Shown one piece after another: positions 1 through 64,000 of a DNA stretch of 64,000 nucleotides. Under the pieces are notes generated by a model, which saw nothing but the letters and a program-made list of their open reading frames with translations, did not search any database and was not told the DNA's origin. The stretch lies in the NCBI GenBank assembly GCA_037893245.1, contig JBAIAA010000244.1, positions 186,001 through 250,000 of the forward strand. Direction: 5' to 3'. Made by a program: the position numbers and the translations under genes. How positions within the stretch are numbered: the stretch's first letter is position 1; every line of letters starts with the position of its first letter. This DNA is from Crossaster papposus. Lineage: Eukaryota; Echinodermata; Asteroidea; Velatida; Solasteridae.

Positions 1-369
1 CCGTAGCACTACACACACACAACTGGTGTTATGTAAGCGCCACGGGTAAATGAACAACAAAGGAAAACCCGTACACTGTACGGGAAGAACAAAGAAATAC
101 GTACAAACCTATGGGCCCGTGGACTTCCACGGGGAGAACAAAGGCTGTACGTAAACGAATGGCGCTGGCTGCTACAGCACTGCGTATACAGCCAGCGACC
201 AAAAACCAAAACTAAAAACCTCCAAAACAACAACCAAAAATACTAAGAAATTTGGCAAAAATAAGACCAACCTGGCCTATAAACAAAAAGGAACAAACTG
301 GTATAAAAATTATATCAGTTTAGTAGGACAAAACTTGACTACGCCTCAAGATCACGGGAGCAAAAAAAA
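1..369 (+). mobile_element. Unclassified sequence with A8 end abutting U2 nt 36; possible 3' end of an antisense retroelement
   Basis: The plus strand is A-rich and ends in GAGCAAAAAAAA directly against CTACAC, the complement of U2 nt 31-36. A poly(A)-like run touching the same U2 nucleotide that is cut in the other U2 copy (13156) suggests the 3' end of a poly(A)-tailed non-LTR element inserted opposite to U2. No domain can be read, because only an untranslated tail would lie in the window; a 74-codon minus-strand open stretch at 9-233 resembles nothing I know. Three strong hairpins lie at 68-197. The assignment is inference. The segment could also be unrelated DNA joined by rearrangement. 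Confidence 0.4.
68..197 (+). other. Three consecutive perfect hairpins
   Basis: Hairpin 1 (68-84) is CCCGTAC-ACT-GTACGGG. Hairpin 2 (116-133) is CCCGTGG-ACTT-CCACGGG. Hairpin 3 (163-197) has a 9-bp stem, CGCTGGCTG with CAGCCAGCG, around a 17-nt loop. Hairpins 1 and 2 share the CCCGT stem base and are each followed by (A/G)AGAACAAAG, so they look like a duplicated structural motif. Because the stems differ in sequence but both pair perfectly, a structured RNA is more likely than chance. This would suit the 3' untranslated region of a retroelement; no family is recognised. Confidence 0.6.
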
Positions 370-405
370 CTACACATGATCTTAGCCAAAAGGCCGAGAA
401 GCGAT
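370..405 (-). ncRNA. U2: U2 snRNA gene fragment, nt 1-36 only
   Basis: On the minus strand this is the canonical U2 5' end: ATCGCTTCTCGG, then CCTTTTGGCTAAGATCATG, then TGTAG. It covers the U6-pairing stretch and stem I, and stops after the GUAG of the branch-site recognition sequence GUAGUA. Downstream (below 370) the strand continues with a T8 run and unrelated sequence, so the branch-pairing residues, stem-loops II-IV and the Sm site are missing. The fragment cannot give a working U2 RNA. The upstream region is the same as that of the second copy at 13156-13191. Confidence 0.9.
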
Positions 406-470
406 AACGATTGACATTGAACCAATAGGGCGCTCTGGAATTATGCATGCAAATTGATTCCCCCGCCCAT
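406..470 (-). promoter_or_regulatory. U2 upstream (PSE-position) region with octamer
   Basis: An octamer ATGCAAAT (447-454 on the plus strand) lies 42-49 bp upstream of U2 +1, and an inverted CCAAT (422-426) lies closer in. The distance is about where snRNA genes carry their proximal sequence element. The region is the same in the second copy (octamer at 13233-13240). The PSE role is inferred from position; animal PSEs are too variable to identify by eye. Confidence 0.45.
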
Positions 471-1467
471 TGTTCTCATCCGAATAATATTCTTATTTTA
501 ACTTTTCTAATTTGTGTATTTGGGGTCAAGAAAAGGACTTCTCACAGAGCCCGACGCAAACCCGTTTATAGAAATTACCAACTTTTGGCACGTTAATTTA
601 CATCAATATTCATGAGCTTGGGGGGTTTTCATAACACATTTTCATACACATCGACAATATTCTTTTACAAATTCATTTTTTTAAACCAAAAGTCACTTGA
701 AAATCTGGAAAAATGCGACTGGTATCAAAATTATCGCCATGCTGCACTGCGCCTCGCCGCTGTAAATACACACCGACCTACCGGTACGAGCGTGCCGATA
801 GATGGCGCCCTTCGGCACAACCGCGCCTCGATCGTTTACCGTTCAGGGCGGTTTATTTGTTTTTCAAGCAGAACCTAAATGTCCCACTTTGTGGGCGGTG
901 AAAATAGTCTGGTTCTATGGCCTGACCATTTAATTGTGTACACCCAGACGTCGAAATTGTAGTCGCGAACGTTAACGAGAATTCACGACCGTCAATAAAA
1001 CGTGTTCGGAAATCTTCAGTTTGGCCAAGGAAAATGTTTCATGCTAAGCAAATTGTTGTGCTTATATTTGTTATGAAATTAGGCCCAGGTAAGACAGAAC
1101 ACGAAAACAAAGCTAATAGACCACACGCGAAGTGTCAACTCACCACATTTCCAATGTTTTTGTTAAATCTATGAAAATGAGACCCAGAATATCAAAATCA
1201 ATAATAAGCGGGAAATGACAATTCACGATATGTACATAGTAACATTTGAAATTCCATAGGCTTTCTAATGATACCCATCCCCAGTCTGTAACTCGTAACC
1301 AATAATTTCCGAGCTAAAGGCTTGTGATGGATGTCATTACAAAGCTTATTGAATTTGCAATCTTATTATATTTATATCTCCGAAAGTCTTTTTCCGACTT
1401 ATTCTTGATTTTGATGTGCTGGGTCGCGGGTATAATATCATTCACGTACTTTTACAATCTGAACATG

Positions 1468-1496
1468 CATGTACTGTACAGTACGCGTAGTACATG
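1468..1496. other. Nested palindrome in the U2-H2A spacer
   Basis: GTACTGTACAGTAC (1471-1484) is a perfect 14-bp palindrome. An outer inverted repeat, CATGTAC (1468-1474) with GTACATG (1490-1496), surrounds it, and TATATATAG follows at once. The same arrangement is kept at 14241-14269 in the other cluster copy. The function is unknown; it may be a protein-binding site or a promoter-like element. Confidence 0.55.
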
Positions 1497-1820
1497 TATA
1501 TATAGAGTACAGACACAGCGCGTATTTATTTTTGCTTTGTTGAAGTCACAGTGCGCGCGTTGCATATTTAATGAACTAGCTTTTATATGAAGGTCGCCGG
1601 GATACAAGTTAAAACGCACGACGCGCGCCCGGATGACAACAAACACTTTCTTAATATTTTTATAAGCAGGAAAAGGGAAGGCGATTCTTTTAAAAAAATA
1701 AACGACGCCATTGAACAAACTCAGCGTGCCTTTGGCTGTGAAAGTTAAAATCTATGTATTATCTAAATTTGTCTCGTTTAAAACTTTATTTAAAAATGAA
1801 GAACAGACAGACAGCGGCGT

Positions 1821-1858
1821 TTCTCTCTTGTAAATATGTGGTGGCCCTGAAAAGAGCC
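1821..1858 (-). terminator. Histone mRNA 3' stem-loop and downstream element (H2A-derived)
   Basis: The minus strand of 1843-1858 reads GGCTCTTTTCAGGGCC, the metazoan histone mRNA stem-loop with a TTTC loop and one U-G pair. CAAGAGAGAA at 1821-1830 fits the purine-rich U7 snRNA-binding downstream element. It sits 40 bp after the H2A stop codon. Because the H3 gene upstream has lost its own 3' end, this is the first processing signal an H3 transcript would meet. Confidence 0.88.
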
Positions 1859-1897
1859 TTTTAGTTTTGTTTGTGGAGGCAAAGTTATTTGTTTGTA

Positions 1898-1983
1898 TTA
1901 CTTTGATACTTTGGCGGCCTTTTTGGGCAGAAGTACTTGCTGGATGTTGGGAAGCACACCGCCTTGCGCGATGGTAAACCCAC

Positions 1984-1986
<3 letters not shown>
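1898..1986 (-). pseudogene. Histone H2A 3' remnant fused to the end of H3
   Basis: The last 28 codons of H2A, reading [13 protein letters not shown] then [12 protein letters not shown] and TAA at 1898-1900, start directly where the H3 stop codon ends. The first retained codons match the complete-length H2A copy at 14677-15054 except for V-to-F before TIAQ. The join sits in a shared TGAGTG, the H3 stop TGA plus GTG against the H2A Ser-Gly codons. A deletion between H3 and H2A therefore removed the H3 3' end, the H2A promoter, most of H2A and anything between, with short homology at the junction. The remnant has no start and no reading frame of its own. Confidence 0.92.
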
Positions 1987-2530
<544 letters not shown>

Positions 2531-2846
2531 TTCGGACACCATGCCGGGACGCTTCACTGATCACAACTTATTTACCCTCCGAAACAATACGGTCAATATT
2601 ACCTACGAGTACATGATACTTTGCAAGCAAATTAATTTCCCCCAGCTACCAAAATAAACAAATGGGCCGTGTCTTCGATAAAGACATCCCGGGAATAATT
2701 ACGGGCAATAAACGAAAAGAAAAAAACCTTAATACTAATAGACACAGGGAGGAAAATCCACACTGAATCCCGAGACAATGCCCAAATAATAATAGAGTAC
2801 ACACAAATTAAAACCTGGAATCAATCTCTTTTTGTGAAATCGTGGT
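2531..2846. other. H4-H3 intergenic spacer without a visible gene
   Basis: This A/T-rich spacer lies between the H4 3' processing signal and the H3 promoter. It contains the H4 downstream purine-rich element at about 2824-2838 (minus strand ACAAAAAGAGATT). I see no open frame, RNA gene or repeat in it. Confidence 0.6.
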
Positions 2847-2862
2847 GGCTCTGAAAAGAGCC
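2847..2862 (-). terminator. Histone H4 mRNA 3' stem-loop
   Basis: The minus strand reads GGCTCTTTTCAGAGCC, a perfect 6-bp stem with a TTTC loop and the classic form of the signal bound by SLBP. It lies 36 bp after the H4 stop codon and is followed by a purine-rich U7-type element. The 3' end signal of H4 is intact although the coding region has lost its ATG. Confidence 0.93.
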
Positions 2863-2897
2863 GTTTGGTTTGAAAATGGCATGTATCATGCATCTAT

Positions 2898-3380
<483 letters not shown>

Positions 3381-3838
3381 GAAATAACGACACGAGAGGA
3401 GAAATAAACAGTCAACGAGAGAGAGAGAGAGAAAAGCAAGCAAACGAATTATCGCAACATTAAAATACAAACATACAAACTGAACTGTTAAAAGCACTGT
3501 TATTTATTGTATTTGAGGTTTTATCACTTACACAAAAAAAAGCTATAAAAAAGGGCCCTGCATTATTACCTATAGTCGCAGAGGATTTGTTTGTTTGTTT
3601 GTTTGTTTGTTTGTTTGTTTGTTTGTTTTTGTTGTTGTTGTTTTTCCTTTTCTTCAGAAATCAACCAAAAACAAAGAGATCGGTCTTCATACAATTATTT
3701 AATTGAGACAAATTGAAATGTTCAAATATAAGAAAGCCACGAAGTAAAGCGAAGAAAGAACTTGTAAAAGTGAGGCGACATAGGAATACACATAATAGAC
3801 GAGACCTGTTTTTGTATTAATTGATGTTCCCCGAGGAG
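3381..3838. other. U2 3' flanking spacer (block A)
   Basis: This is the sequence downstream of the U2 3' end on the minus strand. It holds no gene. It contains a (GA)n run at about 3418-3432, a long (GTTT)n tract at about 3588-3627 and (GTT)n after it. A CAAAAACAGG at about 3807-3816 (minus strand), some 25 nt past the U2 end, could be the snRNA 3' box; that is a guess from position. The equivalent stretches are 5692-6157 and 7691-8156. Confidence 0.6.
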
Positions 3839-3839
3839 A

Positions 3840-3990
3840 GTGGGCCGAATCCCAGATGTACTGCTATACCGGGCCAACCCATGGCCGGGACGAGGCAAGC
3901 CTCTATTCCACGGCCCAAATCCAAAAATCAGATTAATATACTGGCTGTTCGATGAACAGCGTTTCAGATATTAAGCTGAAAAGAACAGAG
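3840..3990 (-). ncRNA. U2: U2 snRNA 3' half (about nt 38-188), block A
   Basis: On the minus strand, from CTCTGTTCTT onward, the sequence follows U2 domain by domain. IIa is TTCAG/CTGAA around CTTAATAT. IIb is GCTGTTC-ATC-GAACAGC. The Sm site is ATTTTTGG at about 3921-3929. Stem-loop III is GGCCG...GAGG-CTTG-CCTC...CGGCC. Stem-loop IV is CCCGGTATAGCAGTACATC then TGGG, inside an outer stem TGGGTTG/CGGCCCA. Against vertebrate U2 many stem bases differ but pairing is kept, and the stem IV region resembles insect U2 as I recall it. It lacks U2 nt 1-36, so this copy is only the 3' half behind a retrotransposon fragment. Confidence 0.9.
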
Positions 3991-4318
3991 TTTTTTATTA
4001 AAATATTTCACTTCGAAATACAAAGAGTAAACATGGTTTTAAAAACTAATACAATCATAAACCTCCGTCCCAGAGGTGATTAAGATAGATAAGGAAACCT
4101 TAAGTAATAACAAAAACTGGGCGAATTTAAACCCAGTATAAGAATTAAGTAGAAAACACTTAGAACTAAATACATAAACTGCAACCGGCCTTGTCCCGCG
4201 ATGTCTGTTCTTCTGTAAAATAGACGCTGGGTACCTGCAGTGGGAGAATAAGAAAAATAAAAACATGGGTTAAATAACAGAGTATAACTTGTTGACATGA
4301 AGTCAATGTTGGTTGGAC

Positions 4319-4993
4319 CTACTCATCAGAGTACTGACGGTGGCCGGTGACATGTTCAATGTAGATGTCCCGTGATCCCTTGATGGCATCTATGCAACAT
4401 AGACGGCGCATCAACCCTCTGTAGCCCTTGGAGATACCAAGACGGCCAAGTGCTCTCTTGTTTCCAGGTAACCAGGAACCGAGAGACCCGACTGCGAAGC
4501 CGAACACTTGGACGTCTTTGCCTTCTGCAGCCAAAGCCTGCCGTAAGCCATCACATTTGGTGACTTTGGCTGCAGCGGCGATCTCCAAGGCATCACGGCC
4601 GTTGTCGAAAGGGCAACAAACGCGAATGATTGTTACTTTGTTGCCCTCGACAACTGTGATGTCGGGTCGCTGACGGGGGGTGGGATCACCCGGGACATGC
4701 TGGTCAATAAACACCTGCCCATGCCGCACAGCTGCCTTGATCCGATTCTGAACAAGATTATGTCGTCTTCGGATAGGCACCATGTTTGGCGGGCAGTTGT
4801 TCAGGATGTGGGGCAGAGTCTCGTCCCTCACTCCACAGCGGCGGCACTTTGGATCCGTCGCTGGATTCCATCGTTTAGCCGCTGCGTTGGTCGGGAGACA
4901 GTTCAGGCGGGCCCTGTGGATAAACTGCCAGTCACAGAATCGGATGAAACTGCCGGTGTTCATCCACGAGGAGCCGTTACGGAAGGGGTCCAA
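4319..4993 (-). pseudogene. Endonuclease region of truncated element, block A
   Basis: The 224-codon stretch carries the CCHC knuckle (C50, C53, H62, C67) and the PD of a restriction-like endonuclease, as described for block C (8636-9370). It is separated by the same in-frame TAA from the RT-side stretch 5054-5691. It differs from blocks B and C at only two residues (K for E and G for R near position 170-180). As part of a 5'-truncated element it has no promoter or start of its own. Confidence 0.85.
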
Positions 4994-5053
4994 CTCCAGT
5001 GAACGGGCAACCTTACCCTGGTCCGGGAGAGCGAGTAATTTACCAGAGTAAAA

Positions 5054-5691
5054 TTATCGAGCGGCAGCACGCAGAGCAGTTGTAATGCCCTTGGCCTGTA
5101 TTTCTCTCCCCTTGTCCGTGCGTGTGACTACTGAGCCGGAACAGCAGCCACTGAGAGAAATACGAAGCCGGCGTGCAGCCGCCCTCGCCCGGGACCAGAG
5201 GGTAGGGATCTGCCCGCTCGTTCCGTAGTTGGCCAGGTCCCCCTCCATAGATCCGCTCATGAACTGATCGAGCTCTGCCTCCGTTGGCTCACGGTGCAAC
5301 GTACGGTGGACAACAGAAGTCAGTTGCTTGGTGGCAACACCGCGAACGGTGTCGTCTGATGAAGATAGGATACGAACAGCTTGCGTGACAGTTTGAATGT
5401 CAGCATCCCGGTTGGGATCCATCAGACCCAGACCACCCACTTTTCTGTCCGCAAAGACATAATTGGTAGTGGCCCGGGTCGGAAGGTTGCAAACTTTCCG
5501 TACCAACTTCACCACCTCTCCCCTTAGTCCCTTCAGACTACGCTTCTGGCAATCACCGGCGCGCAATACGTACGAGGCACATGGTTCGATAAATGTACGT
5601 ATTGCGTCCAGTTTTTGCCAGGGGGCAAGGAGAGAGGCTTCCACCTTGCGCAGGTCTTCTGTCATCTTGACCACCAATGCTTCGAGACTCT
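5054..5691 (-). pseudogene. RT thumb/linker fragment, block A
   Basis: 212 codons correspond to the C-terminal third of the RT frame of block C (from SLEALVVKMTEDLRKVEA to ITTALRAAAR). No RT catalytic motif is included, since the cut lies after the YADD region. It ends at the same TAA as the other copies. Upstream it is joined to U2 3' flanking DNA of block B, which happens to keep the frame open for a few codons; this is accidental. Confidence 0.85.
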
Positions 5692-6157
5692 GAAATAACG
5701 ACACGAGAGGAGAAATAAACAGTCAACGAGAGAGAGAGAGAGGAAAGCAAGCAAACGAATTATCGCAACATTAAAATACAAACATACAAACTGAACTGTT
5801 AAAAGCACTGTTATTTATTGTATTTGAGGTTTTATCATTACACAAAAAAAAGCTATAAAAAAGGGCCCTGCATTATTACCTATAGTCGCAGAGGATCTGT
5901 TTGTTTGTTTGTTTGTTGGGGTGTTTGTTTGTTTGTTTGTTTGTTTTTGTTGTTGTTGTTTTTCCTTTTCTTCAGAAATCAACCAAAAACAAAGAGATCG
6001 GTCTTCATACAATTATTTAATTGAGACAAATTGAAATGTTCAAATATAAGAAAGCCACGAAGTAAAGCGAAGAAAGAACTTGTAAAAGTGAGGCGACATA
6101 GGAATACACATAATAGACGAGACCTGTTTTTGTATTAATTGATGTTCCCCGAGGAGA

Positions 6158-6308
6158 GTGGGCCGAATCCCAGATGTACTGCTATACCGGGCCAACCCAT
6201 GGCCGGGACGAGGCAAGCCTCTATTCCACGGCCCAAATCCAAAAATCAGATTAATATACTGGCTGTTCGATGAACAGCGTTTCAGATATTAAGCTGAAAA
6301 GAACAGAG
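6158..6308 (-). ncRNA. U2: U2 snRNA 3' half, block B
   Basis: Identical in layout and almost in sequence to the copy at 3840-3990, with domains IIa, IIb, Sm site, III and IV. It is preceded on the minus strand by the element tail AATAAAAAA and lacks U2 nt 1-36. Confidence 0.9.
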
Positions 6309-6636
6309 TTTTTTATTAAAATATTTCACTTCGAAATACAAAGAGTAAACATGGTTTTAAAAACTAATACAATCATAAACCTCCGTCCCAGAGGTGATTA
6401 AGATAGATAAGGAAACCTTAAGTAATAACAAAAACTGGGCGAATTTAAACCCAGTATAAGAATTAAGTAGAAAACACTTAGAACTAAATACATAAACTGC
6501 AACCGGCGTTGTCCCGCGATGTCTGTTCTTCTGTAAAATAGACGCTGGGTACCTGCAGTGGGAGAATAAGAAAAATAAAAACATGGGTTAAATAACATAG
6601 TATAACTTGTTGACATGAAGTCAATGTTGGTTGGAC

Positions 6637-7311
6637 CTACTCATCAGAGTACTGACGGTGGCCGGTGACATGTTCAATGTAGATGTCCCGTGATCCCTTG
6701 ATGGCATCTATGCAACATAGACGGCGCATCAACCCTCTGTAGCGCTTGGAGATACCAAGACGGCCAAGTGCTCTCTCGTTTCCAGGTAACCAGGAACCGA
6801 GAGACCCGACTGCGAAGCCGAACACTTGGACGTCTTTGCCTTCTGCAGCCAAAGCCTGCCGTAAGCCATCACATTTGGTGACTTTGGCTGCAGCGGCGAT
6901 CTCCAAGGCATCACGGCCGTTGTCGAAAGGGCAACAAACGCGAATGATTGTTACTTTGTTGCCCTCGACAACTGTGATGTCGGGTCGCTGACGGGGGGTG
7001 GGATCACCCGGGACATGCTGGTCAATAAACACCTGCCCATGCCGCACAGCTGCCTTGATCCGATTCTGAACAAGATTATGTCGTCTTCGGATAGGCACCA
7101 TGTTTGGCGGGCAGTTGTTCAGGATGTGGGGCAGAGTCTCGTCCCTCACTCCACAGCGGCGGCACTTGGGATCCGTCGCTGGATTCCATCGTTTAGCCGC
7201 TGCGTTGGTCGGGAGACAGTTCAGGCGGGCCCTGTGGATAAACTGCCAGTCACAGAATCGGATGAAACTGCCGGTGTTCATCCACGAGGAGCCGTTACGG
7301 AAGGGGTCCAA
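6637..7311 (-). pseudogene. Endonuclease region of truncated element, block B
   Basis: A 224-codon stretch identical at the protein level to the block C endonuclease region, with the CCHC knuckle and PD but Arg at the expected second acidic position. The in-frame TAA upstream (7372-7374) is shared with A and C. It is not independently expressible. Confidence 0.85.
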
Positions 7312-7371
7312 CTCCAGTGAACGGGCAACCTTACCCTGGTCCGGGAGAGCGAGTAATTTACCGGAGTAAAA

Positions 7372-7690
7372 TTATCGAGCGGCAGCACGCAGAGCAGTTG
7401 TAAAGCCCTTGGCCTGTATTTCTCTCCCCTTGTCCGTGCGTGTGACTACTGAGCCGGAACAGCAGCCACTGAGAGAAATACGAAGCCGGCGTGCAGCCGC
7501 CCTCGCCCGGGACCAGAGGGTAGAGATCTGCCCGCTCGTTCCGTAGTTGGCCAGGTCCCCCTCCATAGATCCGCTCATGAACTGATCGAGCTCTGCCTCC
7601 GTTGGCTCACGGTGCAACGTACGGTGGACAACAGAAGTCAGTTGCTTGGTGGCAACACCGCGATCTTGACCACCAATGCTTCGAGACTCT
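7372..7690 (-). pseudogene. RT-side fragment with internal deletion, block B
   Basis: About 97 codons match the block C RT frame before its TAA (RGVATKQLTSVVHRTLHREP and on). Upstream of them a deletion joins the last codons of the 5'-truncated fragment. No catalytic motif is left. Confidence 0.8.
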
Positions 7691-8156
7691 GAAATAACGA
7701 CACGAGAGGAGAAATAAACAGTCAACGAGAGAGAGAGAGAGGAAAGCAAGCAAACGAATTATCGCAACATTAAAATACAAACATACAAACTGAACTGTTA
7801 AAAGCACTGTTATTTATTGTATTTGAGGTTTTATCATTACACAAAAAAAAGCTATAAAAAAGGGCCCTGCATTATTACCTATAGTCGCAGAGGATCTGTT
7901 TGTTTGTTTATTTGTTGGGGTGTTTGTTTGTTTGTTTGTTTGTTTTTGTTGTTGTTGTTTTTCCTTTTCTTCAGAAATCAACCAAAAACAAAGAGATCGG
8001 TCTTCATACAATTATTTAATTGAGACAAATTGAAATGTTCAAATATAAGAAAGCCACGAAGTAAAGCGAAGAAAGAACTTGTAAAAGTGAGGCGACATAG
8101 GAATACACATAATAGACGAGACCTGTTTTTGTATTAATTGATGTTCCCCGAGGAGA

Positions 8157-8307
8157 GTGGGCCGAATCCCAGATGTACTGCTATACCGGGCCAACCCATG
8201 GCCGAGACGAGGCAAGCCTCTATTCCACGGCCCAAATCCAAAAATCAGATTAATATACTGGCTGTTCGATGAACAGCGTTTCAGATATTAAGCTGAAAAG
8301 AACAGAG
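8157..8307 (-). ncRNA. U2: U2 snRNA 3' half, block C (partner of 13156-13191)
   Basis: This is the 3' part, about nt 38-188, of the U2 gene whose nt 1-36 lie at 13156-13191 on the other side of the inserted element. Stem-loops IIa, IIb, III and IV and the Sm site are all present, and stems are kept paired relative to vertebrate U2. U2 nt 37-38 (UA of GUAGUA) are not seen: the minus strand goes from the element's A6 to CTCTGTT. The gene is split by 4.85 kb and cannot make normal U2. Confidence 0.92.
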
Positions 8308-8635
8308 TTTTTTATTAAAATATTTCACTTCGAAATACAAAGAGTAAACATGGTTTTAAAAACTAATACAATCATAAACCTCCGTCCCAGAGGTGATTAA
8401 GATAGATAAGGAAACCTTAAGTAATAACAAAAACTGGGCGAATTTAAACCCAGTATAAGAATTAAGTAGAAAACACTTAGAACTAAATACATAAACTGCA
8501 ACCGGCGTTGTCCCGCGATGTCTGTTCTTCTGTAAAATAGACGCTGGGTACCTGCAGTGGGAGAATAAGAAAAATAAAAACATGGGTTAAATAACATAGT
8601 ATAACTTGTTGACATGAAGTCAATGTTGGTTGGAC

Positions 8636-9370
8636 CTACTCATCAGAGTACTGACGGTGGCCGGTGACATGTTCAATGTAGATGTCCCGTGATCCCTTGA
8701 TGGCATCTATGCAACATAGACGGCGCATCAACCCTCTGTAGCGCTTGGAGATACCAAGACGGCCAAGTGCTCTCTCGTTTCCAGGTAACCAGGAACCGAG
8801 AGACCCGACTGCGAAGCCGAACACTTGGACGTCTTTGCCTTCTGCAGCCAAAGCCTGCCGTAAGCCATCACATTTGGTGACTTTGGCTGCAGCGGCGATC
8901 TCCAAGGCATCACGGCCGTTGTCGAAAGGGCAACAAACGCGAATGATTGTTACTTTGTTGCCCTCGACAACTGTGATGTCGGGTCGCTGACGGGGGGTGG
9001 GATCACCCGGGACATGCTGGTCAATAAACACCTGCCCATGCCGCACAGCTGCCTTGATCCGATTCTGAACAAGATTATGTCGTCTTCGGATAGGCACCAT
9101 GTTTGGCGGGCAGTTGTTCAGGATGTGGGGCAGAGTCTCGTCCCTCACTCCACAGCGGCGGCACTTGGGATCCGTCGCTGGATTCCATCGTTTAGCCGCT
9201 GCGTTGGTCGGGAGACAGTTCAGGCGGGCCCTGTGGATAAACTGCCAGTCACAGAATCGGATGAAACTGCCGGTGTTCATCCACGAGGAGCCGTTACGGA
9301 AGGGGTCCAACTCCAGTGAACGGGCAACCTTACCCTGGTCCGGGAGAGCGAGTAATTTACCGGAGTAAAA
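8636..9370 (-). CDS. Restriction-like endonuclease region of the U2-inserted element
   Basis: This stretch is in the same frame as the RT and is separated from it by a single TAA (9371-9373). Counting from 9310, the CCHC knuckle of R2-type proteins is C50-x2-C53-x8-H62-x4-C67. The nuclease core has P110-D111 followed after 12 residues by R124 in IIRVCCPFD. R2-type nucleases have PD-x(12-14)-D, so the second catalytic acid appears replaced by Arg, in all three copies. In the family this domain nicks the target and primes reverse transcription on it. It ends at TAG (8636-8638) in front of the 3' untranslated region. It would be made only by stop read-through or from a copy without the stop. Confidence 0.8.
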   Translation of the reverse strand, partial: FYSGKLLALPDQGKVARSLELDPFRNGSSWMNTGSFIRFCDWQFIHRARLNCLPTNAAAKRWNPATDPKCRRCGVRDETLPHILNNCPPNMVPIRRRHNLVQNRIKAAVRHGQVFIDQHVPGDPTPRQRPDITVVEGNKVTIIRVCCPFDNGRDALEIAAAAKVTKCDGLRQALAAEGKDVQVFGFAVGSLGSWLPGNERALGRLGISKRYRGLMRRLCCIDAIKGSRDIYIEHVTGHRQYSDE

Positions 9371-11422
9371 TTATCGAGCGGCAGCACGCAGAGCAGTTGT
9401 AAAGCCCTTGGCCTGTATTTCTCTCCCCTTGTCCGTGCGTGTGACTACTGAGCCGGAACAGCAGCCACTGAGAGAAATACGAAGCCGGCGTGCAGCCGCC
9501 CTCGCCCGGGACCAGAGGGTAGAGATCTGCCCGCTCGTTCCGTAGTTGGCCAGGTCCCCCTCCATAGATCCGCTCATGAACTGATCGAGCTCTGCCTCCG
9601 TTGGCTCACGGTGCAACGTACGGTGGACAACAGAAGTCAGTTGCTTGGTGGCAACACCGCGAACGGTGTCGTCTGGTGAAGATAGGATACGAACAGCTTG
9701 CGTGACAGTTTGAATGTCAGCATCCCGGTTGGGATCCATCAGACCCAGACCACCCACTTTTCTGTCCGCAAAGACATAATTGGTAGTGGCCCGGGTCGGA
9801 AGGTTGCAAACTTTCCGTACCAACTTCACCACCTCTCCCCTTAGTCCCTTCAGACTACGCTTCTGGCAATCACCGGCGCGCAATACGTACGAGGCACATG
9901 GTTCGATAAATGTACGTATTGCGTCCAGTTTTTGCCAGGGGGCAAGGAGAGAGGCTTCCACCTTGCGCAGGTCTTCTGTCATCTTGACCACCAATGCTTC
10001 GAGACTCTCGCCACTTCTGTACAACCCGATAGGGACGCCGAGGTAGCGGTAATGTTCCTCCTCAGTCAACGCTGGTATATCGCCGCCCTGAACTTTGTAG
10101 ACTGAGGGAACAACCCGCTGACCCCTTCGACACTCCAGTGACAGGGTGGCACACTTCGTTGGTTTGAAGGTGAGCCGAAGCTTGGTGGCCATCGTGCTAG
10201 CCGTGTCCAAAAGCCGCTGCAGGCCCTCAGCCGAATTGCTTAGTACCACGAGGTCGTCAGCATAGGCAAGGACCGAGATGTCGTGTCCGTGCACCTTCGG
10301 AGCGCATCGGCCGGTTCGAGCTGCCAGAGACACGGCCCTCACCACAAGCTCAAGAGTCAAGTTGAAAAGAATCAGGGAGATCGGACAACCTTGCTTGACT
10401 CCTGAGCAGATGGATACGGGCTCTGTCCTCCCTGAAGGCGTCATAAACTCTGTGCTGGCCCCAGTATAGACATCCCGGATGATGTCTATAAATCCCACCG
10501 GCGCACCAACCGAGGCCAACACAGAGAATATAGCATTGTGGGGAATGCTGCCGAAAGCATTCTGGAGATCGAGAAACGCACAGTACAGATTTTTCTGATT
10601 TCGGCGAGCATCCCCCACAACGGACGACATCAGGAAGGTGTGCTCAAAGCAACCCTCACCAGGCCTAGCACTCTTCTGAGCGTCACTGATGAGACCACCG
10701 TCCAACGCCCAACGAGTCAGGCGGTCATACAGGATCGCCATCAGTAACTTGTACAGACACGACTGCAGGGCAATTGGTCGGAAGTTGGCCGGACATGCTG
10801 AGTCCCCTTTCTTGTAAATCAGTACCGTCGTAGCTGATTTCCAAGAGCTGGGGACACGCCCATCACGCAGACACCGGTTGAATATCGCCACGGAAACTCT
10901 AAAAGCACCGTCCGCACATCTGATGTGGCGATATTCTAGCCGGTCTTTCCCAGGTGCGGAGTTTGACATCCGACCTAGGCGGAGAGAGATCTCCTTCTGC
11001 GTAATGGGGCGCAACAAATCCGGGCCAGACTCCCGGGCGCGGTCCGTGTTCGGGAACAGGAGTCCCAAGTCAACAGTAACACTATCTTGATCGACCGCCC
11101 TTTCCGAGTGAACTTCAGTAAAGTAGTCCACTAGTGTTTCCTCGGTGCCAGTGTATCTGACCTCAGAGCCGTCCAGGACCACACGCATTCCGACCCACCG
11201 CACCACCATTCTGACCCACCGCACCACCATTCTGACCCACCGCATCACCATTCTGTCGCACCGCACCACCATTCTGTCGCACCGCACCACCATTCTGTCG
11301 CACCGCACCACCATTCTGTCGCACCGCACCACCATTTTGTTGCGCTGGTCGGGGACCCGCCGCACGCCGGTTATTCGCGGAGCCATAAGCCATGTCAACC
11401 GCATGCTGGGCAAAACGGTCAC
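9371..11422 (-). CDS. Reverse transcriptase region of the U2-inserted element
   Basis: The 683-codon open frame carries the RT motifs in order: FRPIALQ at about 224-230, AFLDLQNAF at 292-300 (motif A), GCPISLILFNL at 355-365 (motif B) and YADDLVVL at 397-404 (catalytic motif C), followed by the thumb and linker. In the family it copies the element RNA at the nicked U2 gene. The frame opens at a GTG overlapping the stop of the zinc-finger frame by four bases (GTGA). The first plausible ATGs are a few codons later, but residues 28-77 are only a heptad repeat (MVVRCDR and variants) made by a 21-bp minisatellite, read here in a different frame from the similar repeats upstream. The true protein probably began in the finger region as one polyprotein. 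It ends at a TAA that cuts off the endonuclease. Confidence 0.85.
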   Translation of the reverse strand: MTVLPSMRLTWLMAPRITGVRRVPDQRNKMVVRCDRMVVRCDRMVVRCDRMVVRCDRMVMRWVRMVVRWVRMVVRWVGMRVVLDGSEVRYTGTEETLVDYFTEVHSERAVDQDSVTVDLGLLFPNTDRARESGPDLLRPITQKEISLRLGRMSNSAPGKDRLEYRHIRCADGAFRVSVAIFNRCLRDGRVPSSWKSATTVLIYKKGDSACPANFRPIALQSCLYKLLMAILYDRLTRWALDGGLISDAQKSARPGEGCFEHTFLMSSVVGDARRNQKNLYCAFLDLQNAFGSIPHNAIFSVLASVGAPVGFIDIIRDVYTGASTEFMTPSGRTEPVSICSGVKQGCPISLILFNLTLELVVRAVSLAARTGRCAPKVHGHDISVLAYADDLVVLSNSAEGLQRLLDTASTMATKLRLTFKPTKCATLSLECRRGQRVVPSVYKVQGGDIPALTEEEHYRYLGVPIGLYRSGESLEALVVKMTEDLRKVEASLLAPWQKLDAIRTFIEPCASYVLRAGDCQKRSLKGLRGEVVKLVRKVCNLPTRATTNYVFADRKVGGLGLMDPNRDADIQTVTQAVRILSSPDDTVRGVATKQLTSVVHRTLHREPTEAELDQFMSGSMEGDLANYGTSGQISTLWSRARAAARRLRISLSGCCSGSVVTRTDKGREIQAKGFTTALRAAAR
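11191..11340 (-). repeat. 21-bp minisatellite at the start of the RT frame
   Basis: About seven copies of a 21-bp unit (plus strand CACCACCATTCTGTCGCACCG, given here in two parts: CACCACCATTCTG and TCGCACCG) lie in tandem. Since 21 is a multiple of three, all frames stay open through it. It reads as MVVRCDR repeats in the RT frame and as QNGGAVR repeats in another. Two related tracts at 11859-11985 and 12290-12455 are read as QNGGAVR/RTNGGAA in the finger frame. Confidence 0.85.
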
Positions 11423-12981
11423 ACAGACTCAAACTCCGCAAAGTCACCGGCGCGTGACAACGCCACCAGCCAGGGATTCTCCTCCTCCACGGGCTCTGGG
11501 GCCCGCGGTCTCGGTGAACCCTGGCTAGGCAGCGTGGGTTCCCTCGGGACGTCGGCCCGGCCTGCTCCCTCATCTGTGACATTAATCGGGCGCCGCACTT
11601 CAGTCACAGAATTTTGGTCACATCCCCGGCGCATACCCTCATCTGTGTTACGGGAACCCCGAGGGGTCCCCGAGCATGCATCCACAGAGTGTTGGAGCGC
11701 CAGGACACCTCCCTCATCCACGTTACGGGGACCCCGAGGAGTCCCCGAGCATTCATCCGTGGAGTGTTGGGAAATGGCCAGGTTTCGGTCCCGGTCCCAG
11801 CTAGGAGATCCCTCATCCCTGCTCCGAGGAGCCAAGGAGTATTGGGCCGAATTCGTAGTCGCACCACCATTCTGTCGCACCGCACTACCATTTGTTCGAG
11901 CCGCACCACCATTCGTTCGAGTCGCACCACAATTTTTTCGAGCCGCACAGCAATTTGTTCGAGCCGCACCATCATTTTGTTGTGCCGTGGGGTCCTCAAC
12001 CCGGCCTGCTTCCTCATCTGTGACATTATTCGAGCGCCGCACTTCAGTCACAGAATTTTGGTCACATCCCCGGCGCATACCCTCATCCGTGTTACGATAA
12101 CCCCGAGGGGTCCCCGAGCATGCATCCACGGAGTGTTGGAGCGCCAGGACACCTCCCTCATCCACGTTACGGGAACCCCGAAGGGTCCCCGAGCATTCAT
12201 CCGTGGAGTGTTGGGAAGTGGCCAAGTCGCAGTCCCCACTGGGCTGTCCCTCATCCCTGCTCCGAAGAGACAAGGAGTGTTGGGTCGAGGTCACCGTCGC
12301 ACTTCTATTTTTCCGAGCCGCACTATCATTTATTCGATTCGCACCAAATATTTGTCGGGCCGCACCAACATTTTTCCGAGTCGCACCAACATTTTTCCGA
12401 GCCGCACCAACATTTGTTCGAGTCGCACCACCATCGTTTCGAGCCGCACCTCCAGTTTGATGCAGTGCCTCGTCCATGCTTCGAGAGATGGAGTCTTGGG
12501 CAGGAGTCGCAATCGGTTCCCCGACCAAGCCCCGGATAAGGTCCATGGGAGACATGGGAGACATCGGTAGCGCATTATCCGGGGGCGAGGAAGGCGTGAT
12601 GATACTCGAGGCATCACGCTTATGGACTTGGTAGTGGTTGGCGGCCCGCCTACCTGTGTCGAACTCCCGCGGGCACACGCTGCATCGGTAGACATAGTTG
12701 AAAGTCACAAGTGGATGGAGGCGCGACTGGTGTCGAGAGAGAGTCTGCTGGGCTTGGAAACTTTCCCGGCACACAGCGCATCTCCAGCCACGAGTGAACG
12801 GGTAGGCAAACACTTGGTCTCGCTGTCCGGAGTCATCGGAGGCCGCAGATTTAAGGTGCACCCTTGACATGTGACGCTGTAGACCAGAAGCCGTAGGTAA
12901 CGTCTGGTAATGTGTGGTAGTCATCCCGGCTCGAACCCTCATCTGTGTTACGGTTACCCCGAGGGGTTCCCGAGCATGCAT
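11419..12981 (-). CDS. C2H2 zinc-finger N-terminal region of the U2-inserted element
   Basis: The 520-codon frame starts at ATG 12979-12981. It has a degenerate finger with only the H37-x4-H42 half, then two complete C2H2 fingers, C68-x2-C71-x12-H84-x4-H89 and C100-x2-C103-x12-H116-x3-H120. In R2-clade proteins such fingers bind the target DNA. From about residue 130 on, the protein is mostly low-complexity repeat: seven-residue GGAARTN/GGAVRQN units and 20-residue units of the type QHSVDACSGTPRGSRNTDEG. The same 20-residue unit also occurs upstream at about 12930-13080 but in another frame, so the leader has shifted relative to the fingers. The frame ends at TGA (11419-11421) overlapping the RT frame. 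Confidence 0.75.
   Translation of the reverse strand: MHAREPLGVTVTQMRVRAGMTTTHYQTLPTASGLQRHMSRVHLKSAASDDSGQRDQVFAYPFTRGWRCAVCRESFQAQQTLSRHQSRLHPLVTFNYVYRCSVCPREFDTGRRAANHYQVHKRDASSIITPSSPPDNALPMSPMSPMDLIRGLVGEPIATPAQDSISRSMDEALHQTGGAARNDGGATRTNVGAARKNVGATRKNVGAARQIFGANRINDSAARKNRSATVTSTQHSLSLRSRDEGQPSGDCDLATSQHSTDECSGTLRGSRNVDEGGVLALQHSVDACSGTPRGYRNTDEGMRRGCDQNSVTEVRRSNNVTDEEAGRVEDPTAQQNDGAARTNCCAARKNCGATRTNGGAARTNGSAVRQNGGATTNSAQYSLAPRSRDEGSPSWDRDRNLAISQHSTDECSGTPRGPRNVDEGGVLALQHSVDACSGTPRGSRNTDEGMRRGCDQNSVTEVRRPINVTDEGAGRADVPREPTLPSQGSPRPRAPEPVEEENPWLVALSRAGDFAEFESV
11576..12455 (-). repeat. Internal duplication with two 21-bp repeat tracts inside the finger frame
   Basis: About 430 bp are present twice at an offset of 444 bp; for example the CAGTCACAGAATTTTGG at 11601 recurs at 12045. 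Each copy has two versions of the 60-bp unit (CCCTCATC.. to ..GAGTGTTGG) and a tract of 21-bp units (11859-11985 and 12290-12455). The 60-bp unit occurs again twice in the leader near 12940-13075. Expansion of repeats in frame is the simplest explanation. Confidence 0.82.
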
Positions 12982-13155
12982 CCACAGAGTGTTGGGTCAA
13001 AACCGGGGCAGATCCCTCATCCGTGTTACGGTTGCCCCGAAGGGCGCCCGAGCATTCATCCACGGAGTGTTGGGTGCAGTGACGACCAGGTGACATCTCT
13101 CGTCCAGCAGCAGATTCTCCGAGTACTCCATCATCCAGGTCAGGAACCACATGAT
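12982..13155 (-). other. Element leader next to U2 nt 36
   Basis: The first 174 bases of the element on the minus strand follow U2 GTGTAG directly and begin ATCATGTGGTTCC. The first eight bases repeat U2 nt 27-34 (ATCATGTG). It contains two 60-bp QHSVDxCSG-type units. An open frame runs from the U2 promoter side through U2 nt 1-36 into this leader as far as 12851, overlapping the finger frame in another phase. No internal ribosome-entry or self-cleaving structure could be recognised by eye. Confidence 0.6.
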
Positions 13156-13191
13156 CTACACATGATCTTAGCCAAAAGGCCGAGAAGCGAT
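13156..13191 (-). ncRNA. U2: U2 snRNA gene, nt 1-36, 5' of the inserted element
   Basis: Identical to 370-405 and canonical through GATCATGTGTAG. The element at 8308-13155 follows directly, and the matching 3' half of the gene lies at 8157-8307. The upstream region with the octamer is retained, so the U2 promoter could drive a transcript starting with U2 and running into the element. Confidence 0.93.
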
Positions 13192-13260
13192 AACGATTGA
13201 CATTGAACCAATAGGGCGCTCTGGAATTATGCATGCAAATTGATTCTCCCGCCCATTGTT
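13192..13260 (-). promoter_or_regulatory. U2 upstream region, second copy
   Basis: Octamer ATGCAAAT at 13233-13240 and inverted CCAAT near 13207-13211, spaced from U2 +1 exactly as in the left copy. It differs from that copy by only one base in the stretch shown (CTCCCGCCC for CCCCCGCCC). Confidence 0.45.
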
Positions 13261-14592
13261 CTCATCCGAATAATATTCTTATTTTAACTTTTCTAATTTG
13301 TGTATTTGGGGTCAAGAAAAGGACTTCTCACAGAGCCCGACGCAAACCCGTTTATAGAAATTACCAACTTTTGGCACGTTAATTTACATCAATATTCATG
13401 AGCTTGGGGGGTTTTCATAACACATTTTCATACACATCGACAATATTCTTTTACAAATTCATTTTTTTAAACCAAAAGTCACTTGAAAATCTGGAAAAAT
13501 GCGACTGGTATCAATATTATCGCCATGCTGCACTGCGCCTCGCCGCTGTAAATACACACAGACCAACCGGTACGAGCGTGCCGATAGATGGCGCCCTTCG
13601 GCACAACCGCGCCTCGATCGTTTACCGTTCAGGCCGGTTTATTTGTTTTTAAGCAGAACCTAAATGTCCCACTTTGTGGGCGGTGAAAATAGTCTGGTTC
13701 TATGGCCTGACCATTTAATTGTGCACACCCAGACGTCGAAATTGTAGTCGCGAACGTTAACGAGAATTCACGACCGTCAATAAAACGTGTTCGGAAATCT
13801 TCAGTTTGGCCAAGGAAAATGTTTTATGCTAAGCAAATTGTTGTGCTTACATTTGTTATGAAATTGGGCCCAGGTAAGACAGAACACGAAAACAAAGCTA
13901 ATAGACCACACGCGAAGTGTCAACTCACCACATTTCCAATGTTTTTGTTAAATCTATGAAAATGTGACCCAGGATATCAAAATCAATAATAAGCGGGAAA
14001 TGACAATGACAATGACATTTGAAATTCCATAGGCTTTCTATTGATACCCATCCCCAGTCTGTAACTCGTAACCAATAATTTCCGAGCTAAAGGCTTGTGA
14101 TGGATGTCATTAAAAAGCTTATTGAATTTGCAATCTTATTATATTTATATCTCCGAAAGTCTTTGTCCGACTTATTCTTGATTTTGATGTGCTGGGTCGC
14201 GGGTATAATATCATTCACGTACTTTTACAAACTGAACATGCATGTACTGTACAGTACGCGTAGTACATGTATATATAGAGTACAGACACAGCGCGTATTT
14301 ATTTTTGCTTTGTTGAAGTCACAGTGCGCGCGTTGCATATTTAATGAACTAGTTTTTATATGAAGGTCGCCGGGATACAAGTTAAAACGCACGCGCGCCC
14401 GGATGACAACAAACACTTTCTTAATATTTTTATAAGCAGGAAAAGGGAAGGCGATTCTTTTAAAAAATAAACGAAGCCATTGAACAAACTCAGCGGGCCT
14501 TTGGCTGTGAAAGTTAAAATCTACACATGTATTATCTAAATTTGTCTCTGTTAAAACTTTATTTAAAAATGAAGAACAGACAGACAGCGGCG

Positions 14593-14631
14593 TTTCTCTC
14601 TTGTAACTATGTGGTGGCCCTGAAAAGAGCC
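14593..14631 (-). terminator. H2A mRNA 3' stem-loop and downstream element
   Basis: The minus strand of 14616-14631 reads GGCTCTTTTCAGGGCC with a TTTC loop; ACAAGAGAGAAA follows at about 14594-14604 as the U7-binding element. It lies 45 bp after the H2A stop. Confidence 0.88.
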
Positions 14632-14676
14632 TTTTGGTTTTGTTTGTGGAGGCAAAGTAATTTGTTTGTAGGCCTA

Positions 14677-15054
<378 letters not shown>

Positions 15055-15175
15055 CTTGAAGTAATTGGTGACATTATATTGCGATCTGCAGTGAAAGTGC
15101 CGTACGAGGGGGGTGACAGCACTAGTTATAGCGTTCCGGTGGATTGGCCGAAGCACGCCAAGTAGCCAATCACGC
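15055..15175 (-). promoter_or_regulatory. H2A promoter region
   Basis: On the minus strand GCTATAACTAG (about 15123-15131) is a TATA-like box about 70 bp before the ATG. A CCAAT box (GGCCAATCC, about 15143-15151) and an inverted CCAAT (GATTGGC, about 15163-15169) lie farther out. In many animals such a region is shared with a divergent H2B, but no H2B reads off to the right. Confidence 0.6.
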
Positions 15176-15473
15176 GCGACACACTTACTGTACGGTTGAG
15201 TGCACCGCATCCATTTTTGGATGCGTGGAGACAGGGATACATTTTTTGAACGAGGTCTGTCTGTCTGTCTGTCTTCAATCTAAGCGATGAAATCATAACA
15301 GCAAAAACCCAAAGCACCCAAAAACCTTACCTGCTTTCTCAGACGATTTCTGTTATCCCGACGGTGTGTCCCTGTTGCCTACCGATTGACCTGCCTCCAC
15401 GATGGCCGCAGATCGTCCCTCATAAACCACTTTGAAAACTGTCACGGATTTGTCTGCACAGAGATACGACAAG
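15176..15473. other. Unique DNA between H2A and the satellite array
   Basis: No gene is seen. It contains a perfect hairpin GCATCCA-TTTT-TGGATGC (15207-15224) and a (GTCT)5 microsatellite (15255-15274). The satellite begins inside AGATACATGTCGAG at about 15474. Confidence 0.6.
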
Positions 15474-15610
15474 AGATACATGTCGAGAACATTATCATGT
15501 CACCAGTGTCCAGAAGCATGAGTCTCACAGTTTGGGTTTTTTCCAGTGAGAAATTTGGCAATATTTTGGCTCGGATGTCGAGCTTGTGAGTGTCTCTTCA
15601 TTCTCGAACA
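15474..15610. repeat. Short (about 156-bp) monomer class at the array's left edge
   Basis: The edge monomer lacks about 61 bp and reads ATTATCATGTCACCAGTGTC and AGAAGCATGAG in place of the segment with TACACGTGTA, ATAGGCCTAT and CTGAC. The same short form occurs near 35560, 42640, 42790, 45115, 45265, 46730, 46885, 48125, 48280, 54080 and 58590. Two short monomers plus ten full ones make the 2480-bp period at 41.7-46.6 kb, which explains why that period is not a multiple of 217. Confidence 0.85.
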
Positions 15611-16169
15611 ACGTTGAGGCTCGCAGCTCAGATATATATCGAGAAAAATATCCTCATTCGCAGCCATGTTTTCTGATGTGTTTGCATGTACACGTGTAGT
15701 GCCACATAGGCATATGCCGCCAGTGTCCTGACGCATGAGTCTCTCAGTTTAGGTTTGTTCCAGTGAGAAATTTGGCAATAATTTGGCTCAGATTTCGAGC
15801 TGGTGAGTGTCTCTTCATTCTCGAACAACGTTGAGGTTCGCAGCTCAGATATATGTCGAGAACATTATCCTCATTCGCAGCCATGTTTTCTGATGTGTAT
15901 GTATGTACACGTGTAAAGGCCTATGCCGCCCTTGTCCTGACGTATGAGTCTCACAGTTTGGTTTTTTTCCAGTGAGAAATTTGGAAATATTTTGGCCCAG
16001 ATGTCGAGCTGGCGAGTGTCTCTTCATTCTCGAACAACGTTGGGCTTCGCAGCTCAGATATAAGTTCATAAAATTATCCTCATTCGCAGCCATGTTTTCT
16101 TATGTTTATGCGTGTACACGTGTATTGCCGCATAGGCCTATGCCGCCAGTGTCCTGACGCATGAGTCTC

Positions 16170-16240
16170 AAAGTTGTGGTCTCTTCCGGTGAGAATTTTG
16201 GCGATGTGTTAGCTCAGATGTGGAGGTGGTGAATGTCTCT
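16170..16240. repeat. Divergent monomer class (GGCGATGTGTTAGCTCAG type), first example
   Basis: In this class the central part reads TCTTCCGGTGAGAATTTTGG, CGATGTGTTAGCTCAGATGT and GGAGGTGGTGAATGTCTC, where common monomers have TTTTTCCAGTGAGAAATTTG, GCAATATTTTGGCTCGGATG and TCGAGCTGGTGAGTGTCTC. It has neither the T-rich tract plus CAG nor GTGAGT. Other examples lie near 17.05, 19.23, 19.67, 21.19, 23.58, 25.1, 29.22, 35.8, 37.55, 41.9, 43.3, 51.6, 54.8, 58.06, 60.4, 63.0 and 63.87 kb, so it is interspersed regularly and belongs to the higher-order units. Confidence 0.8.
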
Positions 16241-17049
16241 TCATTCTCGAACAACGTTGAGGTTCGCAGCTCAGATATATGTCGAGAACATTATCCTCAT
16301 TCGCAGCCATGTTTTCTGATGTGTATGTATGTACACGTGTATTGCCACATAGGCCTATGCCGCCAGTATACTGACGCATGAGTCTCTCAGTTTGTTTGTT
16401 TTTCCAGTGAGAAATTTGGCAATATTTTGGCTCGGATGTCGAGCTGGTGAGTGTCTCTTCATTCTCAAACAACGTTGAGGCTCGCAGCTCAGATATATGT
16501 CGACAAAATGGTCCTCATTCGCAGCCATGTTTTCTTATGTGTATGGATGTACACGTGTATCGCCTCATAGGCCTATGCCGCCAGTGTCCTGAGGCATGAG
16601 TCTCACAGTTTTGGTTTTTTCCAGTGAGAAATTTGGAAATATTTTGGCTCAGATGTCGAGTAGGCGAGTGTCTCTTCATTCTCGAACAACGTTGAGGTTC
16701 GCAGCTCAGATATAAGTTCATACAATTATCCTCATTCGCAGACATGTTTTCTGATGTGTTTGTATGTACACGTGTATTGCCACATAGGCCTATGCCGCCA
16801 GTATCCTGACGCATGAGTCTCTCAGTTTTTTTTTTTTCCAGTGAGAAATTTGGCAATATTTTGGCTCGGATGTCGAGCTTGTGAGTGTCTCTTCATTCTC
16901 GAACAACGTTGAGGCTCGCAGCTCAGATATATGTCGACAAAATTATCCTCATTCGTAGCCATGTTTTCTTATGTGTATGTATGTACATGTGTATTGCCAC
17001 ATAGGCCTATACCGCCAGTGTCCTGACGCATGAGTCTCAAAGTTGTGGT

Positions 17050-18430
17050 CTCTTCCGGTGAGAATTTTGGCGATGTGTTAGCTCAGATGTGGAGGTGGTG
17101 AATGTCTCTTCATTCTCGAACAACGTTGAGGTTCGCAGCTCAGATATATGTCGAGAACATTATCCTCATTTGCAGCCATGTTTTCTGATGTGTATGTATG
17201 TACACGTGTATTGCCACATAGGCCTATGCCGCCAGTATACTGACGCATGAGTCTCTCAGTTTGTTTGTTTTTCCAGTGAGAAATTTGGCAATATTTTGGC
17301 TCGGATGTCGAGCTGGTGAGTGTCTCTTCATTCTCGAACAACGTTGAGGCTCGCAGCTCAGATATATGTCGAGAAAATGTTCCTCATTTGCAGCCATGTT
17401 TTCTTATGTGTATGGATGTACACGTGTATCGCCTCATAGGCCTATGCCGCCAGTGTCCTGACGCATGAGTCCCACAGTTTTGTTTTTTTCCAGTGAAAAA
17501 TTTGGAAATATTTTGGCTCAGATGTCGAGCTGGCGAGTGTCTCTTCATTCTCGAACTACGTTGAGGTTCGCAGCTCAGATATAAGTTCATAAAATTATCC
17601 TCATTCGCAGCCATGTTTTCTTATGTGTATGTGTGTACACGTGTATTGCCACATAGGCCTATGGCGCCAGTATGCTGACGCATGAGTCTCTCAGTTTGGG
17701 GTTTTTCCAGTGAGAAATGTGGCAATATTTTGGCTCGGATGTCGAGCTGGTGAGTGTCTCTTCATTCTCGAACAACGTTGAGGCTCGCAGCTCAGATATA
17801 AGTTCATAAAATTATCCTCATTCGCAGCCATGTTTTCTGATGTGTTTGTATGTACACGTGTATTGCCACATAGGCATATGCCGCCAGTATACTGACGCAT
17901 GAGTCTCTCAGTTTGTTTGTTTTTCCAGTGAGAAATTTGGCAATATTTTGGCTCGGATGTCGAGCTGGTGAGTGTCTCTTCATTCTCGTACTACGTTGAG
18001 GCTCGCAGCTCAAATATATGTCGAGAAAATGGTCCTCATTCGCAGCCATGTTTTCTTATGTGTATGTATGTACATGTGTATTGCCTCATAGGCCTATGCC
18101 GCCAGTGTCCTGACGCATGAGTCTCACAGTTTGGTTTTTTTCAAGTGAGAAATTTGGAAATATTTGGGTCAAATGTCGAGCAGGCGAGTGTCTCTTCATT
18201 CTCGAACAACGTTGAGGTTCGCAGCTCAGATATAAGTTCATAAAATTATACTCATTCGCAGCCATGTTTTCTGATGTGTTTGTATGTACACGTGTATTGC
18301 CACGTAGGCATATGCCGCCAGTGTCCTGACGCATGAGTCTCTCAGTTTAGGTTTGTTCCAGTGAGAAATTTGGCAATATTTTGGCTCAGATGTCGAGCTG
18401 GTGAGTGTCTCTTCATTCTCGAACAACGTT
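17050..18430. repeat. Higher-order block duplicated 8.9 kb away (25955-27335)
   Basis: About six consecutive monomers match 25955-27335 at a constant offset of 8905 bp (41 monomers). Parts of the same block recur at 19.8-20.2 kb (offset 2172) and 21.8-22.6 kb (offset 4127). The serial order of monomer variants is kept, so whole multimonomer segments were copied. Confidence 0.8.
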
Positions 18431-21400
18431 GAGGTTCGCAGCTCAGATATATGTCGAGAACATTATCCTCATTCGCAGCCATGTTTTCTGATGTGTATGT
18501 ATGTACACGTGTATTGCCACATAGGCATATGCCGCCAGTGTCCTGACGCATGAGTCTCTCAGTTTAGTTTTGTTTCAGTGAGAAATTTGGCAATATTTTG
18601 GCTCAGATGTCGAGCTGGTGAGTGTCTCTTCATTCTCGAACAACGTTGAGGTTCGCAGCTCAGATATATGTCGAGAACATTATCCTCATTCGCAGCCATG
18701 TTTTCTGATGTGTATGTATGTAGACGTGTATTGCCACATAGGCCTATGCCGCCAGTATACTGACGCATGAGTCTCTCAGTTTGTTTGTTTTTCCAGTGAG
18801 AAATTTGGCAATATTTTGGCTCGGATGTCGAGCTGGTGAGTGTCTCTTCATTCTCGAACAACGTTGAGGCTCGCAGCTCAGATATATGTCGAGAAAATGT
18901 TCCTCATTCGTAGCCACGTTTTCTTATGTGTATGTATGTACACGTGTATTGCCTCATAGGCCTATGCCGCCAGTGTCCTGACGCATGATTCTCTCAGTTT
19001 GTTTGTTTTTCCTGTGATAAATTTGGCAATATTTTGGCTCGGATGTCGAGCTGGTGAGTGTCTCTTCATTCTCGAACTACGTTGAGGCTCGCAGCTCAAA
19101 TATATGTCGAGAAAATGGTCCTCATTCGCAGCCATGTTTTCTTATGTGTATGTATGTACATGTGTATTGCCTCATAGGCCTATGCCGCCAGTGTCCTGAC
19201 GCATGAGTCTCAAAGTTGTGGTCTCTTCCGGTGACAATTTTGGCGATGTGTTAGCTCAGATGTGGAGGTGGTGAATGTCTCTTCATTCTCGAACAACGTT
19301 GAGGTTCGCAGCTCAGATATATGTCGAGAACATTATCCTCATTCGCAGCCATGTTTTCTGATGTGTATGGATGTACACGTGTATTGCCTCATAGGCCTAT
19401 GCCGCCAGTGTCCTGAGGCATGAGTCTCACAGTTTTGTTTTTTTCCAGTGAGAAATTTGGAAATATTTTGGCTCAGATGTCGAGTAGGCGAGTGTCTCTT
19501 CATTCTCGAACAACGTCGAGGTTTGCAGCTCAGATATAAGTTCATAAAATTATCCTCATTCGCAGCCATGTTTTCTGATGTGTTTGTATGTACACGTGTA
19601 TTGCCACATAGGCCTATGCCGCCAGTATCCTGACGCATGAGTCTCAAAGTTGTGGTCTCTTCCGGTGAGAATTTTGGCGATGTGTTAGCTCAGATGTGGA
19701 GGTGGTGAATGTATCTTCATTCTCGAACAACGTTAAGGTTCGCAGCTCAGATATATGTCGAGAACATTATCCTCATTCGCAGCCATGTTTTCTTATGTGT
19801 ATGTGTGTACACGTGTATTGCCACATAGGCCTATGCCGCCAGTGTCCTGAGGCATGAGTCTCTCAGTTTGGGGTTTTTCCAGTGAGAAATGTGGCAATAT
19901 TTTGGCTCGGATGTCGAGCTGGTGAGTGTCTCTTCATTCTCGAACAACGTTGAGGCTCGCAGCTCAGATATAAGTTCATAAAATTATCCTCATTCGCAGC
20001 CATGTTTTCTGATGTGTTTGTATGTACACGTGTATTGCCACATAGGCATATGCCGCCAGTATACTGACGCATGAGTCTCTCAGTTTGTTTGTTTTTCCAG
20101 TGAGAAATTTGGCAATATTTTGGCTCGGATGTCGAGCTGGTGAGTGTCTCTTCATTCTCGTACTACGTTGAGGCTCGCAGCTCAAATATATGTCGAGAAA
20201 ATGGTCCTCATTCGCAGCCATGTTTTCTTATGTGTATGTATGTACATGTGTATTGCCTCATAGGCCTATGCCGCCAGCGTCCTGACGCATGAGTCTCACA
20301 GTTTGGTTTTTTTCAAGTGAGAAATTTGGAAATATTTGGGTCAAATGTCGAGCAGGCGAGTGTCTCTTCATTCTCGAACAACGTTGAGGTTCGCAGCTCA
20401 GATATAAGTTCATAAAATTATCCTCATTCGCAGCCATGTTTTCTGATGTGTATGTATGTACACGTGTATTGCCACATAGGCATATGCCGCCAGTGTCCTG
20501 ACGCATGAGTCTCTCAGTTTAGTTTTGTTTCAGTGAGAAATTTGGCAATATTTTGGCTCAGATGTCGAGCTGGTGAGTGTCTCTTCATTCTCGAACAACG
20601 TTGAGGTTCGCAGCTCAGATATATGTCGAGAACATTATCCTCATTCGCAGCCATGTTTTCTGATGTGTATGTATGTAGACGTGTATTGCCACATAGGCCT
20701 ATGCCGCCAGTATACTGACGCATGAGTCTCTCAGTTTGTTTGTTTTTCCAGTGAGAAATTTGGCAATATTTTGGCTCGGATGTCGAGCTGGTGAGTGTCT
20801 CTTCATTCTCGAACAACGTTGAGGCTCGCAGCTCAGATATATGTCGAGAAAATGTTCCTCATTCGTAGCCACGTTTTCTTATGTGTATGTATGTACACGT
20901 GTATTGCCTCATAGGCCTATGCCGCCAGTGTCCTGACGCATGATTCTCTCAGTTTGTTTGTTTTTCCTGTGATAAATTTGGCAATATTTTGGCTCGGATG
21001 TCGAGCTGGTGAGTGTCTCTTCATTCTCGAACTACGTTGAGGCTCGCAGCTCAAATATATGTCGAGAAAATGGTCCTCATTCGCAGCCATGTTTTTTTAT
21101 GTGTATGTATGTACATGTGTATTGCCTCATAGGCCTATGCCGCCAGTGTCCTGACGCATGAGTCTCAAAGTTGTGGTCTCTTCCGGTGACAATTTTGGCG
21201 ATGTGTTAGCTCAGATGTGGAGGTGGTGAATGTCTCTTCATTCTCGAACAACGTTGAGGTTCGCAGCTCAGATATATGTCGAGAACATTATCCTCATTCG
21301 CAGCCATGTTTTCTGATGTGTATGGATGTACACGTGTATTGCCTCATAGGCCTATGCCGCCAGTGTCCTGAGGCATGAGTCTCACAGTTTTGTTTTTTTC

Positions 21401-23669
21401 CAGTGAGAAATTTGGAAATATTTTGGCTCAGATGTCGAGTAGGCGAGTGTCTCTTTATTCTCGAACAACGTCGAGGTTTGCAGCTCAGATATAAGTTCAT
21501 AAAATTATCCTCATTCGCAGCCATGTTTTCTGATGTGTTTGTATGTACACGTGTATTGCCACATAGGCCTATGCCGCCAGTATCCTGACGCATGAGTCTC
21601 AAAGTTGTGGTCTCTTCCGGTGAGAATTTTGGCGATGTGTTAGCTCAGATGTGGAGGTGGTGAATGTATCTTCATTCTCGAACAACGTTAAGGTTCGCAG
21701 CTCAGATATATGTCGAGAACATTATCCTCATTCGCAGCCATGTTTTCTTATGTGTATGTGTGTACACGTGTATTGCCACATAGGCCTATGCCGCCAGTGT
21801 CCTGAGGCATGAGTCTCTCAGTTTGGGGTTTTTCCAGTGAGAAATGTGGCAATATTTTGGCTCGGATGTCGAGCTGGTGAGTGTCTCTTCATTCTCGAAC
21901 AACGTTGAGGCTCGCAGCTCAGATATAAGTTCATAAAATTATCCTCATTCGCAGCCATGTTTTCTGATGTGTTTGTATGTACACGTGTATTGCCACATAG
22001 GCATATGCCGCCAGTATACTGACGCATGAGTCTCTCAGTTTGTTTGTTTTTCCAGTGAGAAATTTGGCAATATTTTGGCTCGGATGTCGAGCTGGTGAGT
22101 GTCTCTTCATTCTCGTACTACGTTGAGGCTCGCAGCTCAAATATATGTCGAGAAAATGGTCCTCATTCGCAGCCATGTTTTCTTATGTGTATGTATGTAC
22201 ATGTGTATTGCCTCATAGGCCTATGCCGCCAGTGTCCTGACGCATGAGTCTCACAGTTTGGTTTTTTTCAAGTGAGAAATTTGGAAATATTTGGGTCAAA
22301 TGTCGAGCAGGCGAGTGTCTCTTCATTCTCGAACAACGTTGAGGTTCGCAGCTCAGATATAAGTTCATAAAATTATACTCATTCGCAGCCATGTTTTCTG
22401 ATGTGTTTGTATGTACACGTGTATTGCCACGTAGGCATATGCCGCCAGTGTCCTGACGCATGAGTCTCTCAGTTTAGGTTTGTTCCAGTGAGAAATTTGG
22501 CAATATTTTGGCTCAGATGTCGAGCTGGTGAGTGTCTCTTCATTCTCGAACAACGTTGAGGTTCGCAGCTCAGATATATGTCGAGAACATTATCCTCATT
22601 CGCAGCCATGTTTTCTGATGTGTATGTATGTACACGTGTATTGCCACATAGGCATATGCCGCCAGTGTCCTGACGCATGAGTCTCTCAGTTTAGTTTTGT
22701 TTCAGTGAGAAATTTGGCAATATTTTGGCTCAGATGTCGAGCTGGTGAGTGTCTCTTCATTCTCGAACAACGTTGAGGTTCGCAGCTCAGATATATGTCG
22801 AGAACATTATCCTCATTCGCAGCCATGTTTTCTGATGTGTATGTATGTACACGTGTATTGCCACATAGGCCTATGCCGCCAGTATACTGACGCATGAGTC
22901 TCTCAGTTTGTTTGTTTTTCCAGTGAGAAATTTGGCAATATTTTGGCTCGGATGTCGAGCTGGTGAGTGTCTCTTCATTCTCGAACAACGTTGAGGCTCG
23001 CAGCTCAGATATATGTCGAGAAAATGGTCCTCATTCGCAGCCATGTTTTCTGATGTGTATGTATGTACACGTGTATTGCCGCATAGGCCTATGCCGCCAG
23101 TATCCTGACGCATGAGTCTCTCAGTTTGTTTTTTTTCCAGTGAGAAATTTGGCAATATTTTGGGTCGGATGTCGAGCTGGTGAGCGTCTCTTCATTCTCG
23201 AACAACGTTGAGAATCGCAGCTCAGATATATGTCGACAAAATTATCCTCATTCGTAGCCACGTTTTCTTATGTGTATGTATGTACACGTGTATTGCCTCA
23301 TAGGCCTATGCCGCCAGTGTCCTGACGCATGATTCTCTCAGTTTGTTTGTTTTTCCTGTGATAAATTTGGCAATATTTTGGCTCGGATGTCGAGCTGGTG
23401 AGTGTCTCTTCATTCTCGAACTACGTTGAGGCTCGCAGCTCAGATATATGTCGACAAAATTATCCTCATTCGTAGCCATGTTTTCTTATGTGTATGTATG
23501 TACATGTGTATTGCCACATAGGCCTATACCGCCAGTGTCCTGACGCATGAGTCTCAAAGTTGTGGTCTCTTCCGGTGACAATTTTGGCGATGTGTTAGCT
23601 CAGATGTGGAGGTGGTGAATGTCTCTTCATTCTCGAACAACGTTGAGGTTCGCAGCTGAGATATATGTC

Positions 23670-25650
23670 GAGAACATTATCCTCATTCGCAGCCATGTTT
23701 TCTGATGTGTATGGATGTACACGTGTATTGCCTCATAGGCCTATGCCGCCAGTGTCCTGAGGCATGAGTCTCACAGTTTTGTTTTTTTCCAGTGAGAAAT
23801 TTGGAAATATTTTGGCTCAGATGTCGAGTAGGCGAGTGTCTCTTCATTCTCGAACAACGTCGAGGTTTGCAGCTCAGATATAAGTTCATAAAATTATCCT
23901 CATTCGCAGCCATGTTTTCTGATGTGTTTGTATGTACACGTGTATTGCCACATAGGCCTATGCCGCCAGTATCCTGACGCATGAGTCTCAAAGTTGTGGT
24001 CTCTTCCGGTGAGAATTTTGGCGATGTGTTAGCTCAGATGTGGAGGTGGTGAATGTATCTTCATTCTCGAACAACGTTAAGGTTCGCAGCTCAGATATAT
24101 GTCGAGAACATTATCCTCATTCGCAGCCATGTTTTCTGATGTGTATGTATGTACACGTGTATTGCCACATAGGCCTATGCCGCCAGTATACTGACGCATG
24201 AGTCTCTCAGTTTGTTTGTTTTTCCAGTGAGAAATTTGGCAATATTTTGGCTCGGATGTCGAGCTGGTGAGTGTCTCTTCATTCTCGAACAACGTTGAGG
24301 TTCGCAGCTCAGATATATGTCGAGAAAATGGTCCTCATTCGCAGCCATGTTTTCTTATGTGTATGGATGTACAAGTGTATCGCCTCATAGGCCTATGCCG
24401 CCAGTGTCCTGACGCATGATTCCCACAGTTTTGGTTTTTTCCAGTGAGAAATTTGGAAATATTTTGGCTCAGATGTCGATCTGGCGAGTGTCTCTTTATT
24501 CTCGAACTACGTTGAGGTTCGCAGCTCAGATATAAGTTCATAAAATTATCCTCATTCGCAGCCATGTTTTCTTATGTGTATGTATGTACATGTGTATTGC
24601 CACATAGGCCTATACCGCCAGTGTCCTGACGCATGAGTCTCAAAGTTGTGGTCTCTTCCGGTGACAATTTTGGCGATGTGTTAGCTCAGATGTGGAGGTG
24701 GTGAATGTCTCTTCATTCTCGAACAACGTTGAGGTTCGCAGCTGAGATATATGTCGAGAACATTATCCTCATTCGCAGCCATGTTTTCTGATGTGTATGG
24801 ATGTACACGTGTATTGCCTCATAGGCCTATGCCGCCAGTGTCCTGAGGCATGAGTCTCACAGTTTTGTTTTTTTCCAGTGAGAAATTTGGAAATATTTTG
24901 GCTCAGATGTCGAGTAGGCGAGTGTCTCTTCATTCTCGAACAACGTCGAGGTTTGCAGCTCAGATATAAGTTCATAAAATTATCCTCATTCGCAGCCATG
25001 TTTTCTGATGTGTTTGTATGTACACGTGTATTGCCACATAGGCCTATGCCGCCAGTATCCTGACGCATGAGTCTCAAAGTTGTGGTCTCTTCCGGTGAGA
25101 ATTTTGGCGATGTGTTAGCTCAGATGTGGAGGTGGTGAATGTATCTTCATTCTCGAACAACGTTAAGGTTCGCAGCTCAGATATATGTCGAGAACATTAT
25201 CCTCATTCGCAGCCATGTTTTCTGATGTGTATGTATGTACACGTGTATTGCCACATAGGCCTATGCCGCCAGTATACTGACGCATGAGTCTCTCAGTTTG
25301 TTTGTTTTTCCAGTGAGAAATTTGGCAATATTTTGGCTCGGATGTCGAGCTGGTGAGTGTCTCTTCATTCTCGAACAACGTTGAGGCTCGCAGCTCAGAT
25401 ATATGTCGAGAAAATGGTCCTCATTCGCAGCCATGTTTTCTTATGTGTATGGATGTACAAGTGTATCGCCTCATAGGCCTATGCCGCCAGTGTCCTGACG
25501 CATGATTCCCACAGTTTTGGTTTTTTCCAGTGAGAAATTTGGAAATATTTTGGCTCAGATGTCGATCTGGCGAGTGTCTCTTTATTCTCGAACTACGTTG
25601 AGGTTCGCAGCTCAGATATAAGTTCATAAAATTATCCTCATTCGCAGCCA
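23670..25650. repeat. Two copies of a 1086-bp (5-mer) higher-order unit
   Basis: 23683-24565 and 24769-25651 match with the same monomer order and almost every variant base at an offset of 1086 bp, five monomers. Confidence 0.82.
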
Positions 25651-28600
25651 TGTTTTCTTATGTGTATGTATGTACACGTGTATTGCCACATAGGCCTATG
25701 GCGCCAGTATGCTGACGCATGAGTCTCTCAGTTTGTTTTTTTCCAGTGAGAAATTTGGCAATATTTTGGCTCGGATGTCGAGCTTGTGAGTGTCTCTTCA
25801 TTCTCGAACAACGTTGAGGCTCGCAGCTCAGATATATGTCGACAAAATTATCCTCATTCGTAGCCATGTTTTCTTATGTGTATGTATGTACATGTGTATT
25901 GCCACATAGGCCTATACCGCCAGTGTCCTGACGCATGAGTCTCAAAGTTGTGGTCTCTTCCGGTGAGAATTTTGGCGATGTGTTAGCTCAGATGTGGAGG
26001 TGGTGAATGTCTCTTCATTCTCGAACAACGTTGAGGTTCGCAGCTCAGATATATGTCGAGAACATTATCCTCATTTGCAGCCATGTTTTCTGATGTGTAT
26101 GTATGTACACGTGTATTGCCACATAGGCCTATGCCGCCAGTATACTGACGCATGAGTCTCTCAGTTTGTTTGTTTTTCCAGTGAGAAATTTGGCAATATT
26201 TTGGCTCGGATGTCGAGCTGGTGAGTGTCTCTTCATTCTCGAACAACGTTGAGGCTCGCAGCTCAGATATATGTCGAGAAAATGTTCCTCATTCGCAGCC
26301 ATGTTTTCTTATGTGTATGGATGTACACGTGTATCGCCTCATAGGCCTATGCCGCCAGTGTCCTGACGCATGAGTCCCACAGTTTTGTTTTTTTCCAGTG
26401 AAAAATTTGGAAATATTTTGGCTCAGATGTCGAGCTGGCGAGTGTCTCTTCATTCTCGAACTACGTTGAGGTTCGCAGCTCAGATATAAGTTCATAAAAT
26501 TATCCTCATTCGCAGCCATGTTTTCTTATGTGTATGTGTGTACACGTGTATTGCCACATAGGCCTATGGCGCCAGTATGCTGACGCATGAGTCTCTCAGT
26601 TTGGGGTTTTTCCAGTGAGAAATGTGGCAATATTTTGGCTCGGATGTCGAGCTGGTGAGTGTCTCTTCATTCTCGAACAACGTTGAGGCTCGCAGCTCAG
26701 ATATAAGTTCATAAAATTATCCTCATTCGCAGCCATGTTTTCTGATGTGTTTGTATGTACACGTGTATTGCCACATAGGCATATGCCGCCAGTATACTGA
26801 CGCATGAGTCTCTCAGTTTGTTTGTTTTTCCAGTGAGAAATTTGGCAATATTTTGGCTCGGATGTCGAGCTGGTGAGTGTCTCTTCATTCTCGTACTACG
26901 TTGAGGCTCGCAGCTCAAATATATGTCGAGAAAATGGTCCTCATTCGCAGCCATGTTTTCTTATGTGTATGTATGTACATGTGTATTGCCTCATAGGCCT
27001 ATGCCGCCAGTGTCCTGACGCATGAGTCTCACAGTTTGGTTTTTTTCAAGTGAGAAATTTGGAAATATTTGGGTCAAATGTCGAGCAGGCGAGTGTCTCT
27101 TCATTCTCGAACAACGTTGAGGTTCGCAGCTCAGATATAAGTTCATAAAATTATACTCATTCGCAGCCATGTTTTCTGATGTGTTTGTATGTACACGTGT
27201 ATTGCCACGTAGGCATATGCCGCCAGTGTCCTGACGCATGAGTCTCTCAGTTTAGGTTTATTCCAGTGAGAAATTTGGCAATATTTTGGCTCAGATGTCG
27301 AGCTGGTGAGTGTCTCTTCATTCTCGAACAACGTTGAGGTTCGCAGCTCAGATATATGTCGAGAACATTATCCTCATTCGCAGCCATGTTTTCTTATGTG
27401 TATGTGTGTACACGTGTATTGCCACATAGGCCTATGGCGCCAGTATGCTGACGCATGAGTCTCTCAGTTTGGGGTTTTTCCAGTGAGAAATGTGGCAATA
27501 TTTTGGCTCGGATGTCGAGCTGGTGAGTGTCTCTTCATTCTCGAACAACGTTGAGGCTCGCAGCTCAGATATAAGTTCATAAAATTATCCTCATTCGCAG
27601 CCATGTTTTCTGATGTGTTTGTATGTACACGTGTATTGCCACATAGGCATATGCCGCCAGTATACTGACGCATGAGTCTCTCAGTTTGTTTGTTTTTCCA
27701 GTGAGAAATTTGGCAATATTTTGGCTCGGATGTCGAGCTGGTGAGTGTCTCTTCATTCTCGTACTACGTTGAGGCTCGCAGCTCAAATATATGTCGAGAA
27801 AATGGTCCTCATTCGCAGCCATGTTTTCTTATGTGTATGTATGTACATGTGTATTGCCTCATAGGCCTATGCCGCCAGTGTCCTGACGCATGAGTCTCAC
27901 AGTTTGTTTTTTTTCAAGTGAGAAATTTGGAAATATTTGGGTCAAATGTCGAGCAGGCGAGTGTCTCTTCATTCTCGAACAACGTTGAGGTTCGCAGCTC
28001 AGATATAAGTTCATAAAATTATACTCATTCGCAGCCATGTTTTCTGATGTGTTTGTATGTACACGTGTATTGCCACGTAGGCATATGCCGCCAGTGTCCT
28101 GACGCATGAGTCTCTCAGTTTAGGTTTGTTCCAGTGAGAAATTTGGCAATATTTTGGCTCAGATGTCGAGCTGGTGAGTGTCTCTTCATTCTCGAACAAC
28201 GTTGAGGTTCGCAGCTCAGATATATGTCGAGAACATTATCCTCATTCGCAGCCATGTTTTCTGATGTGTATGTATGTACACGTGTATTGTCACATAGGCA
28301 TATGCCGCCAGTGTCCTGACGCATGAGTCTCTCAGTTTAGTTTTGTTTCAGTGAGAAATTTGGCAATATTTTGGCTCAGATGTCGAGCTGGTGAGTGTCT
28401 CTTCATTCTCGAACAACGTTGAGGTTCGCAGCTCAGATATATGTCGAGAACATTATCCTCATTCGCAGCCATGTTTTCTGATGTGTATGTATGTACACGT
28501 GTATTGCCACATAGGCCTATGCCGCCAGTATACTGACGCATGAGTCTCTCAGTTTGTTTGTTTTTCCAGTGAGAAATTTGGCAATATTTTGGCTCGGATG

Positions 28601-29949
28601 TCGAGCTGGTGAGTGTCTCTTCATTCTCGAACAACGTTGAGGCTCGCAGCTCAGATATATGTCGAGAAAATGGTCCTCATTCGCAGCCATGTTTTCTGAT
28701 GTGTATGTATGTACACGTGTATTGCCACATAGGCCTATGCCGCCAGTATCCTGACGCATGAGTCTCTCAGTTTGTTTGTTTTTCAGTGAGAAATTTGGCA
28801 ATATTTTGGGTCGGATGTCGAGCTGGTGAGCGTCTCTTCATTCTCGAACAACGTTGAGAATCGCAGCTCAGATATATGTCGACAAAATTATCCTCATTCG
28901 TAGCCACGTTTTCTTATGTGTATGTATGTACACGTGTATTGCCTCATAGGCCTATGCCGCCAGTGTCCTGACGCATGATTCTCTCAGTTTGTTTGTTTTT
29001 CCTGTGATAAATTTGGCAATATTTTGGCTCGGATGTCGAGCTGGTGAGTGTCTCTTCATTCTCGAACTACGTTGAGGCTCGCAGCTCAAATATATGTCGA
29101 GAAAATGGTCCTCATTCGCAGCCATGTTTTCTTATGTGTATGTATGTACATGTGTATTGCCTCATAGGCCTATGCCGCCAGTGTCCTGACGCATGAGTCT
29201 CAAAGTTGTGGTCTCTTCCGGTGACAATTTTGGCGATGTGTTAGCTCAGATGTGGAGGTGGTGAATGTCTCTTCATTCTCGAACAACGTTGAGGTTCGCA
29301 GCTCAGATATATGTCGAGAACATTATCCTCATTCGCAGCCATGTTTTTTGATGTGTATGGATGTACACGTGTATTGCCTCATAGGCCTATGCCGCCAGTG
29401 TCCTGAGGCATGAGTCTCACAGTTTTGTTTTTTTCCAGTGAGAAATTTGGAAATATTTTGGCTCAGATGTCGAGTAGGCGAGTGTCTCTTCATTCTCGAA
29501 CAACTTCGAGGTTTGCAGCTCAGATATAAGTTCATAAAATTATCCTCATTCGCAGCCATGTTTTCTGATGTGTTTGTATGTACACGTGTATTGCCACATA
29601 GGCCTATGCCGCCAGTATCCTGACGCATGAGTCTCAAAGTTGTGGTCTCTTCCGGTGAGAATTTTGGCGATGTGTTAGCTCAGATGTGGAGGTGGTGAAT
29701 GTATCTTCATTCTCGAACAACGTTGAGGTTCGCAGCTCAGATATATGTCGAGAACATTATCCTCATTCGCAGCCATGTTTTCTGATGTGTATGTATGTAC
29801 ACGTGTATTGCCACATAGGCCTATGCCGCCAGTATACTGACGCATGAGTCTCTCAGTTTGTTTGTTTTTTCAGTGAGAAATTTGGCAATATTTTGGCTCG
29901 GATGTCGAGCTGGTGAGTGTCTCTTCATTCTCGAACAACGTTGAGGCTC

Positions 29950-32900
29950 GCAGCTCAGATATATGTCGAGAAAATGGTCCTCATTCGCAGCCATGTTTTC
30001 TTATGTGTATGGATGTACAAGTGTATCGCCTCATAGGCCTATGCCGCCAGTGTCCTGACGCATGATTCCCACAGTTTTGGTTTTTTCCAGTGAGAAATTT
30101 GGAAATATTTTGGCTCAGATGTCGATCTGGCGAGTGTCTTTTTATTCTCGAACTACGTTGAGGTTCGCAGCTCAGATATAAGTTCATAAAATTATCCTCA
30201 TTCGCAGCCATGTTTTATTATGTGTATGTATGTACACGTGTATTGCCACATAGGCCTATGGCGCCAGTATGCTGACGCATGAGTCTCTCAGTTTGGGGTT
30301 TTTCCAGTGAGAAATGTGGCAATATTTTGGCTCGGATGTCGAGCTGGTGAGTGTCTCTTCATTCTCGAAAAACGTTGAGGCTCGCAGCTCAGATATATGT
30401 CGACAAAATTATCCTCATTCGTAGCCATGTTTTCTTATGTGTATGTATGTACACGTGTATTGCCTCATAGGCCTATGCCGCCCGTGTCCTGACGTATGTG
30501 TCTCACAGTTTGGGTTTTTTCCAGTGAGAAATTTGGAAATATTTTGGCTCAGATGTCGAGCAGGCGAGTGTCTCTTCATTCTCGAACAACGTTGAGGTTC
30601 GCAGCTCAGATATATGTCGATAAAATTATCCTCATTCGCAGCCATGTTTTCTGATGTGTTTGTATGTACACGTGTATTGCCACATAGGCATATGCCGACA
30701 GTGTCCTGACGCATGAGTCTATCAGTTTAGGTTTGTTCCAGTGAGAAATTTCGCAATATTTTGGCTCAGATGTCGAGCTGGTGAGTGTCTCTTCATTCTC
30801 GAACAACGTTGAGGTTCGCAGCTCAGATATATGTTGAGAACATTATCCTCATTCGCAGCCATGTTTTCTGATGTGTATGTATGTACACGTGTATTGCCAC
30901 ATAGGCATATGCCGCCAGTGTCCTGACGCATGAGTCTCTCAGTTTAGGTTGGTTTCAGTGAGAAATTTGGCAATATTTTGGCTCAGATGTCGAGCTGGTG
31001 AGTGTCTCTTCATTCTCGAACAACGTTGAGGTTCGCAGCTCAGATATATGTCAAGAACATTATCCTCATTCGCAGCCATGTTTTCTGATGTGTATGTATG
31101 TACACGTGTATTGCCACATGGGCATATGCCGCCAGTGTCCTGACGCATGAGTCTCTCAGTTTGGTTTTTTTCCAGTGAGAAATTTGTCAATATTTTGGCT
31201 CTGATGTCGAGCTGGCGAGTGTCTCTTCAATCTCGAACTACGTTGAGGTTCGCAGCTCAGATATAAGTTCATAAAATTATCCTCATTCGCAGCCATGTTT
31301 TCTTATGTGTATATATGTACACGTGTATTGCCACATAGGCCTATGGCGCCAGTATCCTGACGCATGAGTCTCTCAGTTTGGGGTTTTTCCAGTGAGAAAT
31401 GTGGAAATATTTTGGCTCGGATGTCGAGCTGGTGAGTGTCTCTTCATTCTCGAACAACGTTGAGGCTCGCAGCTCAGATATATGTTGACAACATTATCCT
31501 CATTCGTAGCCATGTTTTCTGATGTGTATGTATGTACACGTGTATTGCCACATAGGCCTATGCCGCCAGTATACTGACGCATGAGTCTCTCAGTTTGTTT
31601 GTTTTTCCAGTGAGAAATTTGGCAATATTTTGGCTCGGATGTCGAGCTGGTGAGTGTCTCTTCATTCTCGAACAACGTTGAGGCTCGCAGCTCAGATATA
31701 TGTCGAGAAAATGGTCCTCATTCGCAGCCATGTTTTCTTATGTGTATGGATGTACACGTGTATCGCCTCATAGGCCTATGCCGCCAGTGTCCTGACGCAT
31801 GAGTCTCACAGTTTTGGTTTTTTTCCAGTTAGAAATTTGGGAATATTTTGGCTCAGATGTCGATCTGGCGAGTGTCTCTTTATTCTCGAACTACGTTGAG
31901 GTTCGCAGCTCAGATATAAGTTCATAAAATTATCCTCATTCGCAGCCATGTTTTCTTATGTGTATGTATGTACACGTGTATTGCCACATAGGCCTATGGC
32001 GCCAGTATGCTGACGCATGAGTCTCTCAGTTTGGGGTTTTTCCAGTGAGAAATGTGGCAATATTTTGGCTCGGATGTCGAGCTGGTGAGTGTCTCTTCCT
32101 TCTCGAACAACGTTGAGGCTCGCAGCTCAGATATATGTCGACAAAATTATCCTCATTCGTAGCCATGTTTTCTTATGTGTATGTATGTACACGTGTATTG
32201 CCTCATAGGCCTATGCCGCCCGTGTCCTGACGTATGTGTCTCACAGTTTGGGTTTTTTCCAGTGAGAAATTTGGAAATATTTTGGCTCAGATGTCGAGCA
32301 GGCGAGTGTCTCTTCATTCTCGAACAACGTTGAGGTTCGCAGCTCAGATATATGTCGATAAAATTATCCTCATTCGCAGCCATGTTTTCTGATGTGTTTG
32401 TATGTACACGTGTATTGCCACATAGGCATATACCGACAGTGTCCTGACGCATGAGTCTATCAGTTTAGGTTTGTTCCAGTGAGAAATTTCGCAATATTTT
32501 GGCTCAGATGTCGAGCTGGTGAGTGTCTCTTCATTCTCGAACAACGTTGAGGTTCGCAGCTCAGATATATGTTGAGAACATTATCCTCATTCGCAGCCAT
32601 GTTTTCTGATGTGTATGTATGTACACGTGTATTGCCACATAGGCATATGCCGCCAGTGTCCTGACGCATGAGTCTCTCAGTTTAGGTTGGTTTCAGTGAG
32701 AAATTTGGCAATATTTTGGCTCAGATGTCGAGCTGGTGAGTGTCTCTTCATTCTCGAACAACGTTGAGGTTCGCAGCTCAGATATATGTCAAGAACATTA
32801 TCCTCATTCGCAGCCATGTTTTCTGATGTGTATGTATGTACACGTGTATTGTCACATGGGCATATGCCGCCAGTGTCCTGACGCATGAGTCTCTCAGTTT

Positions 32901-34200
32901 GGTTTTTTTCCAGTGAGAAATTTGTCAATATTTTGGCTCTGATGTCGAGCTGGCGAGTGTCTCTTCAACCTCGAACTACGTTGAGGTTCGCAGCTCAGAT
33001 ATAAGTTCATAAAATTATCCTCATTCGCAGCCATGTTTTCTTATGTGTATGTATGTACACGTGTATTGCCACATAGGCCTATGGCGCCAGTATCCTGACG
33101 CATGAGTCTCTCAGTTTGGGGTTTTTCCAGTGAGAAATGTGGAAATATTTTGGCTCGGATGTCGAGCTGGTGAGTGTCTCTTCATTCTCGAACAACGTTG
33201 AGGCTCGCAGCTCAGATATATGTTGACAAAATTATCCTCATTCGTAGCCATGTTTTCTGATATGTATGTATGTACACGTGTATTGCCACATAGGCCTATG
33301 CCGCCAGGATACTGACGCATGAGTCTCTCAGTTTGTTTGTTTTTCCAGTGAGAAATTTGGCAATATTTTGGCTCGGATGTCGAGCTGGTGAGTGTCTCTT
33401 CATTCTCGAACAACGTTGAGGCTCGCAGTTCAGATATATGTCGAGAAAATGGTCCTCATTCGCAGCCATGTTTTCTTATGTGTATGGATGTACACGTGTA
33501 TCGCCTCATAGGCCTATGCCGCCAGTGTCCTGACGCATGAGTCTCACAGTTTTGGTTTTTTTCCAGTGAGAAATTTGGAAATATTTTGGCTCAGATGTCG
33601 ATCTGGCGAGTGTCTCTTTATTCTCGAACTACGTTGAGGTTCGCAGCTCAGATATAAGTTCATAAAATTATCCTCATTCGCAGCCATGTTTTCTTATGTG
33701 TATGTATGTACACGTGTATTGCCACATAGGCCTATGGCGCCAGTATGCTGACGCATGAGTCTCTCAGTTTGGGGTTTTTCCAGTGAGAAATGTGGTAATA
33801 TTTTGGCTCGGATGTCGAGCTGGTGAGTGTCTCTTTATTCTCGAACAACGTTGAGGCTCGCAGCTGAGATATATGTCGACAAAATTATCCTTATTCGTAG
33901 TCATGTTTTCTTATGTGTTGGTATGTACACGTGTATTGCCTCATAGGCCTATGCCGCCCGTGTCCTGACGTATGTGTCTCGCAGTTTGGGTTTTTTCCAG
34001 TGAGAAATTTGGAAATATTTTGGCTCAGATGTCGAGCAGGCGAGTGTCTCTTCATTCTCGAACAACGTTGAGGTTCGCAGCTCAGATATATGTCGATAAA
34101 ATTATCCTCATTCGCAGCCATGTTTTCTGATGTGTTTGTATGTACACGTGTATTGCCACATAGGCATATGCCGCCAGTGTCCTGACGCATGAGTCTCTCA
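29950..34200. repeat. 1738-bp (8-mer) higher-order repeat, about 2.4 copies
   Basis: The same eight-monomer series begins near 30000, 31738 and 33476. Marker variants (GACGTATGTGTCTCACAG near 30490, 32228 and 33966; the GATCTGGCGAGTG monomer near 30122, 31862 and 33600) repeat at 1738-bp steps. The third copy breaks off near 34.2 kb. Confidence 0.85.
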
Positions 34201-37200
34201 GTTTAGGTTTGTTCCAGTGAGAAATTTCGCAATATTTTTGCTCAGATGTCGAGCAGGCGAGTGTCTCTTCATTCTCGAACAACGTTGAGGTTCGCAGCTC
34301 AGATATAAGTTCATAAAATTATCCTCATTCGCAGCCATGTTTTCTGATGTGTTTGTATGTACACGTGTATTGCCACATAGGCATATGCCGCCAGGGTCCT
34401 GACGCATGAGTCTCTCAGTTTGGGTTTCTTCTAGTGAGAAATTTGGCAATATTTTGGCTCTGATGTCGAGCTGGCGAGTGTCTCTTCATCCTCGAACTAC
34501 GTTGAGGTTCGCAGCTCAGATATAAGTTTATAAAATTATCCTCATTGGCAGCCATGTTTTCTGATGTGTATGTATGTACACGTGTATTGCCGCTTAGGCC
34601 TATGCCGCCAGTGTCCTGACGTTAGCTCAGATGTGGAGGTGGTGAATGTTTCTTCATTCTCGAACTACGTTGAGGTTCGCAGCTCAGATATAAGTCGACA
34701 AAAATATCTTCATTCGCAGCCATGTTTTCTGATGTGTTTGTATGTACACGTGTATTGCCACATAGGCATATGCCGCCAGTGTCCTGACGCATGAGTATCT
34801 CAGTTTAGGTTTGTTCCAGTGAGAAATTTGGCAATATTTTTGCTCAGATGTCGGACTGGTGAGTGTCTCTTCATTCTCGAACAACGTTGAGGCTCGCAGC
34901 TCAAATATAAGTAGACAAAATGAATCTCATTCGCAGCCATGGTTTCTGATGTGTATGTATGTACACGTGTATTGCCACATAGGCATATGCCGCCAGTGTC
35001 CTGACGCATGAGTCTCGCAGTTTAAGTTTGTTCCAGTGAGAAATTTGGCAATATTTTGGCTCACATGTCGAGCTTGTGAGTGTCTCCTCATTCTCGAACA
35101 ACGTTGAGGTTCGCAGCTCAGATATATGTCGAGAACATCATCCTCATTCGCAGCCATGTTTTCTGATGTGTATGTATGTACACGTGTATTGCCACATAGG
35201 CCTATGCCGCCAGTATCCTGACGCATGAGTCTCTCAGTTTGGGTTTTTTCCAGTGAGAAATTTGGCAATATTTTGGCTCGGATGTCGAGCTGTTGAGTGT
35301 CTCTATAATCTCGAACAACGCAGCTCAGATATATGTCAAGAAAAATATCCTCATTCGCAGCCATGTTTTCTGATGTGTTTGTATGTACACGTGTAGTGCC
35401 ACATAGGCATATGCCGCCAGTGTCCTGACGCATGAGTCTCTCAGTTTATGTTTGTTCCAGTGAGAAATTTGGCAATATTTTGGCTCAGATGTCGAGCTGA
35501 TGAGTGTCTCTTCATTCTCGAACAACGTTGAGGTTCGCAGCTCAGATACATGTCGAGAACATTATCATGTCACCAGTGTCCAGAAGCATGAGTCTCAAAG
35601 TTTGGTTTTTTTTCCAGTGAGAAATTTGGCAATATTTTGGCTCGGATGTCGAGCTTGTGAGTGTCTCTTTATTCTCGAACAACATTGAGGTTCGCAGCTC
35701 AGATATATGTTTTCTTATGTTTATGCGTGTACACGTGTATTGCCGCATAGGCCTATGCTGCCAGTGTCCTGACGCATGTGTCTCAAAGTTTTGGTCTCTT
35801 CCGGTGATAATTTTGGCGATATGTTAGCTCAGATGTGGAGGTGGTGAATGTCTCTTCATTCTCCAACAACGTTGAGGTTCGCAGCTCAGATATATGTCGA
35901 GAAAAATATCCTCATTCGCAGGCATGTTTTCTGATGTGTTTGTATGTACACGTGTATTGCCACATAGGCATATGCCGCCAGTAACCTGACGCATGAGTCT
36001 CTCAGTTTGGGTTTTTTCCAGTGAGAAATTTGGAAATATTTTGGCTCAGATGTCGAGCTGGTGAGTGTCTCCTCATTCTCGAACAACGTTGAGGTTTGCA
36101 GCTCAGATATATGTCGAGAACATTATCCTCATTCGCAGCCATGTTTTCTGATGTGTATGTATGTACACGTGTATTGCCACATAGGCCTATGCCGCCAGTA
36201 ACCTGACGCATGAGTCTCTCAGTTTGGGTTTTTTCCAGTGAGAAATTTGGCAATATTTTGGCTCGGATGTCGAGCTGGTGAGTGTCTCTATAATCTCGAA
36301 CAACGTTGAGGCTCGCAGCTCAGATATATGTCGAGAAAAATATCCTCATTCGCAGCCATGTTTTCTGATGTGTTTGTATGTACACGTGTAGTGCCACATA
36401 GGCATATGCCGCCAGTGTCCTGACGCATGAGTCTCACAGTTTGGGTTTTTTTCAGTGAGAAATTTGGAAATATTTTGGCTCAGATGTCGAGCTGGCGAGT
36501 GTCTCTTCATTCTCGAACAACGTTGAGGTTCGCAGCTCAGATATAAGTTCATCAAATTATCCTCATTCGCAGCCATGTTTTATTATGTTTATGCGTGTAC
36601 ACGTGTATTGCCGCATAGGCCTATGCCGCCAGTGTCCTGACGCATGAGTCTCAGAGTTGTGGTCTTTTCTGGTGAGAATTTTTGGCGATATGTTAGCTCA
36701 GATGTGGAGGTGGTGAATGTTTCTTCATTCTCGAACAACATTGAGGTTCGCAGCTCAGATATATGTCGAGAACATTATCCTCATTTGCAGCCATGTTTTC
36801 TGATGTGTATGTATGTACACGTGTATTCCCACATATGCCTATGCCGCCAGTATCCTGACGCATGAGTCTTTCAGTTTGTTTGTTTTCCAGTGAGAAATTT
36901 GGTAATATTTTGGCTCGGATGTCGAGCTGGTGAGTGTCTTTTTATTCTCGAACAACGTTGAGGTTCGCAGCTCAAATATATGTCGAGAAAATTGTCCTCA
37001 TTCGCATCCATGTTTTCTCATGTGTATGTATGTACACGTGTATTACCGCATAGGCCTATGCTGCCAGTGTCCTGACAAATGAGTCTCACAGTTTTTGGTT
37101 TTTTTCAGTGAGAAATTTGGAAATATTTTGGCTCAGATGTCGAGCTGGCGAGTGTCTCTTCATTCTCGAACAACGTTGAGGTTCGCAGCTCAGATATAAG

Positions 37201-40200
37201 TTCATCAAATTATCCTCATTCGCAGCCATGTTTTCTGAGGTGTTTGTATGTACACGTGTAGTGCCACATAGGCATATGCCGCCAGTGTCCTGACGCATGA
37301 GTTTCTCAGTTCAGGTTTGTTCCAGTGAGAAATTTGGCAATATTTTGGCTCAGATGTCGAGCTGATGAGTGTCTCTTCATTCTCGAACAACGTTGAGGTT
37401 CGCAGCTCAGATATAAGTTCATAAAATCATCCTCATTCGCAGCCATGTTTTCTTATGTTTATGCGTGTACACGTGTATTGCCGCATAGGCCTATGCCGCC
37501 AGTGTTCTGACGCATGTGTCTCAAAGTTTTGGTCTCTTCCGGTGAGAATTTTGGCGATATGTTAGCTCAGATGTGGAGGTGGTGAATGTCTCTTCATTCT
37601 CGAACAACGTTGAGGTTCGCAGCTCAGATATATGTCGAGAACATTATCCTCATTCGCAGCCATGTTTTCTGATGTGTATGTATGTACACGTGTATTCCCA
37701 CATAGGCCTATGCCGCCAGTATCCTGACGCATGAGTCTCCCAGTTTGTTTGTTTTCCAGTGAGAAATTTGGTAATATTTTGGCTCGGATGTCGAGCTGGT
37801 GAGTGTCTTTTTATTCTCGAACAACGTTGAGGTTCGCAGCTCAAATATATGTCGAGAAAATTGTCCTCATTCGCATCCATGTTTTCTCATGTGTATGTAT
37901 GTACACGTGTATTACCGCATAGGCCTATGCTGCCAGTGTCCTGACAAATGAGTCTCACAGTTTTGGTTTTTTTCAGTGAGAAATTTGGAAATATTTTGGC
38001 TCAGATGTCGAGCTGGCGAGTGTCTCTTCATTCTCGAACAACGTTGAGGTTCGCAGCTCAGATATAAGTTCATCAAATTATCCTCATTCGCAGCCATGTT
38101 TTCTGAGGTGTTTGTATGTACACGTGTAGTGCCACATAGGCATATGCCGCCAGTGTCCTGACGCATGAGTCTCTCAGTTTAGGTTTGTTCCAGTGAGAAA
38201 TTTGGCAATATTTTGGCTCAGATGTCGAGCTGGTGAGTGTCTCTTCATTCTCGAACAACGTTGAGGTTCGCAGCCCAGATATATGTCGAGAAAAATATCC
38301 TCATTCGCAGCCATGTTTTCTGATGTGTATGTATGTACACGTGTATTACCACATAGGCCTATGCCGCCAGTGTCCTGACCCATGAGTCTAAAAGTTTTGG
38401 TCTCTTCCGGTGAGAATGTTTGCGATGTGTTAGCACAGATGTGGAGGTGGTGAATGTCTCTTCATTCTCCAACAACGTTGAGGTTCGCAACTCAGATATA
38501 TGTCGAGAACATTATCCTCATTCGCAGCCATGTTTTCTGATGTGTATGTATGTACACGTGTATTACCACATAGGCCTATGCCGTCAGTATCCTGACGCAT
38601 GAGTCTCTCAGTTTGGGTTTTTTCCAGTGAGAAATGTTGCAATATTTTGGCTCGGATGTCGAGCTGGTGAGTGTCTCTTCATTCTCGAACAACGTTGAGG
38701 CTCGCAGCTCAGATATATGTCGAGAAAAATGTCCTCATTCGCAGCCATGTTTTCTTATGTGTATGGATGTACACGTGTATTGCCTCAGAGGCCTATGCCG
38801 CCAGTGTCCTGACACATGAGTCTCACAGTTTTGTTTTTTTCCAGTGAGAAATTTGGAAATATTTTGGCTCAGATGTCGAGCTGGCGAGTGTCTCTTCATT
38901 CTCGAACAACGTTGAGGTTCGCAGCTCAGATATAAGTTCATAAAATTATCCTCATTCGCAGCCATGTTTTCTTATGTTTATGCGTGTACATGTGTATTGC
39001 CGCATAGGCCTATGCCGCCAGTGTCCTGACGCATGAGTCTCAAAGTTGTGGTCTCTTCCGGTGAGAATTTTTGGCGATATGTTAGCTCAGATGTGGAGGT
39101 GGTGAATGTTTCTTTATTCTCCAACAACGTTGAGGTTCGCAGCTCAGATATATGTCGAGAAAAATATCCTCATTCGCAGGCATGTTTTCTGATGTGTTTG
39201 TATGTACACGTGTATTGCCACATAGGCATATGCCGCCAGTGTCCTGACGCATGAGTCTCTCAGTTTAGGTTTGTTCCAGTGAGAAATTTGGCAATATTTT
39301 GGCTCAGATGTCGAGCTGGTGAGTGTCTATTAATTCTCGAACAACGTTGAGGTTCGCAGCTCAGATATATGTCGAGAACATTATCCTCATTCGCAGCCAT
39401 GTTTTCTGATGTGTTTGTATGTACACTTGTAGTGCCACATAGGCATATGCCGCCAGTGTCCTGACGCATGAGTTTCTCAGTTCAGGTTTGTTCCAGTGAG
39501 AAATTTGGCAATATTTTGGCTCAGATGTCGAGCTAATGAGTGTCTCTTCATTCTCGAACAACGTTGAGGTTCGCAGCTCAGATATAAGTTCATAAAATTA
39601 TCCTCATTCGCAGCCATGTTTTCTTATGTTTATGCGTGTACATGTGTATTGCCGCATAGGCCTATGCCGCCAGTGTCCTGACGCATGAGTCTCAAAGTTG
39701 TGGTCTCTTCCGGTGAGAATTTTTGGCGATATGTTAGCTCAGATGTGGAGGTGGTGAATGTTTCTTTATTCTCCAACAACGTTGAGGTTCGCAGCTCAGA
39801 TATATGTCGAGAACATTATCCTCATTCGCAGCCATGTTTTCTGATGTGTATGTATGTACACGTGTATTGCCACATAGGCCTATGCCGCCAGTATCCTGAC
39901 GCATGAGTCTCTCAGTTTGGGTTTTTTCCAGTGAGAAATTTGGCAATATTTTGGCTCGGATGTCGAGCTGGTGAGTGTCTCTATAATCTCGAACAACGTT
40001 GAGGCTCGCAGCTCAGATATATGTCGAGAAAAATATCCTCATTCGCAGCCATGTTTTCTGATGTGTTTGTATGTACACGTGTAGTGCCACATAGGCATAT
40101 GCCGCCAGTGTCCTGACGCATGAGTCTCTCAGTTTGGGTTTTTTCCAGTCAGAAATTTGGTAATATTTTGGCTCGGATGTCGAGCTGGTGAGTGTCTCTT

Positions 40201-41689
40201 CATTCTCGAACAACGTTGAGGTTCGCAGCTCAGATATAAGTTCATCAAATTATCCTCATTCGCAGCCATGTTTTCTTATGTTTATGCGTGTACACGTGTA
40301 TTGCCGCATAGGCCTATGCCGCCAGTGTCCTGACGCATGTGTCGCGAAGTTTTGGTCTCTTCCGGTGATAATTTTGGCGATATGTTAGCTCAGATGTTGA
40401 GGTGGTGAATGTCTCTTCATTCTCCAACAACGTTGAGGTTCGCAGCTCAGATATATGTCGAGAAAAATATCCTCATTCGCAGGCATGTTTTCTGATGTGT
40501 TTGTATGTACACGTGTATTGCCACATAGGCATATGCCGCCAGTGTCCTGACGCATGAGTCTCTCAGTTTAGGTTTGTTCCAGTGAGAAATTTGGCAATAT
40601 TTTGGCTCAGATGTCGAGCTGGTGAGTGTCTCTTAATTCTCGAACAACGTTGAGGTTCGCAGCTCAGATATATGTCGAGAACATTATCCTCATTCGCAGC
40701 CATGTTTTCTGATGTGTTTGTATGTACACGTGTAGTGCCACATAGGCATATGCCGCCAGTGTCCTGACGCATGAGTTTCTCAGTTCAGGTTTGTTCCAGT
40801 GAGAAATTTGGCAATATTTTGGCTCAGATGTCGAGCTGATGAGTGTCTCTTCATTCTCGAACAACGTTGAGGTTCGCAGCTCAGATATAAGTTCATAAAA
40901 TTATCCTCATTCGCAGCCATGTTTTCTTATGTTTATGCGTGTACACGTGTATTGCCGCATATGCCTATGCCGCCAGTGTTCTGACGCATGTGTCTCAAAG
41001 TTTTGGTCTCTTCCGGTGAGAATTTTGGCGATATTTTGGCTCAGATGTGGAGGTGGTGAATGTCTCTTCATTCTCGAACAACGTTGAGGCTCGCAGTTCA
41101 GATATATGTCGAGATAAATATCCTCATTCGCAGCCATGTTTTCTGATGTGTTTGCATGTACACGTGTAGTGCCACATAGGCATATGCCGCCAGTGTCCTG
41201 ACGCATGAGTCTTTCAGTTTAGGTTTGTTCCAGTGAGAAATTTGGCAATATTTTGGCTCAGATGTCGAGCTGGTGAGTGTCTCTTCATTCTCGAACAACG
41301 TTGAGGTTCGCAGCTCAGATATATGTCGAGAACATTATCCTCATTCGCAGCCATGTTTTCTGATGTGTATGTATGTACACGTGTATTGCCACATAGGCCT
41401 ATGCCGTCAGTATCCTGACGCATGAGTCTCTTAGTTTGGTTTTTTTCCAGTGAGAAATTTCGCAATATTTTGGCTCGGATGTTGAGCTGGTGAGTGTCTC
41501 TATAATCTCGAACAACGTTGAGGCTCGCAGCTCAGATATATGTCGAGAAAAATATCCTCATTCGCAGCCATGTTTTCCGATGTGTTTGTATGTACACGTG
41601 TAGTGCCACATAGGCTTATGCCGCCAGTGTCCTGACGCATGAGTTTCTCAGTTTAGGTTTGTTCCAGTGAGAAATTTGGCAATATTTTG

Positions 41690-44600
41690 GCTCAGATGTC
41701 GAGCTGATGAGTTTCTCTTCATTCTCGAACAACGTTGAGGTTCGCAGCTCAGATATAAGTTCATAAAATTATCCTCATTCGCAGCCATGTTTTCTTATGT
41801 TTATGCGTGTACACGTGTATTGCCGCATAGGCCTATGCCGCCAGTGTTCTGACGCATGTGTCTCAAAGTTTTGGTCTCTTCCGGTGAGAATTTTGGCGAT
41901 ATGTTAGCTCAGATGTGGAGGTGGTGAATGTCTCTTCATTCTCGAACAACGTTGAGGCTCGCAGTTCAGATATATGTCGAGATAAATATCCTCATTCGCA
42001 GCCATGTTTTCTGATGTGTTTGCATGTACACGTGTAGTGCCACATAGGCATATGCCGCCAGTGTCCTGACGCATGAGTCTCTCAGTTTAGGTTTGTTCCA
42101 GTGAGAAATTTGGCAATATTTTGGCTCAGATGTCGAGCTGGTGAGTGTCTCTTCATTCTCGAACAACGTTGAGGTTCGCAGCTCAGATATATGTCGAGAA
42201 CATTATCCTCATTCGCAGCCATGTTTTCTGATGTGTATGTATGTACACGTGTATTGCCACATAGGCCTATGCCGCCAGTATCCTGACGCATGAGTCTCTT
42301 AGTTTGGTTTTTTTCCAGTGAGAAATTTCGCAATATTTTGGCTCGGATGTCGAGCTGGTGAGTGTCTCTATAATCTCGAACAACGTTGAGGCTCGCAGCT
42401 CAGATATATGTCGAGAAAAATATCCTCATTCGCAGCCATGTTTTCTGATGTGTTTGTATGTACACGTGTAGTGCCACGTAGGCTTATGCCGCCAGTGTCC
42501 TGACGCATGAGTTTCTCAGTTTAGGTTTGTTCCAGTGAGAAATTTGGCAATATTTTGGCTCAGATGTCGAGCTGATGAGTTTCTCTTCATTCTCGAACAA
42601 CGTTCAGCTTCGCAGCTCAGATAAATGTCGAGAACATTATCATGTCACCAGTGTCCAGAAGCATGAGTCTCACAGTTTGGGTTTTTTTCCAGTGAGAAAT
42701 TTGGCAATATTTGGGCTCGGATGTCGAGCTGGTGAGTGTCTCTTCATTCTCGAACAACGTTGAGCTTCGCAGCTCAGATACATGTCGAGAACATTATCAT
42801 GTCACCAGTGTCCAGAAGCATGAGTCTCTCAGTTTAGGTTTGTTCCAGTGAGAAATTTGGCAATATTTTGGCTAAAATGTCGAGCTGGTGAGTGTCTCTT
42901 CATTCTCGAACAACGTTGAGGTTCGCAGCTCAGATATATGTCGAGAACTTTATCCTCATTCGCAGCCATGTTTTCTGATGTCTATTAATTTCCCCAGTTG
43001 TATCCCCAGGCCTATGCCGCCAGTATCCTGACGCATGAGTCTCTCAGTTTGGTTTTTTTCCAGTGAGAAATTTGGTAATATTTTGGCTCGGATGTCGAGC
43101 TGGTGAGTGTCTCTTCATTCTCGAACAACGTTGAGGATCGCAGCTCAGATAGAAGTTCATAAAATGATCCTCATTCGCAGCCATGTTTTTTATGTTTATG
43201 CGTGTACACGTGTATTGCCGCATAGGCCTATGCCGCCAGTGTTCTGACGCATGTGTCTCAAAGTTTTGGTCTCTTCCGGTGAGAATTTTGGCGATATGTT
43301 AGCTCAGATGTGGAGGTGGTGAATGTCTCTTCATTCTCGAACAACGTTGAGGCTCGCAGCTCAGATATATGTCGAGAAAAATATCCTCATTCGCAGCCAT
43401 GTTTTCTGATGTGTTTGCATGTACACGTGTAGTGCCACATAGGCATATGCCGCCAGTGTCCTGACGCATGAGTCTCTCAGTTTAGGTTTGTTCCAGTGAG
43501 AAATTTGGCAATATTTTGGCTCAGATGTCGAGCTGGTGAGTGTCTCTTCATTCTCGAACAACGTTGAGGTTCGCAGCTCAGATATATGTCGAGAACATTA
43601 TCCTCATTCGCAGCCATGTTTTCTGATGTGTATGTATGTACACGTGTATTGCCACATAGGCCTATGCCGCCAGTATCCTGACGCATGAGTCTCTCAGTTT
43701 GGGTTTTTTCAAGTGAGAAATTTGGCAATATTTTGGCTCGGATGTCGAGCTGGTGAGTGTCTCTATAATCTCGAACAAAGTTGAGGCTCTCAGCTCAGAT
43801 TTATGTCGAGAACAATATCCTCATTCGCAGCCATGTTTTCTGATGTGTTTGTATGTACACATGTAGTGCCACATAGGCATATGCCGCCAGTGTCCTGACG
43901 CATGAGTCTCTCAGTTTAGGTTTGTTCCAGTGAGAAATTTGGCAATATTTTGGCTCAGATGTCGAACTGGTGAGTGTCTCTTCATTCTCGAACAACGTTG
44001 AGGTTCGCAGCTCAGATATATGTCGAGAACATTATCCTCATTCGCAGCCATGTTTTCTGATGTGTATGTATGTACACGTGTATTGCCACATAGGCCTATG
44101 CCGCCAGTGTCCTGAGGCATGAGTCTCTCAGTTTGGGTTTTTTCCAGTGAGAAATTTGGCAATATTTTGGCTCAGATGTCGAACTGATGAGTTTCTCTTC
44201 ATTCTCGAACAACGTTGAGGTTCGCAGCTCAGATATAAGTTCATAAAATTATCCTCATTCGCAGCCATGTTTTCTTATGTTTATGCGTGTACACGTGTAT
44301 TGCCGCATAGGCCTATGCCGCCAGTGTTCTGACGCATGTGTCTCAAAGTTTTGGTCTCTTCCGGTGAGAATTTTGGCGATATGTTAGCTCAGATGTGGAG
44401 GTGGTGAATGTCTCTTCATTCTCGAACAACGTTGAGGCTCGCAGTTCAGATATATGTCGAGATAAATATCCTCATTCGCAGCCATGTTTTCTGATGTGTT
44501 TGCATGTACACGTGTAGTGCCACATAGGCATATGCCGCCAGTGTCCTGACGCATGAGTCTCTCAGTTTAGGTTTGTTCCAGTGAGAAATTTGGCAATATT

Positions 44601-46650
44601 TTGGCTCAGATGTCGAGCTGGTGAGTGTCTCTTCATTCTCGAACAACGTTGAGGTTCGCAGCTCAGATATATGTCGAGAACATTATCCTCATTCGCAGCC
44701 ATGTTTTCTGATGTGTATGTATGTACACGTGTATTGCCACATAGGCCTATGCCGCCAGTATCCTGACGCATGAGTCTCTTAGTTTGGTTTTTTTCCAGTG
44801 AGAAATTTCGCAATATTTTGGCTCGGATGTCGAGCTGGTGAGTGTCTCTATAATCTCGAACAACGTTGAGGCTCGCAGCTCAGATATATGTCGAGAAAAA
44901 TATCCTCATTCGCAGCCATGTTTTCTGATGTGTTTGTATGTACACGTGTAGTGCCACATAGGCTTATGCCGCCAGTGTCCTGACGCATGAGTTTCTCAGT
45001 TTAGGTTTGTTCCAGTGAGAAATTTGGCAATATTTTGGCTCAGATGTCGAGCTGATGAGTTTCTCTTCATTCTCGAACAACGTTCAGCTTCGCAGCTCAG
45101 ATAAATGTCGAGAACATTATCATGTCACCAGTGTCCAGAAGCATGAGTCTCACAGTTTGGGTTTTTTTCCAGTGAGAAATTTGGCAATATTTGGGCTCGG
45201 ATGTCGAGCTGGTGAGTGTCTCTTCATTCTCGAACAACGTTGAGCTTCGCAGCTCAGATACATGTCGAGAACATTATCATGTCACCAGTGTCCAGAAGCA
45301 TGAGTCTCTCAGTTTAGGTTTGTTCCAGTGAGAAATTTGGCAATATTTTGGCTCAAATGTCGAGCTGGTGAGTGTCTCTTCATTCTCGAACAACGTTGAG
45401 GTTCGCAGCTCAGATATATGTCGAGAACTTTATCCTCATTCGCAGCCATGTTTTCTGATGTCTATTAATTTCCCCAGTTGTATCCCCAGGCCTATGCCGC
45501 CAGTATCCTGACGCATGAGTCTCTCAGTTTGGTTTTTTTCCAGTGAGAAATTTGGTAATATTTTGGCTCGGATGTCGAGCTGGTGAGTGTCTCTTCATTC
45601 TCGAACAACGTTGAGGATCGCAGCTCAGATAGAAGTTCATAAAATTATCCTCATTCGCAGCCATGTTTTTTATGTTTATGGGTGTACACGTGTATTGCCG
45701 CATAGGCCTATGCCGCCAGTGTTCTGACGCATGTGTCTCAAAGTTTTGGTCTCTTCCGGTGAGAATTTTGGCGATATGTTAGCTCAGATGTGGAGGTGGT
45801 GAATGTCTCTTCATTCTCGAACAACGTTGAGGCTCGCAGCTCAGATATATGTCGAGAAAAATATCCTCATTCGCAGCCATGTTTTCTGATGTGTTTGCAT
45901 GTACACGTGTAGTGCCACATAGGCATATGCCGCCAGTGTCCTGACGCATGAGTCTCTCAGTTTAGGTTTGTTCCAGTGAGAAATTTGGCAATATTTTGGC
46001 TCAGATGTCGAGCTGGTGAGTGTCTCTTCATTCTCGAACAACGTTGAGGTTCGCAGCTCAGATATATGTCGAGAACATTATCCTCATTGGCAGCCATGTT
46101 TTCTGATGTGTATGTATGTACACGTGTATTGCCACATAGGCCTATGCCGCCAGTATCCTGACGCATGAGTCTCTCAGTTTGGGTTTTTTCCAGTGAGAAA
46201 TTTGGCAATATTTTGGCTCGGATGTCGAGCTGGTGAGTGTCTCTATAATCTCGAACAAAGTTGAGGCTCTCAGCTCAGATTTATGTCGAGAACAATATCC
46301 TCATTCGCAGCCATGTTTTCTGATGTGTTTGTATGTACACATGTAGTGCCACATAGGCATATGCCGCCAGTGTCCTGACGCATGAGTCTCTCAGTTTAGG
46401 TTTGTTCCAGTGAGAAATTTGGCAATATTTTGGCTCAGATGTCGAACTGGTGAGTGTCTCTTCATTCTCGAACAACGTTGAGGTTCGCAGCTCAGATATA
46501 TGTCGAGAACATTATCCTCATTCGCAGCCATGTTTTCTGATGTGTATGTATGTACACGTGTATTGCCACATAGGCCTATGCCGCCAGTGTCCTGAGGCAT
46601 GAGTCTCTCAGTTTGGGTTTTTTCCAGTGATAAATTTGGCAATATTTTGG
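41690..46650. repeat. Two copies of a 2480-bp higher-order unit containing two short monomers
   Basis: 41690-44170 and 44170-46650 match almost base for base. Each holds two 156-bp short monomers and one monomer with the odd TCTATTAATTTCCCCAG patch (42981 and 45461). Part of a third copy follows to about 48.5 kb with a different order. Confidence 0.85.
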
Positions 46651-49600
46651 CTCAGATGTCGAGCTGGTGAAAGTCTCTTCATTCTCGAACAACGTTGAGC
46701 TTCGCAGCTCAGATACATGTCGAGAACATTATCATGTCACCAGTGTCCAGAAGCATGAGTCTCTCAGTTTAGGTTTGTTCCAGTGAGAAATTTGGCAATA
46801 TTTGGGCTCGGATGTCGAGCTGGTGAGTGTCTCTTCATTCTCGAACAACGTTGAGCTTCGCAGCTCAGATACATGTCGAGAACATTATCATGTCACCAGT
46901 GTCCAGAAGCATGAGTCTCTCAGTTTAGGTTTGTTCCAGTGAGAAATTTGGCAATATTTTGGCTCAAATGTCGAGCTGGTGAGTGTCTCTTCATTCTCGA
47001 ACAACGTTGAGGTTCGCAGCTCAGATATATGTCGAGAACTTTATCCTCATTCGCAGCCATGTTTTCTGATGTCTATTAATTTCCCCAGTTGTATCCCCAG
47101 GCCTATGCCGCCAGTATCCTGACGCATGAGTCTCTCAGTTTGGTTTTTTTCCAGTGAGAAATTTGGTAATATTTTGGCTCGGATGTCGAGCTGGTGAGTG
47201 TCTCTTCATTCTCGAACAACGTTGAGGTTCGCAGCTCAGATAGAAGTTCATAAAATTATCCTCATTCGCAGCCATGTTTTTTTATGTTTATGCGTGTACA
47301 CGTGTATTGCCGCATAGGCCTATGCCGCCAGTGTTCTGACGCATGTGTCTCAAAGTTTTGGTCTCTTCCGGTGAGAATTTTGGCGATATGTTAGCTCAGA
47401 TGTCGAGCTGGTGAGTGTCTCTATAATCTCGAACAACGTTGAGGCTCTCAGCTCAGATATATGTCGAGAACAATATCCTCATTCGCAGCCATGTTTTCTG
47501 ATGTGTTTGTATGTACACGTGTAGTGCCACATAGGCATATGCCGCCAGTGTCCTGACGCATGAGTCTCTCAGTTTAGGTTTGTTCCAGTGAGAAATTTGG
47601 CAATATTTTGGCTCAGATGTCGAACTGGTGAGTGTCTCTTCATTCTCGAACAACGTTGAGGTTCGCAGCTCAGATATATGTCGAGAACATTATCCTCATT
47701 CGCAGCCATGTTTTCTGATGTGTATGTATGTACACGTGTATTGCCACATAGGCCTATGCCGCCAGTGTCCTGACGCATGAGTCTCTCAGTTTGGGTTTTT
47801 TCCAGTGAGAAATTTGGCAATATTTTGGCTCGGATGTCGAGCTGGTGAGTGTCTCTATATTCTCGAACAACGTTGAGGCTCGCAGCTCAGATATATGTCG
47901 AGAAAAATATCCTCATTCGCAGCCATGTTTTCTGATGTGTTTGTATGTACACGTGTAGTGCCACATAGGCATATGCCGCCAGTGTCCTGACGCATGAGTC
48001 TCTCAGTTTAGGTTTGTTCCAGTGAAAAATTTGGCAATATTTTGGCTTAGATGTCGAGCTGGTGAGTGTCTCTTCATTCTCGAACAACGTTGAGCTTCGC
48101 AGCTCAGATACATGTCGAGAACATTATCATGTCACCAGTGTCCAGAAGCATGAGTCTCACAGTTTGGGTTTTTTTCCAGTGAGAAATTTGGCAATATTTG
48201 GGCTCGGATGTCGAGCTGGTGAGTGTCTCTTCATTCTCGAACAACGTTGAGCTTCGCAGCTCAGATACATGTCGAGAACATTATCATGTCACCAGTGTCC
48301 AGAAGCATGAGTCTCTCAGTTTAGGTTTGTTCCAGTGAGAAATTTGGCAATATTTTGGCTCAAATGTCGAGCTGGTGAGTGTCTCTTCATTCTCGAACAA
48401 CGTTGAGGTTCGCAGCTCAGATATATGTCGAGAACTTTATCCTCATTCGCAGCCATGTTTTCTGATGTGTATTAATTTCCCCAGTTGTATCCCCAGGCCT
48501 ATGCCGCCAGTATCCTGACGCATGAGTCTCTCAGTTTGGGTTTTTCCAGTGAGAAATTTGGTAATATTTTGGCTCGGATGTCGAGCTGGTGAGTGAGTGT
48601 CTCTTCATTCTCGAACAACGTTGAGGTTCGCAGCTCAGATATAAGTTCATAAAATTATCCTCATTCGCAGCCATGTTTTCTTATGTTTATGCGTGTACAC
48701 GTGTATTGCTGCATAGGCCTATGCCGCCAGTGTCCTGACGCATGTGTCTCAAAGTTTTGGTTTCTTCCGGTGATAATTTTGGCGATATGTTAGCTCAGAT
48801 GTGGAGGTGGTGAATGTCTCTTCATTCTCCAACAACGTTGAGGTTCGTAGCTCAGATATATTTCGAGAAAAATATCTTCATTCGCAGGCATGTTTTTTGA
48901 TGTGTTTGTATGTACACGTGTATTGCCACATAGGCATATGCCGCCAGTGTCCTGACGCATGAGTCTCCCAGTTTAGGTTTGTTCCAGTGAGAAATTTGGC
49001 AATATTTTGGCTCAGATGTCGAGCTGGTGAGTGTCTCCTCATTCTCGAACAACGTTGAGGTTCGCAGCTCAGATATATGTCGAGAACATTATCCTCATTC
49101 GCAGCCATGTTTTCTGATGTGTATGTATGTACACGTGTATTGTCACATAGGCCTATGCCGCCAGTATCCTGACGCATGAGTCTCTCAGTTTGGTTTTTTT
49201 TCCAGTGAGAAATTTGGCAATATTTTGGCTCGGATGTCGAGCTGGTGAGTGTCTCTATAATCTCGAACAACGTTGAGGCTCGCAGCTCAGATATATGTCG
49301 AGAAAAATATCCTCATTCGCAGCCATGTTTTCTGATGTGTTTGTATGTACACATGTAGTGCCACATATGCATATGCCGCCAGTGTCCTGACGCATGAGTC
49401 TCTCAGTTTAGGTTTGTTCCAGTGAGAAATTTGGCAATATTTTGGCTCAGATGTCGAGCTGATGAGTGTCTCTTCATTCTCGAACAACGTTGAGGTTCGC
49501 AGCTAAGATATAAGTTCATACAATTATCCTCATTCGCAGCCGTGTTTTCTGATGTGTATGTATGTACACGTGTATTGCCACATAGGCCTATGCCGCCAGT

Positions 49601-50699
49601 TTCCTGACGCATGAGTTTCTCAGTTTGGGGTTTTTTCCAGTGAGAAATTTGGCAATATTTTGGCTCAGATGTCGAGCAGGTGATTGTCTCCTCATTCTCG
49701 AACAACGTTGAGGTTCGCAGCTCAGATATATGTCGAGAACAATATCCTCATTCGCAGCCATGTTTTCTGATGTGTTTGTATGTACACGTGAAGTGCCACA
49801 TAGGCATATGCCGCCAGTGTCCTGACGCATGAGTCTCTCAGTTTAGGTTTGTTCCAGTGAGAAATTTGGCAATATTTTGGCTCAGATGTCGAGCTGGCGA
49901 GTGTCTCTTCATTCTCGAACAACGTTGAGGTTCGCAGCTCAGATATAAGTTCATAAAATTATCCTCATTCGCAGCCATGTTTTCTGATGTGTATGTATGT
50001 ACACGTGTATTGCCACATAGGCCTATGCCGCCAGTGTCCTGACGCATGAGTCTCTCAGTTTGGGTTTTTTTCCAGTGAGAAATTTGGCAATATTTTGGCT
50101 CAGATGTCGAGCTGGTGAGTGTCTCCTCATTCTCGAACAACGTTGAGGTTCGCAGCTCAGATATATGTCGAGAACATTATCCTCATTCGCAGCCATGTTT
50201 TCTGATGTGTATGTATGTACACGTGTATTGCCACATAGGCATATGCCGCCAGTGTCCTGACGCATGAGTCTCTCAGTTTAGGTTTGTTCCAGTGAGAAAT
50301 TTGGCAATATTTTGGCTCAGATGTCGAACTGGTGAGTGTCTCTTCATTCTCGAACAACGTTGAGGTTCGCAGCTCAGATATATGTCGAGAACATTATCCT
50401 CATTCGCAGCCATGTTTTCTGATGTGTATGTATGTACACGTGTATTGCCACATAGGCATATGCCGCCAGTGTCCTGACGCATGAGTCTCACAGTTTGGTT
50501 TTTTTCCAGTGAGAAATTTGGAAATATTTTGACTCAAATGTCGAGCAGGCGAGTCTCTCTTCATTCTCGAACAACGTTGAGGTTCGCAGCTCAGATATAA
50601 GTTCATAAAATTATCCTCATTCGCAGCCATGTTTTCTGATGTGTTTGTATGTACACGTGTATTGCCACATAGGTATATGCCGCCAGTGTCCTGACGCAT

Positions 50700-53600
50700 G
50701 AGTCTCTCAGTTTAGGTTTGTACCAGTGAGAATTTTGGCAATATGTTGGCTCAGATGTCGAGCTGGTGAGTGTCTCTTCATTCTCGAACAACGTTGAGGT
50801 TCGCAGCTCAGATATATGTCGAGAACATTATCCTCATTCGCAGCCATGTTTTCTGATGTGTATGTATGTACAGGTGTATTGCCACATAGGCCTATGCCGT
50901 CAGTATCCTGACGCATGAGTCTCTCAGTTTGGTTTTTTTCCAGTGAGAAATTTGGCAATATTTTGGCTCGGATGTCGAGCTGGTGAGTGTCTCTTCATTC
51001 TCGAACAACGTTGAGGATCGCAGCTCAGATATATGTCGAGAACATTATCCTCATTCGCAGCCATGTTTTCTGATGTGTATGTATGTACACGTGTATTGCC
51101 ACATAGGCATATGCCGCCAGTATACTGACGCATGAGTCTCTCAGTTTGTTTGTTTTTCCAGTGAGAAATTTGGCAATATTTTCGCTCAGATGTCGAGCTG
51201 GTGAGTGTCTCTTCATTCTCGAACAACGTTGAGGTTCGCAGCTCAGATATATGTCGAGAACATTATCCTCATTCGCAGCCATGTTTTCTGATGTGTATGT
51301 ATGTACACGTGTATTGCCACATAGGCCTATGTCGCCAGTATCCTGACGCATGAGTCTCTCATTTTTTTTTTTCCAGTGAGAAATTTGGCAATATTTTGGC
51401 TCGGATGTCGAGCTGGTGAGTGTCTCTTCATTCTCGAACAACGTTGAGGATCGCAGCTCAGATATATGTCGACAAAATTATCCTCATTCGTAGCCATGTT
51501 TTCTTATGTGTATGTATGTACATGTGTATTGCCTCATAGGCCTATGCCGCCAGTGTCCTGACGCATGAGTCTCAAATTTTGGTCTCTTCCAGTGAGAATG
51601 TTGGCGATGTGTTAGCTCAGATGTGGAGGTGGTGAATGTCTCTTCATTCTCGAACAACGTTGAGGTTCGCAGCTCAGATATATGTCGAGAACATTATCCT
51701 CATTCGCAGCCATGTTTTCTGATGTGTATGTATGTACACGTGTATTGCCACATAGGCCTATGCCGCCAGTATACTGACGCATGAGTCTCTCAGTTAGTTT
51801 GTTTTTCCAGTGAGAAATTTGGCAATATTTTGGCTCGGATGTCGAGCTGGTGAGTGTCTCTTCATTCTCGAACAACGTTGAGGCTCGCAGCTCAGATATA
51901 TGTCGAGAACATTATCCTCATTCGCAGCCATGTTTTCTGATGTGTATGTATGTACACGTGTATTGCCACATAGGCATATGCCGCCAGTGTCCCGACGCAT
52001 GAGTCTCTCAGTTTAGGTTTGTTCCAGTAAGAAATTTGGCAATATTTTGGCTCAGATGTCGAGCTGGTGAGTGTCTCTTCATTCTCGAACAACGTTGAGG
52101 ATCGCAGCTCAGATATATGTCGAGAACATTATCCTCATTCGCAGCCATGTTTTCTTATGTGTATGTATGTACACGTGTATTGCCACATAGGCCTATGCCG
52201 CCAGTATACTGACGCATGAGTTTCTCAGTTAGTTTGTTGTTCCAGTGAGAAATTTGGCAATATTTTGGCTCGGATGTCGAGCTGGTGAGTGTCTCTTCAT
52301 TCTCGAACAACGTTGAGGCTCGCAGCTCAGATATATGTCGAGAACATTATCCTCATTCGCAGCCATGTTTTCTGATGTGTATGTATGTACACGTGTATTG
52401 CCACATAGGCATATGCCGCCAGTGTCCTGACGCATGAGTATCTCAGTTTAGGTTTGTTCCAGTGAGAAATTTGGCAATATTTTGGCTCAGATGTCGAGCT
52501 GGTGAGTGTCTCTTCATTCTCGAACAACGTTGAGGTTCGCAGCTCAGATATATGTCGAGAACATTATCCTCATTCGCAGCCAGGTTTTCTGATGTGTATG
52601 TATGTACACGTGTATTGCCACATAGGCCTATGCCGCCAGTATCCTGACGCATGAGTCTCTCAGTTTGTTTTTTTTCCAGTGAGAAATTTGGCAATATTTT
52701 GGCTCAGATGTCGAGCTGGTGAGTGTCTCTTCATTCTCGAACAACGTTGAGGTTCGCAGCTCAGATATATGTCGAGAACATTATCCTCATTCGCAGCCAT
52801 GTTTTCTGATGTGTATGTATGTACACGTGTATTGCCACATAGGCATATGCCGCCAGTGTCCTGACGCATGAGTCTCTCAGTTTAGGTTTGTTCCAGTGAG
52901 AAATTTGGCAATATTTTGGCTCAGATGTCGAGCTGGTGAGTGTCTCTTCATTCTCGAACAACGTTGAGGTTCGCAGCTCAGATATATGTCGAGAACATTA
53001 TCCTCATTCGCAGCCATGTTTTCTGATGTGTATGTATGTACAGGTGTATTGCCACATAGGCCTATGCCGCAAGTATCCTGACGCATGAGTCTCTCAGTTT
53101 GGTTCTTTTTCAGTGAGAAATTTGGCAATATTTTGGCTCGGATGTCGAGCTGGTGAGTGTCTCTTCATTCTCGAACAACGTTGAGGTTCGCAGCTCAGAT
53201 ATATGTCGAGAACATTATCCTCATTTGCAGCCATGTTTTCTGATGTGTATGTATGTACAGGTGTATTGCCACATAGGCCTATGCCGCCAGTATCCTGACG
53301 CATGAGTCTCTCAGTTTGGTTTTTTTCCAGTGAGAAATTTGGCAATATTTTGGCTCGGATTTCGAGCTGGTGAGTGTCTCTTCATTCTCGAACAACGTTG
53401 AGGATCGCAGCTCAGATATATGTCGACATAATTATCCTCAATCGTAGCCATGTTTTCGTATGTGTATGTATGTACCTGTGTATTGCCTCATAGGCCTATG
53501 CCGCCAGTGTCCTGACGCATGATTCTCAAATTTTTGGTCTCTTCCGGTGAGAATTTTGGCGATGTGTTAGCTCAGATGTGAGGGTGGTAAATGTCTCTTC

Positions 53601-56600
53601 ATTCTCGAACAACGTTGAGGTTCGCAGCTCAGATATATGTCGAGAACATTATCCTCATTCGCAGCCATGTTTTCTGATGTGTATGTATGTACACGTGTAT
53701 TGCCACATAGGCATATGCCGCCAGTATACTGACGCATGAGTCTCTCAGTTTGTTTGTTTTTCCAGTGAGAAATTTGGCAATATTTTGGCTCAGATGTCGA
53801 GCTGGTGAGTGTCTCCTCATTCTCGAACAACGTTGAGGCTCGCAGCTCAGATATATGTCGAGAAAAATATCCTCATTCGCAGCCATGTTTTCTGATGTGT
53901 TTGTATGTACACGTGTAGTGCCACATAGGCATATGCCGCCAGTGTCCTGACGCATGAGTCTCTCAGTTTAGGTTTGTTCCAGTGAGAAATTTGGCAATAT
54001 TTTGGTTCAGATGTCGAGCTGATGAGTGTCTCTTCATTCTCGAACAACGTTGAGGTTCGCAGCTCAGATACATGTCGAGAACATTATCATGTCACCAGTG
54101 TCCAGAAGCATGAGTCTCTCAGTTTTTGTTTTTTTTCCAGTGAGAAATTTGGCAATATTTTGGCTCGGATGTCGAGCTTGTGAGTGTCTCTTTCATTCTC
54201 GAACAACGTTAAGGCTCGCAGCTCAGATATATGTCGAAAGAATTATCCTCATTCGCAGCCATTTTTTCTGATGTGTATGTATGTACATGTGTATCGCCAC
54301 ATAGGCATATGCCGCCAGTGTCCTGACGCATGAGTCTCTCAGTTAGTTTGTTTTTCCAGTGAGAAATTTGGCAATATTTTGGCTCGGATGTCGAGCTGGT
54401 GAGTGTCTCTTCATTCTCGAACAACGTTGAGGCTCGCAGCTCAGATATATGTCGAGAACATTATCCTCATTCGCAGCCATGTTTTCTGATGTGTATGTAT
54501 GTACACGTGTATTGCCACATAGGCCTATGGCGCCAATGTCCTGACGCATGAGTCTCTCAGTTTAGGTTTTTTTCCAGTGAGAAATTTGGCAATATTTTGG
54601 CTCGGATGTCGAGCTGGTGAGTGTCTCTTCATTCTCGAACAACGTTGAGGATCGCAGCTCAGATATATGTCGACAAAATTATCCTCATTCGTAGCCATGT
54701 TTTCTTATGTGTATGTATGTACCTGTGTATTGCCTCATAGGCCTATGCCGCCAGTGTCCTGACGCATGAGTCTCAAATTTTTGGTCTCTTCCGGTGAGAA
54801 TTTTGGCGATGTGTTAGCTCAGATGTGGAGGTGGTGAATGTCTCTTCATTCTTGAACAACGTTGAGGTTCGCAGCTCAGATATATGTCGAGAACATTATC
54901 CTCATTCGCAGCCATGTTTTCTTATGTGTATGTATGTACATGTGTATCGCCACATAGGCATATGCCGCCAGTGTCCTGACGCATGAGTCTCTCAGTTAGT
55001 TTGTTTTTCCAGTGAGAAATTTGGCAATATTTTGGCTCGGATGTCGAGCTGGTGAGTGTCTCTTCATTCTCGAACAACGTTGAGGCTCGCAGCTCAGATA
55101 TATGTCGAGAACATTATCCTCATTCGCAGCAATGTTTTCTGATGTGTATGTATGTACACGTGTATTGCCACATAGGCCTATGGCGCCAATGTCCTGACGC
55201 ATGAGTCTCTCAGTTTAGGTTTGTTCCATTGAGAAATTTGGCAATATTTTGGCTCAGATGTCGAGCTGGTGAGTATCTCTTCATTCTCGAACAACGTTGA
55301 GGTTCGCAGCTCAGATATATGTCGAGAACATTATCCTCATTCGCAGCCATGTTTTCTGATGTGTATGTATGTACAGGTGTATTGCCACATAGGCCTATGC
55401 CGTCAGTATCCTGACGCATGAGTCTCTCAGTTTGGTTTTTTTCCAGTGAGAAATTTGGCAATATTTTGGCTCGGATGTCGAGCTGGTGAGTGTCTCTTCA
55501 TTCTCGAACAACGTTGAGGATCGCAGCTCAGATATATGTCGAGAACATTATCCTCATTCGCAGCCATGTTTTCTGATGTCTATGTATGTACACGTGTATT
55601 GCCACATAGGCCTATGCCGCCAGTATCCTGACGCATGAGTCTCTCAGTTTGGGGTTTTTCCAGTGAGAAATTTGGCAATATTTTGGCTCGGATGTCGAGC
55701 TGGTGAGTGTTTCTTCATTCTCGAACAACGTTGAGGTTCGCAGCTCAGATATATGTCGAGAACATTATCCTCATTCGCAGCCATGTTTTCTGATGTGTAT
55801 GTATGTACACGTGTATTGCCACATAGGCCTATGTCGCCAGTATCCTGACGCATGAGTCTCTCATTTTTTTTTTTTTCAGTGAGAAATTTGGCAATATTTT
55901 GGCTCGGATGTCGAGCTGGTGAGTGTCTCTTCATTCTCGAACAACGTTGAGGATCGCAGCTCAGATATATGTCCACAAAATTATCCTCATTCGTAGCCAT
56001 GTTTTCTTATGTGTATGTATGTACATGTGTATTGCCTCATAGGCCTATGCCGCCAGTGTCCTGACGCATGAGTCTCAAATTTTGGTCTCTTCCAGTGAGA
56101 ATTTTGGCGATGTGTTAGCTCAGATGTGGAGGTGGTGAATGTCTCTTCATTCTCGAACAACGTTGAGGTTCGCAGCTCAGATATATGTCGAGAACATTAT
56201 CCTCATTCGCAGCCATGTTTTCTGATGTGTATGTATGTACACGTGTATTGCCACATAGGCCTATGCCGCCAGTATACTGACGCATGAGTCTCTCAGTTAG
56301 TTTGTTTTTCCAGTGAGAAATTTGGCAATATTTTGGCTCGGATGTCGAGCTGGTGAGTGTCTCTTCATTCTCGAACAACGTTGAGGCTCGCAGCTCAGAT
56401 ATATGTCGAGAACATTATCCTCATTCGCAGCCATGTTTTCTGATGTGTATGTATGTACACGTGTATTGCCACATAGGCATATGCCGCCAGTGTCCCGACG
56501 CATGAGTCTCTCAGTTTAGGTTTGTTCCAGTAAGAAATTTGGCAATATTTTGGCTCAGATGTCGAGCTGGTGAGTGTCTCTTCATTCTCGAACAACGTTG

Positions 56601-59413
56601 AGGATCGCAGCTCAGATATATGTCGAGAACATTATCCTCATTCGCAGCCATGTTTTCTGATGTGTATGTATGTACACGTGTATTGCCACATAGGCCTATG
56701 CCGCCAGTATACTGACGCATGAGTTTCTCAGTTAGTTTGTTGTTCCAGTGAGAAATTTGGCAATATTTTGGCTCGGATGTCGAGCTGGTGAGTGTCTCTT
56801 CATTCTCGAACAACGTTGAGGCTCGCAGCTCAGATATATGTCGAGAACATTATCCTCATTCGCAGCCATGTTTTCTGATGTGTATGTATGTACACGTGTA
56901 TTGCCACATAGGCATATGCCGCCAGTGTCCTGACGCATGAGTCTCTCAGTTTAGGTTTGTTCCAGTGAGAAATTTGGCAATATTTTGGCTCAGATGTCGA
57001 GCTGGTGAGTGTCTCTTCATTCTCGAACAACGTTGAGGTTCGCAGCTCAGATATATGTCGAGAACATTATCCTCATTCGCAGCCAGGTTTTCTGATGTGT
57101 ATGTATGTACACGTGTATTGCCACATAGGCCTATGCCGCCAGTATCCTGACGCATGAGTCTCTCAGTTTGGTTTTTTTCCAGTGAGAAATTTGGCAATAT
57201 TTTGGCTCAGATGTCGAGCTGGTGAGTGTCTCTTCATTCTCGAACAACGTTGAGGTTCGCAGCTCAGATATATGTCGAGAACATTATCCTCATTCGCAGC
57301 CATGTTTTCTGATGTGTATGTATGTACACGTGTATTGCCACATAGGCATATGCCGCCAGTGTCCTGACGCATGAGTCTCTCAGTTTAGGTTTGTTCCAGT
57401 GAGAAATTTGGCAATATTTTGGCTCAGATGTCGAGCTGGTGAGTGTCTCTTCATTCTCGAACAACGTTGAGGTTCGCAGCTCAGATATATGTCGAGAACA
57501 TTATCCTCATTCGCAGCCATGTTTTCTGATGTGTATGTATGTACAGGTGTATTGCCACATAGGCCTATGCCGCAAGTATCCTGACGCATGAGTCTCTCAG
57601 TTTGGTTCTTTTTCAGTGAGAAATTTGGCAATATTTTGGCTCGGATGTCGAGCTGGTGAGTGTCTCTTCATTCTCGAACAACGTTGAGGTTCGCAGCTCA
57701 GATATATGTCGAGAACATTATCCTCATTTGCAGCCATGTTTTCTGATGTGTATGTATGTACAGGTGTATTGCCACATAGGCCTATGCCGCCAGTATCCTG
57801 ACGCATGAGTCTCTCAGTTTGGTTTTTTTCCAGTGAGAAATTTGGCAATATTTTGGCTCGGATTTCGAGCTGGTGAGTGTCTCTTCATTCTCGAACAACG
57901 TTGAGGATCGCAGCTCAGATATATGTCGACATAATTATCCTCAATCGTAGCCATGTTTTCTTATGTGTATGTATGTACCTGTGTATTGCCTCATAGGCCT
58001 ATGCCGCCAGTGTCCTGACGCATGAGTCTCAAATTTTTGGTCTCTTCCGGTGAGAATTTTGGCGATGTGTTAGCTCAGATGTGGAGGTGGTGAATGTCTC
58101 TTCATTCTCGAACAACGTTGAGGTTCGCAGCTCAGATATATGTCGAGAACATTATCCTCATTCGCAGCCATGTTTTCTGATGTGTATGTATGTACACGTG
58201 TATTGCCACATAGGCATATGCCGCCAGTATACTGACGCATGAGTCTCTCAGTTTGTTTGTTTTTCCAGTGAGAAATTTGGCAATATTTTGGCTCAGATGT
58301 CGAGCTGGTGAGTGTCTCTTCATTCTCGAACAACGTTGAGGCTCGCAGCTCAGATATATGTCGAGAAAAATATCCTCATTCGCAGCCATGTTTTCTGATG
58401 TGTTTGTATGTACACGTGTAGTGCCACATAGGCATATGCCGCCAGTGTCCTGACGCATGAGTCTCTCAGTTTAGGTTTGTTCCAGTGAGAAATTTGGCAA
58501 TATTTTGGTTCAGATGTCGAGCTGATGAGTGTCTCTTCATTCTCGAACAACGTTGAGGTTCGCAGCTCAGATACATGTCGAGAACATTATCATGTCACCA
58601 GTGTTCAGAAGCATGAGTCTCACAGTTTTTGTTTTTTTTCCAGTGAGAAATTTGGCAATATTTTGGCTCGGATGTCGAGCTTGTGAGTGTCTCTTTCATT
58701 CTCGAACAACGTTAAGGCTCGCAGCTCAGATATATGTCGAAAGAATTATCCTCATTCGCAGCCATTTTTTCTGATGTGTATGTATGTACATGTGTATCGC
58801 CACATAGGCATATGCCGCCAGTGTCCTGACGCATGAGTCTCTCAGTTAGTTTGTTTTTCCAGTGAGAAATTTGGCAATATTTTGGCTCGGATGTCGAGCT
58901 GGTGAGTGTCTCTTCATTCTCGAACAACGTTGAGGCTCGCAGCTCAGATATATGTCGAGAACATTATCCTCATTCGCAGCCATGTTTTCTGATGTGTATG
59001 TATGTACACGTGTATTGCCACATAGGCCTATGCCGCCAGTATCCTGACGCATGAGTCTCTCAGTTTGTTTTTTTGCCAGTGAGAAATTTGGCAATATTTT
59101 GGCTCGGATGTCGAGCTGGTGAGTGTCTCTTCATTCTCGAACAACGTTGAGGATCGCAGCTCAGATATATGTCGACAAAATTATCCTCATTCGTAGCCAT
59201 GTTTTCTTATGTGTATGTATGTACCTGTGTATTGCCTCATAGGCCTATGCCGCCAGTGTCCTGACGCATGAGTCTCAAATTTTTGGTCTCTTCCGGTGAG
59301 AATTTTGGCGATGTGTTAGCTCAGATGTGGAGGTGGTGAATGTCTCTTCATTCTCGAACAACGTTGAGGTTCGCAGCTCAGATATATGTCGAGAACATTA
59401 TCCTCATTCCCAG
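50700..59413. repeat. 4.2-kb satellite segment duplicated at an offset of 4503 bp
   Basis: 50700-54910 and 55203-59413 run in parallel with a constant offset of 4503 bp and few differences, including the single short monomer in each (54080 and 58590). A smaller piece (54996-55461) recurs again at 63192-63657. Confidence 0.82.
53295..53375 (+). other. Splice-signal-like cassette within a satellite monomer (example)
   Basis: On the plus strand a branch-like CTGAC (53295-53299) is followed after about 32 nt by GGTTTTTTTCCAG (ending at 53330), then a 39-nt segment (53331-53369) and GTGAGT (53370-53375). The same order recurs in most full-length monomers, so segments of 39 nt would be separated by about 178 nt. 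Two earlier AG pairs lie between the branch-like site and the T tract and could compete. Splicing is inference from sequence alone. Confidence 0.4.
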
Positions 59414-62400
59414 CCATGTTTTCTGATGTGTATGTATGTACACGTGTATTGCCACATAGGCCTATGCCGCCAGTATACTGACGCATGAGTCTCTCAGTTA
59501 GTTTGTTTTTCCAGTGAGAAATTTGGCAATATTTTGGCTCGGATGTCGAGCTGGTGAGTGTCTCTTCATTCTCGAACAACGTTGAGGATCGCAGCTCAGA
59601 TATATGTCGACAAAATTATCCTCATTCGTAGCCATGTTTTCTTATGTGTATGTATGTACATGTGTATTGCCTCATAGGCCTATGCCGCCAGTGTCCTGAC
59701 GCATGAGTCTCAAATTTTTGGTCTCTTCCGGTGAGAATTTTGGCAATGTGTTAGCTCAGATGTGGAGGTGGTGAATGTCTCTTCATTCTCGAACAACGTT
59801 GAGGTTCGCAGCTCAGATATATGTCGAGAACATTATCCTCATTCGCAGCCATGTTTTCTTATGTGTATGTATGTACATGTGTATCGCCACATAGGCATAT
59901 GCCGCCAGTGTCCTGACGCATGAGTCTCTCAGTTAGTTTGTTTTTCCAGTGAGAAATTTGGCAATATTTTGGCTCAGATGTCGAGCTGGTGAGTGTCTCT
60001 TCATTCTTGAACAACGTTGAGGTTCGCAGCTCAGATATATGTCGAGAACATTATCCTCATTCGCAGCCATGTTTTCTGATGTGTATGTATGTACACGTGT
60101 ATTGCCACATAGGCCTATGCCGCCAGTATCCTGACGCATGAGTCTCTCAGTTTGGTTTTTTTCCAGTGAGAAATTTGGCAATATTTTGGCTCGGATGTCG
60201 AGCTGGTGAGTGTCTCTTCATTCTCGAACAACGTTGAGGATCGCAGCTCAGATATATGTCGACAAAATTATCCTCATTCGTAGCCATGTTTTCTTATGTG
60301 TATGTATGTACCTGTGTATTGCCTCATAGGCCTATGCCGCCAGTGTCATGAGGCATTAGTCTCAAATTTTTGGTCTCTTCCGGTGAGAATTTTGGCGATG
60401 TGTTAGCTCAGATGTGGAGGTGGTGAATGTCTCTTCATTCTCGAACAACGTTGAGGTTCGCAGCTCAGATATATGTCGAGAACATTATCCTCATTCCCAG
60501 CCATGTTTTCTGATGTGTATGTATGTACACGTGTATTGCCACATAGGCCTATGCCGCCAGTATACTGACGCATGAGTCTCTCAGTTAGTTTGTTTTTCCA
60601 GTGAGAAATTTGGCAATATTTTGGCTCGGATGTCGAGCTGGTGAGTGTCTCTTCATTCTCGAACAACGTTGAGGATCGCAGCTCAGATATATGTCGACAA
60701 AATTATCCTCATTCGTAGCCATGTTTTCTTATGTGTATGTATGTACATGTGTATTGCCTCATAGGCCTATGCCGCCAGTGTCCTGACGCATGAGTCTCAA
60801 ATTTTGGTCTCTTCCAGTGAGAATTTTGGCGATGTGTTAGCTCAGATGTGGAGGTGGTGAATGTCTCTTCATTCTCGAACAACGTTGAGGTTCGCAGCTC
60901 AGATATATGTCGAGAACATTATCCTCATTCCCAGCCATGTTTTCTGATGTGTATGTATGTACACGTGTATTGCCACATAAGCCTATGCCGCCAGTATACT
61001 GACGCATGAGTCTCTCAGTTAGTTTGTTTTTCCAGTGAGAAATTTGGAAATATTTTGGCTCGGATGTCGAGCTGGTGAGTGTCTCTTCATTCTCGAACAA
61101 CGTTGAGGCTCGCAGCTCAGATATATGTCGAGAACATTATCCTCATTCGCAGCCATGTTTTCTGATGTGTATGTATGTACACGTGTATTGCCACATAGGC
61201 ATATGCCGCCAGTGTCCTGACGCATGAGTCTCTCAGTTTATGTTTGTTCCAGTGAGAAATTTGGCAATATTTTGGCTCAGATGTCGAGCTGGTGAGTGTC
61301 TCTTCATTTTCGAACAACGTTGAGGTTCGCAGCTCAGATATATGTCGAGAACATTATCCTCATTCGCAGCCATGTTTTCTGATGTGTATGTATGTACACG
61401 TGTATTGCCACATAGGCCTATGCCGCCAGTATCCTGACGCATGAGTCTCTCAGTTTGGTTTTTTTCCAGTGAGAAATTTGGCAATATTTTGGCTCAGATA
61501 TCGAGCTGGTGAGTGTCTCTTCATTCTCGAACAACGTTGAGGTTCGCAGCTCAGATATATGTCGAGAACATTATCCTCATTCGCAGCCATGTTTTCTGAT
61601 GTGTATGTATGTACACGTGTATTGCCACATAGGCATATGCCGCCAGTGTCCTGACGCATGAGTCTCTCAGTTTAGGTTTGTTCCAGTGAGACATTTGGCA
61701 ATATTTTGGCTCAGATGTCGAGCTGGTGAGTGTCTCTTCATTCTCGAACAACGTTGAGGTTCGCAGCTCAGATATATGTCGACATAATTATCCTCAATCG
61801 TAGCCATGTTTTCTTATGTGTATGTATGTACATGTGTATTGCCTCATAGGCCTATGCCGCCAGTGTCCTGACGCATGAGTCTCAAAGTTTTGGTCTCTTC
61901 CAGTGAGAATGTTGGCGATGTGTTAGCTCAGATGGGGAGGTGGTGAATGTCTCTTCATTCTCGAACAACGTTGAGGTTCGCAGCTCAGATATATGTCGAG
62001 AACATTATCCTCATTCGCAGCCATGTTTTCTGATGTGTATGCATGTACACGTGTATTGCCACATAGGCCTATGCCGCCAGTATACTGACGCATGACTCTC
62101 TCAGTTAGTTTGTTTTTCCAGTGAGAAATTTGGCAATATTTTGGCTCGGATGTCGAGCTGGTAAGTGTCTCTTTATTCTCGAACAACGTTGAGGCTTGCA
62201 GCTCAGATATATGTCGAGAACATTATCCTCATTCGCAGCCATGTTTTCTGATGTGTATGTATGTACACGTGTATTGCCACATAGGCCTATGGCGCCAGTA
62301 TCCTGACGCATGAGTCTCTCAGTTAGTTTGTTTTTCCAGTGAGAAATTTGGCAATATTTTGGCTCGGATGTCGAGCTGGTGAGTGTCTCTTCATTCTCGA

Positions 62401-64000
62401 ACAACGTTGAGGATCGCAGCTCAGATATATGTCGACAAAATTATCCTCATTCGTAGCCATGTTTTCTTATGTGTATGTATGTACATGTGTATTGCCTCAT
62501 AGGCCTATGCCGCAAGTGTCCTGACGCATGAGTCTCAAATTTTGGTCTCTTCCAGTGAGAATTTTGGCGATGTGTTTGCTCAGATGTGGAGGTGGTGAAT
62601 GTCTCTTTATTCTCGAACAACGTTGAGGTTCGCAGCTCAGATATATGTCGAGAACATTATCCTCATTCCCAGCCATGTTTTCTGATGTGTATGTATGTAC
62701 ACGTGTATTGCCACATAGGCCTATGCCGCCAGTATACTGACGCATGAGTCTCTCAGTTAGTTTGTTTTTCCAGTGAGAAATTTGGCAATATTTTGGCTCG
62801 GATGTCGAGCTGGTGAGTGTCTCTTCATTCTCGAACAACGTTGAGGATCGCAGCTCAGATATATGTCGACAAAATTATCCTCATTCGTAGCCATGTTTTC
62901 TTATGTGTATGTATGTACATGTGTATTGCCTCATAGGCCTATGCCGCCAGTGTCCTGACGCATGAGTCTCAAATTTTTGGTCTCTTCCGGTGAGAATTTT
63001 GGCGATGTGTTAGCTCAGATGTGGAGGTGGTGAATGTCTCTTCATTCTCGAACAACGTTGAGGTTCGCAGCTCAGATATATGTCGAGAACATTATCCTCA
63101 TTCGCAGCCATGTTTTCTTATGTGTATGTATGTACATGTGTATCGCCACATAGGCATATGCCGCCAGTGTCCTGACGCATGAGTCTCTCAGTTAGTTTGT
63201 TTTTCCAGTGAGAAATTTGGCAATATTTTGGCTCGGATGTCGAGCTGGTGAGTGTCTCTTCATTCTCGAACAACGTTGAGGCTCGCAGCTCAGATATATG
63301 TCGAGAACATTATCCTCATTCGCAGCAATGTTTTCTGATGTGTATGTATGTACACGTGTATTGCCACATAGGCCTATGGCGCCAATGTCCTGACGCATGA
63401 GTCTCTCAGTTTAGGTTTGTTCCATTGAGAAATTTGGCAATATTTTGGCTCAGATGTCGAGCTGGTGAGTGTCTCTTCATTCTCGAACAACGTTGAGGTT
63501 CGCAGCTCAGATATATGTCGAGAACATTATCCTCATTCGCAGCCATGTTTTCTGATGTGTATGTATGTACACGTGTATTGCCACATAGGCCTATGCCGCC
63601 AGTATCCTGACGCATGAGTCTCTCAGTTTGGTTTTTTTCCAGTGAGAAATTTGGCAATATTTTGGCTCGGATGTCGAGCTGGTGAGTGTCTCTTCATTCT
63701 CGAACAACGTTGAGGATCGCAGCTCAGATATATGTCGACAAAATTATCCTCATTCGTAGCCATGTTTTCTTATGTGTATGTATGTACCTGTGTATTGCCT
63801 CATAGGCCTATGCCGCCAGTGTCCTGACGCATGAGTCTCAAATTTTTGGTCTCTTCCGGTGAGAATTTTGGCGATGTGTTAGCTCAGATGTGGAGGTGGT
63901 GAATGTCTCTTCATTCTCGAACAACGTTGAGGTTCGCAGCTCAGATATATGTCGAGAACATTATCCTCATTCCCAGCCATGTTTTCTGATGTGTATGTAT

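What the first reader, a model, noticed from the sequence alone, without database searches (positions are those of the whole stretch)
8157..13191. U2 snRNA gene split at nt 36/37 by an R2-type retrotransposon
U2 nt 1-36 (13156-13191) and the U2 3' half (8157-8307) flank a 4.85-kb element that carries zinc fingers, RT and a PD-type endonuclease. The cut falls inside GUAGUA, the strictly conserved branch-site recognition sequence, a target that can hardly drift. Known U2-specific elements of this type are called Utopia; the element here may be a new family, with an unusually repeat-rich N-terminal region.
Basis: partly seen in the sequence, partly recalled or inferred. Interest (0 to 1): 0.75.

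Follow-up and report, generated by a model that had tools for sequence, protein, structure and literature searches.

The report
Jumping gene inside spliceosomal U2 gene
In what looks like an echinoderm genome, a gene for a core splicing RNA (U2) is cut by a selfish element of a known U2-hunting kind (Utopia); this copy is dead, but every sister end that was examined also lies in a U2 gene, and the same spot hosts other parasites, some apparently without their own copying enzyme.

Summary
The window holds U2 genes in tandem units together with histone genes. One U2 gene (minus strand) is split by a 4.84-kb RLE-type LINE. The 3' junction is at U2 nt 39, not 37. The 5' junction at nt 36 is atypical: this copy lost its first 37 nt, and a 7-nt filler sits at the join. 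Genome-wide, 27 of 27 family-1 3' ends found by pattern are followed by U2 nt 39, and 17 of 17 complete 5' ends follow U2 sequence ending at nt 58, so normal insertion makes a 20-bp duplication (nt 39-58). It is a Utopia-type element by target, domains and duplication, and lies outside R2 in a small RT tree. No Utopia sequence was available, so the clade itself is untested. The window copy is dead (three frame breaks, one RLE Asp lost) and its 3' part is tandemly triplicated. New context: the same U2 site also hosts Keno-like APE LINEs and two groups that appear to be ORF1-only (X, Y), X with a hypervariable zinc-finger pair. Roughly 44-46% of about 900 U2 copies appear disrupted.

The parts
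13156..13191 (-). U2 snRNA gene nt 1-36 (5' half)
13149..13155 (-). 7-nt filler, identical to U2 nt 26-32, at the atypical 5' junction
8307..13148 (-). Utopia-type RLE LINE, family 1, 5'-truncated by 37 nt and degenerate (an intact copy is 5029 bp between duplications)
12715..12780 (-). C2H2 zinc finger 2 (finger 1 is broken by a frame shift in this copy)
12622..12684 (-). C2H2 zinc finger 3
11136..12486 (-). repeat-rich linker: copies spaced 21 nt and a direct repeat spaced 444 nt
10028..10813 (-). reverse transcriptase domain (PF00078), AYADD at 10250-10267
9110..9163 (-). CCHC zinc knuckle of RLE LINEs
   Evidence: motif spacing as in PMC5678591 (passages)
8921..8986 (-). PD-(D/E)xK endonuclease core; one conserved Asp reads Arg in this copy
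8152..8306 (-). U2 snRNA gene from nt 39 (3' half)
5692..7690 (-). tandem duplicate 2: element 3' part with an internal deletion, U2 3' half (6153-6307), unit flank
3600..5691 (-). tandem duplicate 3: element 3' part, U2 3' half (3835-3989) and flank
370..405 (-). U2 nt 1-36 of the neighbouring unit
1..369 (-). 5' end of an X element (junction after U2 nt 36), continues outside the window into L052
   Evidence: 92% to X
2161..2364 (-). histone H3 motifs of the repeat unit
3069..3188 (-). histone H4 motifs
14719..14988 (-). histone H2A motifs (in two reading-frame pieces)

Best explanation
[quoted passage not shown] Shown: every family-1 3' end found by pattern is followed by U2 nt 39; every complete 5' end found follows U2 sequence ending at nt 58; so standard copies carry a 20-bp duplication (nt 39-58) and lie in U2 orientation. 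Inferred: the RLE nicks the bottom strand between nt 38 and 39, the RT copies the element RNA from its 3' end off that primer (target-primed reverse transcription), and the top strand is cut 20 bp downstream; N-terminal fingers read U2 DNA; the mRNA is a read-through from the U2 promoter, since in the intact family-1 copy read only 20 nt separate the element's 5' end from the ATG of its ORF. The window copy is a 5'-truncated product whose 5' end was joined to U2 nt 36 through a templated filler; it later lost its frame and an RLE Asp, and its 3' part was tandemly duplicated.
For: 27 of 27 3' ends with U2 nt 39; 17 of 17 5' ends with U2 nt 46-58 displayed upstream, the full 20 nt read in six family-1 loci and two family-2 ends; family 2 (RT about 70% identical, 10 full-span rows without stops); 14 of 20 rows at 99-100% RT identity have open frames of 1522 aa or more; fam1-fam2 dN/dS 0.18; RT and RLE both align to R2 proteins of the PDB; no Myb in Pfam up to E 1; RT outside an R2 group supported 98/98; 3' site and TSD length match published Utopia.
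Against: No Utopia, NeSL or YURE sequence could be obtained, so descent from the Utopia lineage is not tested. The 27 and 17 ends are not independent insertions (three of the 27 are tandem copies in the window; some contigs look like alternative haplotypes or duplicates). The pattern allows only 2 mismatches, so older or diverged 3' ends outside U2 would be missed, and its reversed control gave 10 hits. The tree has 8 rows and long branches. Element RNA, promoter use and nicking were not observed.
Confidence: 0.9

Rival explanations
1. A separate RLE-LINE lineage (for example from R2, R4 or HERO) that came to target U2 on its own, so it works like Utopia without being one.
For: RT is only 25-31% identical to R2 and R2-like rows; no Utopia rows to compare; Keno shows that U2 was adopted more than once.
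Against: Same 3' site (nt 39), same 20-bp TSD as reptile Utopia, same domain order, no Myb found; Utopia is already reported from two sea urchins and a starfish.
Confidence: 0.08
2. The elements stay in U2 mainly because the U2 array is copied and homogenised as a whole, not because they keep inserting there.
For: The window shows tandem duplication of element plus U2 3' half; some copies look like the same insertion on two contigs.
Against: Exact 20-bp duplications, many distinct contigs, two families about 70% identical at the same site, intact frames, and two tandem family-1 copies with U2 nt 39-58 between them (C9:74959 and 80032; L027).
Confidence: 0.07
3. Chance similarity or assembly artefact.
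For: Long tandem arrays can misassemble.
Against: Rfam E about 3e-21 for each of three U2 halves; the same junctions recur on many contigs; reversed-pattern controls gave 0 hits (10 for the A/T-rich pattern).
Confidence: 0.01

Closest known systems
Utopia (Kojima and Jurka 2015, PMC4640811; parts 1-3 of 5 and passages seen)
   Same: U2-specific, 3' junction at nt 39, RLE with N-terminal C2H2 fingers, 20-bp TSD as in reptile families, tandem insertions as in Nasonia, echinoderm hosts already listed
   Different: Host has about 900 U2 matches; long repeat-rich N-terminal linker; shares its site with Keno-like and ORF1-only elements; clade membership not tested here
R2 (28S rDNA)
   Same: RLE LINE domain order; RT and RLE align to PDB R2 proteins
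   Different: Target is U2, no Myb found, RT outside the R2 group
Keno (APE-encoding, U2-specific; known here only from PMC4640811; clade Tx1 recalled)
   Same: L054 and L062 carry ORF1 with a CCHC knuckle and an APE-RT ORF2 at the same U2 site
   Different: Not the window's main element; descent from Keno not tested by sequence; flanks here are U2 nt 1-32 and nt 37 on
HAL1 (ORF1-only L1 derivatives; recalled)
   Same: The X and Y copies read in full keep ORF1 and no RT
   Different: Sit in U2 genes; X carries a variable C2H2 pair

Membership tests
Utopia | U2 gene flank beginning at nt 39 on the 3' side | tested here: met
   27 of 27 pattern hits
Utopia | PD-(D/E)xK endonuclease after a C-terminal zinc knuckle | tested here: met
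   aligned to R2 RLE; conserved Asp in 25 of the 27 loci that hold the motif, of 30 checked
Utopia | one to three N-terminal zinc fingers | tested here: met
   three C2H2 fingers in both families by sequence, C2H2 models in Pfam
Utopia | no Myb domain (criterion of PMC13188248, passages) | tested here: met
   no Myb among Pfam matches up to E 1; no R2 positive control was run
Utopia | TSD as published (none in arthropods, 20 bp in reptiles) | tested here: met
   full 20 nt in six family-1 and two family-2 5' ends; last 13 nt in 17 of 17
Utopia | RT in the NeSL/Utopia lineage | not testable with these tools
   no Utopia or NeSL protein held; a viral-contig scan found no relative
R2 | insertion in 28S rDNA | tested here: not met
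   all ends found are in U2
R2 | RT within the R2 group | tested here: not met
   8-row tree: three PDB R2 rows plus L057 supported 98/98 without families 1 and 2
Keno (for L054, L062) | APE plus RT, U2 target | tested here: met
   PF03372 and PF00078 in L054; U2 flanks of both
Keno (for L054, L062) | sequence descent from Keno | not tested
   no Keno sequence held

The most novel reading that the evidence does not exclude
The U2 array of this animal carries a guild of U2 parasites: two Utopia-type families, Keno-like autonomous LINEs, and two numerous ORF1-only groups that persist as protein-coding parasites of other elements' RT. One of them (X) keeps its RNA-binding N-terminal part under purifying selection while its C-terminal zinc-finger pair is exchanged or driven to change, as if the fingers were in a race (with host, partner or rival elements), on a target as invariant as the U2 branch-site region.
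Probability: 0.35. Interest if true: 0.75.

Novelty: new member of a known kind. Interest (0 to 1): 0.55.

Why it matters
U2 is an essential splicing RNA, and the Utopia paper stresses the puzzle of several families living on about ten or fewer intact U2 genes in Phytophthora (PMC4640811). Here the assembly holds hundreds of U2 copies and nearly half seem disrupted, which makes the population biology of U2 parasites countable. Two endonuclease types (RLE and APE) and RT-less companions with junctions within 2 nt of each other allow direct comparison of how a near-invariant target is recognised, and open-frame copies exist for biochemistry on site-specific insertion.

Tried and rejected
Independent insertions for the window's three U2 3' halves: rejected; two share one unit-element junction. 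R2 membership: rejected on target and tree. DNA transposon for X and Y: rejected for Y after L054 and L062 showed ORF1 plus APE-RT with the same 3' end as Y; for X it rests on the ORF1-like CCHC protein and the junction alone. A full-length partner of X was sought at C9:540700-547250: the extra length held repeat-like frames and parts of X, no RT frame among its ORFs of 150 aa or more; X's RT donor remains unknown. HDV-like ribozyme near 5' ends: none up to E 0.5 in 6 sources. A viral-contig scan for relatives of family 1 found none. The idea that only the DNA-contact positions of X's fingers vary: not so; most non-ligand positions vary. Species identity could not be fixed: COI reads as expected only with code 9, which with recalled COI sequences and recalled gene order points to an echinoderm, perhaps a starfish or brittle star. 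Structure prediction of X ORF1 was never run.

Full report
Setting. The window is contig C244:186001-250000 of a 1.02-Gb unnamed eukaryote. A mitochondrial COI in the same assembly uses TGA as Trp and reads as expected only with code 9 (AAA Asn, AGA Ser; the expectation is recalled); that points to an echinoderm. On contig C9 U2 genes follow each other at about 6.25 kb. In the window the U2 units also hold H2A, H3 and H4 motifs; the H2B and H1 motifs tried were not found.

Observation. Rfam finds three U2 3' halves on the minus strand. The 4.84-kb element between them lies in U2 orientation. Against an intact family-1 copy (5029 bp between duplications; ORF 1559 aa from its first Met) the window copy lacks the first 37 nt, meets U2 nt 36 through a 7-nt filler identical to U2 nt 26-32, changes frame three times and has Arg for a conserved RLE Asp. 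Of 30 loci checked, 27 hold that motif, 25 with Asp and 2 with Arg (L011, which is the window copy, and L030). The other two U2 3' halves carry the element's 3' part behind one shared unit-element junction: tandem duplication. The neighbouring U2 gene (370-405) is split after nt 36 by another element, X.

Target specificity. A pattern for the family-1 3' terminus with open flank gave 27 hits with up to 2 mismatches; all 27 continue into U2 from nt 39 (its reversed control gave 10). A pattern for the complete 5' end gave 17 hits, all preceded by U2 sequence ending at nt 58, of which 13 nt are displayed (15 without mismatch, 2 with a mismatch at the pattern's first letter; control 0). The full nt 39-58 was read at the 5' end in six family-1 loci and two family-2 ends. 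So standard insertions carry a 20-bp TSD. Family 2 has an RT about 70% identical. The published Utopia 3' junction is nt 39, and reptile families have 20-bp TSDs. These copies are not all independent: arrays are duplicated and some contigs look like alternative haplotypes.

Coding capacity. One search scored 65 of 5630 candidates. Of its 20 rows at 99-100% RT identity, 14 have open frames of at least 1522 aa; 10 further rows are family 2, none with stops. Fingers 1-3 keep 16/22, 15/22 and 17/21 residues between families, and family 1 versus 2 has dN/dS 0.18 with dS 1.9, near saturation. R2 proteins are the best PDB matches, over RT and RLE. Pfam finds C2H2 fingers and no Myb up to E 1 in the N-terminal parts (no R2 control run); a 2026 paper uses lack of Myb to tell Utopia from R2 (passages). 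In an 8-row RT tree, families 1 and 2 fall outside a supported group of three PDB R2 rows and an R2-like element of this genome (98/98; long branches, one of five inner branches passing the tool's star threshold). Utopia itself could not be put in the tree.

How much of U2 is hit. U2 sequence from nt 39 on: 904 hits; intact target: 506 hits, both with up to 2 mismatches. The 506 include 5' duplication ends (17 complete family-1 ends), so about 44-46% of copies seem disrupted; more diverged copies and uncollapsed haplotypes make this rough. On C9, among 79 exact matches listed for the 3' part, 39 had an intact 5' part by the exact matches listed (a 40th is intact); 14 of the others have extra length 2500-2570 bp and 11 have 1670-1890 bp.

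Other residents of the site. Non-intact junctions that fit a restricted pattern numbered 241; of the 100 listed, 53 are Y-type, 29 X-type, 13 family 1, 4 family 2 and 1 other (counted by hand). Y-type ends include full-length relatives, and copies not fitting the pattern's fixed letters are missed: the C9 class of 2554-2567 bp is not listed there, and I take it for X by size only. X, read in full once (2.5 kb), has one ORF of 563 aa with CCHC knuckles and a C-terminal C2H2 pair; 77 of 1039 candidates were scored, 75 without stops. Y has one ORF1 of about 446 aa; 95 of 10495 candidates gave 106 rows, none with a stop, some on contigs outside the arrays. Absence of an RT was seen directly in the one full X and in the Y copies L065, L066, L068 and L069, whose U2 start and U2 3' flank lie within about 1.8 kb, and otherwise from C9 spacing. 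L054 and L062 are full-length relatives of Y: ORF1 plus ORF2 with APE and RT (for L054; L062 ORF2 1121 aa), U2 nt 1-32 on the 5' side, nt 37 on the 3' side, and the same last 18 nt as Y. ORF2 relatives at 96-97% with frames up to 1121 aa occur in several copies. So Y is best read as an ORF1-only derivative of a Keno-like LINE; the RT donor of X is not known. Eight ORF1 sequences (seven Y or Y-like, one of them outside U2, and one full-length) give pairwise dN/dS 0.26-0.58. Six X sequences give whole-ORF dN/dS 0.23-1.05, but pN/pS 0.18-0.57 in the three blocks of the first 440 columns and 1.25 over the last 127, where pS is also about twice as high (no significance test). Among 46 X C-termini 28 were distinct; 27 were analysed (L086 dropped, short): the seven zinc ligands measured are invariant, most other finger positions are not. 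Domain exchange, relaxed constraint and positive selection are not separated by these data.

Literature. Utopia paper: parts 1-3 of 5 and passages. PMC5678591 and PMC13188248: passages. Searches with terms for Utopia, Keno, ORF1-only and U2-histone papers listed no title or abstract on ORF1-only U2 elements; other papers were seen only as listings, and most subscription journals are not in the library.

Verdict. A real, U2-specific, Utopia-type element: a new member of a known kind. The copy in the window is dead and its 36/37 split is atypical. The interest lies in the heavily infested U2 array and its apparently RT-less residents.

Noticed in passing
window 1-405 and L052: An X element splits the adjacent U2 gene after nt 36; the copy next to the window has a broken ORF.
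   Followed up: yes
L070-L114: X ORF1 carries a hypervariable C-terminal C2H2 finger pair behind a conserved body.
   Followed up: partly
L044, L066: Family-2 copies follow directly on the U2 piece behind an X (L044) or a Y (L066) element: nested use of one U2 gene by both endonuclease types.
   Followed up: partly
L063, L067: A Keno-like relative (ORF2 about 89% identical) and a Y-like ORF1 copy lie outside U2, with sequences that look like inverted ends of a DNA transposon nearby: possible target switch.
   Followed up: partly
L041, C9:428000-429000: This species' U2 has an ATG at nt 29-31; in family 1 the frame from it ends in TGATG, overlapping the element's own start codon (read by eye).
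   Followed up: no
window 15491-16000: Direct repeats spaced about 209-217 bp begin beside the array.
   Followed up: no
G000:C8: Open COX1-type frames without stops on a large contig, possibly bacterial; not examined.
   Followed up: no
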